Assembly: GCA_016779445.1 (NCBI GenBank)
Contig: JADHNP010000006.1
Span: 1 to 53,816 of the forward strand
Direction of reading: 5' to 3'
DNA from: Luminiphilus sp.
GTDB taxonomy: Bacteria > Pseudomonadota > Gammaproteobacteria > Pseudomonadales > Halieaceae
Length of the DNA stretch: 53,816 nt
In this document: piece after piece, positions 1 through 53,816 of the stretch
Layout: every line of letters starts with the position of its first letter
How positions within the stretch are numbered: position 1 is the stretch's first letter
Notes under the pieces: model-generated
What the model was told of the DNA's origin: nothing
Databases searched by the model: none
The model's input: the letters and a program-made list of their open reading frames with translations, nothing else
Translations under genes and position numbers: made by a program

Positions 1-413
1 TACCGCTCAATCGCCTCTACCCGCTTACCTGCTGAGGAAACCCGCTCCTGCGCTTTTCTTAATCGCTGAGCTGGTGCGTCGGTATACCGGAAAACGGCCT
101 TGCGACGAAAAGCGTGCCGGTCCTCGTCGTATTCCATATCCAGCGCACCGCCCTCGCCAGACGTTTTGGACCATCGTGAAGCCTGCGGTGCGACGGCAAA
201 CCACGCAAGCACGTATAGCCAGAAAGCCAGCGTGCCGGTAAACATCAGTAGTGCAACCGCAGCGAGACGAATTACCCAATTGGGCACATCCCAATGGCCA
301 GCCAGACCGGCGCATACGCCACCAACCCAACCCTCGGCGCGATTTCGATACAAGCCCATACCCCAACCCCGTTGGCGGCTCTCGCTAAAAGTGCGCTTGT
401 TGCGATTGCTCAT
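1..413 (-). CDS. pspC: PspC, phage-shock envelope-stress protein (3' end outside window)
   Basis: Inner-membrane sensor of the phage-shock response; with PspB it takes PspA away from PspF when the membrane is damaged. The reading frame starts with ATG at 413 and stays open to the window edge, giving about 137 residues. The PspC domain lies near residues 18-75, with GLYRNR, a GGVCAGLA turn and a hydrophobic helix (VIRLAAVALLMF followed by TLAFWLYVLAWF). A charged, helical cytoplasmic tail follows (AQRLRKAQERV). The start overlaps the pspB stop as ATGA, implying translational coupling. The gene is cut only by the window edge and shows no sign of disruption. Confidence 0.9.
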   Translation of the reverse strand, partial: MSNRNKRTFSESRQRGWGMGLYRNRAEGWVGGVCAGLAGHWDVPNWVIRLAAVALLMFTGTLAFWLYVLAWFAVAPQASRWSKTSGEGGALDMEYDEDRHAFRRKAVFRYTDAPAQRLRKAQERVSSAGKRVEAIER

Positions 414-673
414 GACTGCTGCTCCTTGCTGGTTTTGCTACGCTCGCTTTGACGCCAATCTGGATGGTCCGCATCGAGAATCGACTCTAGCGATTCCACC
501 CGCCCCACCAACTGGTCAACCGCCACCAGCATATCCTCGAGCGCCTGCTGGTCCTCCTCGGTCAGATGTCGGCTGGATCGATTAACACTATGGTAATGCA
601 TCACAATCCAAGTTGGTGCAACCACCACCATAAACAGGATCATCGGCACGAATAACATTTCGAATGGGTTCAT
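410..673 (-). CDS. pspB: PspB, phage-shock membrane protein
   Basis: Small inner-membrane partner of PspC, 87 residues; the usual length is about 75. One N-terminal membrane helix (residues 4-26, MLFVPMILFMVVVAPTWIVM) is followed by a charged helical domain (LTEEDQQALEDMLVAVDQL) that fits the leucine-zipper-like cytoplasmic part of the family. It sits between pspA and pspC on the minus strand in the standard order, with a 76-base gap to pspA and an ATGA overlap with pspC. The Ser/Lys/Gln-rich C-terminal tail looks unstructured. Confidence 0.9.
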   Translation of the reverse strand: MNPFEMLFVPMILFMVVVAPTWIVMHYHSVNRSSRHLTEEDQQALEDMLVAVDQLVGRVESLESILDADHPDWRQSERSKTSKEQQS

Positions 674-749
674 TACCCCTCCCTGGTGAACACTGCGCCA
701 TATCCGGCTGCAGCGCCAATTCCTATGGTTTCAGATCTTCCGGGGCGAC

Positions 750-1460
750 TCAGCGCTTTTCGGCTTGATCATCGGCTTTCGCCGGTTCTGAACTGACCTC
801 TTCCATACTACCTTTGATGCGCGCCAGCTCTTCCTCCAACCAGTCCGCTTCTCCCAGCGCGTCTATTTCCGCCGCGAGGCTGGATGCAGTATTGCGCCCC
901 AGGTCCATTGCTTGCAATTCCCCCTCAAGGTTATCCACTTTGCGCTCGAAGCCCTCAAACCGCGCAAACGCATCGTCCAGCTCTTTTCGCTGCACCTGAT
1001 TTTTCACCTGTACTCGAGACTGCACAGTTTTAGCACGCAGTAAAATAGCTTTCTGCTTGGCTTTAGCGTCATCGAGCTTTTGCTGCAGTTGGCCGATTTC
1101 TTCGTTCAATTGGCCAATTTGGTCTCCGGAGCTCGTTAATTCATCCTCTACGATACGCAGGGTATCTTCTACCACACGACGCTCCTGTAACGCGGCCTTT
1201 GCTAAGTCATCCCGGCCTTTGGATACCGCCAGTCTCGCCTTGTCTTCCCAGTTTGATACCTCCGCCGCGATGCGATCCCGGCGACGAGATGCGGTTTTCT
1301 GATCCGCGATCACCCGCGCAGATGCACTGCGCACTTCCACCAAGGTGTCCTCCATCTCTTGAATAATCAGCCGAATCATTTTCTCCGGATCTTCTGCACT
1401 GTCACACAACGCATTGAGATTGGAGTTAACAATATCCGATATTCTTGAAAAAATGCCCAT
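750..1460 (-). CDS. pspA: PspA, membrane-stress effector and PspF inhibitor
   Basis: Peripheral membrane protein of the PspA/IM30 (ESCRT-III-like) family, 236 residues against the usual 220-230. It binds and blocks the activator PspF in unstressed cells and polymerises on damaged membrane under stress. The sequence shows the N-terminal amphipathic helix (MGIFSRISDIVNSNLNALCD), the EDPEKMIRLIIQEMED motif, and long coiled coil to about residue 200. The Asp/Glu/Lys-rich tail is not conserved in the family. A purine-rich stretch (AGGGGATAGG) precedes the ATG. A 223-base gap separates it from the upstream small gene at 1684-1926. Confidence 0.95.
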   Translation of the reverse strand: MGIFSRISDIVNSNLNALCDSAEDPEKMIRLIIQEMEDTLVEVRSASARVIADQKTASRRRDRIAAEVSNWEDKARLAVSKGRDDLAKAALQERRVVEDTLRIVEDELTSSGDQIGQLNEEIGQLQQKLDDAKAKQKAILLRAKTVQSRVQVKNQVQRKELDDAFARFEGFERKVDNLEGELQAMDLGRNTASSLAAEIDALGEADWLEEELARIKGSMEEVSSEPAKADDQAEKR

Positions 1461-1683
1461 TTACCTATCCCCTATCAACTGTTTCCTGCCACCGGTTCAT
1501 CGACCGGCGGCAGACAATCCAGAGCCGCGACTTCTGGCGCGGCGCCGCCCGCTTTCGATTTTTCAATACAAAGGTCTTAGCAACGCGTTAAGCACGCTTC
1601 AGCTAGGAGCGTCCCCCAAACACCCGACAATCAAGATCAGAGCATCGGGCACTGGCAAGGAAGCGCCTCGCGCCAGAGACCAT

Positions 1684-1926
1684 TCACCTACGCCGCTCGC
1701 AGGGTTTCTTTTGGTCGAGCAGCTCCAAAACAGGTTCCCCTCCCCCACGACGATGAGCGCAATACTGCTGGGTCAGATTACCTCCCAACCAAAAGGCGCC
1801 CTCAATTGAAGCCGCTACGACACCAAATGTCGCCGCTGCTCGCGCCGGTCCGGCAAAAACGGCCAGCGCACTGCAGACAAACAATACCGCCACGTAAATC
1901 AATCCCCGTTCATCGATAACATCCAT
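1684..1926 (-). CDS. Small membrane protein, first gene of the psp operon
   Basis: Unrecognised 80-residue protein. I start it at the ATG at 1926 because GGAGAG lies five bases upstream; an ATG at 1947 would add seven residues without a clear ribosome site. It has two hydrophobic stretches, about residues 10-25 (IYVAVLFVCSALAVFA) and 34-48 (FGVVAASIEGAFWLGG), then a basic, Cys-containing tail ending CERRR. It lies between the sigma-54 promoter at 2003-2018 and pspA, so it should be induced with the psp genes. A role in membrane stress is inferred from position only. Confidence 0.6.
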   Translation of the reverse strand: MDVIDERGLIYVAVLFVCSALAVFAGPARAAATFGVVAASIEGAFWLGGNLTQQYCAHRRGGGEPVLELLDQKKPCERRR

Positions 1927-2002
1927 TTCATCTCTCCAATCATCCATGATGCTTGGGCCACTCGGCCCTTTGAGACCCCTTTTGACATCTCATTATGTCT
2001 CT

Positions 2003-2018
2003 TGCGATTAGCGTGCCA
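2003..2018 (-). promoter_or_regulatory. Sigma-54 promoter of the psp operon
   Basis: On the minus strand the bases read TGGCACGCTAATCGCA. This gives the -24 GG and -12 GC exactly ten bases apart, with one mismatch (TCGCA for TTGCA) to the sigma-54 consensus. It points at the small gene and pspABC, with transcription expected to start near 1992, and it sits next to pspF, the cognate enhancer-binding protein. Confidence 0.85.
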
Positions 2019-2037
2019 CTGCCATTAATTGACAAAA

Positions 2038-2050
2038 TATCAACCACTTA
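2038..2050 (+). promoter_or_regulatory. Candidate IHF site between psp promoter and pspF
   Basis: The sequence TATCAACCACTTA fits the IHF consensus WATCAANNNNTTR at every fixed position. It is centred about 52 bases upstream of the predicted psp start, where IHF bends DNA in the E. coli pspA promoter so that upstream-bound PspF can contact sigma-54 polymerase. The PspF sites themselves would be expected around 2080-2120, in AT-rich DNA where I cannot define them. Confidence 0.6.
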
Positions 2051-2056
2051 ATGACT

Positions 2057-2085
2057 TTGCGACCCAATTTACGACTTCTTATAGG
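2057..2085 (+). promoter_or_regulatory. Possible sigma-70 promoter of pspF
   Basis: TTGCGA (2057-2062) and TATAGG (2080-2085) are 17 bases apart, four of six matches each. The site is in the right place to transcribe pspF and lies where PspF enhancer sites are expected, which would fit the known negative autoregulation of pspF in E. coli. A competing TTGACA at 2029-2034 has only a poor -10 partner. Confidence 0.35.
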
Positions 2086-2132
2086 TTTTATTTACCTTAA
2101 TTAAAGGCCAATTAACATTTAAAAGGTTTATT

Positions 2133-2228
2133 ATGCCCCTCTATGCGAGATGCCGCCCCCACGATCATCGGCCATTCAAGCTCACTCTCCTCGGCACTCG
2201 ATCATGTGTCGAAGCTGGCGAGTATTGA
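2133..2228 (+). other. Short out-of-frame ORF overlapping the pspF start
   Basis: An ATG at 2133 opens a 31-codon frame that ends with TGA at 2226-2228, inside pspF. The only obvious Shine-Dalgarno (AAAAGG, 2121-2126) is six bases before this ATG and 16 bases before the pspF ATG at 2143. Ribosomes loaded here would be diverted from pspF, which could keep PspF scarce. The peptide looks like no known protein and is more likely a regulatory ORF than a functional product. Confidence 0.35.
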
Positions 2229-3216
2229 CCGACCGACACTGATTATTGGCGAACGAGGCACGGGCAAAGAGCTCATTGCGGAGCGACTGCATTTCCTCTC
2301 CCCACGATGGGATCAAACCTTTACCAAAATTAACTGCAGCGCCATCGCCGAGACGCTCTTGGAAAGCGAACTCTTTGGTCATGAAGCAGGCGCTTTCACA
2401 GGGGCGACAAAAAAGCACATCGGACGGTTTGAGCTCACTGACGGGGGCACCTTGTTTCTCGACGAACTCGCCACCATGTCGTTGCGCTTACAAGAAAAAT
2501 TATTGCGCGTGATCGAATACGGCGAGTTTGAGCGGGTCGGCGGTCAAAAAACACTGCAAGTCGATGTCCGTCTGCTCGGGGCAACCAATGCGGACTTGCC
2601 AACGATGGCAAACACAGGGCAATTTCGTTGGGATCTGTTGGATCGGATGAGTTTTGAGGTTGTGCACCTGCCACCCTTGAGAGCGCGAGATGGCGATCTC
2701 TTCGAATTGGCCGAGTACTTTGCCGTCAAGATGTGTCGTGAACTGGGCTGGGGGTACTTTCCTGGCTTCTCTGAAGGCGCCCTCGCCCAACTCGCGTCGC
2801 ACCACTGGCCGGGTAATATTCGGGAGTTAAAAAATGTTGTTGAGCGATCTTTGTTTCGCGCCCAAGAGACTGACGTCCCGATCGAGCAGATTATCATCGA
2901 TCCCTTTGCGTCGGGGCATAGAGCGGCGGCCGTTACCGACGACGAGACTCAGTCCCATCAACGACCAGTAGCGCATGCCACTGAATGGCCCATAGACCTC
3001 AAAGCGGTGATGACGAGTTCGGAGCGCACTTGGCTGACCCAGGCGCTCGCCAAATCTGGACATCGGCAGAAGGAGGCCGCTACGCTCCTAGGCCTGAACT
3101 ACAATCAAATCAGATCACTGGTCAGAAAACATGGGCTGATGACCCGCCCCAGCCGAACTCCCCCTGAGCGCGGCGAGCCCGACAACACCGCCGATATCCC
3201 TCTCGACAGAAATTGA
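2143..3216 (+). CDS. pspF: PspF, sigma-54 enhancer-binding activator of psp genes
   Basis: AAA+ activator that remodels sigma-54 polymerase at the psp promoter; it has no N-terminal receiver domain and is controlled by PspA binding. The AAA+ domain spans about residues 5-240, with Walker A GERGTGKE, the sigma-54-contacting GAFTGA loop, Walker B GGTLFLDE, and WPGNIRELKN. A Fis-type helix-turn-helix lies near residues 295-335 (RQKEAATLLGLNYNQIRSLVRKH). At 357 residues it is longer than E. coli PspF (about 325), the excess being a polar C-terminal tail. The start at 2143 matches the family N-terminus but has a poorly placed ribosome site. Confidence 0.95.
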   Translation: MRDAAPTIIGHSSSLSSALDHVSKLASIDRPTLIIGERGTGKELIAERLHFLSPRWDQTFTKINCSAIAETLLESELFGHEAGAFTGATKKHIGRFELTDGGTLFLDELATMSLRLQEKLLRVIEYGEFERVGGQKTLQVDVRLLGATNADLPTMANTGQFRWDLLDRMSFEVVHLPPLRARDGDLFELAEYFAVKMCRELGWGYFPGFSEGALAQLASHHWPGNIRELKNVVERSLFRAQETDVPIEQIIIDPFASGHRAAAVTDDETQSHQRPVAHATEWPIDLKAVMTSSERTWLTQALAKSGHRQKEAATLLGLNYNQIRSLVRKHGLMTRPSRTPPERGEPDNTADIPLDRN

Positions 3217-3292
3217 TCGCATCAGCGAATCGGAGCCACAGTCGTGGTTTCAGAATGTGACACTGCTCACCACACCAGCGGAGCTTGGGGAG

Positions 3293-4636
3293 TCAGACCA
3301 GTTTTTCAGCCCGCACCCACTCCAGCGTCGTGTTCAACGCGGAGGACAGCTTGTCGATCAACTCGTCGACATGCTCGTTCTCAATAATAAGCGGCGGACA
3401 GACCGCGACCCGATTGCCACCCAGCGGCCTCACAATCAAGCCATTTTCTTCAGCCGCCCTGGCACAGAACTGACCCACCTTCATACCAGCAAACGGTTTC
3501 TTAGTCGCCTTATTAGCAACCAACTCCATGGCACCAATCATCCCCACTCCAGACACTTCACCAATCAAAGGATGATCCGAAAGTGCCCGAAGGCGATTCT
3601 GTAAATAGCCTCCCACGGTGTCTGCGTGCTCAAAAATATTGTCGCGCTGGTATATATCGATCACTTTGCTGGCGACAGCGCACCCTAGAGGGTGTCCGCT
3701 ATAGGTGTAGCCGTGCCCAAATACCCCGACCTCAGTCGCTGAAGCATTAATGCAATCCGCAATATCGCCCTGCACCACCGCCGCAGATACGGGAACATAG
3801 GCAGAGGACAACGCCTTGGCCAAGGTCATCATTTGTGGCCTCATCGCCATTTTGTTGGCGCCAAAGTCAGCGCCCAGACGCCCAAAACCGCAGATCACTT
3901 CGTCGTCCCACAACCAGATACCGTAACGATCCAGCACCGCCTGAATAGCGGCAAAGTAGCCTTCTGGAGGCACAATAACGCCCCCTGCACCACTGACGGG
4001 CTCCGCGATCATTGCCGCTATGGTCTCGGGACCTTCCGCCAAAATCAGTGAATCTAACTCGCGCGCCCGGCGCTCTACAAAATCGGCTTCGGTTTCACCC
4101 TCTTGTGCGCCACGATAGAAATGTGCAGACCCCGTCCGAAGCACTCCAAGCGCCTCAAAGGGCAACTGAAAATGGGCATGATTGGTCGGAATTGCAGTCA
4201 ACGCAGCGGACGCCAATGTCACCCCATGGTAACCCTGCTCACGCGCGATCACCTTGATACGATGAGGATTACCCGACGCCTCTGCGTGGTAACGAACCAG
4301 CTTTAGCAGTGTGTCGTTGGCATCAGATCCGGAATTGCCCAGAAAAACGCGCCCGTCCTGTATGGGCACCATATCGGCGATTTTATTGGCCAACTCGATT
4401 GCGGCTGGGTGGGTTTTGCCACCGAACATATGACTAAAGCTCAACTCGCGCATTTGGCGTTGGGCGACTTCAATGATCTCCTCGTTACCGTACCCCAGCG
4501 CGGTACACCAGAGGCCCGCCATGCCCTCAAGGTAACGTTTCCCCTGCTTGTCGAAGATGTAGGGACCTTCTCCGCGGGACACCACCATTTGCTCCGCTAG
4601 CGCAGGATTGGTTGTCGGGTAAATCATCGCTGTCAT
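3293..4636 (-). CDS. Class III PLP aminotransferase (amine/omega-amino acid type)
   Basis: PLP-dependent aminotransferase that would move an amino group from a terminal amine (putrescine, GABA or similar) to pyruvate or another keto acid. The family signatures are GNSGSDANDT (phosphate binding), YHGVTLASAALT, DDEVICGFGRLG with the PLP-contacting Asp, and the Schiff-base Lys in MTLAKALSSAYVP. I start at the ATG at 4636 (447 residues), preceded by GGAG eight bases upstream; the longer frame to 4699 adds 21 residues unlike the family. It converges on pspF. Substrate cannot be fixed from sequence; it resembles the SpuC/putrescine-pyruvate group. Confidence 0.85.
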   Translation of the reverse strand: MTAMIYPTTNPALAEQMVVSRGEGPYIFDKQGKRYLEGMAGLWCTALGYGNEEIIEVAQRQMRELSFSHMFGGKTHPAAIELANKIADMVPIQDGRVFLGNSGSDANDTLLKLVRYHAEASGNPHRIKVIAREQGYHGVTLASAALTAIPTNHAHFQLPFEALGVLRTGSAHFYRGAQEGETEADFVERRARELDSLILAEGPETIAAMIAEPVSGAGGVIVPPEGYFAAIQAVLDRYGIWLWDDEVICGFGRLGADFGANKMAMRPQMMTLAKALSSAYVPVSAAVVQGDIADCINASATEVGVFGHGYTYSGHPLGCAVASKVIDIYQRDNIFEHADTVGGYLQNRLRALSDHPLIGEVSGVGMIGAMELVANKATKKPFAGMKVGQFCARAAEENGLIVRPLGGNRVAVCPPLIIENEHVDELIDKLSSALNTTLEWVRAEKLV

Positions 4637-4732
4637 GAGTGCTGCTCCATGCCTAGCCCAGTGAGTATTTAGAGTGTATCGGCTCTGACTGCCGCCCACT
4701 ATCCCCGATGGTGGTAGGTCAAGTCTCGGGGC

Positions 4733-4906
4733 TCAGGTTGCCTTGGTTTTTTCCTCGCCGCAGCGTGCGCACCGAAATCGGGTGATCAATTCACCCCGAT
4801 GCACCGCAAAAGGGTCACTGTTCACCGGACGCCATTTGTGGTGGCCATTTCGGCACAGGGTCTGATCAGGCTTACGCATTTTTTTGAACGGCAGAATATC
4901 CGCCAT
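4733..4906 (-). CDS. 57-residue zinc-ribbon-like protein behind glpK
   Basis: Short reading frame from ATG at 4906 to TGA at 4733. A first cysteine (residue 18, in TLCRNGHHKW) and a CARCGEEK knuckle (Cys46 and Cys49) suggest a small treble-clef or zinc-ribbon fold, with His22/His23 as possible extra ligands. The ATG begins five bases after the glpK stop and has GAGG just upstream, so it is probably cotranslated with glpK. I do not recognise the family. A nucleic-acid-binding or zinc-carrying role is a guess from the fold type only. Confidence 0.65.
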   Translation of the reverse strand: MADILPFKKMRKPDQTLCRNGHHKWRPVNSDPFAVHRGELITRFRCARCGEEKTKAT

Positions 4907-4911
4907 AGGCC

Positions 4912-6405
4912 TCAGACCGATGACTTCGTGCGGTTAATCGCTACCTGCCAGGCCTCCAGCCTCCGGCGCCGGGGGCCAGGTCCCATTCGGCTCGGGAAAG
5001 TCGTCTCTGACCGCCATACCTTGGCAAGAGCATCAACATCCTTCCAGATTCCGACTCCCAACCCTGCGAGGAAGCAGGCTCCAGTGACTGTTGTTTCGAT
5101 GACTTTTGGGCGCACTATGTCTCTACCCAAGTAGTTGGCTTGGAGCTGCATCAGCAGGTTATTAGCTGCCGCGCCGCCGTCGACTTTTAGCTCTCGCATT
5201 CTCCGTCCCAGATCACGCTCCATCGCTCGAAGAATGTCCACATTCTGGAGCGCCATTGCCTCCAACGTAGCCCGCGCCAGATGTGCTGCGCCAGCCCCCC
5301 GAGTGAGGCCGGAAATCACGCCCCGCGCCTCGGGATCCCAATGAGGAGCGCCCAAGCCGGTCAGTGCTGGCACAAATTCCACGCCCGCTGCATCTGGCAC
5401 TCGCTCCGCCAACGCCTCAATATCTTGCGCGCGCTTGATAATACCCAACTCATCGCGCAACCATTGCACCGCCGCACCACACACAAAGGCTCCGCCTTCC
5501 AGCGCATATACGGGCGCTTTTTGACCGGGCAACTGCCACGCAACCGTGCTCAGCAGGCCGGCATCGCTGTGCATACGATCATGGCCGGTATTCATCAAGA
5601 TAAACGAGCCCGTGCCGAAAGTGCACTTTGCAGCACCGCGCTCAAATCCCGCCTGACCAAACAGTGCCGATTGCTGGTCCCCAGCAATACCCGAGATAGG
5701 TATGCCATCGGGCAGTCCTTTGACCCCTAATGTAAAGCCGAGTTCTCCGCTAGACGGGACGATATCCGGCAAAATCCCCCTCGGGACATTGAAAAGCTTA
5801 AGAAGTTCAGGGTCCCAATCGAGCGTTTTCAGATTCATCAGTGAGGTACGAGACGCATTCGAGACGTCAGTGGCGTGCACTTTCCCCCCACTCAGCCGCG
5901 ACAACAAAAAGGCGTCGATAGTGCCCGCCGCAACCTCGCCGCGTCTGGCGCGACCACGCGCGCCCTCTTTAGCATCGAGTAACCAGCGAAACTTACTGGC
6001 GGAGAAATAAGGATCCAGCACCAGCCCCGTCCGATCTCGTATCATCGACTCAAGACCCTTTCGTTTTAGGCTGTCACAAAAAGCCGACGTCCTTCGGCAC
6101 TGCCAGACAATCGCGTTCGCAAGCGGCTTACCAGAGCGCCGCTCCCATAGCAAAGCCGTCTCCCGCTGATTCGTAATGCCAATGCAGGCAATATCAGCGG
6201 GCCTGCATAACTGTTTGCGAAACACGGCGCGAATACCCTTGAGTACCGAAGCCCAAATGGCCTCGGGGTCATGCTCTACCCAACCGGGCTTTGGGTAGAT
6301 CTGGGGAAACTCGTGATTAACGCTACCCAGCAAATTTCCCCGGGCATTCATCACCGCTACGGTAGTGCCGGTCGTGCCCTGATCTATCGCGAGAATGGCC
6401 CGCAT
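4912..6405 (-). CDS. glpK: Glycerol kinase
   Basis: Cytoplasmic FGGY-family kinase that converts glycerol to sn-glycerol 3-phosphate with ATP. Its 497 residues are the normal length. It shows the N-terminal phosphate loop DQGTTGTT, the substrate region NQRETALLW and IVWQCRRT, GIAGDQQSALFGQ, the ATP-binding GTGSFILMNTG and the signature KVDGGAAANNLLMQ. No glpF, glpD or glpR lies nearby; the genes beside it are the zinc-ribbon gene (possible operon) and the upstream aldehyde dehydrogenase, 29 bases away on the same strand. The pairing suggests a glycerol or short-chain alcohol utilisation unit. Confidence 0.95.
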   Translation of the reverse strand: MRAILAIDQGTTGTTVAVMNARGNLLGSVNHEFPQIYPKPGWVEHDPEAIWASVLKGIRAVFRKQLCRPADIACIGITNQRETALLWERRSGKPLANAIVWQCRRTSAFCDSLKRKGLESMIRDRTGLVLDPYFSASKFRWLLDAKEGARGRARRGEVAAGTIDAFLLSRLSGGKVHATDVSNASRTSLMNLKTLDWDPELLKLFNVPRGILPDIVPSSGELGFTLGVKGLPDGIPISGIAGDQQSALFGQAGFERGAAKCTFGTGSFILMNTGHDRMHSDAGLLSTVAWQLPGQKAPVYALEGGAFVCGAAVQWLRDELGIIKRAQDIEALAERVPDAAGVEFVPALTGLGAPHWDPEARGVISGLTRGAGAAHLARATLEAMALQNVDILRAMERDLGRRMRELKVDGGAAANNLLMQLQANYLGRDIVRPKVIETTVTGACFLAGLGVGIWKDVDALAKVWRSETTFPSRMGPGPRRRRLEAWQVAINRTKSSV

Positions 6406-6434
6406 TAATCAATTCCTCTCAAGCAAGCCATTCA

Positions 6435-7865
6435 TCAAGCCGCGTCGTAACCCTCGATCGCCTTGATCTCCAAGTAATCGGTGAAACCATGGGCACCCCA
6501 TTCTCGGCCGTTACCCGATTGCTTGTAGCCACCGAAGGGAACATCGAAGCCACCAGAGGCACCGTTGATGTGCACATTACCGGCGCGAATGCGCGAGGCA
6601 ATTCGTCGTGCATGATCGAGATCACCACTTTGAACATAGCCCGCCAGTCCGTAGGGCGTATCGTTGGCAATGCGAATAGCCTCTTCCTCAGAATCGTAAG
6701 GGATCATCACGAGCACTGGCCCAAAAATTTCCTGCTGCGCTACCGTCATGTCGTTACTGACCTCAGAAAACACAGTAGGTCGCACGTAATAACCGCGCTC
6801 GATCCCTTCGGGAAGACCGGGACCTCCGCAGACCACCTTAGCTCCCTCGGCGATGCCCGCCTCGATCAAGCCCTGAATTTTGTCCCATTGCAGTTTCGAA
6901 ATAACAGGACCCATGGTGGTGGTATCAGCCGAGGTAGGGCCCATCACCACTGCTTCGGACACTTTCTCTGCGATCTGCTCGGCTTGCTGCAGCAGGGTGC
7001 GCGGCACGAGCATACGCGAGGGCGCATTGCAGGACTGTCCCGTATTGTTGTACATGTGCATTACGCCCCGCGTCACCGCAGCCTCGAGATCGGCATCCTC
7101 AAGAATGACATTGGGTGACTTTCCACCCAACTCCTGAGTCACTCGTTTAACAGTCGGCGCCGCATTCTGCGCCACCAGAGAACCTGCCCGGGTGGAACCA
7201 GTAAATGACATCATATCCACATCGGGATGGCGCGAAAGCGCCTCGCCGACAGTAGGACCATCGCCGTTCACCAGATTAAAGACGCCCGCGGGGACACCCG
7301 CCTCATCCATCATTTCTGCGTAGAGATAAGCCGACAACGGCGCGATTTCACTCGGCTTCAGGATCATGGTGCACCCAACCGCCAGTGCTGGCGCCACTTT
7401 GCAGCTGACCTGATTGAGCGGCCAATTCCACGGCGTAATGAGTCCACACACGCCGATGGGCTCCCTCACCACTCTATGAGGCCCGAGATCCTCAGTGAAC
7501 GCATAGGTCTTCAGCACCTTTGCCGCCTCGGTAATATGGCCCAACCCCGCGTAGGCCTGAGCAGTGCTGGCTAGCTTGATAGGCGCACCCATTTCCAATC
7601 GGATGGCCTCCGCGATTTCTCCGATACGACGCTGGAAAATGGCGGCGAGACGCTCAAGCAGCTCCACCCGCTCCTCCACACTGGTCTGACTGAAAGAATC
7701 AAACGCCGCTTTGGCCGCCGCCACTGCGAGATCCACATCCGCCTCCGAACCCAGAGAGATCGTCGCGCATGCCTCCTCAGTAGAGGGATCTAGCACCTCC
7801 AGCGTTTTGGGTATTACGGGGTCGACCCATTTACCATTGATATAAAACTTGGTGTGTTCGCGCAT
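6435..7865 (-). CDS. NAD(P)-dependent aldehyde dehydrogenase
   Basis: Aldehyde dehydrogenase superfamily enzyme oxidising an aldehyde to its acid. It has the cofactor-binding TPWNWPLNQ, FTGSTRAG with the glycine motif, ELGGKSPNVI containing the general-base Glu, the catalytic Cys in NTGQSCNAPSRM, and the EIFGPVL motif. Starting at the ATG at 7865 (476 residues, GAGG five bases upstream) is preferred over an in-frame GTG two codons earlier. It lies upstream of glpK on the same strand and is divergent from an acyl-CoA dehydrogenase. Substrate is unknown; an aminoaldehyde from the neighbouring aminotransferase, or a fatty aldehyde, would both fit. Confidence 0.9.
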   Translation of the reverse strand: MREHTKFYINGKWVDPVIPKTLEVLDPSTEEACATISLGSEADVDLAVAAAKAAFDSFSQTSVEERVELLERLAAIFQRRIGEIAEAIRLEMGAPIKLASTAQAYAGLGHITEAAKVLKTYAFTEDLGPHRVVREPIGVCGLITPWNWPLNQVSCKVAPALAVGCTMILKPSEIAPLSAYLYAEMMDEAGVPAGVFNLVNGDGPTVGEALSRHPDVDMMSFTGSTRAGSLVAQNAAPTVKRVTQELGGKSPNVILEDADLEAAVTRGVMHMYNNTGQSCNAPSRMLVPRTLLQQAEQIAEKVSEAVVMGPTSADTTTMGPVISKLQWDKIQGLIEAGIAEGAKVVCGGPGLPEGIERGYYVRPTVFSEVSNDMTVAQQEIFGPVLVMIPYDSEEEAIRIANDTPYGLAGYVQSGDLDHARRIASRIRAGNVHINGASGGFDVPFGGYKQSGNGREWGAHGFTDYLEIKAIEGYDAA

Positions 7866-8174
7866 GATCACCTCGCTGTCTATGCCTTGAGATAGAGAAA
7901 AATCTGCGGGACTTTATGTCAGCGCCCGCTCCAGATGCATATCGTCAGAATACCTCATAAATGGGGAGTGAATGGAGTACCCCAGTAACTTCCTCACACG
8001 CTGGAATAATACTCACTTTGATCGCGCAGCATCGAGAGGCGCACTGTATTCCTGTGGCGTCAATGAATATAGCCTTCCTTTGATTAATGGCTCGTGTCTC
8101 CGGGTCAGCCACAACTGTATAATCTACCCACAACCGCTCACATTCTCGGCACGCAAATTACGCAGGGTACATCT
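7866..8174. other. Divergent intergenic region between aldehyde and acyl-CoA dehydrogenase genes
   Basis: About 310 bases with no convincing gene. A perfect TATAAT lies at 8118-8123, roughly 50 bases before the acyl-CoA dehydrogenase start, with no good -35 at the usual spacing, so an activated promoter is plausible. I found no clear terminator and no long inverted repeat. The minus-strand promoter for the aldehyde dehydrogenase must also be here but is not obvious. Confidence 0.6.
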
Positions 8175-9323
8175 ATGAATCAAGCCATCGACCTGGACGA
8201 ACTCACTCTATTTCGCGATATGGGCAGGCGGGCCTTTGAGCAAGAAATTACACCGCACTACGAACAGTGGGAAGCTGATCGCATGGTGCCCCGCACATTA
8301 TGGAATCGACTTGGAGAAGCGGGCTTACTCTGTCCCGATATGGAAGAACAATTCGGCGGCGCCGGCACCGCGCCCCACGTCACCCTGGCGATGATCGAAG
8401 AACTCTCGGAAATGGGCTTCGGTGGATTCGCTTCGGGGTACGGTATTCATAACAATATCGTCGCGCCCTATATCAGTCGTCACGGTACTGAGGAACAGAA
8501 AACTCAATGGCTGCCGAAAATGGCTAAGGGCGAAGTCGTAGGTGCCCTCGCCATGACCGAACCAGGGGCCGGTTCGGACGTTCAGGGCATTCGTACCAAT
8601 GCCGTCCGCGACGGCGACGAATGGGTGCTGAACGGCTCAAAAATCTTCATCACCAATGGTATTCATGCCGATCTGGTGATCGTTGCTGCCATTACTGACC
8701 CCGGAAAGGGCGCCAAAGGCACATCACTCTTTTTGGTGGATGCCCACACCCCAGGTTTCGAGAAGTCTCGCAAAATAGACAAGATCGGTCAGCACACTTC
8801 CGATACCGCCCTCCTCTTCTTCAACGATGTTCGGCTCCCCGATAATGCGCTGCTGGGCGAAGAGAATCGTGGTTTTGTCATCATGATGGAGGAATTACCT
8901 CGAGAACGACTAGGTATTGCCGCGCAAGCGGTGGCTGCATCAGAGGGCGCCCTGAATATTACCGTGCAGTATGTTCAGGAACGGGAGGCATTTGGTCAAA
9001 AAATTGCCCAGTTCCAGAATACGCGCTTTAAGCTGGCGGAAGTCAAAACAGATATCGCGATCAACCGCGCGTTTTATGAGCAGTGCGCCCAACAGTACGC
9101 TCACGGCTCATTGACACCCGATACCGCCGCCATGCTGAAATTGGCCAGTTGCGAGATGCAATGCCGCGTAGCGGACCAGTGTCTGCAGCTTTTTGGAGGG
9201 TATGGTTACACCTCGGAGTATTCGATTTCGCGTTTCTATGTGGACGCCCGGATCCAGACAATCTACGGGGGCTCCTCTGAAATCATGCGCGAATTGATTG
9301 CCCGCTCGATGCTGGGGCGCTGA
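8175..9323 (+). CDS. Acyl-CoA dehydrogenase
   Basis: FAD enzyme that introduces the alpha-beta double bond into an acyl-CoA in beta-oxidation or branched-chain catabolism. Family marks are ALAMTEPGAGSDVQGIRT, FITNGIHADLVIV, the arginine-bearing RERLGIAAQAVA, QLFGGYGYTSEY and the catalytic Glu within IYGGSSEIMRELIARSM. The ATG at 8175 (382 residues, AGGG nine bases upstream) is the normal family start; an upstream extension to 8094 is unlikely. No electron-transfer flavoprotein genes are in view. Chain-length preference cannot be told. Confidence 0.92.
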   Translation: MNQAIDLDELTLFRDMGRRAFEQEITPHYEQWEADRMVPRTLWNRLGEAGLLCPDMEEQFGGAGTAPHVTLAMIEELSEMGFGGFASGYGIHNNIVAPYISRHGTEEQKTQWLPKMAKGEVVGALAMTEPGAGSDVQGIRTNAVRDGDEWVLNGSKIFITNGIHADLVIVAAITDPGKGAKGTSLFLVDAHTPGFEKSRKIDKIGQHTSDTALLFFNDVRLPDNALLGEENRGFVIMMEELPRERLGIAAQAVAASEGALNITVQYVQEREAFGQKIAQFQNTRFKLAEVKTDIAINRAFYEQCAQQYAHGSLTPDTAAMLKLASCEMQCRVADQCLQLFGGYGYTSEYSISRFYVDARIQTIYGGSSEIMRELIARSMLGR

Positions 9324-9356
9324 TCTAATGGATCGACGCGCTGAGGAATCAAAACA

Positions 9357-11228
9357 GTGATCGCGATCTTGCCTAGGCGTCTTTTCGCAACAGCTGGAAA
9401 TTGCAATGCGCGGTCGCTAGCGCGAATTGCCAAAAACTACAGGCCACGTTATGTCCATTATATCGGCCTACTCCTGTTGGTCTGCTGGGGCCAGGCCATA
9501 GCGTCCTCAGAAAACTCTGACGAAACCATCCTTAATCAAATTATTGAGACACACTGGCAATGGACATTGGCCCAGTATCCGGAGATGAGGCTGGACTACG
9601 GAGATCGCTCTGGCAACCGACTGTGGACCGACATGAGCCCTGAGGCCTTCACCGCGCGGTACCGTCAGGCGGGACAGTTCGTGCAGCAACTCGAGCAAAT
9701 CGAACCCGCCACACTCTCGTCTCTGAGCCGAGTCAATCGGTCCATGTTGCTGCGTTTGCTCCGCGATAAGCAAACTGAATACGAGGACGGGATGCACCTG
9801 ATTGCGCTCGACATGCGGTCAGGGCCGCAACACCAGCACAGCATGATCGAACGGCTGCCCATGGCGACGCTACAGGACCATGAAGACTGGCTTGTCCGAC
9901 TGAGCACGATGCCTGAGCAGCTGATGCAATACCGGCAATTACTCGAGCAAGGCATCGCAGAGAATCGAGTGCAAGCACAAATTGTAATGTCTCGAGTCCC
10001 CGGTCAGATCGAGAACCTCCTCGCAGGCACGGCCACTGAAAGTCCATTCTATAAGGCATTCCAGAACCTGCCTCCTGACTTGAGCTCAGTAGACAAGGTG
10101 CGCCTGCAGCAAAAAGCAAAACAGATCATATCCGAGCAAATCAACCCTGCGCTTTCCTCGCTACTCCAATTTTTGCAGGCAGACTATCTCCCTGCGGCAC
10201 GCCCACCAGGCATCGGTGCATTGCCAGGCGGGAAGCAGCTATACGCCCGCCTGGCGGCGCACTACACCACCACAGACCTGACGCCTGATGAGATTCACGA
10301 GATCGGCCTCCGCGAGGTTGAGCGTATCCGCAAAGAGATGCAGTCCGTTATTGCGGAAGTGGGATTCGAGGGTGATCTGCGCGCATTCAATGAGTTTTTG
10401 CGCACCGACCCGCAGTTTTACTACGACAGAGCCGAGGCGTTACTGGAGGGCTACCAGGCAGTTTCCAAACGTCTCGATCCCGCCTTAGTCAAGCTGTTCG
10501 GTAAGTTGCCCCGCGCGCCTTACGGCGTGCGCCCCATACCCGAAGAAGAAGCGCCGGATACGACCACCGCATATTACATGCCCCCTGCAGCAGACGGTAG
10601 TCGCCCCGGTTGGTACTACGTCAATCTTTATCGCCCCTCGATGCGACCCAAATTCGAGATGGAGGTGCTGAGCGTGCACGAAAGCGTACCCGGCCATCAC
10701 CTGCAGATCGCACTGGCACAAGAAATGACCAACCTGCCCGACTTCAGACGCAATAGCGGTTTTACCGCATTCATTGAGGGCTGGGGTCTCTATTCCGAGC
10801 GTTTGGGCTACGAAATGGGGCTCTATACCGACCCCTATTCCCGCTACGGACAGTTGGTCTATGACATGTGGCGTGCAGTGCGACTCGTCGTGGATACAGG
10901 TATGCACTACTTTGGCTGGAGCCGACAGCGCGCGATCGATTATTTTCTCGACAACGCCGCCAAAACCGAAGCAGACATCATTAATGAAATCGATCGCTAC
11001 ATTGGCTGGCCTGGTCAGGCTCTCGCGTACAAAATTGGACAATTAAAAATGCTGGAGCTGAGACAAGAAGCGGAGATCGCCTTGGGTGGAGATTTCGATA
11101 TTCGCGCCTTCCACGACGCGCTACTGGGTGCCGGTGCCACACCGCTCGATGTTCTTGAGGCGCGAATGGACCAGTGGCTTAAGCAGCAATTAAGCGAGGT
11201 TCAACCGCAGCCGGTGTTGACGCATTAA
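9357..11228 (+). CDS. Exported DUF885-family putative zinc peptidase
   Basis: DUF885 proteins are thermolysin-like metallopeptidase relatives; the motif VHESVPGHHLQIAL (near residue 442) supplies the HExxxGHH zinc ligands and catalytic Glu. The 623 residues are typical. A hydrophobic stretch at about residues 35-50 (YIGLLLLVCWGQAIASS) looks like a signal peptide, but about 30 basic residues precede it from the GTG at 9357, so the true start may differ; no in-frame ATG lies between. It follows the acyl-CoA dehydrogenase by 33 bases. Physiological substrate unknown. Confidence 0.85.
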   Translation: MIAILPRRLFATAGNCNARSLARIAKNYRPRYVHYIGLLLLVCWGQAIASSENSDETILNQIIETHWQWTLAQYPEMRLDYGDRSGNRLWTDMSPEAFTARYRQAGQFVQQLEQIEPATLSSLSRVNRSMLLRLLRDKQTEYEDGMHLIALDMRSGPQHQHSMIERLPMATLQDHEDWLVRLSTMPEQLMQYRQLLEQGIAENRVQAQIVMSRVPGQIENLLAGTATESPFYKAFQNLPPDLSSVDKVRLQQKAKQIISEQINPALSSLLQFLQADYLPAARPPGIGALPGGKQLYARLAAHYTTTDLTPDEIHEIGLREVERIRKEMQSVIAEVGFEGDLRAFNEFLRTDPQFYYDRAEALLEGYQAVSKRLDPALVKLFGKLPRAPYGVRPIPEEEAPDTTTAYYMPPAADGSRPGWYYVNLYRPSMRPKFEMEVLSVHESVPGHHLQIALAQEMTNLPDFRRNSGFTAFIEGWGLYSERLGYEMGLYTDPYSRYGQLVYDMWRAVRLVVDTGMHYFGWSRQRAIDYFLDNAAKTEADIINEIDRYIGWPGQALAYKIGQLKMLELRQEAEIALGGDFDIRAFHDALLGAGATPLDVLEARMDQWLKQQLSEVQPQPVLTH

Positions 11229-11304
11229 TCTTGAGGCGCCTTTGTTTTCAAAACTTTGGGGTTGGGTGCCCCACGCGTTAGGGCCCTCCCATCACAAAGC
11301 AGGT

Positions 11305-12621
11305 TCAGGCCAGCTCGGTTAGCGAATCAGACAGCGCACCCACCAGAGACGACATTTGCTCCCGCTGCATAACAAAGTGAGGCGCCAGCTGGATGGTGTC
11401 ACCGCCGTAACGCACGAGAAAACCCTTTTCCCACATCCGCATGGCCACCTCAAAAGGCCTCCGCATCGGCTCTCCCGGGTAAGGCTCAAGAGTAAGTGCG
11501 CCTGCAAATCCGTAATTACGGACATCCGCAACATGAGGTTTATCCGCAAGATTGTCATGCAAAAGCCCCTCCCAAAAAGGCGCCTCTTTTGCGACATGCG
11601 CCGGCAGCTTCTCTCGTGACAGCACTTCGAGTGCGGCCAGTCCAGCGGCGCACGCAACCGGGTGCCCCGAGTAGGTATAGCCATGGGCGAATTCCAGCGC
11701 GTAATCCGGCCCTCCGTGGGCCATGAAGGTCTCATAGATCTCACCCGTCGCGACTACCGCGCCCATCGGAATCGCGCCATTGGTGATTTGCTTGGCAAGA
11801 TTCAGAATGTCCGGCGTCACACCGAAGGCCTCGGCTCCCGTATTGGCGCCACAGCGACCGAGCCCCGTAATCACCTCGTCAAAAATCAACAAAATATCGT
11901 TGGCATCGCATAACTCACGCAGTTTTTGCAGGTAGCCTACCGGCGGCGGTATCACCCCTGCAGAGCCCGCCATAGGCTCTACGATGACTGCCGCAATCGT
12001 CGATGCATCGTGCAGCGTAATCAACTCAGCAAGCTCTTCCGCCAAATGTGCGCCAGAGGCTGGCATACCTCGGCAAAACGCATTGTCGGGCAGCAGGGTG
12101 TGCCGCAGATGATCGACCTCCAGCGAGGGACCAAAAGGTTTGCGGTTGGCGCCAATGCCGCCGACAGCCGTGCCACCGTAATTCACGCCGTGGTAGCCCT
12201 TCTGGCGACCAATGAACCGCGTTTTTGCAGGCTGTCCCTTAAGACGCCAGTACGCACGCGCCATTTTTAACGACGTATCAGCAGACTCGGATCCTGAGTT
12301 GGTGAAAAACACATAATCAAGATCTCCCGGCATCAAATGCCTGAGCTTGTCTGCCAGCTGAAAGGCAGTGGGATGACCAAACTGGAATGGCGGACAAAAA
12401 TCGAGCGTCTGGATTTGCTCGGTCACCGCTTGGGAGATCTCAGGATGACCGTGCCCCAAACCCGATGTCCACAAACCAGAATGACCATCGAGAATCCGCC
12501 TGCCCCGATCATCCGTAAACCACACATCGTGCGCCGCAACGATAATGCGAGGATCTCGCTTGAATTGCCGGTTTGCGGTATAGGGCATCCAGTAAGCATC
12601 GAGAGACAGCTGATCGGACAT
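11305..12621 (-). CDS. Omega-amino acid:pyruvate aminotransferase
   Basis: Class III PLP aminotransferase, 438 residues, close in pattern to beta-alanine:pyruvate aminotransferase. It shows LDAYWMPYTANRQFK and FDGxxGLW-like HSGLWTSGLGHGHP at the N-terminus, FTNSGSESADTSLKMARAYW, YHGVNYGG, IFDEVITGLGR with the PLP Asp, and the Schiff-base Lys in LNLAKQITNGAIPMGAV. The ATG at 12621 has GGAGG five bases upstream; the longer frame to 12723 is not needed. It would send beta-alanine or a related omega-amine to malonate semialdehyde or an aldehyde. No matching semialdehyde dehydrogenase is adjacent. Confidence 0.88.
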   Translation of the reverse strand: MSDQLSLDAYWMPYTANRQFKRDPRIIVAAHDVWFTDDRGRRILDGHSGLWTSGLGHGHPEISQAVTEQIQTLDFCPPFQFGHPTAFQLADKLRHLMPGDLDYVFFTNSGSESADTSLKMARAYWRLKGQPAKTRFIGRQKGYHGVNYGGTAVGGIGANRKPFGPSLEVDHLRHTLLPDNAFCRGMPASGAHLAEELAELITLHDASTIAAVIVEPMAGSAGVIPPPVGYLQKLRELCDANDILLIFDEVITGLGRCGANTGAEAFGVTPDILNLAKQITNGAIPMGAVVATGEIYETFMAHGGPDYALEFAHGYTYSGHPVACAAGLAALEVLSREKLPAHVAKEAPFWEGLLHDNLADKPHVADVRNYGFAGALTLEPYPGEPMRRPFEVAMRMWEKGFLVRYGGDTIQLAPHFVMQREQMSSLVGALSDSLTELA

Positions 12622-12751
12622 GGGTCCTCCTTTTTGTTGCGGAGTAGTGTAAACCGAGGCGAACAAGTGCACACTCCCCACATCGGGTAGGCAATTCGTT
12701 GTTGTATCGCACCAGAATCTCATATTTGATCTTCACGACAGGAGTATTCAC

Positions 12752-13219
12752 ATGAAAAAACTGACTCTTACTAGCGCTTTGTCAGGCCTGATCTGGCTCT
12801 CCCTACCTTCGATGGCGCACATCGAGCAGAGCGAACCATTTCAATCTTTACGACAGTCCTATTTCGCGCTTTTGGGCATGACATTTGCCCCCATGGGCGA
12901 CATGGTGAAAGGTAAAATCGAGTGGGATGATGATCGCTTTAGCAGCTGGGCGAACGACCTCCACCACGTCGCGCAGGTTGGTGTCGAACGGGGCTTTGCG
13001 CCGGGTAGCGAGCAGGGCACTACGCGAGCCAAACCGGAGATTTGGTCCAACATGACAGACTTTCAAAGCAAGTTAGAGGACTTCCGTGCCGCGGCGGCAA
13101 AGCTAGCCGAAATCGCGGCCCAGGGTGATTCTGCTGCAAGCCGCGAGCAGTTCATCGCAACCGGAGGTACCTGCAAGGCCTGTCACGATGAGTACAAGTC
13201 TAAGGACTACTTATATTGA
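12752..13219 (+). CDS. Cytochrome c' type periplasmic haem protein
   Basis: Periplasmic four-helix-bundle cytochrome of 155 residues. A signal peptide (residues 1-22, cleaved after SMA) is followed by helices with AAAAKLAEIAAQ, and one haem-binding CKACH near the C-terminus (Cys141, Cys144, His145), the normal cytochrome c' position. Members bind NO or CO or carry electrons. CAGGAG precedes the ATG. It converges tail to tail with the cytochrome b561 gene, 25 bases away; the two often occur together, and b561 could reduce it. Confidence 0.88.
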   Translation: MKKLTLTSALSGLIWLSLPSMAHIEQSEPFQSLRQSYFALLGMTFAPMGDMVKGKIEWDDDRFSSWANDLHHVAQVGVERGFAPGSEQGTTRAKPEIWSNMTDFQSKLEDFRAAAAKLAEIAAQGDSAASREQFIATGGTCKACHDEYKSKDYLY

Positions 13220-13244
13220 GAAAGCATCCGCGGGCGCGCATAGG

Positions 13245-13919
13245 TCAATAAAAACTGGGGGCCTGAGGCGCTATCGTTATCAGCCCCCACAGCCCGACTG
13301 CCGCTATCATGAGCAGAAGAAATGCAAGCCAGAGCGGCCGAGGTGGCTTGGTGGACACTTTGTACCCGGCTTTGCCACTCCACATCGCTTGAATCAACGG
13401 TTGGCGCTTTCGCCACTGATACCAGGCAACCGCCAACAGGTGTAACGCGATCAATACCTGCAGGACCTGCCAGTTTATCAAGTGCCACTCCGTCACCGTC
13501 CCAGAGATCTCCGACGCCCAGTAGGAAAAAGGCCCCTCAAACAACAAATCGTCCCGACTGAACAATCCGGAAGCGCTTTGCACAAGCAATACAGACAGCA
13601 TTGCCATTACCGACCAGCCGCCCAAAGGGTTGTGACCAGCATACTCTCCCCCTCGACGAAGGTAGCGCCAGACAACAAGCGGTGGAGCAAGGAAATGAGT
13701 AAAGCGCGCAGGTTCACTCCCGATAAATCCCCAGATCACGCGCACTGCCACCACACATAACAGACTCGACCCCACCCACTGATGAATATCCATCCTGCCC
13801 TGTTCACCGCTCCACCACATAACAGTGACAGCCAGCGGCAGATACCAATGCACTACCCGTACATAGCGATCCCAAACGGGGTACTCGGCGTCAGTTACCG
13901 ACGATGACGGCGAACTCAC
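13245..13919 (-). CDS. Cytochrome b561 family membrane protein
   Basis: Four-helix inner-membrane dihaem cytochrome, 224 residues. Candidate haem ligands are the histidines in RVVHWYLP (helix 1), MDIHQWVGS (helix 2), and TEWHLINW and IALHLLAVAW (helices 3-4). The C-terminus has another hydrophobic segment (LWLAFLLLMIAAVGLWGLI). It starts with GTG at 13919, overlapping the stop of the upstream M20 gene as GTGA, so the two are translated together. It probably passes electrons between quinone and the neighbouring cytochrome c'. Confidence 0.85.
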   Translation of the reverse strand: MSSPSSSVTDAEYPVWDRYVRVVHWYLPLAVTVMWWSGEQGRMDIHQWVGSSLLCVVAVRVIWGFIGSEPARFTHFLAPPLVVWRYLRRGGEYAGHNPLGGWSVMAMLSVLLVQSASGLFSRDDLLFEGPFSYWASEISGTVTEWHLINWQVLQVLIALHLLAVAWYQWRKRQPLIQAMWSGKAGYKVSTKPPRPLWLAFLLLMIAAVGLWGLITIAPQAPSFY

Positions 13920-15244
13920 CTCGCCAGTAATTCGAGCAGCGCAGTGACCGACGCCTCGACGCCGAGGGACACAGATCGGTCAGGTTCAATTTTGAACAAG
14001 GGCGAGTGATGAGAAGGCACTGGCTCACCGCCCGACTTTTCGCGCAGAAAATCTTCAGGTGGCGTGCCGCCCACGGCAAAATAAAGGCTCGGGATATAGG
14101 GGTTTACCGTAAAAACCGGAAAGTCTTCTGCGCCCATTCCCAGTCTTTCTCCCGAGAAAAATACGCTATCACCGAAGTGATTTCCCCATACATCCATGAT
14201 GCGCTCAGTTAATGCCCGATCATTCAGCGTTGGCGGCACGCTCTCTTCCGATACGACAACTCTGGGTAACTGATCTTCGGGTAATCCTGCAACTCGGCCC
14301 ATGTTCTCTGCGACCCGTCGAATACCGTCCAAGAGCAAGGTTCGATCCTCTGCCGACTCGCTACGAACTGTTAATTGCAGGTGAGCGGCATCAGAAATGA
14401 TGTTGTGCTTGGTGCCACTGTGAAATGCTCCGACTGTGATCACACCGGGACGCCGCGGCGGCAACGTTCTGCTCACGACGGTCTGCAACCCCACAACAAT
14501 CTGGGATCCAAGCACAATGGGATCGATACCCCGGTGAGGTGAAGCCCCGTGAGCACCGACTCCAGTGATATAAATATCAACCGTATCAGCACCTGAGTAC
14601 GGTGAATCAGTTGAGGCGCCGAGTATGCCGGTCGGCAGAGTCGACGTTACGTGGAACGCCATGGCATAGTCCGGCTGACCAAACCGCTCCCAGAGATTGT
14701 CGGCCCGCATGGCAGCTGCCCCCATCACACGCTCCTCGGCCGGCTGCCCAATCAGCATCAAGGTGCCGCGCCACTGGTTTCGCCTCTTAGCCATCATCTC
14801 GGCCGTGCCGATAAGACTAGTGATGTGCACATCGTGACCACAAGCATGCATCACGAAGACTTCATTACCATTAGGATCTATTTGGCGTGCCCTGGAGGCA
14901 TAAGCGAGACCCGACTTCTCTTCAATAGGCAGACCATCCATATCGGCGCGAAACATTACCAACGGACCCTCACCATTTTCGAGTAAAGCCACTATCCCCG
15001 TTCCACCCACATTCCGTTCCACGCGATAACCCAGTTGCTCTAACTCATCGGCCAAACGCACAGCAGTTTGCTGTTCCATGGTCGACAGTTCGGGGTTTTG
15101 GTGAAAATACAGAAACAACTCGCCAAGTTTTGATTGATAGAGGGCGTCAACATCATCACGTAGCGACTCGGCCAGTAAACTGTTCGGCAGTAATATGGCG
15201 AAAACCACCAGCCACGCTCTCAAAATATGAGCAATTGTTTGCAT
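13916..15244 (-). CDS. Exported M20-family amidohydrolase
   Basis: Metallo-amidohydrolase of the hippurate hydrolase/IAA-amino acid hydrolase type that cleaves N-acyl amino acids or similar amides. Metal and catalytic motifs are MFRADMDGLPIEE, MHACGHDVHITSLIGTA, IGQPAEERVMGA and GVGAHGASPHRGIDP, with a dimerisation domain between. The ATG at 15244 (442 residues, GGAGAG just upstream) gives a clean signal peptide ending LLAES, so the enzyme acts in the periplasm. It overlaps the start of cytochrome b561 by four bases. Confidence 0.88.
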   Translation of the reverse strand: MQTIAHILRAWLVVFAILLPNSLLAESLRDDVDALYQSKLGELFLYFHQNPELSTMEQQTAVRLADELEQLGYRVERNVGGTGIVALLENGEGPLVMFRADMDGLPIEEKSGLAYASRARQIDPNGNEVFVMHACGHDVHITSLIGTAEMMAKRRNQWRGTLMLIGQPAEERVMGAAAMRADNLWERFGQPDYAMAFHVTSTLPTGILGASTDSPYSGADTVDIYITGVGAHGASPHRGIDPIVLGSQIVVGLQTVVSRTLPPRRPGVITVGAFHSGTKHNIISDAAHLQLTVRSESAEDRTLLLDGIRRVAENMGRVAGLPEDQLPRVVVSEESVPPTLNDRALTERIMDVWGNHFGDSVFFSGERLGMGAEDFPVFTVNPYIPSLYFAVGGTPPEDFLREKSGGEPVPSHHSPLFKIEPDRSVSLGVEASVTALLELLAR

Positions 15245-15417
15245 GATTCTCTCCTGCATCAGCTTGCCTCGAATAATACCGCAGAATTCCGGGTCCCAAC
15301 GCGAACACATTGCAGATTCGACGCGGTCAGGTTAGTGTCCTCCCGCCGCGGGGCGGTAGGCATCATGCAGCCACGAACTGCAGCCGCTCGCGAGCCATCG
15401 ATACGGAACAGCATTGA

Positions 15418-15939
15418 GTGAATAGCGAAGACATCAAAAATCGATTCGGCAGTTATCACGTTAAAGTGATGCAGCAGGACCAGGATCACCGGGTAGCCAG
15501 CTTGTATAGCGATCACGGCAACAACGCTGTGTGTCGCACGTTGGCGGTCACCTATTTCTGGCACCCGACCCCACCAGAGGTGATCTCCGCTGATCAACTG
15601 ATCAGACAGGGCCATAGCATTGGTAGCACTTTGTCTGGCACAGGCCTGCTGCTCAAAAGACAATCGCTGCTTGAGGCAATCACTCCCAGCGGCGCATCTT
15701 TTGAATTATTAACCGCTGGCACCGTCAGACCCGGCACGCCCTTAGTACTGAGACTGTACCGTTTGGATGCAGGCATATTTGACCGATCCCTGAGTCCTTA
15801 TGCAACGATTGCAGAGGCACACCATCCGGAACACATAGCGCCCAAAAAAGTATTGCCCCCCCTAGCCAGTTTGAGCGAAAACCCAATGGAGATGATCGAA
15901 GAGGCCGCGCTAGCGACCCTGCTTGCAAACCTAGAGTAG
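15418..15939 (+). CDS. Conserved-looking hypothetical cytoplasmic protein
   Basis: 173 residues from GTG at 15418; I do not recognise the family. There is no signal peptide or membrane helix. The N-terminal half is rich in aromatic and His residues (FGSYHVKVMQQDQDHRVASLY, TLAVTYFWHPTPPEV). The middle is beta-like with LVLRLYRLDAGIFDRSL, and the end is an acidic helix (EMIEEAALATLLANLE). Codon use matches its neighbours and it converges on the DUF442 gene. The beta-rich chorismate-lyase/UbiC-like feel of VISADQL...LLLKRQSL is only an impression. Confidence 0.65.
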   Translation: MNSEDIKNRFGSYHVKVMQQDQDHRVASLYSDHGNNAVCRTLAVTYFWHPTPPEVISADQLIRQGHSIGSTLSGTGLLLKRQSLLEAITPSGASFELLTAGTVRPGTPLVLRLYRLDAGIFDRSLSPYATIAEAHHPEHIAPKKVLPPLASLSENPMEMIEEAALATLLANLE

Positions 15940-15975
15940 TCGTAAGAAACGGCTAACCGTGCCCAAGATAAAAAA

Positions 15976-16374
15976 TTACCGCAGCGCCATTCCGAGATCA
16001 AAACCAATCTCTCTGGCCGCGCGAACCGCGTCTGAAACGCTATCTTGGTCCCGCGAAGCAATCCACAGGTTGGCACATCGCGTACCCGTTCGACAATAAG
16101 CCAACACTCGTTGCGCCGGGTCATCAAATAATGCGCCCAGCCCCTGAAGGTCCGGCCCCGGGAAGTCTATCGCTGTCACCGGGTAACGGATAAAGAGTAT
16201 GCCCTCGGCCGCACAAGCAGCCTCGATGTCATCCATCTTGGGTTGGTCAGACACTTCTCCATCCGGACGATTGCACACGATCACAGTAAACCCTTGAGCA
16301 CGCAGCACAGAAACATCATCTACACTTATCTGAGCCGCGACAGATAACGTATCACTTAAGGCAAACAGGGGCAT
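15976..16374 (-). CDS. TIGR01244/DUF442 beta-lactamase-hydrolase-like phosphatase-fold protein
   Basis: Small dual-specificity-phosphatase-fold protein, often called a sulfur transferase, of the kind fused to Blh beta-lactamase-like proteins. The cysteine loop is YCRTGTRCANLWIAS and an early GFTVIVCNRPDGE matches the family. I choose ATG at 16374 (132 residues) because AAGGAG sits five bases upstream; a GTG at 16419 would overlap the purC stop and add 15 polar residues. It directly follows purC. Its activity in this organism is unknown; sulfide or persulfide handling has been proposed for relatives. Confidence 0.8.
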   Translation of the reverse strand: MPLFALSDTLSVAAQISVDDVSVLRAQGFTVIVCNRPDGEVSDQPKMDDIEAACAAEGILFIRYPVTAIDFPGPDLQGLGALFDDPAQRVLAYCRTGTRCANLWIASRDQDSVSDAVRAAREIGFDLGMALR

Positions 16375-16415
16375 ATCTGCTCCTTCATCCGATTGGTTAT
16401 CCGATTGACTTGATG

Positions 16416-17597
16416 TCACCCTTCGCTAGCGAGCCCAAAGTCTTCGGCCAGCACACTCATCATACTCTCCATAGGCCGCTCAGGAGCAACCAATGGTTGC
16501 CCGGTAATCCTCTCCGCAACAGAGAGATAGGTATCTGAGAGCGAGTACAGGAACTGTGCCGGCAATGCGTGCTCCCGGGCGAATTGTTTTCGCTCGTCAA
16601 ACCGCCGATAGTCCAGCAACAACTCGCGATCTTCGACGTGATTTAGCAATGATTGTCGAAAGGCTTCCTTACTGTGCTCCACTACTTGGCCTTTTCGATA
16701 CGCCGCAGCATCCCAGATACGGGATGAATCCGGCGTGCCCACTTCATCCATGTAAATCAGTGAGTCCCTACCAGAAGCGTCCCGCGCGTAGCCAAATTCA
16801 AATTTGGTGTCGACCAACATTAGGTCAAGAGGCGCGAGATGATCCGAAATAAGGTCCACACCCTCTCTGAGCAATGATTCATAGTGCTTGATATCCTGGG
16901 GTGAACGGAAACCAAACGCCTGCCAATACTGCTGCAACTGCTGTTGCGAGATATTGGTATCGTCCGTCTCGGGAACGCCGGGCAATCCCGTGAGCACTCC
17001 TTTGGTAGAGGGGGTCACCAGCGTCTCCGCCAAGGGCTGGTCACGCAGAAGGTTATCAGGTAGCTCGATACCACAGAACCTTCGTTCGCCTTGCTCGTAG
17101 GCGCGCCACATGGAGCCGGTAATGTATCGTCGGGCTATCGCCTCGATCATGACGGGTGCAGCCCTTTGAACAATCCAGACTAGCGGATGGGGAACCTCCA
17201 GAATGTGACTGCGCGCCAATCCATGGCGCTGAAATTCATCGAACCAGAATTTCGAGATTGCATTAAGTGCGGCACCCTTGCCAGGTACTCCGGCGAGATC
17301 TCCTTCGCCGCGCCAGATGCAGTCAAACGCAGAGATACGATCACTGATTACCATTACCGCCAACTGCGAATCTGTCGCGATTGCGTAGTCGCGCTCGGCA
17401 ATCAGACGTGCGCTGTCTGCTTGCGACAACCAGTAAACAGACCGCACCTTGCCTGAATGAACAGGCTCGCTGGTCCGAATAGGCAACGTGTCGTTAACAG
17501 CGAGCACTTCTGAACTCACAGTGATATTTCCCGCACACTTGGCATAGGCGCCAGTTTTGCTCAAAATGCGGCCGCTTGTCACGGTCTGTGTAAGCAA
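16416..17597 (-). CDS. purC: SAICAR synthetase (long form)
   Basis: Phosphoribosylaminoimidazole-succinocarboxamide synthase of purine biosynthesis, joining aspartate to CAIR with ATP. It is the long gammaproteobacterial form: [61 protein letters not shown] and [15 protein letters not shown]. The start is uncertain. TTG at 17597 has a strong GGGAGG and gives 393 residues, while relatives begin near [12 protein letters not shown], which a GTG at 17519 would give, with a weak ribosome site. The TTG start leaves only 23 bases to the divergent TonB receptor. Confidence 0.93.
17539..17567 (+). promoter_or_regulatory. Candidate promoter of the TonB receptor inside purC 5' end
   Basis: TTGGCA (17539-17544) and CAAAAT (17562-17567) are 17 bases apart, five and four of six matches. 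Transcription from about 17574 would give a leader of some 45 bases before the receptor ATG at 17621. The promoter lies within the extended purC frame, or within the intergenic space if purC starts at 17519. Confidence 0.4.
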
Positions 17598-17620
17598 GAA
17601 ACCTCCCTAGGAATTAATGC

Positions 17621-19690
17621 ATGATTGCTCACCGAAATTGCTGCACACACCGATTTGTGTTTTTGGGGTTGCCGCTGCTGCTCTCCATGGCTAGCTTGTT
17701 GCCAGCATCCGCTCAGGAGACGGCCTCTCCAAGCGAGCTTGAAACAGTCATCGTGACTGCCTCTCGAACGGATCAAGCGGGAGCCACGTTACCCAATGCC
17801 TGGGTGTCACTGAGTGAGGACACCATCGCATTGGTAGCGGCACAACATAGCAATCAGCTATTTAACCGTGTATCGGGCGCCTGGGTGAGCCGGGGCAATG
17901 GGCAGGAATCCTTGATTTCACTGAGGTCGCCAGTATTAACGGGTGCCGGCAGCTGTGGCGCTTTCCTGACTGCTCAGGACGGGATCAGTTTGCGCGCTCC
18001 GGGCTTTTGCAATGTGAATCAATTATTTGATGCCAATCTTTTACAAGCGGGTAGCGTCGAAGTGCTGAAGGGACCTGCCGCAGTGGTATTTGGTTCCAAT
18101 GCACTGCACGGCATTATCAATGCCACCACGCGCCCCGTCGCATCAACACCCAATCAACTGAGCGTCGAGGCAGGGTCGCGGGACTACTACCGTCTTTCCG
18201 CCAGCGGAGCCGGACAAAAAGTCGCGGTATCTGCTCAAACCAGTCGCTATGGTGGCTATCAAGCTGACTCCGGCTATACCCAACAAAAAGCCACCTTGCG
18301 ACTCGACAATGAATGGAACGACTGGACCATTGATGGCGCCCTTGAGGCCAGCGAGCTCGACCAGGACACCGCGGGCTATATTCAGGGTTATGAGGCTTAC
18401 AAAGACGAACAAGCCAGCGAGGAAAACCCCAATCCAGAAGCCTATCGAGAGGCATGGTCAGCCCGAGGGCATCTGGGTTTTCGCAGAAGCTGGAACGACA
18501 CCACCGAAGTTACCCTCCGTCCCTACTGGCGCAATAACAGCATGACTTTTTTACAGCACTACCTGCCGTGGAAGTCGACCGAAGAGAATCGCCATCACAG
18601 CGTGGGTATTCAGACATCCGCCGTCCTCCACCGCGACGCTTTCCGCTGGCTATTGGGAATGGACTTTGATCAAACAACCGGGAAATTAGTCGAGACGCAA
18701 ACGGCTTTTTTCAGCCCTAATCAGCCCGACGGTACTCACTATGATTACGAGGTCGACGCCCAAACCACGGCGACCTTTGCCCATTTAAGCTGGGTACTTA
18801 CACCGCTATGGAGCGTGGATGCCGGCCTTCGCATTGAAGAAACGCGCTATGACTACACAAACCGGACAGGAGATGGATCTGCTTGTGCCCCCTCCGCGTC
18901 GGCTTGCCGCTTTTACCGGCCAGCCAGTCGCAAAGACAGCTTCGCCGACTGGACTGGGAATGTCGCCGTTAGTCGTCACACAGCTACGACAACGCTTTAT
19001 GGAAGGTTGGCAAAGGGTTTTCGGGTACCGCAAGCAACAGAGCTCTATCGGCTGCAGTCAGGGCAGGCAGTGGCGGAGATCGATGCCGAGACCGGAGACA
19101 GTGTGGAGTTCGGCATACGTAATCACTATGAGCATCTTAGCTACGACCTCTCTGCTTATTTGATGAGCAAGCGCGACGTCATTTTTCAGGATCGCGACCG
19201 TTACAACGTATCGGGTGCCAAAACCACCCATCGCGGGATTGAAGGTAGCCTGCAATGGCAGCTCTCATCCATCTGGTCCCTCGGTGGTAATGCCAGCTAT
19301 GCGAGGCATCGCTACGACAGCGATATCCAAATTTTGGGCTCACGCGGCAGCATTGAGGGTAATGACATCGACACGGCACCACGGCATTTTGGATCACTTC
19401 AGGTGACGGCGGACTTCGCCTCAATGGGTTTTCCTCTCAGCGCAGAGGCGGAATGGTTGTGGGTAGCCAAATATTGGGTGGATCCCAACAATCAACATGA
19501 ATATCGAGGCCACAAGTTATTGAATCTCAGAGCTCGATGGGTGCTGTCGCAGAACACCACACTGACGCTGGTCGCGACCAATCTGCTGGACGAGGGCTAT
19601 GCAGAGAGAGCGGATTACGGATTCGGGAACTACCGCTACTTTGTGGGGGAACCCAGGAGCGCAGTCTTGGGCGTCACGTTCGCGCTCTGA
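17621..19690 (+). CDS. TonB-dependent outer-membrane receptor
   Basis: Ligand-gated outer-membrane porin powered by TonB, 689 residues. The signal peptide ends near PASAQE; the TonB box follows as LETVIVTASR. The plug domain runs to about residue 165, with VEVLKGPAAVVFGSNALHGIINATT. The barrel ends in the aromatic-terminated strand RSAVLGVTFAL. Two cysteines in the plug (GAGSCGAFL, APGFCNV) and two in a loop (SACAPSASACRF) could form disulfides. The ligand is not evident: siderophore, copper or cobalamin are all possible. No exbB, ABC transporter or regulator is adjacent. Confidence 0.9.
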   Translation: MIAHRNCCTHRFVFLGLPLLLSMASLLPASAQETASPSELETVIVTASRTDQAGATLPNAWVSLSEDTIALVAAQHSNQLFNRVSGAWVSRGNGQESLISLRSPVLTGAGSCGAFLTAQDGISLRAPGFCNVNQLFDANLLQAGSVEVLKGPAAVVFGSNALHGIINATTRPVASTPNQLSVEAGSRDYYRLSASGAGQKVAVSAQTSRYGGYQADSGYTQQKATLRLDNEWNDWTIDGALEASELDQDTAGYIQGYEAYKDEQASEENPNPEAYREAWSARGHLGFRRSWNDTTEVTLRPYWRNNSMTFLQHYLPWKSTEENRHHSVGIQTSAVLHRDAFRWLLGMDFDQTTGKLVETQTAFFSPNQPDGTHYDYEVDAQTTATFAHLSWVLTPLWSVDAGLRIEETRYDYTNRTGDGSACAPSASACRFYRPASRKDSFADWTGNVAVSRHTATTTLYGRLAKGFRVPQATELYRLQSGQAVAEIDAETGDSVEFGIRNHYEHLSYDLSAYLMSKRDVIFQDRDRYNVSGAKTTHRGIEGSLQWQLSSIWSLGGNASYARHRYDSDIQILGSRGSIEGNDIDTAPRHFGSLQVTADFASMGFPLSAEAEWLWVAKYWVDPNNQHEYRGHKLLNLRARWVLSQNTTLTLVATNLLDEGYAERADYGFGNYRYFVGEPRSAVLGVTFAL

Positions 19691-19741
19691 CAGACGCGCC
19701 GGGTCGCTCTTCTGCAGCGTTGCCGGTCACCAAACGCGCGA

Positions 19742-20749
19742 TCAGCAGTAGGCTCGCAGACCAACAGCCCGCCTGACCTGCTCGATCAGCGCCTGACGCT
19801 TGGGCCTGAGTCGATCTGCTCCCTGTTGCAGTATCTCCTCGACCTCTGTGGGCGACGCCATTAGGCGCTCATAGGACGCGCGAGCGGGTGCCAGCTCGTC
19901 ATTGACTCGCTCAAACAATTGCTTCTTGGCCTCTCCCCACGCAATACCGTGAGCGAAAGCTGCGCGCATCCGGTCACGCTCAGCGCCGCTCGCGAAGGCG
20001 CACCATATCTGGAATACCGTGGAATCGTCGGTATCTTTTGGATCCCCGGGCTCGAGCAAATTGGTTTTGATTTTGTTAATGGATTTTTGAAGTTGCTTGG
20101 GCGTTCCAAAAAGCGCAACGGTATTGCCGTAACTCTTACTCATCTTCCGACCATCAAGGCCCTGTAATACCGCAACATTATCATCGGTGACCGCCTCGGG
20201 AAGCGTAAAAATATCACCGTAGTGATGATTGAAGCGCTGTGCAATATCCCGAGCCATCTCCACGTGCTGGATCTGATCTCGCCCGACAGGCACTTTATGC
20301 GCATTGAATATGAGGATGTCTGCGGCCATCAGTATCGGATAGGAAAACAGCCCCATAGTCACAGCGAAATCTGGGTCCTCCCCGGCCACTTCGTTGGCCT
20401 GCACTGCGGCCTTATAGGCATGCGCTCGATTCATAAGACCCTTGGCAGCAGAGCAACTCAGTATCCAACTGAGCTCGGCAATTTCGGGGACGTCGGATTG
20501 TCGGTAGAAAAATGTTTTCTCTGGGTCGAGCCCGAGTGCCAGCCACGTTGCGGCAATCTCTCGGCTTGACTGTGCCACTTGGTCCGGATCCTGATTTTTT
20601 ATCAGTGCATGAAAGTCCGCCAAAAAAAGATAGGCCTCGGTGCTCACATCCTTCGAAGCCTCGATAGCGGGACGAATCGCCCCTACGTAGTTGCCTAGAT
20701 GCGGCGTCCCAGTGGTGGTGATGCCAGTTAAGACCCGGACAATGCTCAT
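19742..20749 (-). CDS. trpS: Tryptophanyl-tRNA synthetase
   Basis: Class I aminoacyl-tRNA synthetase charging tRNA-Trp; 335 residues, normal for bacteria. The HIGH-type motif is TPHLGNYVG, followed by FLADFHALI; the KMSKS loop is intact in [10 protein letters not shown]. The tryptophan pocket region [17 protein letters not shown] is present. It is last in a minus-strand run tsaB-uppP-apeB-trpS, 17 bases after apeB, and converges on the TonB receptor. Confidence 0.96.
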
Positions 20750-20766
20750 AGTATTAATCTCTCCTC

Positions 20767-22044
20767 CTAGGCCAATCGACGATAAAACGCCTCGATCAAC
20801 GAAATCATCTGGGGTACATCCGCAGCGCAGGCGAGCTCGCGCACTGAATGCATGCCCAAGGTAGGCACGCCAATATCCGTGGTCGCTATACCTGTCTCAG
20901 TTGCAGTAATCGGGCCAATGGTACTGCCACAGGCCAAATCCGAGCGCATGACAAAAGACTGAACAGTCACACCAGCCCGCTCTGCGACCAAACGAAGACG
21001 GGCAGCACCCTCACTATTAGTGGCATAGCGCTGGTTCCGATTAATCTTAATCACCGGGCCCGCTCCCAACTTGGGATTATGCTGCTCATCATGGCGGTCG
21101 GCATAGTTGGGGTGCACAGCATGCGCGTTATCCACAGACAATAACCACGAGCGCGATCGTAAACTCTGATTGGCGACCGGCTCAGGCGCAATTGCCGTCA
21201 GTGCATCCATCAACATAGGGCCTTGTGCCCCCACTGTGGATGCGCTCCCCACCTCCTCATGATCAGTCGCCACCAGCGCAGACCACTCGCTGTCATCCGC
21301 GTTGATCAAAGCCATCATTCCAGCATAGCAACTGAGCAAATTATCGAGCCGCGCCGACGTAATAAAGCTCTCGTCGATACCAACCAATGCGGGAGCCTGC
21401 GTGTCATACAGAGATAACTCGTAATCCATAACACGGGCCTTTTGCCATCGGGAATCACGCTCGGCGAGTGAGTCCGCCACCCACTGCTTGAAATCGAATT
21501 GCTGTGGATCCCCCAACATCACCAGAGGAACCATATCCTTTTGGGCGTTAACACTGCGCTTTGAGTTAGCTTCTCTGTCAAGGTGGATGGCAAGGCTGGG
21601 CACGACAGCAACCGGTCGGTTTGTGTCGAACAGGACAGATTCAAGTTCACCGTCGTCAGCCAGCAGTGTTACCCGTCCGGCTACACCAAGGTCACGATCA
21701 AACCACGGGTTGAGTAACGCGCCGCCATAAACGTCTACCCCCAACTGCACACAGCCATCTCGGCCCTTTACCGGATTGGGTTTGATCGACAAATTGGGGC
21801 TGTCGGTATGCGTTCCAACGAGTCGCAAGCCACCCGCAGGAGCCTCTTGGCCCGCCCGCATTGCGATCAGAGAACTGCCTTGGCGCGTGACAAAATAGCC
21901 CTGCCCGGGCACCATATTCGCGCCGTCAAACTGCTCAGCCTGCATAAACCCTGCAGCTGAGAGACGCTGGGCCATGGCTTCTACAGCGTGGAAAGGCGTT
22001 ACCGCCTCACCGAGAAATCTGAGTAGCTCCGTTGTTTCCGCCAT
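20767..22044 (-). CDS. apeB: M18-family aminopeptidase
   Basis: Zinc aminopeptidase of the ApeB/aspartyl-aminopeptidase family, cytoplasmic, 425 residues. Metal-binding and catalytic motifs are [50 protein letters not shown] and the C-terminal [20 protein letters not shown] with GMHSVRELA. It releases N-terminal residues, acidic ones in characterised relatives. It sits between uppP (24-base gap) and trpS (17-base gap) on the same strand, so cotranscription is likely. Confidence 0.92.
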
Positions 22045-22068
22045 TTGCGGGATCCTCTTACATTATGA

Positions 22069-22860
22069 CTACTGAAGCGCCCAAGCGAGCAATAACGCAC
22101 CCAAGATCAAGCGATAGATCACAAAAGGCATCAAACCGACTCGCTCAACCAGTCTCATGAACAGCGAAATCGTGCCGTAGGCAAATATCGCCGAGGCGAT
22201 GAGTGGCGGCAACACCATACTCCCAGTCGATAGCAGGTTCTCATGAGGCGCCGATACGAGCATCATTATTGAGGCGCCCAAAATAACGGGCATGCTCAAC
22301 AAAAAAGAGAAGCGCGTTGCCGCTGTAGCAGGGTAACCCAGAAAAAGCGCTGCCGTGATCGTCACACCAGACCGGGAGGTCCCGGGAATCAGAGCAAACA
22401 TCTGGGCAAGACCAATCCAAAAGGCGTCACGCAGAGAGATGGCATCGGGCTGGGTGGCGCGCCGACGTGCACCGCGGTCGGCCCATCCGAGCAGCAGACC
22501 AAAGAATATAGTGGCGGTAGCTATCACCAGAACACCTCGGGCTTCGGTCTCGATGAACTCCTTCAGCGCAAATCCTGCGACTATCACAGGCATCGTCCCT
22601 ATAAAGAGGGCCCAGAGTTCGGAGCGATCAATGCCATCGCCCGGCATCAGGCTCAGGAGTAAACGTGACACAGTGGCGCGAAAGTAATACACCACTGCCA
22701 AAAGGGTGCCGGCATGGACGCTCACGTCGAACATCAGCCCCTGATCTGGCCACCCTAGAATCTGTGCAGGCAAAATCAGGTGGGCAGAGGATGACACGGG
22801 TAAAAACTCGGTCACGCCCTGAACCACAGCTAATAAGATTGTTTGCCACCAGTCAGTCAT
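22069..22860 (-). CDS. uppP: Undecaprenyl-diphosphatase
   Basis: Multi-pass inner-membrane phosphatase (BacA type) that recycles undecaprenyl diphosphate for peptidoglycan and other envelope polymers. Both signature motifs are present: EGVTEFLPVSSSAHLIL near the N-terminus and PGTSRSGVTITAALFLG. The 263 residues and roughly eight hydrophobic segments are normal. Its first eight bases overlap the end of tsaB, so translation is probably coupled. Confidence 0.95.
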   Translation of the reverse strand: MTDWWQTILLAVVQGVTEFLPVSSSAHLILPAQILGWPDQGLMFDVSVHAGTLLAVVYYFRATVSRLLLSLMPGDGIDRSELWALFIGTMPVIVAGFALKEFIETEARGVLVIATATIFFGLLLGWADRGARRRATQPDAISLRDAFWIGLAQMFALIPGTSRSGVTITAALFLGYPATAATRFSFLLSMPVILGASIMMLVSAPHENLLSTGSMVLPPLIASAIFAYGTISLFMRLVERVGLMPFVIYRLILGALLLAWALQ

Positions 22861-23566
22861 GACGGCCCTGCTCCGACAGTTTTTTCCAACCGATATTACG
22901 CTGCACGTACTGTGGCGTCAGAAGGTGAGCGGCCTGCAAATCAAGCGATATAGCGCCGCTCGCCAGAAGCGTCGCCATCACGCCTGCATCGGGGGTAATC
23001 ATGCCATGTTGCGCAGCTTCCGCCAGGCGCGAGGCTGAGAATTGCTGTTGGTAATTGACACCAGAACCCAAAATCACCAGCTTATCGCTTCCATCCGGCA
23101 CCGGAATCTGGTCCGGCGTACAAATAAAAGGCGAACCGTCTGCCGCGACTGCACATCCTGTCCAGACACCCCACAAACCATAAAGCTGGCCTATTTGAGC
23201 ATCGATAGTCGACAGCACATGATCACCCTCGACAAGCAAATCCTGCTCGGCAGCGGCATAAATTTGTGCCCTTAGAGAACAAAATGGATGCACCGGCAGC
23301 CTTTGGGACCATGCCAGTCCTTGGGCCACACTTACCGCCACCCTCAATCCAGTAAATGAGCCGGGACCCACACCGCAGGCGACCACATCAACTGAATCAG
23401 CAAGAACTTCTCCCTGTAAGACATCCGACAACATGTGCAGGATATGCCGGTTATGCGCCCTCGCCAGCATCTCATGTCGACGACGCAGCCCTCCGTGCCC
23501 AAAAAGAGCGAGAGAGCAAGCTTGCGTGGCAGTATCTAGCGCCAAAATACGCGGCGTGGAGGGCAT
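22853..23566 (-). CDS. tsaB: TsaB, tRNA threonylcarbamoyladenosine (t6A37) biosynthesis
   Basis: ASKHA-fold protein that with TsaD and TsaE transfers threonylcarbamoyl to A37 of ANN-decoding tRNAs. It has the N-terminal ILALDTATQACSLALF, HNRHILHMLSDVL, and the family hallmark GVGPGSFTGLRVAVSVAQGLAW. The 237 residues are usual. It heads the tsaB-uppP-apeB-trpS run and is divergent from mobA with 51 bases between the starts, which must hold both promoters. Confidence 0.94.
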   Translation of the reverse strand: MPSTPRILALDTATQACSLALFGHGGLRRRHEMLARAHNRHILHMLSDVLQGEVLADSVDVVACGVGPGSFTGLRVAVSVAQGLAWSQRLPVHPFCSLRAQIYAAAEQDLLVEGDHVLSTIDAQIGQLYGLWGVWTGCAVAADGSPFICTPDQIPVPDGSDKLVILGSGVNYQQQFSASRLAEAAQHGMITPDAGVMATLLASGAISLDLQAAHLLTPQYVQRNIGWKKLSEQGRHD

Positions 23567-23617
23567 GGGCTATAGTCAAACAGGTATGATGTCATCATCC
23601 CATAGAGGCAGACGACT

Positions 23618-24193
23618 TTGAATGCAGGACCAGACTTCAGCTTGGGTATTTTGGCGGGTGGTCGCGGCCGACGATGGGGTGGTCGAGATAAGGGACTCAT
23701 TGCATTTCAAGGACACCCACTCTTGGCGAATGTGTGTGATGCGCGCTCCGCGAGTGCGGGGGAAACCCTGATTTGCTGTAGAGACAATGCCTACTTTTAC
23801 AGTCATTACGGTGACCGCATATTGTGTGAGAGCACACCCAACCGAGGGCCGTGTGCAGGCATAACCGCGCTGCTTTCTGCCTGTGAAAGTGCAACTCTAA
23901 TCATCCTACCCACCGACCTGATCGGCTCCGGTAAGCAAGTCATTGCCACCCTTGAGGAGGCCTGGACAGACGCAGATCGCGCCATCGTGCTCACCGACCA
24001 GCATGGCCGCCACTCTCCCTGCATGCGGCTCGCACAGGAGACAGTTGAGGATTGCTGCGCCTTTATTGACCAGGGCGGCACTAAATTAAGAGACTTACTC
24101 ACGACGCTACAGGCGCGCAGGGTTACCGTAGAGTCTCGATGGTTGCTAGACGCAGATTCATCTTATGACTTGCTGACTCACTGCGCGGATTGA
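23618..24193 (+). CDS. mobA: MobA, molybdenum cofactor guanylyltransferase
   Basis: Attaches GMP from GTP to Mo-molybdopterin, giving the MGD cofactor of DMSO-reductase-family enzymes. The N-terminal nucleotide loop is LAGGRGRRWGGRDKGLIAFQG, followed by NRGPCAGITALL and the metal-binding ILPTDLIG. The 191 residues match the family. It starts with TTG at 23618, with GAGG about ten bases upstream. Its last 16 bases overlap the convergent DUF3429 gene. A plausible client is the molybdopterin oxidoreductase at 38871-40988. Confidence 0.9.
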   Translation: MNAGPDFSLGILAGGRGRRWGGRDKGLIAFQGHPLLANVCDARSASAGETLICCRDNAYFYSHYGDRILCESTPNRGPCAGITALLSACESATLIILPTDLIGSGKQVIATLEEAWTDADRAIVLTDQHGRHSPCMRLAQETVEDCCAFIDQGGTKLRDLLTTLQARRVTVESRWLLDADSSYDLLTHCAD

Positions 24194-24615
24194 TAAGACT
24201 GCATTGCAAAAAATAGAAGATGAGCCAGCACCACTCCTGCGGTCAGTCTGAGCCGCATTGTGGCATACCACTCCGGCAAAACCTCCGATTCCCGCTCGTA
24301 CCACAGTAACGCCAGATACCCCGCCATCAGCGCCACAGACGCGAGCCACGCCTGTGCCGTTAGCACTGCAACCACCGCGAATAAAACCACCCCATTACTC
24401 ACCAGTAACCGGGCAATATTGGCACTCTCCAAGCCCTGCACTCGGCCCCAAAGCGTTCCACCGAGAAAGCTGAGGATTCCAAGGGAGTAAATGATGAATC
24501 CCTGTCGCGATAGGGCTGCTGGCCAGTCTGTTAGCCACCACGCACCCATGCAAAACCCAAAAAAGGGCACCAGTCCCGCGTAGCCCAGCACTACCATGAC
24601 AGCTCGATTAGACAT
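24178..24615 (-). CDS. DUF3429-family inner-membrane protein
   Basis: 145-residue integral membrane protein of unknown function with about five hydrophobic helices (AVMVVLGYAGLVPFFGF, FIIYSLGILSFLGGTLWG, LLVSNGVVLFAVVAVL, ASVALMAGYLALLWY, AGVVLAHLLFFAM). The ATG at 24615 is preceded by GAGG six bases away. A longer frame to 24705 would read through a terminator hairpin and is rejected. That terminator ends one base before the ribosome site, so expression must depend on read-through. The 3' end overlaps mobA by 16 bases. Confidence 0.8.
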   Translation of the reverse strand: MSNRAVMVVLGYAGLVPFFGFCMGAWWLTDWPAALSRQGFIIYSLGILSFLGGTLWGRVQGLESANIARLLVSNGVVLFAVVAVLTAQAWLASVALMAGYLALLWYERESEVLPEWYATMRLRLTAGVVLAHLLFFAMQSYQSAQ

Positions 24616-24625
24616 ATGAGGCCTC

Positions 24626-24652
24626 AAAAAAAACCCCGACCAAAGGCCGGGG
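24626..24652 (-). terminator. Intrinsic terminator/attenuator immediately before DUF3429
   Basis: On the minus strand CCCCGGCC, a TTT loop and GGTCGGGG form an eight-pair stem with one G-T wobble, followed by eight T. It lies upstream of the DUF3429 start, not after a gene, and abuts the GAGG ribosome site. The plus strand has no T tract here. It either ends a small RNA or attenuates DUF3429. Confidence 0.8.
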
Positions 24653-24889
24653 CAATAAATCGCCACCTGGGGGAAGATGGCTTGATCGGAGAATCGATCA
24701 TCCAATCGCTAAAAAATACGCCATGCCTTTTTGGATGGATCACCACGAGGACAAAAATATTTCTGCTGGCCTCGCCCCAGGCCCCGACTTTATTGGCTTA
24801 TGCCTATCGTGTCTGTCTAACGAGTGCTTTGAGAAGAAATTGTTTTTCGACAGCGAATCAAGAACACGTTACCTTGCGCTGAAGGAGTC
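24653..24889 (-). promoter_or_regulatory. Gene-free stretch; possible attenuated leader of DUF3429
   Basis: About 240 bases with no credible gene on either strand. On the minus strand GTCGGGG (complement of 24782-24788) repeats the terminator's 3' arm and could pair with its 5' arm CCCCGGC, forming an antiterminator. The same bases overlap a competing hairpin, GGCCT with AGGCC (24768-24783). A leader RNA that switches between these forms is an inference. The promoters of rmf (plus) and of this leader (minus) must lie here or in the adjoining leader but I cannot place them. Confidence 0.35.
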
Positions 24890-25079
24890 ATTTCCCGGCT
24901 AGCAGTAGCAAGGCACGATCAGAGAGCGAAACTCCGGTGCCTGTGTTCCTGCCCTCAATGTAGCCCGTTAGACGCGCGCATGGAGTAGCCTTTTTTCCCA
25001 GCACTACCGCCAGGTAGTAAGGATCGCTCGGGCGCCTACTGCGCTCAGCGTTCCCTAGCCTCTGAAGTAAAAGGGAAAT
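24890..25079 (+). promoter_or_regulatory. Long structured RNA leader of rmf
   Basis: Nested perfect complementarity spans the region: ATTTCCC (24890-24896) with GGGAAAT (25073-25079), GGCTA (24897-24901) with TAGCC (25056-25060), and GCAGTAG (24902-24908) with CTACTGC (25036-25042). Inside are hairpins AGGCAC/GTGCCT (24911-24942) and ACTACC/GGTAGT (25003-25018). The outermost stem uses GGGA, the likely rmf Shine-Dalgarno, so closing it would block translation. An 'rmf RNA motif' upstream of rmf is described in Pseudomonas; whether this is a homologue I cannot test. Confidence 0.55.
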
Positions 25080-25085
25080 GACAGT

Positions 25086-25289
25086 ATGAAGAGACCCAAA
25101 CGAAATCGAATTCAACGCGCCTTTGAAAAAGGCTACCAACTCGGCCTGGCCGGACGGTCCAAGGAAAATTGCCCCTTTTTGACAGGTATCGCGCGAGTGC
25201 GCTGGCTGGACGGCTGGCGCGAGGGAAGAAATGACTGGCGAGAGGGCCTCACAGAGGCCCTGACATGCTATAAATTGTCAGGTTTCTGA
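25086..25289 (+). CDS. rmf: Ribosome modulation factor
   Basis: Small basic protein that dimerises 70S ribosomes into inactive 100S particles in stationary phase or starvation. The 67 residues start MKRPKRNRIQRAFEKGY and keep the family core QLGLAGRSKENCP and WLDGWREGR, which match E. coli RMF closely; E. coli RMF has 55 residues, so the tail here (LTEALTCYKLSGF) is longer. The ribosome site is the GGGA at 25073-25076, nine bases before the ATG and inside the proposed leader stem. It stands alone between the leader and the Bat operon. Confidence 0.92.
   Translation: MKRPKRNRIQRAFEKGYQLGLAGRSKENCPFLTGIARVRWLDGWREGRNDWREGLTEALTCYKLSGF
25243..25287 (+). terminator. Overlapping hairpins at the 3' end of rmf
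   Basis: AGGGCCTC/GAGGCCCT (25243-25261) and CCTGACA/TGTCAGG (25259-25282) are both perfect stems within the last codons of rmf, and they share three bases, so only one can form fully. The second is followed by TTTCT, a weak T tract. They may form an inefficient terminator or protect the 3' end of the mRNA. Confidence 0.4.
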
Positions 25290-25352
25290 ACCTTAGCCTA
25301 AAAAATAATGCTCTAGCGAGGGCATCTGCAAACATTTAGGCCTTGTAATGGT

Positions 25353-25372
25353 CAGAAATGACGCCATTTCTG
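25353..25372. repeat. Perfect inverted repeat upstream of the Bat operon
   Basis: CAGAAATG and CATTTCTG flank a four-base ACGC spacer, about 28 bases before the first gene of the operon. No T tract follows on either strand, so an operator or a leader hairpin is more likely than a terminator. Confidence 0.45.
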
Positions 25373-25399
25373 AGAAAGCTGTAAAAAAAGGCCTGACCT

Positions 25400-26356
25400 G
25401 TGAATTATCAACTCCTCGCGCAACTGGAAACTTGGCTGGGACAACAAATTGTTGGCCAACAAGACCTGATCCACAAACTGATGCTTTCCTTGCTGGCCGA
25501 TGGTCACATTCTTGTCGAGGGCGCCCCTGGGCTTGCCAAGACCCGAGCCATCAAAGAGATGGCAGAGGGGATAGAAGGCGGTTTTCATAGGATTCAGTTC
25601 ACCCCTGATCTGCTCCCGGGGGACATTACCGGTACGGACATTTTTCGACCTCAGACAGGCGCCTTCGAGTTTCAACAGGGCCCTATCTTCAACAACTTGG
25701 TACTGGCAGACGAAATCAACCGGGCGCCTGCCAAAGTGCAGTCTGCACTGCTGGAAGCAATGGCTGAGCGACAAGTGAGCATTGGTAGCCAAACCTATGA
25801 ATTACCCGAGTTATTCTTAGTAATGGCGACCCAGAATCCGATCGAACAAGAGGGCACTTATCCGCTGCCGGAAGCGCAACTGGATCGCTTCCTTATGCAC
25901 GTTCGTGTGTCTTACCCCGATGCAACGGCCGAGCAACAGATTCTCCGGCTTGCCCGCAACGAGGCCAGTGGCGAGCGGGTGCGTCCCGCTGCGAGGGTAT
26001 CTCAAACCGAAATTTTCACCGCGCGTCAGGCAGTACTGAATATTCATATGGCACCGGCCGTCGAAGAGTACATCGTACAATTGATAGTCGGTACCCGCGA
26101 GGCGGGCCGATACGACAGCGAATTAGGCGACTGGCTAGAATTTGGTGCCAGCCCCAGAGCAACGATCGCGTTGGATCGATGTGCCAGAGCCAACGCATGG
26201 ATTGCCGGACGAGACTACGTCAGCCCGGATGACGTGCAGGCGGTCGCTCATGACTGTCTGCGTCATCGTTTGATTGTGTCATTCGAAGCGGAGGCAGCGG
26301 GCATCTCCAGCGACCTTATCATTGACAGACTGATAGAGCACATCCCCGTTGCCTGA
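25400..26356 (+). CDS. MoxR-family AAA+ ATPase
   Basis: AAA+ ATPase of the MoxR group, thought to act as a chaperone maturing protein complexes together with VWA-domain partners. Walker A is EGAPGLAKTRA, Walker B LVLADEINRAP, sensor 1 VMATQNPIEQEGTYPLPEAQLDRF, and the C-terminal lid has ASPRATIALDRCARA. The 318 residues are typical. GTG at 25400 is preceded by AAAGG. It heads six overlapping genes: the next gene starts inside its last eight bases. Confidence 0.93.
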   Translation: MNYQLLAQLETWLGQQIVGQQDLIHKLMLSLLADGHILVEGAPGLAKTRAIKEMAEGIEGGFHRIQFTPDLLPGDITGTDIFRPQTGAFEFQQGPIFNNLVLADEINRAPAKVQSALLEAMAERQVSIGSQTYELPELFLVMATQNPIEQEGTYPLPEAQLDRFLMHVRVSYPDATAEQQILRLARNEASGERVRPAARVSQTEIFTARQAVLNIHMAPAVEEYIVQLIVGTREAGRYDSELGDWLEFGASPRATIALDRCARANAWIAGRDYVSPDDVQAVAHDCLRHRLIVSFEAEAAGISSDLIIDRLIEHIPVA

Positions 26357-27290
26357 CCCACATTCCCACCTCGCGGCGAGCATCGCCCGAGGCGCTACCG
26401 TGCGCGCCGAGGCATTAATTGCCGCGCGATTCATCGCTCGTTTTATTGACGTCACGGGGCAAACCCGCGCGCTCGCCAACCTAGCGGGGATGCGCCGTGC
26501 GCGACAGCGCGGACGTGGCGTGGAGTTTGACGAAGTTCGCGCCTACGCTGCCGGTGACGATGTGCGCGCCATTGACTGGCGTGTCACAGCCCGTTCTGGC
26601 ACACCTCATACCAAGCTCTTCCATGAGGATCGAGAGCAGCCTATTTTGGTGGCAGTTGATCAGCGGGCGGCTATGAAATTTGGCTCACAGCGCTGCTTCA
26701 AGTCAGTCATGGCGGCACATATAGGCTGCCTCGCACTGTGGTCAGGCCTGCAAGCCGGAGAGAGAGTGGGCGGCGCGGTCCTGGGCGATAAAGGAATAGC
26801 AGATTCTCGTCCCAAGCGAAGCCAGCACGCCGTCCTCAAGGTCATTCGCGATCTCGTACATGCGGGAACACCACAGTCGGATAACAACGCTGAGCAACCC
26901 TCGATAGCAGATCTGATCCAGCAGCTCGAGCGGATTTCACGGCCCGGCACGCGGCTTTTCGTGATCAGTGATTTCCACGACCTATTGGATGAAGACCATT
27001 TGGCACCGCTTCGGCGCCTCGCTCGCAAAACACAGGTTGTCGCCATTTCAGTGGCTGATGCGCTGGAGGCAGAGCTACCTCGCGCGGGCTATTACTCTGT
27101 CACCGATGGAGATCATCACTCCCAACTGGACACGGGGATATCAGGCATCAGGGAGTCCTATGCCGCAGATTATCAGTCGCATCAGTCGCTGATAGCACGG
27201 CGACTCAGGGAGTTGCGCATCCCTCTTCTAGCTGTGAGAACAGATGATGACCCGCTCGCACGCCTCCTGACGGTATTCCCTGCTCGATGA
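26349..27290 (+). CDS. DUF58 (VWA-like) protein of the Bat operon
   Basis: Cytoplasmic DUF58 protein, 313 residues, the standard partner of MoxR ATPases. The diagnostic segment is GRGVEFDEVRAYAAGDDVRAIDWRVTARSGTPHTKLFHEDRE, followed by ILVAVDQRAAM, which is the degenerate metal-site strand of a VWA-like fold. RLFVISDFHDLLDEDHL lies in the later half. It overlaps the moxR stop by eight bases and the next start by four (ATGA). Confidence 0.9.
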   Translation: MPDPHSHLAASIARGATVRAEALIAARFIARFIDVTGQTRALANLAGMRRARQRGRGVEFDEVRAYAAGDDVRAIDWRVTARSGTPHTKLFHEDREQPILVAVDQRAAMKFGSQRCFKSVMAAHIGCLALWSGLQAGERVGGAVLGDKGIADSRPKRSQHAVLKVIRDLVHAGTPQSDNNAEQPSIADLIQQLERISRPGTRLFVISDFHDLLDEDHLAPLRRLARKTQVVAISVADALEAELPRAGYYSVTDGDHHSQLDTGISGIRESYAADYQSHQSLIARRLRELRIPLLAVRTDDDPLARLLTVFPAR

Positions 27291-27742
27291 ATCCGGAGGA
27301 AATGCTCACGCAATTGGCGCCCCTAAGGGCACCCCCCGAGATAGGGTGGTGGCCGCTGGCTCCCGGTTGGTGGGCCTTGCTCATCGCGACTCTCATTGCT
27401 TCGGCTTTTGCATTGCGGTGGTACTTGCGAAGGCGACGTGATCGCCGTTACCGAAAACTGGCACTGACAGAATTGCAGCTTTTGCGCGAAAATAAGGGGG
27501 CTGTAGATGCGCTAAATCGATTACTCAAAGCGGCAGCACTGCGTGCCTATCCGAACCAATCCGTGGCGGCTCTACATGGCAAATCCTGGCTAGAATTTCT
27601 ATGCCGTACCTGCCCAAAACTCAGTGCAGAGCAAATACGGGATCTCGAACTGCCCTACCAAGCTCATCCGCCATCGATCAGCGAGTATCTGTTTGATGCA
27701 GCAGAGTGCTGGCTGAAACGTCACGAGGTAACCCGTGCTTGA
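27287..27742 (+). CDS. DUF4381-family membrane-anchored protein
   Basis: 151-residue protein with one membrane helix (about residues 26-46, APGWWALLIATLIASAFALRW) after a proline-rich N-terminus (LRAPPEIGWWPLAPG), then a basic stop-transfer stretch (YLRRRRDRRYRK) and a helical cytoplasmic domain with AALHGKSWLEFLC. This is the usual DUF4381 layout and position, between DUF58 and the first VWA gene. Its stop lies eight bases inside the next gene. Biochemical role unknown. Confidence 0.85.
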   Translation: MNPEEMLTQLAPLRAPPEIGWWPLAPGWWALLIATLIASAFALRWYLRRRRDRRYRKLALTELQLLRENKGAVDALNRLLKAAALRAYPNQSVAALHGKSWLEFLCRTCPKLSAEQIRDLELPYQAHPPSISEYLFDAAECWLKRHEVTRA

Positions 27743-28721
27743 GTGGGTATGGCCTTGGGTCTTTCTTTGTACGCCACTTCCCTTGCTGATTCATTTTTTC
27801 AGCCGAGGGGAATCACCCCAGTCTTCTGCCGTTCGCGCACCTTTCGCAGCGAGGTGGCAAAATTTGTCAGGCTCCGGAAGAGGCGCTCAGTCGGGTCGTG
27901 GTTACTGGTGGTTATTATGGCTGGCCTGGATGATGCTCATCACAGCCACTGCGCGTCCGCAATGGATTGGTGAGCCAATTGAGTTACCCAACACAGGGCG
28001 CGATTTGATGCTAGGTCTGGACCTCTCGGGAAGCATGCAAATTGAAGACATGCAGATAGGCAGTCGTCTGGTATCGCGCATTGCCGCTGTAAAGGCCATC
28101 GCCGCGGATTTCACTCAACGCCGAAAAGGTGATCGAGTAGGCCTGATTCTATTCGGTACACGCGCCTACCTGCAGGCACCGCTCACCTTCGACCTGAATA
28201 CCGTAACCCAGTTCATAGAAGAGGCCCAATTGGGCTTTGCCGGTGAAGACACGGCAATTGGCGACGCTCTGGGGCTGGCCATTAAGCGACTACGTGAACG
28301 ACCTGCTTCTTCGAGAATTTTTATCCTGCTGACTGATGGTCAAGATACAGCGAGCACTGTGGATCCCATGGAAGCGGCGGCGCTGGCAGCACAACTGGAT
28401 GTCAAAATTTATACTATTGGCATCAGCAGAAACCTCGGACGATCCGGTAATGGTCGAGCAGAGGTCGACGAAGCCATGCTTAATGCGGTGGCAGAATCTA
28501 CCGGTGGTCGCTATTTTCGGGCGACCTCGCCTGCTGAGCTTGAAGCCGTCTACGCACTGCTTGATGAGCTTGAACCGGTTGAGCAGGAAGCCAGCACGTT
28601 CCGGCCCAAGCGGGCTTTGAGTTGGATCCCACTGTTAGCTGCTCTGGCACTGGCAAGCCTACTGGCCGTGCTCCGCAGTCGTTGGCTCAACTTTCTCAGG
28701 GTAAGCCCGCGCTATGGCTGA
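27735..28721 (+). CDS. BatA-like VWA-domain membrane protein
   Basis: 328-residue inner-membrane protein with a von Willebrand factor A domain exposed between membrane helices. The N-terminal helix is VWPWVFLCTPLPLLIHFF, and WWLLWLAWMMLITATARPQW forms a second. The metal-ion site is intact: LDLSGSMQ (DxSxS), with later KGDRVGLILFGTRAYLQAPLTFD and ILLTDGQDTAS. A C-terminal helix (WIPLLAALALASLLAVL) closes it. It starts with GTG and overlaps both neighbours by eight bases. Confidence 0.92.
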   Translation: MLEWVWPWVFLCTPLPLLIHFFSRGESPQSSAVRAPFAARWQNLSGSGRGAQSGRGYWWLLWLAWMMLITATARPQWIGEPIELPNTGRDLMLGLDLSGSMQIEDMQIGSRLVSRIAAVKAIAADFTQRRKGDRVGLILFGTRAYLQAPLTFDLNTVTQFIEEAQLGFAGEDTAIGDALGLAIKRLRERPASSRIFILLTDGQDTASTVDPMEAAALAAQLDVKIYTIGISRNLGRSGNGRAEVDEAMLNAVAESTGGRYFRATSPAELEAVYALLDELEPVEQEASTFRPKRALSWIPLLAALALASLLAVLRSRWLNFLRVSPRYG

Positions 28722-30504
28722 TGGCTTTCATTTACTCCGCCCCGATTTACTGTGGATGTTGGGCATTTGCCCCGTGATCGCACTGGCACTGTGGTATCGC
28801 CGCGCGCATCAGGGTGATTGGAGTCGAGTGATTGACGCAGAACTACTACCCTACCTACTACCCGACCAGACCCGAGAAGTGAGACGCGTCGGCGTTTGGA
28901 TACCGACCTTTCTGCTTGGTGTTGTGATTCTGGCCGCGGCAGGCCCCAGCCTCCAGCGCGTGGAGCTTCCTGTCATCAAACGAGCAGATGCGCTCGTTAT
29001 TGTGCTCGACATGAGCGCCTCTATGTTAGCCGCAGATATTCAACCGAGCCGGATCCAGCGTGCGCGACAAAAGGTGTTGGATCTTTTAGAAACGCGCAAA
29101 GAGGGCGTCACCGGATTGGTCGTTTTTGCCGGTGATGCACACGTTGTCACACCGCTGACAGACGACACCCGCACAATTGCCAATCTGATGCCTGCATTGT
29201 CGCCGACCATGATGCCGCTCCCAGGCGCCAATGCCAGTAGCGCTATAGAAATGGCGACGGAGTTACTCATCACCGCGGGTGCGCAAGGCGGGCAGATTTT
29301 ACTGATGACGGATGGCTTGCCCGGCTTTGACACCGACATGGTGACAACAGCACTAAAAAAAGGTGGCGCCACCGTCTCAATTTTAGCCATTGGCACTCCC
29401 TCAGGCGCGCCCATACCACTCCCCAACGGTGGATTTCTAAAGGACGACTCTGGAGAGATTGTCATCCCCGTTCTAAATCGTGGAGGGATCAAAGCAATCG
29501 CATCGAACTTGAATGCTGCCTATGAGGAAATCACTCTTGACGAGGCAGACATCGAGGCATTGACTCAGCGCGATCTGCTAGTCACTGAGGGGGAACTCGA
29601 CCTCGATAGACAAACCGATGCCTGGCAGGACCAGGGATACTGGTTAGCCGCACTGGTAGCGGTTTTACTGCTACCGGCCTTTCGTAAAGGAGTAGTAGCC
29701 GGTATTGCTCTGTTAATGGTTTACCACTCGCCACCGCCCGAGGCGGCCGAGTGGCAAGATCTCTGGCTCACCCCGGATCAACAGGGCGCCCGGTACCTTG
29801 CCAATGGTCAGGCCGCAGATGCAGCGGCAACCTTTAACGATCCGGCTTGGCGGGGCGTCGCAGCTTATGAGGCTAAAACTTATGATCAGGCTGCGCGACG
29901 TTTTGGTGACGAGCAAAGCGCTGACAGCCTCTACAACTTGGGTAATGCTCTGGCGTTGCAGGGCGACTTGCAGGGCGCACTGAGCGCCTATGAGAAAAGC
30001 CTCGCGGTACTTCCCGACGCAGAAGACGCGATCGCCAATAGAGATTTCATTCAAGCCTTACTGGATCAACAGGAACAGGAGTCACAAGATCAACAGAGTG
30101 ACGAGCAAAATCAGGAGAACGACTCATCTCAGGACGACAATAACTCTAAGGGTGATAATCAGGAACAATCTGAATCCTCGGATTCAGAGAGCTCAAATCA
30201 AGAGCCCGGAGAAGAAGCTGATAGCGACTCAGCCAACCAGGAGACACAAGAGCCGTCGGAGGATCAGCGCCAGCAGGACCCCCCCTTCGCAGACTCGCCG
30301 CAAGCAGATCAGGAAGCACTGGACGCAGCCACTCAAGAGCAAATGGCTAAATTTGATGAGGCTTTGGAAGAACAACAGGCCTTGGAACAATGGTTACGGC
30401 GCGTCCCGGACGATCCGGGCGGCCTGTTGCGACGCAAGTTTCGGTATCAAACCATGCAACGTCTGAGGGAGGGCGAAGAGCCTGATGAATCGATTCGCTG
30501 GTAA
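28714..30504 (+). CDS. BatB-BatC fusion: VWA plus TPR protein
   Basis: 596 residues combining a second VWA domain (LDMSASMLAADIQPSR, DxSxS motif kept; LLMTDGLPGFD) with membrane helices at each side. TPR-like repeats follow at about residues 370-450 (SLYNLGNALALQGDLQGALSAYEKSLAVLPD). A long Gln/Ser/Asp/Glu-rich linker spans about residues 450-545. The end, WLRRVPDDPGGLLRRKFRYQ, is the conserved BatC tail. In Bacteroides the two parts are separate genes. Overlaps the next gene by 20 bases. Confidence 0.92.
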   Translation: MADGFHLLRPDLLWMLGICPVIALALWYRRAHQGDWSRVIDAELLPYLLPDQTREVRRVGVWIPTFLLGVVILAAAGPSLQRVELPVIKRADALVIVLDMSASMLAADIQPSRIQRARQKVLDLLETRKEGVTGLVVFAGDAHVVTPLTDDTRTIANLMPALSPTMMPLPGANASSAIEMATELLITAGAQGGQILLMTDGLPGFDTDMVTTALKKGGATVSILAIGTPSGAPIPLPNGGFLKDDSGEIVIPVLNRGGIKAIASNLNAAYEEITLDEADIEALTQRDLLVTEGELDLDRQTDAWQDQGYWLAALVAVLLLPAFRKGVVAGIALLMVYHSPPPEAAEWQDLWLTPDQQGARYLANGQAADAAATFNDPAWRGVAAYEAKTYDQAARRFGDEQSADSLYNLGNALALQGDLQGALSAYEKSLAVLPDAEDAIANRDFIQALLDQQEQESQDQQSDEQNQENDSSQDDNNSKGDNQEQSESSDSESSNQEPGEEADSDSANQETQEPSEDQRQQDPPFADSPQADQEALDAATQEQMAKFDEALEEQQALEQWLRRVPDDPGGLLRRKFRYQTMQRLREGEEPDESIRW

Positions 30505-32164
30505 AAATCGCTCAGCGGTTCGAATGCTGCGCTACGCAATGATCTTACTTCTTTCGCTCCCGATACCGACTATGGCAGAGCTCACCGCATCGGTTGATCG
30601 GAGAGAAATCGCCCTCGGTGAGACACTGCGGCTGACCCTAATGGGTGATGCGGGAGAACAACCAGCGGAAATAAACCTGACGCCCCTGAACCGGGATTGG
30701 GAAATTCTCTCACGCTCCAGTGCGACCAATGCGCGGTTTGTCAACGGTCAGAATCAGATCACCCGTACTCTGGAAATGGAACTCGCCCCCCTCCGCGAAG
30801 GAACACTGGGTATCCCCTCGCTTACATCTGGAGGAAGACGCACGACGCCTGTGTCGATCCGGGTCAATCCTGAACCCGTCATCGCGCCGGGTGATGCGCT
30901 AGTGCTGTTTGAAGCAAGCTTAGATCAGTCGGCGGTATACGTTCAGGCTGAGCTGATATTAACGGTGACATTGCAACAAGCTATCAACCTCGACGGCGGA
31001 GAAATTTCTGCATTTGATATTCCGGATGCCGTGACTGAAGCACTGGAGCGCAAATCCTTTCAAAGGCGCCTGGGAAATCGCACATGGCTGGTCACGGAAC
31101 TGCGTTTCGCCGTCTACCCACAAAAAAGTGGCGTATTAAAAGTGCCGGCTATCGGTTTTACTGCCCGAGAAGTCCAACCCGGGCGATCTCTTTTAGGGGC
31201 GCGGCTCGGTCGCCGCTTGCGGATGGCCTCGGAACCCATAGATGTTGAAGTCAAACCGGTACCTGAGGATTTTCCCGGAGAGGTTTGGCTGCCTGCAAGA
31301 AGCATGACGCTTGAAGAAACTTGGTCCGTCGAACCCCATGCGCTTTCAGTGGGCGATTCCACTACCAGAACGCTGACACTGGTCGCAAATGGACTTCAGG
31401 GCAGTCAGCTCCCGCCTCTCAGCAGCTTGCAGGGCGCAACAGATATCCCAGAGCTTCGATTTTATCCGGATCAGGAAGCGATAGATCAGAGTGAGTTGGT
31501 GCGGGGGTTGCAAGGACGCCGTGTTCAGAGTGAAGCTCTCGTAGCGCGGGCCAGTGGTAGCTGGACGCTCCCCGAGATTAGCGTCCCGTGGTGGAATACC
31601 GAAACCGACACACTGAGCTACGCATCACTGCCCGCTCGGACCGTCTCAGTGCAGTCCGCGACCACGACAGATATCTTTCCTGATGCAACGACTACTGTGG
31701 TAGCTAGCGGCGATCGACCGCCATTCCCTGCCTGGCTATGGGGTGTAACCGGCTCAGGTTGGATCGTCGCCGCAGTACTGCTCTGGTTATTCCTCAGTGC
31801 ACGTGCCAACGCTCCGCCACCCGCGACCCAGCGAGCGGCGGCATCGAACGAGCCCAGTGTCAGACAAGCCATGGTGCGCATACGACGCGCACTGGAGCAG
31901 CAGGATCCTGCTGCGCTGCGGCACGGAGTATTGCAATGGGGTGCCGGACATCACGGCAAAGCGTTTTGCTCTCTCGCAGAACTTGCTGACGTGAGCAGCG
32001 AACAACTGAAAGCTGTTCTCATTGCTCTCGATCGAGCCCTTTATAGCGCAACCCCCGATAGCGCCGCTACAGAATCGCTCATTGCATCTCTGCGCGAAGA
32101 GCCCGGGCCCGCAAACGCCCGCTCGCAAAGCAACGCGTCGCTGAGCCTCTACCCTTCCGATTAA
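30485..32164 (+). CDS. BatD-family protein
   Basis: 559-residue envelope protein with a signal peptide (MLRYAMILLLSLPIPTMAE, near residues 14-32), several beta-sandwich domains in the periplasm (ASVDRREIALGETLRLTL; LTVTLQQAINLDGGEIS; DIDVEVKPVPEDFPGEVWLPA-type segment), one membrane helix near residues 415-438 (GVTGSGWIVAAVLLWLFLSARA) and a short cytoplasmic tail. It closes the MoxR/DUF58/DUF4381/VWA/VWA-TPR operon, as in other gammaproteobacteria. Bat operons have been linked to aerotolerance and envelope stress, but the mechanism is unsettled. Confidence 0.9.
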   Translation: MNRFAGKNRSAVRMLRYAMILLLSLPIPTMAELTASVDRREIALGETLRLTLMGDAGEQPAEINLTPLNRDWEILSRSSATNARFVNGQNQITRTLEMELAPLREGTLGIPSLTSGGRRTTPVSIRVNPEPVIAPGDALVLFEASLDQSAVYVQAELILTVTLQQAINLDGGEISAFDIPDAVTEALERKSFQRRLGNRTWLVTELRFAVYPQKSGVLKVPAIGFTAREVQPGRSLLGARLGRRLRMASEPIDVEVKPVPEDFPGEVWLPARSMTLEETWSVEPHALSVGDSTTRTLTLVANGLQGSQLPPLSSLQGATDIPELRFYPDQEAIDQSELVRGLQGRRVQSEALVARASGSWTLPEISVPWWNTETDTLSYASLPARTVSVQSATTTDIFPDATTTVVASGDRPPFPAWLWGVTGSGWIVAAVLLWLFLSARANAPPPATQRAAASNEPSVRQAMVRIRRALEQQDPAALRHGVLQWGAGHHGKAFCSLAELADVSSEQLKAVLIALDRALYSATPDSAATESLIASLREEPGPANARSQSNASLSLYPSD

Positions 32165-32186
32165 GCGCCGCCAGGGGTGGCGCAGA

Positions 32187-34808
32187 TTAATCGGGCTCCG
32201 CCAGCGAGCGGTTCACCACCTCGAATACATCCTTTGGCAAGGGATCAATCCCTGCGATACGCTCCAATTCAGCTTTCATGGCATCTTGACCGACGGCATA
32301 GCGGCGCCAACGGGTGAGCGGCGCCAACATCCTCGCGGCTATTTGCGGATTTGATGACTGAATACGCGTGATCACGTCGCCCAGCAGCTGATAACCCGCG
32401 CCATCAACTCTGTGAAACGCAAGAGGATTCGCGGCAGAAAAAGCGCCCACCAACGCCCGCAATTTATTAGGATTACGCCAATCGAAAGCATCATGGTTAA
32501 GCAACTCACGGACACTTTCGACACAGGAAATGTCGGGCCTCGTCGCCTGAACTGTGAACCACTGATTCACCACCAGCGACTCGCGTTTCCAACGATCATA
32601 AAAGTTGGCTAATGTCTGCTCGCGTTGAGCACCATTGGCGTATTGGGCAATCCACCGCAGTGCCGCCAACCGATCAGTGAGGTTATCGGCGCTTTCAAGC
32701 AGTTGCTCCGCCTGCGTGAGGCTCGCAGATTGCGCCGCCAACAGATAATCCAGCGCCAAATGACGCAGCGATCGAACGCCGATCTCGTGCGCACTGGCAC
32801 TGTACGGACTCCCGACAACAGACTGCGACGACACTGCTCGCCATTGGCTATCCAAAGCTTGACCAAGCAGTCGTTTCACCGCCTGTCTACGCAAGTGAAT
32901 ATCCGTCATATCAACCAAACCTCGCTGAGCAGCTCGGTCCGCGAGATATTCCTCAGAGGGCAAACACAATGTCAGCGCCTTCATCGCCGCGTCCATTGGG
33001 CCCGTCAAGACACGCTCTATCGCTTCTAGTAGCGCGTTATGAATCTTTGCTTCTTGCCCGGTAAGGTCAAGGGCCTCAATCGCCCGTGCCAGCAAACTTT
33101 GTGCTGCGTCCCAGGCGACAAAATCATCATCATCCCCGCTCATCAAGGTAAGCAGGTCAGATTCCGACTGATCTGCTGTCAAACGAACGGGCGCAGAAAA
33201 CCCGCGTAACAGTGATGCCACTGGTCTGGCCACGACGCCGTCAAACGTAAAAGTTTGTTCTGGCTCGGACAGCTCCAATATTCGCGTCGTGCCGCTATCC
33301 AGCGGGATTGGCTTTCCGTCGACAAGCAATCCTGTGGCTACCGGTATCGGCAGAGGTGCTTTGTCGGTTTGCCCAGGGGTCGGCCGATTAAGTTGCTTGA
33401 GCGTCAAATGATATTGCTCCGCCGCCTGATCATAATGACCACTGGCGATCACCTCCGGCGTACCCGCCTGCGCATACCACCTACGGAATTGGGCGAGATC
33501 ACGACCTGAGGCTTCTGCCATGCAATCGACAAAGTCGTCACAGGTGACCGCCTGTCCATCGAAGCGGCGAAAGTACAGACTCGCGCCCTCGATAAATTGC
33601 TTGTGCCCCAACAGGGTATGCAGCATGCGCACGACCTCGGCACCTTTCTCGTAAACCGTCAGCGTATAAAAGTTAGAGATATCAACAAATGCGTCGGGGC
33701 GAACAGGATGCGCCATCGGCCCTGCATCTTCAGCAAATTGGTGAGTGCGAAGAAAAATGACATCCTCCACTCGTTTAACACCGCGAGAATTAATATCTGC
33801 AGAGAACTCTGAATCGCGAAAGACAGTAAATCCCTCTTTAAGGGTCAACTGGAACCAGTCGCGGCAGGTCACGCGATTTCCCGAATAGTTGTGGAAATAT
33901 TCGTGAGCAACAACACCCTCCACCCGCTGAAAACCCGCATCCGTAGTGATATCCGGGTGAGCCAGCACGCATGAGGTGTTGAAAACATTGAGGCTTTTAT
34001 TTTCCATCGCGCCCATATTGAAATCATCGACCGCGACAATGTTGTAGAGATCAAGGTCATACTCAAGCCCATAAACCTGCTCATCCCACAACATGGCATT
34101 TTTCAGGGATTGCATTGCGTAATCGCAGTAATTCACGTCTTTTTCTTCAACCCAAATCCGCAGATCCACTGGCTTTCCCGAACAGGTAGTGAAGACGTCA
34201 GAGACCTGTTTAAGATCGCCCGCCACCATGGCGAAGAGATGGGCAGGCTTTGGGAAGGGGTCATGCCATGTTGCACGGTGTCGTCCCTCGGCAGCCTCCT
34301 CCTCAAGTATCAGATTGCCGTTGCTCAAAAGCACGGGGCAAGTTTGTCGATCGGCCTCCAGCGTAACGGTGTAGATCGCAAGAACATCAGGACGATCTGG
34401 GTAGTAGGTGATTTTGCGAAAACCTTCTGCCTCGCATTGCGTACAGTAAGCACTTTGTGAACGATAAAAGCCCTCAAGCGAGGTATTCTCTTCAGGGCAA
34501 ATTTGTACACAAGTACGCACAACACACCGGTCCGGTAAATTAGGAATAACCAGCTGATTGGCAGTCAACTCAAACCCCGACTCCGCCAAACGTTGGCCAT
34601 CCAACTCGATCCATTGCAAATCAAGCTGCTCACCATCCAGTTTGAGTGGCGCGCCCTCGGGACCGTTTCTTTCAAGGCTAAGTGTCGCCACCACTTCGGT
34701 AAGGCCGTCGAAAATACTGACCTCCAGTGCAACGTGACTAACACTGAAATCCGGAGGCTGGTAGTCGGCCCGAAAAACCGTTCCCGGTATACCCTCTCGC
34801 AATCCCAT
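32187..34808 (-). CDS. pepN: Aminopeptidase N (M1 family)
   Basis: Broad-specificity zinc aminopeptidase of protein turnover, cytoplasmic, 873 residues like E. coli PepN. The substrate-binding exopeptidase motif is MGAMENKSLNVF. The zinc site is VAHEYFHNYSGNRVTCRDW with the third ligand Glu in LKEGFTVFRD. The N-terminus YRADYQPPDF and the large helical C-terminal domain are also family-like. The ATG shares one base with the upstream DUF2797 stop (TAATG), so the two are coupled. Convergent with batD, with 22 bases between the stops. Confidence 0.96.
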   Translation of the reverse strand: MGLREGIPGTVFRADYQPPDFSVSHVALEVSIFDGLTEVVATLSLERNGPEGAPLKLDGEQLDLQWIELDGQRLAESGFELTANQLVIPNLPDRCVVRTCVQICPEENTSLEGFYRSQSAYCTQCEAEGFRKITYYPDRPDVLAIYTVTLEADRQTCPVLLSNGNLILEEEAAEGRHRATWHDPFPKPAHLFAMVAGDLKQVSDVFTTCSGKPVDLRIWVEEKDVNYCDYAMQSLKNAMLWDEQVYGLEYDLDLYNIVAVDDFNMGAMENKSLNVFNTSCVLAHPDITTDAGFQRVEGVVAHEYFHNYSGNRVTCRDWFQLTLKEGFTVFRDSEFSADINSRGVKRVEDVIFLRTHQFAEDAGPMAHPVRPDAFVDISNFYTLTVYEKGAEVVRMLHTLLGHKQFIEGASLYFRRFDGQAVTCDDFVDCMAEASGRDLAQFRRWYAQAGTPEVIASGHYDQAAEQYHLTLKQLNRPTPGQTDKAPLPIPVATGLLVDGKPIPLDSGTTRILELSEPEQTFTFDGVVARPVASLLRGFSAPVRLTADQSESDLLTLMSGDDDDFVAWDAAQSLLARAIEALDLTGQEAKIHNALLEAIERVLTGPMDAAMKALTLCLPSEEYLADRAAQRGLVDMTDIHLRRQAVKRLLGQALDSQWRAVSSQSVVGSPYSASAHEIGVRSLRHLALDYLLAAQSASLTQAEQLLESADNLTDRLAALRWIAQYANGAQREQTLANFYDRWKRESLVVNQWFTVQATRPDISCVESVRELLNHDAFDWRNPNKLRALVGAFSAANPLAFHRVDGAGYQLLGDVITRIQSSNPQIAARMLAPLTRWRRYAVGQDAMKAELERIAGIDPLPKDVFEVVNRSLAEPD

Positions 34809-35638
34809 TACGCTGCCACCTTTATTTCCACTTCGTATCCACCAAATTTTCTAATGTTGAGAACGCCAGTATCCATCATGAGATACTGGCCCTTAATACC
34901 CATCAGCGTCCCTTCGACCAGAGGCGCTTTATCGAAATTATGAGCTTTTACTTTTTCAGGCCAAGCCAGCACTGGGTAACTGATAGAAATTTCGGGTGCA
35001 TCGTCAATCAGCTCAAAAGCCGTTTCACCAAACCGCAAAGCAAGGTCAGCAATGTCGGTTCGGCAGTTTGAGACGATTCGTTGCCGAACCTCTTCCAAAT
35101 CCTGTGGCTCAGCATTTCCCTTCAACATAGTTTGCCAGGCCGTTCGGTCTCCCACCTCCTTGGCAAAAAGCACCTCAAGCAGTCCTGAGTGATAGCGGGT
35201 CTGAACCCTCGCGATGGGCTTTGCTTGTGTGGCACCTTGATCTATCCAGCGAGTGGGCGTCTGGGTCGCACGGGTGATTCCCACCTTAACGCTCGAAGTG
35301 TTGGACAGGTAAACAATATGAGGCACCTGACAGTGCATTTCCGCCCAGTCGGGCTCTCGGCAGGTGCCCTCAGCAAGGTGGCATTTCTGGGGGCTCATAA
35401 TGCAACTATCGCAGGCAGCCAGCTTACGAAAACAGGGATAGCAGTAGCCCTGATTAAAACTTTTTTTAATCGTTCTCTCACAGGCAACGCAGCGAATCAG
35501 GCCAGTAAAAGACAGTGAGAGGTGTCGCCCCAGACAGTCATTGAGGTTGAGGGGGTTCTGGTCGGGAAACAAGGTATATCTGACCGTGTCGGCCAAATCC
35601 GTCTGCATCTTCCTCAAATCGCCTCGCCAGTCACTCAT
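34808..35638 (-). CDS. DUF2797 zinc-cluster protein
   Basis: 276 residues from ATG at 35638, which has GGAG seven bases upstream and overlaps the previous stop as ATGA. An early cysteine-rich domain (LIRCVACERTIKKSF, GYCYPCFRKLAACDSCIMSP, KCHLAEGTCREPDW) should bind one or two zinc ions. A GIY-YIG-like stretch follows (HIVYLSNTSSVKVGITR). The C-terminus is a beta-rich domain (VEGTLMGIKGQYLMMDTGVLNIRKFGGYEVEI). The gene is commonly next to pepN in gammaproteobacteria. Function unknown. Confidence 0.88.
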   Translation of the reverse strand: MSDWRGDLRKMQTDLADTVRYTLFPDQNPLNLNDCLGRHLSLSFTGLIRCVACERTIKKSFNQGYCYPCFRKLAACDSCIMSPQKCHLAEGTCREPDWAEMHCQVPHIVYLSNTSSVKVGITRATQTPTRWIDQGATQAKPIARVQTRYHSGLLEVLFAKEVGDRTAWQTMLKGNAEPQDLEEVRQRIVSNCRTDIADLALRFGETAFELIDDAPEISISYPVLAWPEKVKAHNFDKAPLVEGTLMGIKGQYLMMDTGVLNIRKFGGYEVEIKVAA

Positions 35639-35910
35639 GAGTCGACTCCTTCTCGTAGCGTCTTCCATTTGAGAGGTGCGGGCGCATCACAGTCCTCGCC
35701 GGCCTTAGATCCCTTGTCAATAAACCCAACCCGCTCATCGGGCGGCAGGTGAAGCTCTCCCCATGTGATGACGGCCTGCATAGCATGCTGACGCTGGATT
35801 TCTGTCATCGACCGACCGTCCGGCCATCGACCAGTCGCCAGCGACTCAAGCAACCTGTCATACAAGCCTCTATCCATGTGCTGGATTGACTCCAGATAAT
35901 CAGTTGCCAC
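35635..35910 (-). CDS. DUF1315 (YeaC-like) small protein
   Basis: 91-residue soluble protein of unknown function. The core YDRLLESLATGRWPDGRSMTEIQRQHAMQAVITWG is the DUF1315 pattern, and PDERVGFIDKGSK follows. I use GTG at 35910, with GGGAG five bases upstream and only one base after the rhomboid stop; this gives MATDYLESIQHMDR at the start. The stop overlaps the DUF2797 start. It belongs to the nadK-to-pepN run. Confidence 0.85.
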   Translation of the reverse strand: MATDYLESIQHMDRGLYDRLLESLATGRWPDGRSMTEIQRQHAMQAVITWGELHLPPDERVGFIDKGSKAGEDCDAPAPLKWKTLREGVDS

Positions 35911-35911
35911 T

Positions 35912-36550
35912 TCAACTCCCTCTGAACGCCACGGGTAATACACTCACGACAACACCAAGAATCAAACCGATAATTAGACCCCCCGCATGTGCTCCGTTGG
36001 CGATCGCACCTGCCCCAATAAAATCCATGCTGCCCACCATCCCAACAAGGAGCCAGATGAGCATAAAACCAAAAACCGCCATCGGTGGCGGTGTAATCCA
36101 GCCTGGCCGTCTCCAACTGAGCATCATGATAAAGCCAAGAAAAGCATAGACCACACCGGACATACCGCCAAAAATAGAGGGGCCCTCCCATAAATATTGG
36201 CAATAGTTGCTGACCATCGCCGTCACACCATAGAGACCTAGCAAATTGATGGCTCCAAGCCGGTGTTCGATGCGCTGCCCGAACTCCCACAACCACAAAC
36301 AATTGAAGACCACATGCAACCAACCAAAGTGGATGAGTGTCGGTGTGAGGAGGCGCCACCACTCATCATTCAGTCCGCCGAATGCCACGTAGCCACCCGC
36401 TGATCGGAAGGGTACGAAGTTAAACAGCTCCAGCATGCCAACCCACTGCGCCGGGTAGAACAGCAAAAAGCACACACTGGTAACGACTATCAGCAAAAAT
36501 GTCGCGGGGGCTCTTCTTATTGGTAACGGGAGACTATTTAACGAGGGCAT
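35912..36550 (-). CDS. Rhomboid-family intramembrane serine protease
   Basis: Inner-membrane protease that cleaves membrane helices, about 212 residues with six hydrophobic segments. The catalytic Ser is in the GGMSGVVYAFLGF motif (GxSG) and the partner His in NGAHAGGLIIGLILG. The helix-1 to helix-2 loop WWRLLTPTLIHFGWLHVVFN carries the conserved HxxxN-type residues. I prefer the ATG at 36550, overlapping nadK by 17 bases; an ATG at 36583 would add 11 residues. Neither has a strong ribosome site, so coupling to nadK is likely. Confidence 0.88.
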   Translation of the reverse strand: MPSLNSLPLPIRRAPATFLLIVVTSVCFLLFYPAQWVGMLELFNFVPFRSAGGYVAFGGLNDEWWRLLTPTLIHFGWLHVVFNCLWLWEFGQRIEHRLGAINLLGLYGVTAMVSNYCQYLWEGPSIFGGMSGVVYAFLGFIMMLSWRRPGWITPPPMAVFGFMLIWLLVGMVGSMDFIGAGAIANGAHAGGLIIGLILGVVVSVLPVAFRGS

Positions 36551-37418
36551 CTGACCAACGAAGTTTGTCTCGGCAACTGGCATAAAAGCTATATCCCGGT
36601 GGATGTAGCAAGTTCAGCTCCCGTGATTTCTTGCGAATCCTTACGGAATCTCCAGGCAGCGCCGTAATAGATATCTGACCATCACAGGTAATCGGCGGAT
36701 GGATATCGTTGCGAGAGACGACATCGACCCGGATCTCACTGGTGCCACTGACAACGATAGGACGACTAGTGAGCGAATGCGGAAACATGGGCACCAAAAC
36801 CATCGCATCCAGCCCGGGATACATGATCGGTCCGCCAGCGGACAAACAATAAGCAGTGGATCCCGTTGGCGTCGCCACCAAAAGTCCATCGGCATTCAAC
36901 CGGTAGACAAATTCGCCATCGATACTGAGTTCAAACTCGATCATCTGCGCAGAAGCGCCGGAGTTCACGACGATATCGTTCAGCGCGTCACCACGCCCGA
37001 TCACCTGCTCACCGCGCCACACCTCTGCATCAAGCAGGAAACGGCGATCACTGAGATACTGACCGTCCAGCACGTTACTCACCTGCTCTAACAACTCGTC
37101 GGGACTCACATCCGTTAGAAAACCCAGTCGACCACGGTTGATGCCGATAACAGGCGTATCGTGCTTAACCAGCGTCCGAGCGGCGCTTAACAAACTGCCA
37201 TCACCACCGATGACAATGGCGAGATCCACCATCGCACCAATTTTATCCCGGGATTCCATTGCACGCTTTTCAAAATGCGAGAGGGTCGCCATACGATCCT
37301 CAATCGTGACCTGTAATCCGCGATCATCCAGTAAATCGAGTAGGCCCGAGACAATCTCTTCGACGCCCGGATGCTCTCTGCGGCCCAGCAGGCCAACGTG
37401 ATTGAAGGTCGCACTCAT
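36534..37418 (-). CDS. nadK: NAD kinase
   Basis: ATP-dependent kinase making NADP from NAD, 294 residues. The GGDG motif is VIGGDGSLLSAARTL; others are GINRGRLGFLTDVSPDELL, GDALNDIVVNSG and ATPTGSTAYCLSAGGPI, all typical. A TAA lies two codons upstream of the ATG in the same frame, so the gene cannot start earlier. There is no Shine-Dalgarno before the ATG; instead a ten-residue ORF with a strong one ends across it. It begins the run to rhomboid, DUF1315, DUF2797 and pepN. Confidence 0.95.
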   Translation of the reverse strand: MSATFNHVGLLGRREHPGVEEIVSGLLDLLDDRGLQVTIEDRMATLSHFEKRAMESRDKIGAMVDLAIVIGGDGSLLSAARTLVKHDTPVIGINRGRLGFLTDVSPDELLEQVSNVLDGQYLSDRRFLLDAEVWRGEQVIGRGDALNDIVVNSGASAQMIEFELSIDGEFVYRLNADGLLVATPTGSTAYCLSAGGPIMYPGLDAMVLVPMFPHSLTSRPIVVSGTSEIRVDVVSRNDIHPPITCDGQISITALPGDSVRIRKKSRELNLLHPPGYSFYASCRDKLRWSDALVK

Positions 37419-37447
37419 CGGTTACAGGCAGCGGTCGTGGTGTTCAT
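37415..37447 (-). CDS. Ten-residue upstream ORF coupled to nadK
   Basis: ATG at 37447 opens MNTTTAACNR and stops at TGA overlapping the nadK start as ATGA. A purine-rich GGAGGGAGTGAGG lies just before it, while nadK itself has no ribosome site. The simplest reading is a translational-coupling leader. Its three Thr, two Ala and one Cys could make nadK translation sensitive to those tRNAs, but that is speculative. Confidence 0.5.
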   Translation of the reverse strand: MNTTTAACNR

Positions 37448-37828
37448 CGCCTCACTCCCTCCTCTTTTACTTTCATTCATGCCCACCGCACACTGTACGC
37501 GAGCCCAATATCTACCAGTTGCTCGGTGGTCAAGGTCTCTAAAAAGCTGTCGACCGGCACTCTGAAGATAAACCTTCTTGTTAGCAGCGACCAGTTACCT
37601 CAGCGGTGACGACGGCGCGGTTCCCACGAGATGCAACGCCGGATCCCACAACATCGCCTGGCCGGGCATCCACACCCACATCATAAACCACACCAGCCCC
37701 GTCAGATGACCCTTATCCACAAGGCACTCTCCGCGCACCCATCGAGGTGAAACGTCTCACAACGGCTTGACTGTGCTGTGTGTGCCGAGCTGCAGTTAAG
37801 CCCCCAGAAAGAAGGAGCCGTCAACACG
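37448..37828. other. Intergenic stretch between nadK and lipA
   Basis: About 380 bases without an assured gene. On the minus strand it contains the 41-codon candidate at 37595-37720. I see no strong terminator after lipA and no clear promoter. The remaining sequence has no repeats or RNA structure that I can support. Confidence 0.5.
37595..37720 (-). CDS. Possible 41-residue single-helix membrane peptide
   Basis: GTG at 37720 to TAA at 37595. A GGAGAG lies seven bases upstream. The product has one hydrophobic, Trp/Met-rich helix (GLVWFMMWVWMPGQAMLW) and a Pro/Ser tail. The frame is open back to a TGA about 15 codons earlier, so a start at an earlier GTG is also possible. I do not recognise it; the composition looks protein-like but the length is too short to be sure. 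Confidence 0.3.
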   Translation of the reverse strand: MDKGHLTGLVWFMMWVWMPGQAMLWDPALHLVGTAPSSPLR

Positions 37829-38821
37829 TCAGTCGGATCCGAGTCCGACGTTGTTATGTTCAAGCACTCGCTCTGCCCGATAACTGGAGCGGACAAAAAC
37901 ACCCGAGACCACCTCAAGAAATCCGCGCGCCAGCCCCCACTCTCTATACAGCGCAAACTCATCCGGCGACACAAATCGCTCAACGGGCAGATGATTTGGT
38001 GTGGGTTGCAGGTACTGCCCCAAGGTCAGCACATCTACGGAGTGACTGCGAAGATCATCCATGCAGGCCTTCAGCTCATCCTCTTGCTCACCAAGCCCCA
38101 ACATCAGCGATGTCTTTGTCACCACGTCGGGCCGGTATGCTTTTCCATGCGCCAAAACGGTGAGGGTTTGTTGGTATCCGGCGCGAGGGTCTCGTACTGG
38201 ATGGGTGAGTCTTGCCACCGTCTCGACATTTTGAGCAAATACCTCGACACCAGAATCCAGCAATATTTCTACAGCATGATTGTCTCCCAAAAAATCGGGC
38301 GTGAGTGCCTCCACTGCTGTGTGCGGGTTTAGCGCCTTGGTGGCCTTGACCACTGCCGCGTAATGGCCTGCCCCACCATCTGGAAGATCATCGCGATTTA
38401 CTGAGGTCAGCACCACATATTTGAGGCCCATTAAACGCACTGCTTGCGCGGTATTCGCAGGTTCATCGGGGTCCAGCCAGCCCCCTGGGTTGCCGGTATT
38501 GACGGAACAGAAGCGACAAGCCCGGGTGCAAACGTCGCCCATCAGCATTATCGTCGCCGTCCCCGCACTCCAGCATTCACTGATATTCGGGCACTTTGCC
38601 TCCTCGCAGACCGTCGCCAGCCGGTGCTCGTGAACAATTGACCGCACCGCCTCAAATTTGGGGCTGTTGTGGATGCGCATTTTCAACCAATCGGGCTTGG
38701 CGAGGCGCTGACCGGCCATATTGGACGACTTGATGCCGTCCTTAATGACGCGCATGCCCCGATCATTGGTGAACTTCTCACCACTATCGATTTGTATAGC
38801 GGTAATACGATCATTGCTCAT
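37829..38821 (-). CDS. lipA: Lipoyl synthase
   Basis: Radical-SAM enzyme that inserts two sulfurs into octanoyl groups on lipoyl domains of 2-oxoacid dehydrogenases and GcvH. The auxiliary cluster cysteines are in [13 protein letters not shown], the radical-SAM CxxxCxxC is [10 protein letters not shown], and the C-terminal RSSYRAE motif carries the conserved serine. The 330 residues are normal. No lipB is in view. It follows the molybdopterin oxidoreductase by 49 bases on the same strand. Confidence 0.96.
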
Positions 38822-38870
38822 CGCTTGAATCCTTATGGCCTATTCGGTTCGATCCAATCACCACCCACCC

Positions 38871-40988
38871 TTAACCGGCGGACAGGCTCACGAGAACGCC
38901 ATTCACGGCGGCATTACCGGAGAGTTGGTCGACAAATTGTTCATCCGTGATGTCGTTACAGCTGACCCCCGGATGTCGATTAGCGATTTCACTGCGCGTG
39001 CCACTGCGACCATGGCCGTAACCATGAGGGAGACTCACTACGCCCGGCATCACCTCATCAGACGCGGCGAGCTCCGCCTGAATGTGGCCCACACGACTCT
39101 TAACCGTCACCATAATACCGCTTTGCCACCCCTCATTTTCCACGTCGTCCGGGTGCATCATGAGCTGGCAACGCGGCTTGCCTTTCATCAGTCGTTGATG
39201 ATTGTGCATCCAGGAATTGTTGTCTCGAACGTGACGTCGTCCAATTAACCGATACCCCTCAGCGGGCACGTCCTCGATCAGTCGATCAATATCGCGCAAT
39301 ACCTCGGGAATAGAGAGCCGGATGCGTTTATCAACAGTCTGAAGTCGATCTGGACAAGACGGTTGCAAAGGCCCGAAATCGATTCCCGATGGATGCGCGA
39401 TGAGCTTTTCTATACTGATTTGCCAATCGCTGGCATCGCCATAGGGTCCCGAGCGCAACGCCCTGTCCACAAGCTGATGCGGCGGTTGGTGCGGCATCGG
39501 CTCAAGTCCCAACAAATTGGCTAACCGGTCACCCAGTTCGACGAAAATCTCCCAATCATGCAAGGCGCCCTCGGGCCTTTCGAATACGGGTGGGTTATAG
39601 CGCGCCGTATTCCTGACAGCAAGATTGTGAAACCCGATATCGTAATGGTCATGCTCGAGAGGCGAGGTTGGCGGCAGAATCACATGAGCATGCCGAGTGG
39701 TTTCGTTGAGTGCTGGATCCAGTGAAATCATGAATTCCAACTCCTCAAGTGCCTCATCGAGGGCCACGCCATTCGGAGTCGAGAGCACAGGATTACCAGC
39801 GCCCGTAAACATCAGTCGAATCTGCCCCTCTCCTGGCGTTCGAATTTCTTCAACCATCGCCGCCGCGGGAAGCTCGTAATTGAACTCCGGTAGATCCCTT
39901 CCTCGGCTTGAAAAACGGGCAAACCCGCCGGGGCTGGTATTGGTTACCTGATCCATTGCGGGTAGCGTGAATAAACTCCCTCCCGGCTTATCTAGATTAC
40001 CAGTGACAACATTAATGACCTGAATCGCCCACTGACACAACGCTCCATAAGCCTGCGTGCTGACGCCCATCCTGCCGTAACAAATGCCTGCCTCGGCACG
40101 CGAAAAATCATGTGCGATGCGCTCGATATCGGAAGCGGCGATCCCGGTTCGCTCAGCTGCCCATAGCGGGGTCAGATGACTGACCGCCTTAGCCACATCA
40201 TCGAGGCCGTCGGTAAAGCCCGACAACAGTCCGAGCGATATCAAATCGTCTCGGAACAGCACGTGAATCACCGCGAGCAAAAAAGCCGCGTCTGAGCCGG
40301 GCCGAATAAAAAAATGCTCAGAGGCCAGTTCCGCCGTTTCTGTCCTGCGCGGATCAATCACAACCAGCTTGCCACCACGTGCCTTCAGCGCTTTGAGACG
40401 GCGGCGAACGTCGGGCACCGTCCACATGCTCCCATTCGAGGCAAGCGGATTGGCACCCAGCATTAAAAAGTAATGCGTGCGATCCACGTCTGGAACAGGC
40501 TGGAGCAACATATGCCCGTAGCACCACAGTGACACCAAATGATGCGGCAATTGGTCGACCGATGTTGCAGAAAATCGATTTCGCGTACGGATATGACGGA
40601 ACAGATTGCGTTGATGGGTCATCATGCCGTAGTTGTGCACAGAGGGATTGCCGAAATACGCGCCAACGGCATCGACACCGTATTTCTGGATAGTTGAAGC
40701 TATTGCCGACGCCGCCAGATCAAGCGCCTCGTTCCATTCAATCTCAACGTGCTGGAACTCGCCCCCATCAGTGCGCACGCGCTTCAGCGGCTTTCGTAAT
40801 CGATCCGGGTCCTCATGGATATCCTTCAGGGACACCGCTTTTGGACAAACATGCCCGCGGCTCAGAGGGTCATTTTGATCGCCCCTTATATCAATCACCT
40901 GGCTACCATTAGTCTGAATCACCACACCACACATGGCTTCACAAAGATGGCACACGCGGTGATGCGTTCTGATGTTTGATTCGCTCAT
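38871..40988 (-). CDS. Molybdopterin oxidoreductase (DMSO reductase superfamily)
   Basis: 705-residue MGD-dependent oxidoreductase. A 4Fe-4S site is built from Cys13, Cys16, Cys20 and Cys48 (CHLCEAMCG ... GHVCPKA). MGD-binding regions include MLGANPLASNGSM, VIDPRRTETAELA, GNLDKPGGSLF and the C-terminal LPHGYGHG. There is no signal peptide, so it is cytoplasmic. The usual metal-ligand position near AYFGNPSVHNYG shows no obvious Cys, Sec or Ser, so class and substrate stay open. No iron-sulfur or membrane subunit is adjacent. Needs MobA (23618-24193). Confidence 0.88.
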   Translation of the reverse strand: MSESNIRTHHRVCHLCEAMCGVVIQTNGSQVIDIRGDQNDPLSRGHVCPKAVSLKDIHEDPDRLRKPLKRVRTDGGEFQHVEIEWNEALDLAASAIASTIQKYGVDAVGAYFGNPSVHNYGMMTHQRNLFRHIRTRNRFSATSVDQLPHHLVSLWCYGHMLLQPVPDVDRTHYFLMLGANPLASNGSMWTVPDVRRRLKALKARGGKLVVIDPRRTETAELASEHFFIRPGSDAAFLLAVIHVLFRDDLISLGLLSGFTDGLDDVAKAVSHLTPLWAAERTGIAASDIERIAHDFSRAEAGICYGRMGVSTQAYGALCQWAIQVINVVTGNLDKPGGSLFTLPAMDQVTNTSPGGFARFSSRGRDLPEFNYELPAAAMVEEIRTPGEGQIRLMFTGAGNPVLSTPNGVALDEALEELEFMISLDPALNETTRHAHVILPPTSPLEHDHYDIGFHNLAVRNTARYNPPVFERPEGALHDWEIFVELGDRLANLLGLEPMPHQPPHQLVDRALRSGPYGDASDWQISIEKLIAHPSGIDFGPLQPSCPDRLQTVDKRIRLSIPEVLRDIDRLIEDVPAEGYRLIGRRHVRDNNSWMHNHQRLMKGKPRCQLMMHPDDVENEGWQSGIMVTVKSRVGHIQAELAASDEVMPGVVSLPHGYGHGRSGTRSEIANRHPGVSCNDITDEQFVDQLSGNAAVNGVLVSLSAG

Positions 40989-41077
40989 AGTGACCTCGTG
41001 GTTAGGAGGCTCCCGACGAGGATGCTGTCAGGAGCAGCGGATCGGTGCCGCCGATTGTAGCATCCCGTCATCGCGCT

Positions 41078-41857
41078 TCAGGAAAATGAGGGGGCTCGCT
41101 TCTCCATTTGGGCCATTACCGCCTCTACTTGATTGGGTCGGCCCAAGATTTGCTCCTGCTCCGCTGACTCAGCGAGCAAAATAGCCTCATCACTCGCGTG
41201 GGCCAGCATATTAGACAAGCGTTTTGCCGCACGAATCGCGTCCGGATTCTTTTGGGCGATGGTTTCGGCAATTACCATAGCTCGCTCTAGCGGCACCTCA
41301 GACGTCTCCGTTGCAAACCCAAACGCCTGCGCCTCAGCACCCGAAAACTCCTCATTGGTAAACACGAGCCGCCGCAACAGGTCATCCCGCACATTGCCTC
41401 TCCACAGCGGGTAGCCCGCCATATCCGGCACCAGTCCCCAGCGCATCTCCATTACGCCACAGCGCGTATCCGGGTGAACAATGCGAATATCCGCCCCCGA
41501 CATAATATTCAAGCCACCGCCGATAGCCACGCCGTGAACGGCGGAGATCACCGGCATCGATAAGTTACGCCATCCCCAGGCAACTTGCTGCACCTTATTG
41601 GCGAGGCCATGGGTGCGGGGCATCAGCGCTGTGGGCTCTTCACTATTACCGAAATTTGAGACATCAAGGCCGGCGCAGAAGCCACGACCCTCCCCCGACA
41701 CCACCACAACGCGCACTTGAGATGCCGCTGCGAGCTGGTCTATGGCCTCGCATATCGCTGTAAACATGGCAGTATCTAGCGCGTTCATTTTATCTGCCCG
41801 CGTCAGAGTCACATGAGCAATATGAGAGGCAATCGAGACGGAGACTCTGTCGGACAT
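41078..41857 (-). CDS. Enoyl-CoA hydratase/isomerase family (crotonase)
   Basis: Crotonase-fold enzyme acting on acyl-CoA thioesters, 259 residues from ATG at 41857; the frame to 41908 adds 17 residues unlike the family. The oxyanion-hole segments are VSGEGRGFCAGLDVSNF and AVHGVAIGGGLNIMSGADIRIV. A single acidic residue in GVMEMRWGLVPDMAG corresponds to one of the two catalytic glutamates, so hydratase versus isomerase activity is uncertain. It lies upstream of the molybdopterin gene, 89 bases apart on the same strand. Confidence 0.88.
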   Translation of the reverse strand: MSDRVSVSIASHIAHVTLTRADKMNALDTAMFTAICEAIDQLAAASQVRVVVVSGEGRGFCAGLDVSNFGNSEEPTALMPRTHGLANKVQQVAWGWRNLSMPVISAVHGVAIGGGLNIMSGADIRIVHPDTRCGVMEMRWGLVPDMAGYPLWRGNVRDDLLRRLVFTNEEFSGAEAQAFGFATETSEVPLERAMVIAETIAQKNPDAIRAAKRLSNMLAHASDEAILLAESAEQEQILGRPNQVEAVMAQMEKRAPSFS

Positions 41858-42059
41858 GACACACACCCAAAAGTAGCGATGACTGAGGGAGAGATTGTGG
41901 CAGTACATATGTCAAATGAACAGAGCGCCCGTAGATTAACCTCGGGAACAACGTCGCCCGGCGCTAAATTTGCGGTGATGGCGATGCTTGATGTTTCTTA
42001 CCCAACTGCCTGACAATCTAGAGGTCACTTTTCAGACCACGCTAACAGGGAATTTTGCT

Positions 42060-42548
42060 ATGCGTCGACCTAAACTCGCCGGTGCCACCTTACTGTCGCT
42101 GCTACTATCTTGCTTCACCGCCATCAGTTACGCGCAGACTGATCAGAACGAAATCCTTGCGCTATATCAGGGCTGGATCAATGCAGTTGAGGGAAGCGAT
42201 ATCGATGCCTATGTAGGGGGATTGCACCGCGACGTGAGCCTTCGGCCACCCGGAGTGCAGGGACTTGATGGTCGCGAAAACTATCGCGTATTTTTAGGCC
42301 CAGTATTTGACTCCGCTCGTTATGAAATCACTGTCGATGTGCCACACAGCATTACTATGATGGGTGACGCAGCGGTTGTTGAATACGATTACACCATTAA
42401 ACGCATCGTGGACGCCGCCTCTGCAGCGGCCCTGCCAGAGGGGGCGCTACAAGGCGACAGCACTACTTCGCACTACATCGATGTGGTGGCAAAAGACGAT
42501 ACCGGCGCCTGGAAAATTCGTTTACACAGTTGGTCAATGACACTGTGA
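42060..42548 (+). CDS. Exported SnoaL-like/NTF2-fold protein
   Basis: 162 residues from ATG at 42060 (AGGGA nine bases upstream). The signal peptide MRRPKLAGATLLSLLLSCF ends near SYAQ. The mature part looks like the DUF4440/SnoaL cone fold: LALYQGWINAVEGSDIDAYVGGLHRDVSLRPPG and a final ...WKIRLHSWSM strand. Such domains bind small hydrophobic ligands or act as cyclases and isomerases. Its stop overlaps the SDR start as GTGA, implying a joint function. Confidence 0.8.
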   Translation: MRRPKLAGATLLSLLLSCFTAISYAQTDQNEILALYQGWINAVEGSDIDAYVGGLHRDVSLRPPGVQGLDGRENYRVFLGPVFDSARYEITVDVPHSITMMGDAAVVEYDYTIKRIVDAASAAALPEGALQGDSTTSHYIDVVAKDDTGAWKIRLHSWSMTL

Positions 42549-43351
42549 ATCTAAAAGCGATCAGGCAGTCCGATTCTCATCAAGGCTTTGCGCTGATTAC
42601 CGGGGCCTCAGCCGGCTTGGGAGAAGAATTCGCCCGACAGTTGGCTGCTATGCGTAAACCCTTGATTCTGGTCGCCAGACGCGAGGAACGACTCCAGAGC
42701 ATTGCCGCATCGCTCCGCAAACAGCATGACATTCAGGTAGAAATCATTACAGCAGATCTCAGTGTCCCACATGCGGCCGAAGACATTGCCAATGTCTGCG
42801 CGAGTAAGGGCTGGCAGGTGGAGTGGTTAGTTAACAATGCCGGCATCGCCGGGCCGGACCTTCTTAAGGATCGTGACTGGCAGGCACAGCAGACCTTTTT
42901 CCAGCTCATGATGCTTTCCGTCGCTGATTTATGTCATCGCTTTGTGCCCAAAATGGCTGACCGCGGTTACGGCCGCGTGATCAATGTTGCCTCGGTAGCC
43001 GCCCGAATTCCGCGATCTGGCGGTTGCAATTACGGCCCTGCCAAAGCTTATCTGGTGGCGATGTCCGAAGAGCTGCACCTTACCGTCGTCTCCTCTGGGG
43101 TGAACGTCTCTGCCCTCTGTCCCGGTTTCACCCATACCGATTTCCACGAGACAGCGGGGCTGATGGAGATGAAAGACAAGATGGCCAAGTGGCTCTGGTA
43201 CGATGCCAAAGTCGTGGTAAAAGACGCCCTCGATGGCGTGCAAAGAGGCAAGGCTGTTGTCGTGTCTGGGAGGCTCTATCGGTGGCTAGATCCAATCTTT
43301 CAATCAATCTGGACGCGGCGATTTTTCCGCATCAAAGCGCGTCCCGAGTGA
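42545..43351 (+). CDS. Short-chain dehydrogenase/reductase
   Basis: NAD(P)-dependent Rossmann oxidoreductase, 268 residues from GTG at 42545, which overlaps the preceding stop. The cofactor motif is TGASAGLGEEFARQLA, with VARREERL suggesting NADP preference from the Arg pair. NNAG is in WLVNNAGIAG, the catalytic Ser region is INVASVAAR, and YxxxK is NYGPAKAYLVAMSEEL. Substrate is not apparent; it may act with the SnoaL-like protein and FAD oxidoreductase beside it. Confidence 0.9.
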   Translation: MNLKAIRQSDSHQGFALITGASAGLGEEFARQLAAMRKPLILVARREERLQSIAASLRKQHDIQVEIITADLSVPHAAEDIANVCASKGWQVEWLVNNAGIAGPDLLKDRDWQAQQTFFQLMMLSVADLCHRFVPKMADRGYGRVINVASVAARIPRSGGCNYGPAKAYLVAMSEELHLTVVSSGVNVSALCPGFTHTDFHETAGLMEMKDKMAKWLWYDAKVVVKDALDGVQRGKAVVVSGRLYRWLDPIFQSIWTRRFFRIKARPE

Positions 43352-43400
43352 TCACTGTAGCGTTGCTAGGCAGACTCCCTGAACCGAAGATGATCAACTC

Positions 43401-44909
43401 GTGAGTGGTCTGCATAGAAGGGATATATTAACCGCGGCCGCCTCGCTACCCATGTGGCCAGCAGCCCTTGCCCGGGGCAACACTCCTGCACATTATGACG
43501 TGATCGTGATTGGCGGTGGCACTGCAGGAATTCCCTGCGCACTCTTTGCCGCGATGGGCGGCGCAAGAGTCCTGTTGGTCGAAAAAAGCCCCGCATTGGG
43601 CGGCACATTGTTTTGGTCGACAGGGCAAATTGCGGGTTCAGGTACCGTGTTTCAAGAACGGCTGGGCATTGCTGATACGCCACAGGCGCATTTTGAGGAC
43701 TGTATGCGGATCAATCACGCAACTGCCGACCCCGCACTCACACGCCTAACGGTTAACCATGCAGGAGAGACCATTAACTGGCTGGCTGAGCATGGCTTCG
43801 AAGTCATGGATGGACACCCCGTCACGGGAATTGGCCACGACCACTTTACCGCGAGACGTTATCAGCAGGGTGTAAAAAGTGGCTTGTCGATTCTCGACGC
43901 GTTTCTTCCTTCGCTGAATGCCATGGTCACCAAGGGTAAGATCACGGTATTGACGGGGACCACCGTTGCCAATCTGATTCAGAGCCCCGATGGCCGGGTG
44001 ACCGGAGTCACGACAGCGGGATCCGAAGGCATTCGGGACGTCTCCGGATCGAACGTTGTGATTGCTTCAGGTGGCTGTGCTGCCAACGCTCGCCTCTTTG
44101 AGGAATTGCACGGCGTTCCGCTCTATGCCAAAACTGCTTACCCGACCTCTCAAGGGGATGGGTTGCTGCTGGGCCTATCGGCCGGCGGCGCCATCGTTGG
44201 TGGCGACAAATACGCCTCTTTGCCCGGGCTGGTGCCCGATGCATTCCAGTATCCCTGCCAGATGTTTGCGTACGCTCCCCTCAACCCATCGATTCGGGCA
44301 CCTTGGGAAATTCTGGTAAATGCGCGCGGTGAACGCTTTGTACGCGAGGATCATCCCAGCGTTCATCATATCGAACGCGGCGTGTATCAGCAGCCCGCAC
44401 ATCGACATTGGGCCATCTTTGACGCCGCCATGCTCGAGCGATCGGAGCCGATTATCCCAAAATGGACCCGAGAACGTCTGGCTAGCGAACATCAAAGCCA
44501 TGCGATGTTTCACAGTGCTATGTCTGTCGAGGCGCTTGCCCTCAGAGCGGGCCTCAACCCCCTCGCGCTACACAGCACCGTAGACGACTACAACCGCCGA
44601 CTTCAGGAAGGGAGGGAGGACACGTTCGGAAGAAAGATGCGTCCCGCTCCGCTATCGACTCCCCCTTATTACAGTATCGCCATGCAAGGGTGGACGCTGG
44701 TTTCGTTTGCAGGCCTGAAAGTGAGTGTCGATCTGCAAGTTTTGCGTAAAGGCGGTGAAGCTGTCCCCAACTTGTATGCGATTGGAGAGGTGATCGGTGC
44801 GGGTGCTACTTCTGGAGCGGCTTACACTAACGGTATGCTGGTGACTCCAGCCATCACATTCGGTCGCATATTGGGCACCAGGCTTGCCAGAGCCTCTCTG
44901 TCTCGCTGA
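43401..44909 (+). CDS. FAD-dependent oxidoreductase of fumarate reductase/ketosteroid dehydrogenase type, Tat-like leader
   Basis: 502-residue flavoprotein of the FAD-binding-2 family. The dinucleotide fold is DVIVIGGGTAGIPCALFAA with VEKSPALGG; the C-terminal FAD motif is AIGEVIGAGATSGAAYTNGMLVTPAITFG. The N-terminus HRRDILTAAASLPMWPAALA resembles a twin-arginine export signal, so the folded enzyme may act in the periplasm. GTG at 43401 is the start. Relatives reduce or dehydrogenate fumarate, 3-ketosteroids or urocanate. It is 49 bases downstream of the SDR gene. Confidence 0.85.
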   Translation: MSGLHRRDILTAAASLPMWPAALARGNTPAHYDVIVIGGGTAGIPCALFAAMGGARVLLVEKSPALGGTLFWSTGQIAGSGTVFQERLGIADTPQAHFEDCMRINHATADPALTRLTVNHAGETINWLAEHGFEVMDGHPVTGIGHDHFTARRYQQGVKSGLSILDAFLPSLNAMVTKGKITVLTGTTVANLIQSPDGRVTGVTTAGSEGIRDVSGSNVVIASGGCAANARLFEELHGVPLYAKTAYPTSQGDGLLLGLSAGGAIVGGDKYASLPGLVPDAFQYPCQMFAYAPLNPSIRAPWEILVNARGERFVREDHPSVHHIERGVYQQPAHRHWAIFDAAMLERSEPIIPKWTRERLASEHQSHAMFHSAMSVEALALRAGLNPLALHSTVDDYNRRLQEGREDTFGRKMRPAPLSTPPYYSIAMQGWTLVSFAGLKVSVDLQVLRKGGEAVPNLYAIGEVIGAGATSGAAYTNGMLVTPAITFGRILGTRLARASLSR

Positions 44910-44964
44910 AGGACATCACCAACTGGCGAGAACCAGTGGCCCAGAACCTTAGCAAAAGGTGACA

Positions 44965-44986
44965 AGATCAATCCGGCGGTTGATCT
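44965..44986. repeat. Inverted repeat upstream of small secreted protein gene
   Basis: AGATCAA and TTGATCT, seven perfect pairs, flank an eight-base GC-rich spacer. It lies about 50 bases before the gene at 45036 in a 126-base gap, has no T tract, and could be a regulator site. Confidence 0.4.
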
Positions 44987-45035
44987 ACTCCCCAGTGCTT
45001 GATAGATTGCGTACAGGTTTAATTAAGGGGATCCC

Positions 45036-45416
45036 ATGAAATTCAAAGGTTTTGTTTCGTTGGCCGCGGCCATGGTGTTTGTGTCGCCGTTTGCATCTGC
45101 TGGTGATCCCGTTCAGATGTGGAAGTGCAACGTTAATAGTGATGTCAGTGAAGAAGACGTAATGGAGCAAGCAGGCAAGTGGAAAAAAGCCGCTGGTGCG
45201 CTAGATGGCGGTGACGGCATGAGCGTCTACACGATGTTCCCGGTTTCTGTCGGTGCTGACGGCGATGGCACCGATGTCTTACTTGCCGTTTCTTGGAAAT
45301 CCTTTGGTGACTTTGGTAAGTGGTGGGATGCCTACCCATCTTCAGATGTTGCTCAAATGGAACGCGAAACCATGACCTGCCACGGCAGTGCTCTTTGGGA
45401 GAGCGAAACAATCTGA
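45036..45416 (+). CDS. Small exported protein of unknown function
   Basis: 126 residues with a clear signal peptide (MKFKGFVSLAAAMVFVSPFASA). The mature part begins DPVQMWKCNV and ends ETMTCHGSALWES; the two cysteines could pair. The centre WKKAAGALDGGDGMSVYTMFPVSVG followed by VLLAVSWKSFGDFGKWWDAYPSSD has the look of a ferredoxin-like alpha/beta dimeric fold (NIPSNAP-like), which is only an impression. AAGGGGAT precedes the ATG and a strong terminator follows, so it is probably a single-gene unit and well expressed. Confidence 0.8.
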   Translation: MKFKGFVSLAAAMVFVSPFASAGDPVQMWKCNVNSDVSEEDVMEQAGKWKKAAGALDGGDGMSVYTMFPVSVGADGDGTDVLLAVSWKSFGDFGKWWDAYPSSDVAQMERETMTCHGSALWESETI

Positions 45417-45438
45417 TTGCTTCAAAAAGCATCGCATG

Positions 45439-45465
45439 GGGCCGCCTTCTGGCGGCCCTTTTTTT
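45439..45465 (+). terminator. Rho-independent terminator after small exported protein gene
   Basis: GGGCCGCC, TTCT loop and GGCGGCCC form eight perfect pairs, followed by seven T. It begins 22 bases after the stop at 45416 and separates this gene from the amidinotransferase. Confidence 0.93.
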
Positions 45466-45556
45466 ATCTAACTCCACACAGTTGGTCGCGCCTTTCCTTT
45501 CCATGAAAGCGGAGACACTGTGGCCCCTTTAACCAAGTTATTTTGAGCTGTTCGCT

Positions 45557-46606
45557 ATGTCCCTAATCTGGAGCTGCAACGAGTGGGATCCTCTGGAAGA
45601 GGTTGTGGTGGGCAATCCTTTAGGCGCGCGTTTTCCCCACGCGGATGCCAGCACCCGACTCGCTGAGTACCCCGATCGAGATATTAAAGACATCCCCCAG
45701 GGGCCGTTTCCAGACCGAATCATTGAGGAGACAGAAGAAGACCTGCAGCGATTCATAGAGGTAATGGAGCATCGTGGTATCACGACAAAAAGACCCGACC
45801 GCTGGCCCCATGAGCATTGGATCAAGACACCGCAATGGGAGTCTCGGGGTTACTACAACTACTGTCCCCGGGATATTTTTCTAGTGGTCGGCGACCGAAT
45901 TATTGAAACACCCAACGTGATCAGGGGACGATCACTCGAAACCGGCTCCTACCGACGTCTCTTGATGGAATATTATGAAAGTGGTGCCAACTGGTTTAGC
46001 GCCCCGAAGCCAGTTTTGGACGACGCGCTGTTTGAATATGACCCCTTGGCGCCCACGCCACGAAATTTGGAGCCGGCGTTTGACGCCGCCAATGTGCTCA
46101 GATTTGGCTACGACTTGCTCTATCTGGTCAGTGCCACAGGCAACGAATTGGGCGGCCACTGGTTACAGCGTGTGTTAGGTGAGACTTTTCGGGTCCACTT
46201 TTTAAAGGATGTCTACTTTGGTAGCCACATCGATTCGACACTGGTGGCCCTGCGTCCCGGTTTAATCCTCGCCAACCCCGGACGTTTATCACCGGAGACC
46301 ATCCCTCCGTTCCTCAAGGACTGGGAGGTCATATTCAGTCCGCCAATGGAGAATCAAAGCCGCCATAGTCAGGAGTATCTGCAACAGGCGATTGGCAGTG
46401 AGTGGATCGACATGAATCTTTTCAGTTTGGGACCCGATACCGTGGTCGTCGACAGTGATCAGCGGGCACTTATTGCTCTACTGGAAGCCAAACAAATGGA
46501 AGTGATTCCCCTGAAACTGCGGCACTCACGGATGTTGGGCGGTGGCTTCCACTGCGTCACACTCGACACCCGTCGTCGCGGTACCATGGAATCTTATTTC
46601 TCCTGA
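45557..46606 (+). CDS. Amidinotransferase (arginine:glycine amidinotransferase family)
   Basis: Transfers the amidino group of arginine to an amine. The 349 residues align by eye with human AGAT: catalytic Asp176 in AFDAANVLRFG, His224 in GSHIDSTLVALRPG, Cys333 in GGGFHCVTLDTRRRG, plus NYCPRDIFLVVGD and YRRLLMEYY. The acceptor may be glycine, as in CyrA-type enzymes, or an omega-amine as in StrB1 or SxtG. No signal peptide. The next gene begins 34 bases later on the same strand. The CDS is preceded by a weak ribosome site. Confidence 0.9.
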   Translation: MSLIWSCNEWDPLEEVVVGNPLGARFPHADASTRLAEYPDRDIKDIPQGPFPDRIIEETEEDLQRFIEVMEHRGITTKRPDRWPHEHWIKTPQWESRGYYNYCPRDIFLVVGDRIIETPNVIRGRSLETGSYRRLLMEYYESGANWFSAPKPVLDDALFEYDPLAPTPRNLEPAFDAANVLRFGYDLLYLVSATGNELGGHWLQRVLGETFRVHFLKDVYFGSHIDSTLVALRPGLILANPGRLSPETIPPFLKDWEVIFSPPMENQSRHSQEYLQQAIGSEWIDMNLFSLGPDTVVVDSDQRALIALLEAKQMEVIPLKLRHSRMLGGGFHCVTLDTRRRGTMESYFS

Positions 46607-46639
46607 TAGATCAGCCATGATCATATTATCGCTTACCCC

Positions 46640-49600
46640 ATGACGCTGCTGTGGATAGCATTGCTACCCTCCGTGGTGACAGCGGCGTGGTTTCGGTACC
46701 GAAAAGTGCTATCGGACAGCACTCCTCGCAATGCACCGGAGGGAGTTCTGAGGCAGGCTCCTCCACCGGCAATCTGGGGCAATCACGAATACCAGCAAGG
46801 TGCACGCTGGCTGCACGAGATTTTTGAGCGCTCTGCCGCACACTTCCCTGACCTTCCAGCGCTCTCTGTCCCCGAGCGCGGCGTCACGCTTACCTACCGC
46901 GAGCTGAATCTTTTAGCGAATGCCATCGCAACATCGATTCGCGAGTACGTTACTGGAGCAGATCAAGTCGTCGTTGCTAGACTTGCACAAGATGATGCCA
47001 CGATCGTTGCACTTCATCTGGGCATTCTTAAGGCGGGTGCAACACAATGCTTCATCGATCCAGAGTCCCCAGAGGAGCTCTTTCGGCAGGTATTGGAAGA
47101 CGCCGATCCGGTTCTGTTGATTAGCGACGATATCCTCACCCGTTGTAGCGCGCCTGTGCGCACACTGGAGAGCCTCTTTGACACAGGCGCACAAGCAACG
47201 GACCTGTTGCCCCCGGCGCTATGGCTCGATGAGCCGACACAACGGCTTGCGTCAATTTTTTATACCAGTGGAACAACCGGACGTCCCAAGGGTGTGGAAT
47301 GCCCCCATGCGGGATACATAAACCTTGCTCAATCCTATGCTCAATTTTACGATTTCGTTCCAGGAAGCGACGCCACCACACTCACTTCCTCTTTCGGATA
47401 TGACGGCAGCATTTCCGAGATGTATAGCGCATGGGTCGCGGGTTGCGAAGTCGTGCTGGTGACCAAAGCGGCGTTACGCTCCGGGCCAGACTTGCTCCCC
47501 CTGTTGCGCGAGGCACAGGTGACGGCGCTATTTTGCCCGCCAGTTCTGCTGACCACGCTCACTGATCGGCCAGAATTCGATCTGCCCTATCCCATCTGTC
47601 GATATATTGTGCCCGCTGGAGAGGCATTTCCCGCCTCGCTGGTCGAACCCTGGTCTCGAGCGCGTCGGCAAGTCATCAATACTTATGGTCCAACTGAGGT
47701 CAGCACCGACACGAGCAGACAGCTACTTAGACCGAATGAGGCCGTAACGATCGGCAGCCCATTTCCCGGCGTCGACTACGTCATCCTAGACACTAATACG
47801 TCCACCGTGCTGCCTCACGGAGAGGAGGGAGAACTCTGTATTGGCGGCGCACAACTTGCACGCCGCTATCGCAATCTACCCGAGGCAAGCAGAGATAGAT
47901 TTGTGGACCACCCCCGACTCGGGCGTCTCTACCGATCAGGGGATCGCTGCCATGTCGACCCTGAAACATTGCGCGTGCATTTTCATGGTCGAATAGATGC
48001 GCAACTGAAAGTGCGTGGATATCGGATCGAAGCACAACCGATAGAATCCTTGCTACAGGATAACTTCTCCGAAATTGAAACGGCCGTATTAGACAATCAA
48101 GAAGACGAACTCATTGCGTTTATCCGTGCTCCCTCTCTGGAGAGCCCTCAGGATCCACTTCTGACCACAGCGGTGGTGGCGCATCCGGTGATAGCACAAG
48201 CACAAGCACTCATCAGTGAGCGTTTTCCGCCTTACGCAATACCCAGCCGATTTTTTCTCGTAAAGCGCTTTGAGCTGGTGGGCACATCAGGAAAGATCAA
48301 TCGCCGCGCGCTGCCGCAAGTCTCGACCAACACACGCGGCATCTCTGCGCGATCTGCACCAAAGCCAGCACCCATCAACGAAGACAACCCTGCTCTCGAT
48401 GCAAGGGTGCTGGAGATTTGCCGAGCAGAGCTCGGTGCTGACCTCTCGTGGGATGATGATCTGACGGATTGGGGGGCACATTCCATTGCCATCGCCCGAT
48501 TGACCCAGCATCTTCAAGCCGCTGGCTATACGGTATCGGTGAGAGACCTCCTTACGGATCATCGCAGCGCTCGGAAAATTGCACGGCTTTCACCGACTGT
48601 CGCCTATCAGACAGGCCCGGAACAGAGCAGTGCAGATAACTCACATGAAAGGATTAACGAATCCCCGGTATCTGAGAAGCAATATCCTTTTAAGACGTTC
48701 AGCCTGCTGCAGGGCTCGCTGGCAGTATTGCTTCGCGTGCCGCTACTGCTCATAGCCGCGATCAGCTTGGCCATCGTTGACCCTGAAGAGCGCCTATTGA
48801 CGGGCGAGGTCGCGGGTTTTCTGGTGGCGGCTATCGCCGCCTACAGCATTTATTTGGTCCTACCTTTCACGAATCTGGGTTGGGTGCTCCTACTCCGCTA
48901 TCTTGAAAGAGTACTGTTTGGAGGCGCAGAACTTAATCCAGGGCGTTACCTCAAATTCTCCAGCCAGCATCTGAAGCTGTGGTGGCTGGAACAACAAACA
49001 GATTTCGTTCTAAAACCGCTGGTCAATGGACTTCGAAGTCCCGTCTTATTTAATTGGGCGCTCAGGCATCTGGGCGCAAATATCCACAGTCAAGCCTTCA
49101 TTGCGCAAAGCACCGAATGGTATGGCCCCCTAACCCTGATCACAATTGCACGCGGCGCAGTTGTGCAGGCCGCAGTGCAAATCAGTAGCGTCAGGTGGGA
49201 GGGCCAAAGTTTTGTGCTCGACACAATTAACATTGGCGCAGGCGCTCGCGTTGGAAGCCGCGCGATGGTCTCAGGCGGCGCCTCACTTGGCGATAACTCT
49301 TGGCTAACACCCCTGTCAGAGTTGAGAATCCATTGCGCTCCCAATAGTCAGGTCGACGGCGTGCCCGGGCAAGCAGTGGGTGGATATGTACCTCCACGGA
49401 TGCCACGTCGCGATCGGTCATCTGCCTTTCTGACCGTCTTGTTCGATGCCAGAAACGTCTGCATTCAATTTCTTCTCGAAATTGGGCTGGTGGTCGTGCC
49501 AGGTGCAGCAGTTGGCCTGCTGACGACTTGGGCGCTCGGCTTCGATTCATTGAGTAAAGTCAATTTGGACACTCAACGAGTGGATGCCAGCGATCTTCTG

Positions 49601-50887
49601 GTTATGTCCGGTTCGGGGGTGATGGGTCTATGGCTTGGAGCGCTGGCGGTTTCCTGCGGTATGTGTCTGTTCTTGCGTCTAACGCCCACCCCTTGCGGCT
49701 GGGTGTCTGCCACCAGTTTACAGGGGATACTGGCGCGCTATCGACAGACAAAAATGAATCAAATTCAACAGCTATGGGGCTGGAGTCTGACTGGGCAATA
49801 CCTACGCGCGCTCGCCGGCGTTAAATTTTCTAAAGTGGGGGCTTCAGAGTGCGACGCGCTGCTCAATTTGTTGCCCGAGCACCTGCATGCTGACGCCAAT
49901 GTTTTTATCGCGCAGGGCTGCTACTGCAACGTTCTCGATGAATTCGGTACTCATTTATTGGTGAAACCGGCCCAAATTCCCGCCAGATTCTTTGCCAGTA
50001 ACAACGCTATGGTGGAATCGGGCCCCATTCCAGGCAATCTGCTGCTTGGCGTCTCGACCCCGCTCGGACCGCAACTCTATAGGCCGCAATATAGCGACCG
50101 GCCCGATCCTCAGCGGATACTGGTAGGAAATCCTCCGCTGGAGGTGGCCTCTACTGATCAGCAGGAGCCCGCCAACAACGCAAGGCCCTCTCTGCGCATC
50201 TTTTTTGCAAGGTTCTTTCTAAATGACCTCGCCTCCGTGGGCCTCATCCCAGGATTGACTATCTTCCTCGCAACATTTTTTCTGGTCGCGCTCAATAAAG
50301 CGGGCTTTGGCAATACCGAAGCCGCCTTGTTGACCAGTCTGATCGTTCCCCTCCTGCTCCCACTGCTCGCACTCAGTATCAAATTGATACTGGTGGGCAA
50401 CCGATGGGGGCGAGCGAACAGTGCTCCGTTTTGGTCAATCCGACACTTCACATACTTTCTTGCGCAAGACAGCTTTTTCAGGCTGATGGCGGGCTTTATG
50501 GGCGCTGTCTCAGGCACGGCTTTGGCAAATCCCATATTGCGTCGGTTTGGCTGCTCTATTGGCAAACGCTCACTGATCGGCCTACCTCTGCAGATGTCAG
50601 ACTGGCACGCAGTCGACATCGGTGACGACTGCGTCATCAACGGTCAAATGCAGCTGCACAGCTTTGAGAATCGCGTATTAACAGTCAGGCGCACAAAGAT
50701 CGGCAACAGATCGGTGATTAATCACGGAGCAATGCTGATGGGTGGTGCAACACTAGAGAGCGATGTCACTGTGGAATCACAATCTCTGGTGCTTAAGGCA
50801 ATGCAGTTGAGTAGCGGACATCATGCTGGTTGCCCCACCCAAGCGGTTACTGATGTCATGGCAGCAGCGACCCCCTCAGGCCGCTAA
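46640..50887 (+). CDS. NRPS-like A-PCP enzyme with membrane terminal domains (Pls-like)
   Basis: 1415 residues. The adenylation domain (about 55-570) has YTSGTTGRPKG (from residue 208), NTYGPTE, YRSGDR, KVRGYRIE and the A10 lysine in TSGKINRR (552). A carrier domain follows with Ser615 in WGAHSIAIARL. From about 690 to the end come several membrane helices alternating with hexapeptide beta-helix segments (IHSQAFIAQ to GDNSW near 815-895; SIGKRSLIG to VTVESQSL near 1310-1385), as in the NRPS terminal domain of poly-epsilon-lysine synthetase. There is no condensation or thioesterase domain of the ordinary type. By-eye specificity residues: D,G,S,F,V,A,T,T,D,K. The start is uncertain. Confidence 0.88.
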   Translation: MTLLWIALLPSVVTAAWFRYRKVLSDSTPRNAPEGVLRQAPPPAIWGNHEYQQGARWLHEIFERSAAHFPDLPALSVPERGVTLTYRELNLLANAIATSIREYVTGADQVVVARLAQDDATIVALHLGILKAGATQCFIDPESPEELFRQVLEDADPVLLISDDILTRCSAPVRTLESLFDTGAQATDLLPPALWLDEPTQRLASIFYTSGTTGRPKGVECPHAGYINLAQSYAQFYDFVPGSDATTLTSSFGYDGSISEMYSAWVAGCEVVLVTKAALRSGPDLLPLLREAQVTALFCPPVLLTTLTDRPEFDLPYPICRYIVPAGEAFPASLVEPWSRARRQVINTYGPTEVSTDTSRQLLRPNEAVTIGSPFPGVDYVILDTNTSTVLPHGEEGELCIGGAQLARRYRNLPEASRDRFVDHPRLGRLYRSGDRCHVDPETLRVHFHGRIDAQLKVRGYRIEAQPIESLLQDNFSEIETAVLDNQEDELIAFIRAPSLESPQDPLLTTAVVAHPVIAQAQALISERFPPYAIPSRFFLVKRFELVGTSGKINRRALPQVSTNTRGISARSAPKPAPINEDNPALDARVLEICRAELGADLSWDDDLTDWGAHSIAIARLTQHLQAAGYTVSVRDLLTDHRSARKIARLSPTVAYQTGPEQSSADNSHERINESPVSEKQYPFKTFSLLQGSLAVLLRVPLLLIAAISLAIVDPEERLLTGEVAGFLVAAIAAYSIYLVLPFTNLGWVLLLRYLERVLFGGAELNPGRYLKFSSQHLKLWWLEQQTDFVLKPLVNGLRSPVLFNWALRHLGANIHSQAFIAQSTEWYGPLTLITIARGAVVQAAVQISSVRWEGQSFVLDTINIGAGARVGSRAMVSGGASLGDNSWLTPLSELRIHCAPNSQVDGVPGQAVGGYVPPRMPRRDRSSAFLTVLFDARNVCIQFLLEIGLVVVPGAAVGLLTTWALGFDSLSKVNLDTQRVDASDLLVMSGSGVMGLWLGALAVSCGMCLFLRLTPTPCGWVSATSLQGILARYRQTKMNQIQQLWGWSLTGQYLRALAGVKFSKVGASECDALLNLLPEHLHADANVFIAQGCYCNVLDEFGTHLLVKPAQIPARFFASNNAMVESGPIPGNLLLGVSTPLGPQLYRPQYSDRPDPQRILVGNPPLEVASTDQQEPANNARPSLRIFFARFFLNDLASVGLIPGLTIFLATFFLVALNKAGFGNTEAALLTSLIVPLLLPLLALSIKLILVGNRWGRANSAPFWSIRHFTYFLAQDSFFRLMAGFMGAVSGTALANPILRRFGCSIGKRSLIGLPLQMSDWHAVDIGDDCVINGQMQLHSFENRVLTVRRTKIGNRSVINHGAMLMGGATLESDVTVESQSLVLKAMQLSSGHHAGCPTQAVTDVMAAATPSGR

Positions 50888-50932
50888 ACCCTCGAGCAAT
50901 TACTGACCCAGACAGCCCAGCGGGCGAGATTG

Positions 50933-52144
50933 TCACCCACCTGTATATTTTCGCCGCGACGTGGCAAAAGGGTACCAGCGCCAGTCGGTCAAACACCGCC
51001 ACACCCATTCAATGGGCCCCACACTGAAGCGCCGACACCACCACTCTGCGGCGAATATCTGACAGAGAAAGACGACGCAGGCAAGCACCACAACTCTGGC
51101 GGGGCCCCACTGAAAAGCGGCTCCCAAACCATACCCGTGAAATACTCCCATCATGATGGCAGTCTGGCTCAGATACACACTCAGGCTGATTGTTCCCAGA
51201 TTTGCGCAACGTCGGCGTAGTGCGGGCCATATATCAACCTTGACCCACAGCCAGACAGTCAAAAACCAGGCAGATGTTAATGCACCGGTGGCAATCAGAT
51301 ACGTCACATCGCCGAGAGCAATAACGGAATTTGACTCCTGAGACCGATCAAAAACCGAGTACCCCAATGCCGCATTGAAGTAGCGCTCCAGCAGCATGAG
51401 CGCGGCCCCGAAAACCCAAAGCAATACAACACTGCGCAGCAATAAGGTGGTCGATAAGCTCTGCATCCGATGCCATCCCGAGCGCATAAAGACGAAGCCA
51501 AAAATAAAGTAGGCCAGTACTAAAAAGCCCGAGTCCGGATACTGCCAATCGACCCAGAATCGCTCGGGGATAAATTGCGCATGGTATTTCATAACCCCAG
51601 ATAAATCGGCCTCTACCAAAGGCGACTCGAGCCGTTCTTCTGCTAACCAATCCAGTGCTGCTGTTGGGTCCTCAACGGGCCAATCGTCATCTCTGTCTCC
51701 GCCCCAGAGATGACCCGCCGGAAAACTGAGGCATAACAGCACTGCCAGTGCAATAAGAGCTCTGTTTGAAAAGCGATAAATCAGCAACAGAATGATGCCC
51801 AGCTCTGCGTACAGCATCAGAATGTCGCCCTCAAAAAAAAGCGCATGAAGACATCCAAAAAGCATTAGCGCTGCCATTCGCCTTAACAAGCGCACCACCC
51901 GGAAACCCGCGGCCTGGGTTTGAAGGTAAAAACCCATGCCAAATAACAAGCTAAATAACGCCCAGAATTTCGTCTCGAAAAAGAAGTGCTTCAGATGCCA
52001 GGCGATTTGATCTGCGCCGCTTGACCAGGCGGGGATGTCTGCGCCAAAACTGAATACATTGACGACGAGAATGCCAAACAACGCGACGCCACGCAGCACA
52101 TCCAAAAATTCAATGCGATGACTGGGCTGTTCCCGTGTTTTCAC
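50933..52144 (-). CDS. DUF418-family multi-pass membrane protein
   Basis: 403 residues with about ten hydrophobic helices. The N-terminal RIEFLDVLRGVALFGILVVNVFSF and the later FETKFWALFSLLFGMGFYLQTQ are the DUF418/HGSNAT-like pattern; the C-terminal half has GTISLSVYLSQTAIMMGVFHGYGLG and GPIEWVWRCLT. The family is related to membrane acyltransferases but has no assigned reaction. GTG at 52144 follows a GGAGGAAGG. It converges on the NRPS-like gene with 45 bases between; a functional link is possible but unproven. Confidence 0.88.
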   Translation of the reverse strand: MKTREQPSHRIEFLDVLRGVALFGILVVNVFSFGADIPAWSSGADQIAWHLKHFFFETKFWALFSLLFGMGFYLQTQAAGFRVVRLLRRMAALMLFGCLHALFFEGDILMLYAELGIILLLIYRFSNRALIALAVLLCLSFPAGHLWGGDRDDDWPVEDPTAALDWLAEERLESPLVEADLSGVMKYHAQFIPERFWVDWQYPDSGFLVLAYFIFGFVFMRSGWHRMQSLSTTLLLRSVVLLWVFGAALMLLERYFNAALGYSVFDRSQESNSVIALGDVTYLIATGALTSAWFLTVWLWVKVDIWPALRRRCANLGTISLSVYLSQTAIMMGVFHGYGLGAAFQWGPARVVVLACVVFLCQIFAAEWWCRRFSVGPIEWVWRCLTDWRWYPFATSRRKYTGG

Positions 52145-52349
52145 AGCGTAACCTTCCTCCGCTTACCAACAGCTCGTCGAGAAAATGACGATTATACTGA
52201 TGCTAGGCCGACAGCATGCGAAGTGAAACAGCCCTAGGTGACGGACTGGATCACATTTATTCCAGTCCTCTTTGACGCTACTATCATGGGCGTTGTGCTA
52301 ACTTTGCCTCGGCACAACACCATCCTGAATACTGCTAAGTGAACTTTAC
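52145..52349. promoter_or_regulatory. Divergent control region with two inverted repeats before azlC
   Basis: GGACTGGA/TCCAGTCC (52243-52268, ten-base spacer) and GTTGTGC/GCACAAC (52292-52318, 13-base spacer) are perfect repeats. TTGACG at 52272-52277 sits between them and could be the -35 of azlC, though no good -10 follows. AzlCD is usually under an Lrp-type regulator; these may be operator sites. Confidence 0.4.
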
Positions 52350-53033
52350 ATGAGCCCCTCTCCCTCTTCGATCATTGTGCGTGGATCTATCGACGCCCTG
52401 CCTCTTTTTATACCCGCCATTCCATTCGCCTTTGTTTTTGGCGTGGTAGTGGCAAATGCGGGTATCCCGGGATGGCTTGGCTGGTCCTCTTCACCCATTA
52501 TTTTCGGGGGCGCTATACAGGTGACCTTATTCACCTTGCTGGGTGAGGGCGCTTCCGTAGCTGCAGCAGTCAGCGCAGCGCTTATCGTGGGCGCACGACA
52601 TCTTTTCTATTCGCTGACCCTCGCTCCCCGATTTCAAGATCAGCCTGACTGGTTCCGGTGGATCGGCTCCTATGTGTTGATCGATCAGGTTTTCGTGCTG
52701 ATTCAGACAAAGCCGATTGATGAGCCAGCAATCTTTCGACGCTACTTTCTTGCGACCGGCTTTACATTTTGGGCGCTGTGGATGGTTTTTACCGCGTTGG
52801 GTATCCTTCTCGGCCCTGCCATACCAGAGAGTTGGGGGGTTGAATTTGCCGCACCCGTCCTCTTCGTCAGTTTGATGATGGCCGCCAGTGATCGCCGAGA
52901 CAAATTGATCGCCGCCGTTATCGCAATGGGGATCACCCTCGCCTTCAGTCAGCTACCTCATCGCGCCGGCATACTGGTCGCCGTCGCTCTGACTGTCGGC
53001 ATCATGCTCCTGATGCACCGGAGGCAATCATGA
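52350..53033 (+). CDS. azlC: AzlC-family branched-chain amino acid exporter, large subunit
   Basis: Inner-membrane protein, 227 residues with about six helices, that with AzlD exports leucine analogues, valine or other branched-chain amino acids. Family marks are ALPLFIPAIPFAFVFGVVVANAG, IFGGAIQVTLFTLLGEGAS, and VGARHLFYSLTLAPRF, with VLIDQVFVL after it. Its stop overlaps the azlD start by four bases (ATGA). Confidence 0.92.
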   Translation: MSPSPSSIIVRGSIDALPLFIPAIPFAFVFGVVVANAGIPGWLGWSSSPIIFGGAIQVTLFTLLGEGASVAAAVSAALIVGARHLFYSLTLAPRFQDQPDWFRWIGSYVLIDQVFVLIQTKPIDEPAIFRRYFLATGFTFWALWMVFTALGILLGPAIPESWGVEFAAPVLFVSLMMAASDRRDKLIAAVIAMGITLAFSQLPHRAGILVAVALTVGIMLLMHRRQS

Positions 53034-53335
53034 TTGCGACTGCCATCATTCTGACGGGCCTAGGTTCCTACGCCATGCGCGCTTTTTTTATCTTTGCGTT
53101 GGCGAGGTACTCCTTTCCCCCCATTTTGCGTAGAGCCCTTGAATACGTCGCCCCCACCGTCATGGCTGCTTTGGTCATTTCTATGATGACTAGCACCGAG
53201 GGCAAGCTCACAGCAGGTTGGGCCGAATCAATAGGGCTGCTTTTGGCAGCGACCGTCGCAAAATTCACAGGCAACCATATCTTTTCTCTCCTTGCGGGGA
53301 TGGGTAGCTTCTGGGTCATCAGATGGATCATGTAA
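53030..53335 (+). CDS. azlD: AzlD-family branched-chain amino acid exporter, small subunit
   Basis: 101-residue membrane protein with three to four helices, the obligate partner of AzlC. The start IATAIILTGLGSYAMRAFFIF and the central RALEYVAPTVMAALVISMM are typical of the family, as is KFTGNHIFSLLAGMGSFWVIRW at the end. Overlap with azlC ensures equal translation. A hairpin follows six bases after the stop. Confidence 0.92.
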   Translation: MIATAIILTGLGSYAMRAFFIFALARYSFPPILRRALEYVAPTVMAALVISMMTSTEGKLTAGWAESIGLLLAATVAKFTGNHIFSLLAGMGSFWVIRWIM

Positions 53336-53340
53336 TGGAG

Positions 53341-53362
53341 GCGCTAACGTATCTTTTAGCGC
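53341..53362 (+). repeat. Hairpin after azlD
   Basis: GCGCTAA and TTAGCGC pair perfectly over seven bases with an eight-base loop, just behind the azlD stop. There is no T tract, so it is at best a weak terminator or an mRNA 3'-end stabiliser. Confidence 0.4.
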
Positions 53363-53463
53363 TGTCGACGAACTCAGGTATGCAATGGACCAGATCAGTG
53401 CTAAAACGAGGCGTCTGATCACTTGATCGACGTCAAACAAACTAATTTGCCCCGGGGGTTAAC

Positions 53464-53816
53464 ATGTTCAAGCAGTCGTTATTAGGTGCGTTGCTGGTCA
53501 GCGTAAGTTTTTTTTCTAACGCCGAGATATGGGAAGACTACTCGCTGAGTGAGGAGGTCATTGAGCATACGGTGATTGCCGTGCAAGGTAATTACCTCGA
53601 TGATTACTTGGTGCGACTGGAGCGCACCTGGGTGCGCAGTATGGAAGTGCAAAAAGAGCTGGGCTATGTCACTGACTACACCATCCTTGTCTCGACTGCC
53701 GCGGATTCACCCAACGTATGGCTCAATGTTGAATATCCGAACATGGCGGCCTACCAACCCAGCGAAGAAAAATGGAACAAAGTGAACGAGATTCTGGCTG
53801 AGCGGTATGCCGATGA
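53464..53816 (+). CDS. Exported protein, 3' end outside window
   Basis: ATG at 53464 opens a frame that is still open at the window edge, at least 117 residues. A signal peptide (MFKQSLLGALLVSVSFFSNA) is followed by a helical start (EDYSLSEEVIEHTVIAVQGN) and an alternating, acidic and aromatic mature part with SMEVQKELGYVTDYTILVST and EYPNMAAYQPSEEKWNKV. I do not recognise it. In size, export and aromatic character it recalls the small protein at 45036-45416, but I cannot show homology. Confidence 0.7.
   Translation, partial: MFKQSLLGALLVSVSFFSNAEIWEDYSLSEEVIEHTVIAVQGNYLDDYLVRLERTWVRSMEVQKELGYVTDYTILVSTAADSPNVWLNVEYPNMAAYQPSEEKWNKVNEILAERYAD

Follow-up and report, generated by a model that had tools for sequence, protein, structure and literature searches.

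A Conserved Amidinotransferase–Synthetase Gene Pair for the Probable Synthesis and Membrane-Bound Peptide Assembly of a Guanidine-Bearing Amino Acid

In the parts of PMC4668381 drawn on here, the poly(L-diaminopropionic acid) (PDAP) synthetase of Streptomyces albulus PD-1 is described as an adenylation (A) domain and a peptidyl carrier protein (PCP) domain followed by three tandem membrane-linked domains, with neither a condensation nor a thioesterase domain. The same parts of that paper derive its building block, L-2,3-diaminopropionate (Dap), from NjxA and NjxB, a cysteine-synthase-like and an ornithine-cyclodeaminase-like enzyme (PMC4668381). The characterized members of this synthetase class in the cited sections of the two papers polymerize plain diamino acids (PMC10522769, PMC4668381), and according to the sections cited from the former, the Pls/PosA terminal domain was in 2023 still without an experimental structure (PMC10522769).

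We describe here a relative of these synthetases encoded next to an amidinotransferase (AT) in a 53,816-nucleotide stretch of DNA from the marine bacterium Luminiphilus sp. (the window), and conclude that the two genes probably serve to produce an unusual amino acid with a guanidine group and to incorporate it into a peptide at the cell membrane. Both reading frames are open over the coordinates in table 1, which confirms a sequence-only reading of this DNA that had placed an intact AT directly ahead of an A-PCP protein; the intergenic distance is 33 nt. The dN/dS ratio of the synthetase was 0.065 and 0.076 in two comparisons with dS near saturation (3.4–4.1); dS was saturated in the third synthetase comparison and in all three AT comparisons, for which dN was 0.13–0.14.

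Table 1. Positions of the gene pair, the synthetase domains, and neighboring genes in the window.
Feature	Position	Strand	Description
Small protein	45036..45416	+	126 aa; signal-peptide-like N-terminus, by eye
Amidinotransferase (AT)	45557..46606	+	349 aa; StrB1/AGAT fold family, by sequence
A-PCP-terminal-domain synthetase	46640..50887	+	1415 aa; divergent Pls/PosA type
Adenylation domain	46823..48088	+	Residues ~62–483
Peptidyl carrier protein domain	48404..48586	+	GAHS or GGHS motif, presumed phosphopantetheine Ser
Terminal domain	48707..50884	+	Three paired hydrophobic zones and hexapeptide-type stretch
DUF418 (YeiB-like) membrane protein	50933..52144	-	In 25 of 53 related loci

The AT has no match in Pfam or NCBIfam at E 0.001. 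In a phmmer search of the PDB, the top match was the inosamine-phosphate amidinotransferase StrB1 (1bwd; 361 bits, residues 2–347), followed by SxtG (207 bits), HsvA (206), and AGAT (188–195); on the basis of these scores, the AT is closer in sequence to StrB1 than to AGAT. The catalytic triad noted earlier is intact: Asp176, His224, and Cys333 are present in all 47 synthetase-linked ATs, the window's included, and so is the Asp pair that binds the guanidinium of arginine in the AGAT/StrB1 family. Asp106, Asp226, Arg243, and Ser281 are also kept. We considered and rejected an assignment of the AT to StrB1 itself: in a tree of 85 rows, the window belongs to its own 56-row branch (support 100/97), outside the StrB1-like clade of Actinomycetota, whose 15 rows form another (98/100). 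StrB1 is represented in the tree by two stand-ins, S. griseus L099 and L028, the latter with an annotated streptomycin gene next to it. We know of no member of the AT clade with a tested substrate.

The synthetase is the next gene in 46 of the 52 loci of one AT clade, with a gap of 20–141 nt, and by record title these adjacent pairs come from the Pseudomonadota, Thermodesulfobacteriota, Acidobacteriota, Planctomycetota, and Verrucomicrobiota. It follows the AT in none of 26 more distant AT loci, and tblastn found no AT in 26 canonical-type synthetase loci of 6.6–10.5 kb each. Six clade loci have no visible synthetase; one lies at a contig end, and the others (L073, L086, L088, L089, and L091) do have downstream sequence. 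The clade itself has a support of 88/92, below the mark of the tool, and the adjacency label requires seven changes on the tree. The identities of the two proteins covary (rho 0.83, 41 pairs), with a rho of 0.93 for 21 hand-picked divergent pairs that was reached in none of 999 permutations. The pairing is real and conserved, chance adjacency being ruled out by the contrast between clade and distant loci, and the adjacency in relatives on which the sequence-only reading had staked its case is thus present. Besides the window's own genome, AT searches gave matches in 3 of 193 genomes of its order and 14 of 368 of its class, three of the latter only as partial weak matches; the AT neighborhoods in seven of these order and class genomes do not include this synthetase. 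The AT was also found in 45 plasmid records, and five of these plasmid neighborhoods, as annotated, do not include it either. The top matches in open-access PMC include no report of the pairing or its product.

Pfam places an AMP-binding match at residues 62–410 of the synthetase (202 bits), a PCP at 589–649 (36 bits), and a hexapeptide match at 1352–1384. The Pls/PosA terminal-domain model TIGR02353 aligns with residues 742–1399 over profile positions 47–694 of 695, at 143 bits and hence below its curated cut-off of 423; five relatives reach 116–162 bits, and among 26 canonical-type loci 25 reach 506–945 and L179 reaches 368. A Kyte–Doolittle scan gave paired hydrophobic zones at 686–746, 939–1015, and 1192–1254, which agree with the alternation of membrane helices and hexapeptide blocks described earlier. 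The overall plan is that of Pls and PosA, with an A-PCP portion and three membrane-helix pairs predicted by hydropathy, and without a condensation or thioesterase domain; the terminal domain keeps this plan and 23 near-invariant residues, and has Gln1338-x-His1340-x-x-Glu1343 in common with the canonical synthetases. Identity to the canonical type is 29–35% in the A domain and 21–31% (local; best 94 bits) in the terminal domain, L179 (code DSECYGGVTK) being nearest in both; these comparisons, like that of the near-invariant residues, cover 22 of the 26 loci, with L170, L173, L175, and L177, whose longest ORF is antisense, left out. Matches of the terminal domain in plasmids were confined to five records, all weak. 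Phage records gave 42 matches to the synthetase; among the five listed, the two best are Acinetobacter phage MD-2021a records, which cover 58% of the synthetase and extend into the terminal domain.

The A-domain code of the window is DGSFVATTDK, read at residues 255, 256, 259, 298, 324, 326, 348, 356, and 357 together with Lys552, which is situated further on in the C-terminal subdomain. The columns were placed by motif from the GrsA numbering, and the same columns give PosA's residues in canonical homologues. Among 41 code-read proteins (the window and 40 of the 46 adjacent loci), 40 have DGSF[V/I]ATTDK and the remaining code is incomplete; Asp occupies code position 1 in all 40 complete codes. 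Because Asp235 and Lys517 are kept, the A domain is predicted to activate an alpha-amino acid and not guanidinoacetate. Code position 3 is Ser in 40 of the 41 AT-linked synthetases (one being incomplete) and Glu in all 26 codes of the canonical type, which were obtained via tblastn except that of L179, whose columns shift in pairwise tblastn and which was read from another alignment. In PosA this Glu binds the side-chain amine, according to the parts of PMC10522769 cited here; the AT-linked synthetases thus lack the Glu expected where a diamino acid is bound through its side-chain amine. Position 331 of the A domain is Asp, one of the two residues often seen at this place in domains that activate Arg, for which the cited portion of PMC12283262 gives mostly Glu239, Asp278, Gly301, and Ala322. 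The A domain has Ser, Phe, Ala, and Thr at these four positions, which is not a usual Arg code.

SbnA and SbnB are the makers of Dap. By tblastn, both genes were found in 23 of 53 related loci and in none of 26 distant loci; tblastn was used for all neighbor counts, as antisense ORFs hide genes in ORF calls (e.g., SbnA/SbnB in L071). With the NCBIfam equivalog models (TIGR03944 and TIGR03945 for the two proteins), an SbnB above the cut-off occurs in 27 of the 47 genomes with an AT and in 2 of 299 genomes sampled as background, the latter all from the window's phylum and the AT genomes spanning more phyla. The 47 are the 53 loci minus L076, which shares its assembly with L067, and minus L086 and L088–L091. 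In three of the 20 genomes without SbnB above the cut-off there is a near miss, either full-length, cut by an edge, or split. For SbnA, where L047 and L073 are also omitted, 14 of 45 genomes are above the cut-off and 28 of 45 have a match at E 1e-75, the proteins of the Luminiphilus/HTCC-type loci being below the cut-off at 265–280 bits. The window's assembly (87% complete) gave no SbnB match and only weak SbnA-model matches; the best candidate, cut by a contig edge at G000:C100 and only 34% identical to a Halieaceae SbnA, reads as a cysteine-synthase relative, and an "SbnA" of L091 was dropped at 25% identity. The site between DUF418 and AzlC lacks SbnA/SbnB in the window and likewise in L041, which is probably the same species, and L050. 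In the SbnB tree, which excludes the split gene of L046 and includes only three outside SbnBs on long branches, these outside sequences join each of two clades, and SbnB was therefore probably recruited twice. The recurrence of SbnA and SbnB points to Dap as the acceptor of the AT.

Genes for a PPTase, for a small secreted-looking protein, and for a membrane-borne acyltransferase, either DUF418 or TraX, also recur with the pair, so the earlier view that no tailoring gene is needed looks off. The small protein is present in 34 of 53 related loci, has Cys31 and Cys115 invariant in 14 aligned members, and has no convincing relative in Pfam or the PDB. DUF418 occurs in 25 of the 53 loci, with TraX in its place in seven others; in L059 and L069, TraX and the synthetase form a single fused protein.

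We lean toward a dedicated pathway in which a guanidino amino acid is made and then assembled at the membrane. Dap would be supplied by SbnA and SbnB, whose genes are present in many relatives but were not found in the window's assembly, and the AT would move an amidino group, presumably from arginine, to its side-chain amine to give L-2-amino-3-guanidinopropionate. The A domain would then activate this product and load it onto the PCP, armed in many relatives by the clustered PPTase, and by homology to Pls, PosA, and the PDAP synthetase, the membrane-embedded terminal domain would form the amide bond without a thioesterase. The side-chain nitrogen would by then belong to a guanidine and be a weak nucleophile, leaving the alpha-amine as the free one, so that the oligomers would be short, cationic, and alpha-linked, whereas Pls and PosA make isopeptides; such an alpha-linkage fits how strongly the terminal domain has diverged. 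The DUF418 or TraX acyltransferase may cap the product. The fullest form of this proposal is tentative and rather doubtful: a guanidino homopolymer made from Dap by way of 2-amino-3-guanidinopropionate, a short-armed, alpha-amine-linked analogue of polyarginine at the inner membrane in at least five phyla, capped by an acyltransferase that is sometimes fused to the synthetase, with the terminal domain switched from isopeptide to backbone linkage. If true, this would be the first natural system of its kind.

The sequence-only reading, too, had a guanidino acid joined at the membrane; the link between AT and Pls-like synthetase on which it built holds in the conserved loci, but its precedent, in which a CyrA-like AT makes guanidinoacetate for the adjoining A domain, is not borne out. 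That adjacency apart, three points weigh against a guanidinoacetate start: the A domain of the CyrA/CyrB type presumably lacks Asp235, having no alpha-amine to bind, whereas Asp235 and Lys517 are kept here; the AT is closer to StrB1 than to AGAT; and SbnA/SbnB indicate Dap. We rejected this start as highly implausible. That the two genes are neighbors without a common product is scarcely credible, the six clade loci without a visible synthetase (one at a contig end) being set against an order kept in 46 of 52 loci from five phyla and against the covarying identities.

Two other readings keep a common product. In one, Dap itself is the substrate of the A domain and is polymerized by the terminal domain, as for the poly-Dap of S. 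albulus PD-1, with the AT guanidinylating the chain, or its end, once it is complete. This is quite improbable in spite of the SbnA/SbnB genes beside the pair: small molecules, not polymers, are the known substrates of the AT's relatives, and the code lacks the key Glu found in all 26 codes of the canonical type. The PDAP synthetase does have the same A-PCP-terminal-domain plan, as described in the cited parts of PMC4668381. In the other, which we regard as unlikely, a single amide links one guanidino amino acid to some other amine, whether that of Dap, a polyamine, a lipid, or a glycan, and what results is a small capped molecule or else a decoration of the surface. The recurrent acyltransferase and secreted-looking protein would suit this, as would a terminal domain so far from the 22 canonical-type synthetases (21–31% local identity) and the 116–162 bits of six AT-linked synthetases against a TIGR02353 cut-off of 423; but the terminal-domain plan and the 23 near-invariant residues are kept, and the characterized members named in the cited sections of PMC10522769 make polymers.

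For the pathway through 2-amino-3-guanidinopropionate, the AT, the Dap-making genes, and the distinct near-invariant code together predict a new monomer, perhaps with a new linkage, from a relative of the system for polylysine, a food preservative. The AT-linked branch offers a natural contrast on how the Pls/PosA terminal domain picks its nucleophile, and the carriers HTCC2148, HTCC2080, NaphS2, and Zhengella mangrovi, which are not labeled as metagenome-assembled, should make these predictions testable.

Compared with StrB1 (1bwd), the AT aligns over its whole length and has the catalytic Asp-His-Cys in common; however, 30 columns are conserved differently between the synthetase-linked ATs and the 15 StrB1-like rows, including Asp285 in place of Gly and Ser223 in place of Thr, and no aminocyclitol gene is among the recurrent neighbors of the AT. 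The SbnA and SbnB of staphyloferrin B have counterparts in partner genes, of which some pass the equivalog cut-offs (SbnB in 27 of 47 genomes, SbnA in only 14 of 45). In contrast to the PDAP system, for which the word amidinotransferase appears 0 times in the full text of PMC4668381, the Luminiphilus type includes an AT, and unlike in S. albulus PD-1, SbnA/SbnB genes form a cluster with that of the synthetase in 23 of the 53 related loci. The delta-poly-L-ornithine synthetase PosA of Acinetobacter baumannii and its Bdellovibrionales homologue, as presented in the cited sections of PMC10522769, have the same domain plan. The near full-length TIGR02353 alignment extends this likeness, and the nearest canonical-type relative, L179, carries a Bdellovibrionales-type code, whereas the AT-linked synthetases have no Glu at code position 3. 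The CyrA–CyrB start of cylindrospermopsin also has an amidinotransferase beside an A domain; the Luminiphilus synthetase differs from it in combining an alpha-amino-acid code with a membrane terminal domain.

Both open reading frames that the sequence-only reading had placed side by side, an amidinotransferase (AT) and a synthetase with adenylation (A) and carrier domains, were borne out as described (see the table). At E 0.001 the window AT had no match in Pfam or NCBIfam; StrB1 (1bwd) matched it along its entire length with 361 bits, with SxtG, HsvA and AGAT well behind, and a record titled Halieaceae bacterium encodes an AT 99% identical to that of the window. The catalytic residues reported as intact in the window AT are kept in 47 of 47 synthetase-linked ATs. 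The synthetase has an AMP-binding and a carrier domain, and its C-terminal part, with hydrophobic zones in three pairs, can be aligned to almost the whole of TIGR02353 (the model of the Pls/PosA terminal domain) at 143 bits, below the cut-off of 423. A G+C-rich hairpin with a trailing T run, noticed by eye, lies between the gene for a small secreted-looking protein and the AT, so these two may be separate transcripts.

Positions of features in the window and in loci fetched for comparison (L numbers)
Feature	Sequence	Position	Length	Remark
AT	window	45557-46606	349 residues	open reading frame
Synthetase	window	46640-50887	1415 residues	open reading frame, read here as 33 bases past the AT
Hairpin and T run	window	45437-45466		
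SnoaL-like, SDR and FAD-dependent genes	window	41988-44909		upstream
AzlC/AzlD exporter pair	window	52350-53335		directly past DUF418
Sister-clade AT with neighboring genes	L027	4337-15041		
Sister-clade AT with neighboring genes	L090	8534-16331		
AT within long CDS	L029	4375-6549		Amycolatopsis sp. FU40 plasmid
Region with AT and gntA	L030	6549-11834		Rahnella sikkimica plasmid

To follow the pair across genomes, contigs were scanned with an alignment of five ATs; 369 relatives were found, and the best 80 gave 79 loci (L041-L119). Phylogeny (85 ATs) placed the window protein together with 52 loci in a single clade (support 88/92, below the mark of 95/80 set by the tool), to which Robbsia andropogonis and Streptomyces hygroscopicus are sister. 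The co-occurrence with a Pls-like synthetase, proposed as a check in the sequence-only reading, is found in this clade: in 46 of the 52 loci the AT is followed directly, on its own strand and after 20-141 nt, by the synthetase gene, an arrangement seen in 0 of the 26 more distant ones (L094-L119), three of which have an A domain about 4 kb off with the terminal domain absent. One further clade locus (L047) stops 97 bases past the AT, and no synthetase was found within the sequence available for each of L073, L086, L088, L089 and L091. Adjacency requires seven changes on the AT tree. Identities of ATs and synthetases co-vary (rho 0.83, 41 pairs; rho 0.93 for 21 hand-picked divergent loci, a value reached in 0 of 999 permutations).

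Judged from record titles and tree labels, the paired loci belong to the Pseudomonadota, Thermodesulfobacteriota, Acidobacteriota, Planctomycetota and Verrucomicrobiota, although most are metagenome-assembled and single phylum assignments may be wrong; carriers without a metagenome label are HTCC2148 (L052), HTCC2080 (L060), NaphS2 (L080) and Zhengella mangrovi (L083). Independent genomes number fewer than 46, because L041 probably comes from the same species as the window, and L067 and L076 are two AT-synthetase pairs on different contigs of one Planctomycetaceae assembly, reflecting either duplication or a mixed bin.

The sister-clade ATs, 61-62% identical to the window AT, neighbor ATP-grasp-type ligases, an aldehyde dehydrogenase and an SDR in R. 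andropogonis plasmid p3 and S. hygroscopicus (names in the latter being our own reading of the sequences), and apparently serve a different guanidino pathway. The Amycolatopsis AT (45% identical) lies within a single long CDS whose annotation reads amino acid--tRNA ligase-related, adjoining a TauD/TfdA dioxygenase and phosphotransferases; the Rahnella AT (35%) lies near gntA, a guanitoxin-type N-hydroxylase by deposited annotation.

Recurrent partners were recounted by tblastn in 53 loci (L041-L093; E limit 1e-8), the counts being lower bounds because many loci end early: the small protein in at least 34, DUF418 in 25, SbnA together with SbnB, the makers of L-2,3-diaminopropionate (Dap), in 23, a PPTase, which would arm the carrier domain, in 20, and TraX and an S41 peptidase in seven each. 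None of these was found at the 26 distant loci at the same E value. In the window, the small protein and DUF418 flank the pair. Within the 53 loci, the small protein and the S41 peptidase are mutually exclusive, as are DUF418 and TraX. Since DUF418 and TraX never co-occur and TraX is fused to the C-terminus of the synthetase in L059 and L069, a membrane acyltransferase is a likely partner of the system; the TraX segment of L059 also scores above the Acyl_transf_3 cut-off. AzlC also occurs near the cluster in L041, L046, L048 and L050, and the AzlC/AzlD pair is probably a flank marker. The FAD-dependent (flavocytochrome-c-like) gene, seen again in 11 loci (L041-L051) with AT identities of 81% or more, is taken as a lineage-specific neighbor.

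In 14 loci SbnA-SbnB immediately precede the AT and share its strand; in nine Luminiphilus/HTCC-type loci they lie downstream, past DUF418 and on the opposite strand. Two SbnBs checked scored 362 and 384 bits, above the NCBIfam equivalog cut-off of 327; for SbnA (cut-off 350), two upstream-type proteins scored 374 and 377 bits and that of a Luminiphilus locus 274, below the cut-off. Genome-wide, SbnB exceeds its cut-off in 27 of 47 AT-bearing genomes versus 2 of 299 genomes sampled from the phylum; SbnA does so in 14 of 45, with 28 of 45 matching at E 1e-75. The SbnBs of the two arrangements fall into separate clades, each with outside SbnBs (under a long-branch warning), so the Dap genes were probably recruited twice. 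Background SbnB matches at E 1e-60 came from three genomes, two of which (G793 and G715; 407 and 233 bits, the second below the cut-off) also carry, on a different contig, a canonical Pls/PosA-type synthetase (L181 and L182; codes DLEDLGTVVK and DLEDIGSVVK) and are candidate poly-Dap makers.

The substrate code of the A domain was read in the window protein and in those of 40 of the 46 paired loci (41 in all), its columns being taken to follow GrsA numbering: DGSFVATTDK in 28, DGSFIATTDK in 12, and one incomplete. The comparison set of canonical-type synthetases comprised 25 above the TIGR02353 cut-off from 398 sampled genomes plus L179 (368 bits, below it). As a check on the column placement, the same columns yield in such synthetases the PosA residues D, M, E, H, N, T and S named in the available text of PMC10522769, where Glu at place three of PosA holds the side-chain amine. 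This Glu is present in 26 of 26 canonical-type synthetases, whose loci (6.6-10.5 kb) gave no AT by tblastn, and is lost in the AT-linked family. With this Glu gone and Asp at place nine, the AT-linked code speaks against an unmodified diamino acid as substrate and would be consistent with a guanidine. Arginine domains mostly carry Glu239, Asp278, Gly301, Ala322 and Thr or Asp331 (PMC12283262, available part); the AT-linked code shares only the last and, as judged from these residues, is not a typical arginine code. L179 (DSECYGGVTK) is the most similar in A and terminal domains among 22 canonical-type synthetases compared. Two records titled Acinetobacter phage MD-2021a (CAKLQH020000021.1 and CAKLQF020000019.1) encode an A-domain protein annotated entF_2, which matches the window synthetase over residues 58-878 (28%), reaching into the terminal domain; these are perhaps host PosA-type sequence in phage-labeled contigs.

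The set of genes, the intactness of the catalytic residues, the code and the TraX fusion are read directly from sequence, and suggest a scheme in which SbnA/SbnB would supply Dap, the AT would shift an amidino group from arginine to its side chain, and the synthetase would activate the resulting 2-amino-3-guanidinopropionate; the terminal domain would then form an amide bond at the membrane, and DUF418 or TraX would acylate the product. Weighing against this scheme, SbnA/SbnB were found neither in the window's own assembly nor in the DUF418-AzlC interval of the window, L041 or L050, yet neither the AT nor the code is altered in the window. The window's SbnA/SbnB may lie in the missing 13% of its assembly; otherwise its Dap has another source, or a compound other than Dap is the acceptor. 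Under the Dap scheme, guanidinylation before activation would leave a side chain that can hardly be a nucleophile, so bond formation would be expected at the alpha-amine, and this would separate the system from Pls and PosA. Local identity of the terminal domain to its counterparts in 22 canonical-type synthetases is 21-31%, a divergence that fits such a switch without proving it.

No description of the pairing or its product was found among the open-access matches listed; subscription papers and the PosA supplement may mention them. The AT-linked synthetase would work like the Pls/PosA/PDAP enzymes, PDAP being poly(L-diaminopropionic acid), and has its architecture and 23 near-invariant terminal-domain residues in common with them, but differs in two of the features tested: it scores below the TIGR02353 cut-off, and its code lacks the Glu. 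For these two reasons we file the system, on its sequence features, as a variant of this kind outside TIGR02353. The nearest characterized pathway is that of PDAP in Streptomyces albulus, since its Dap is made by homologs of cysteine synthase and ornithine cyclodeaminase (PMC4668381, available part).
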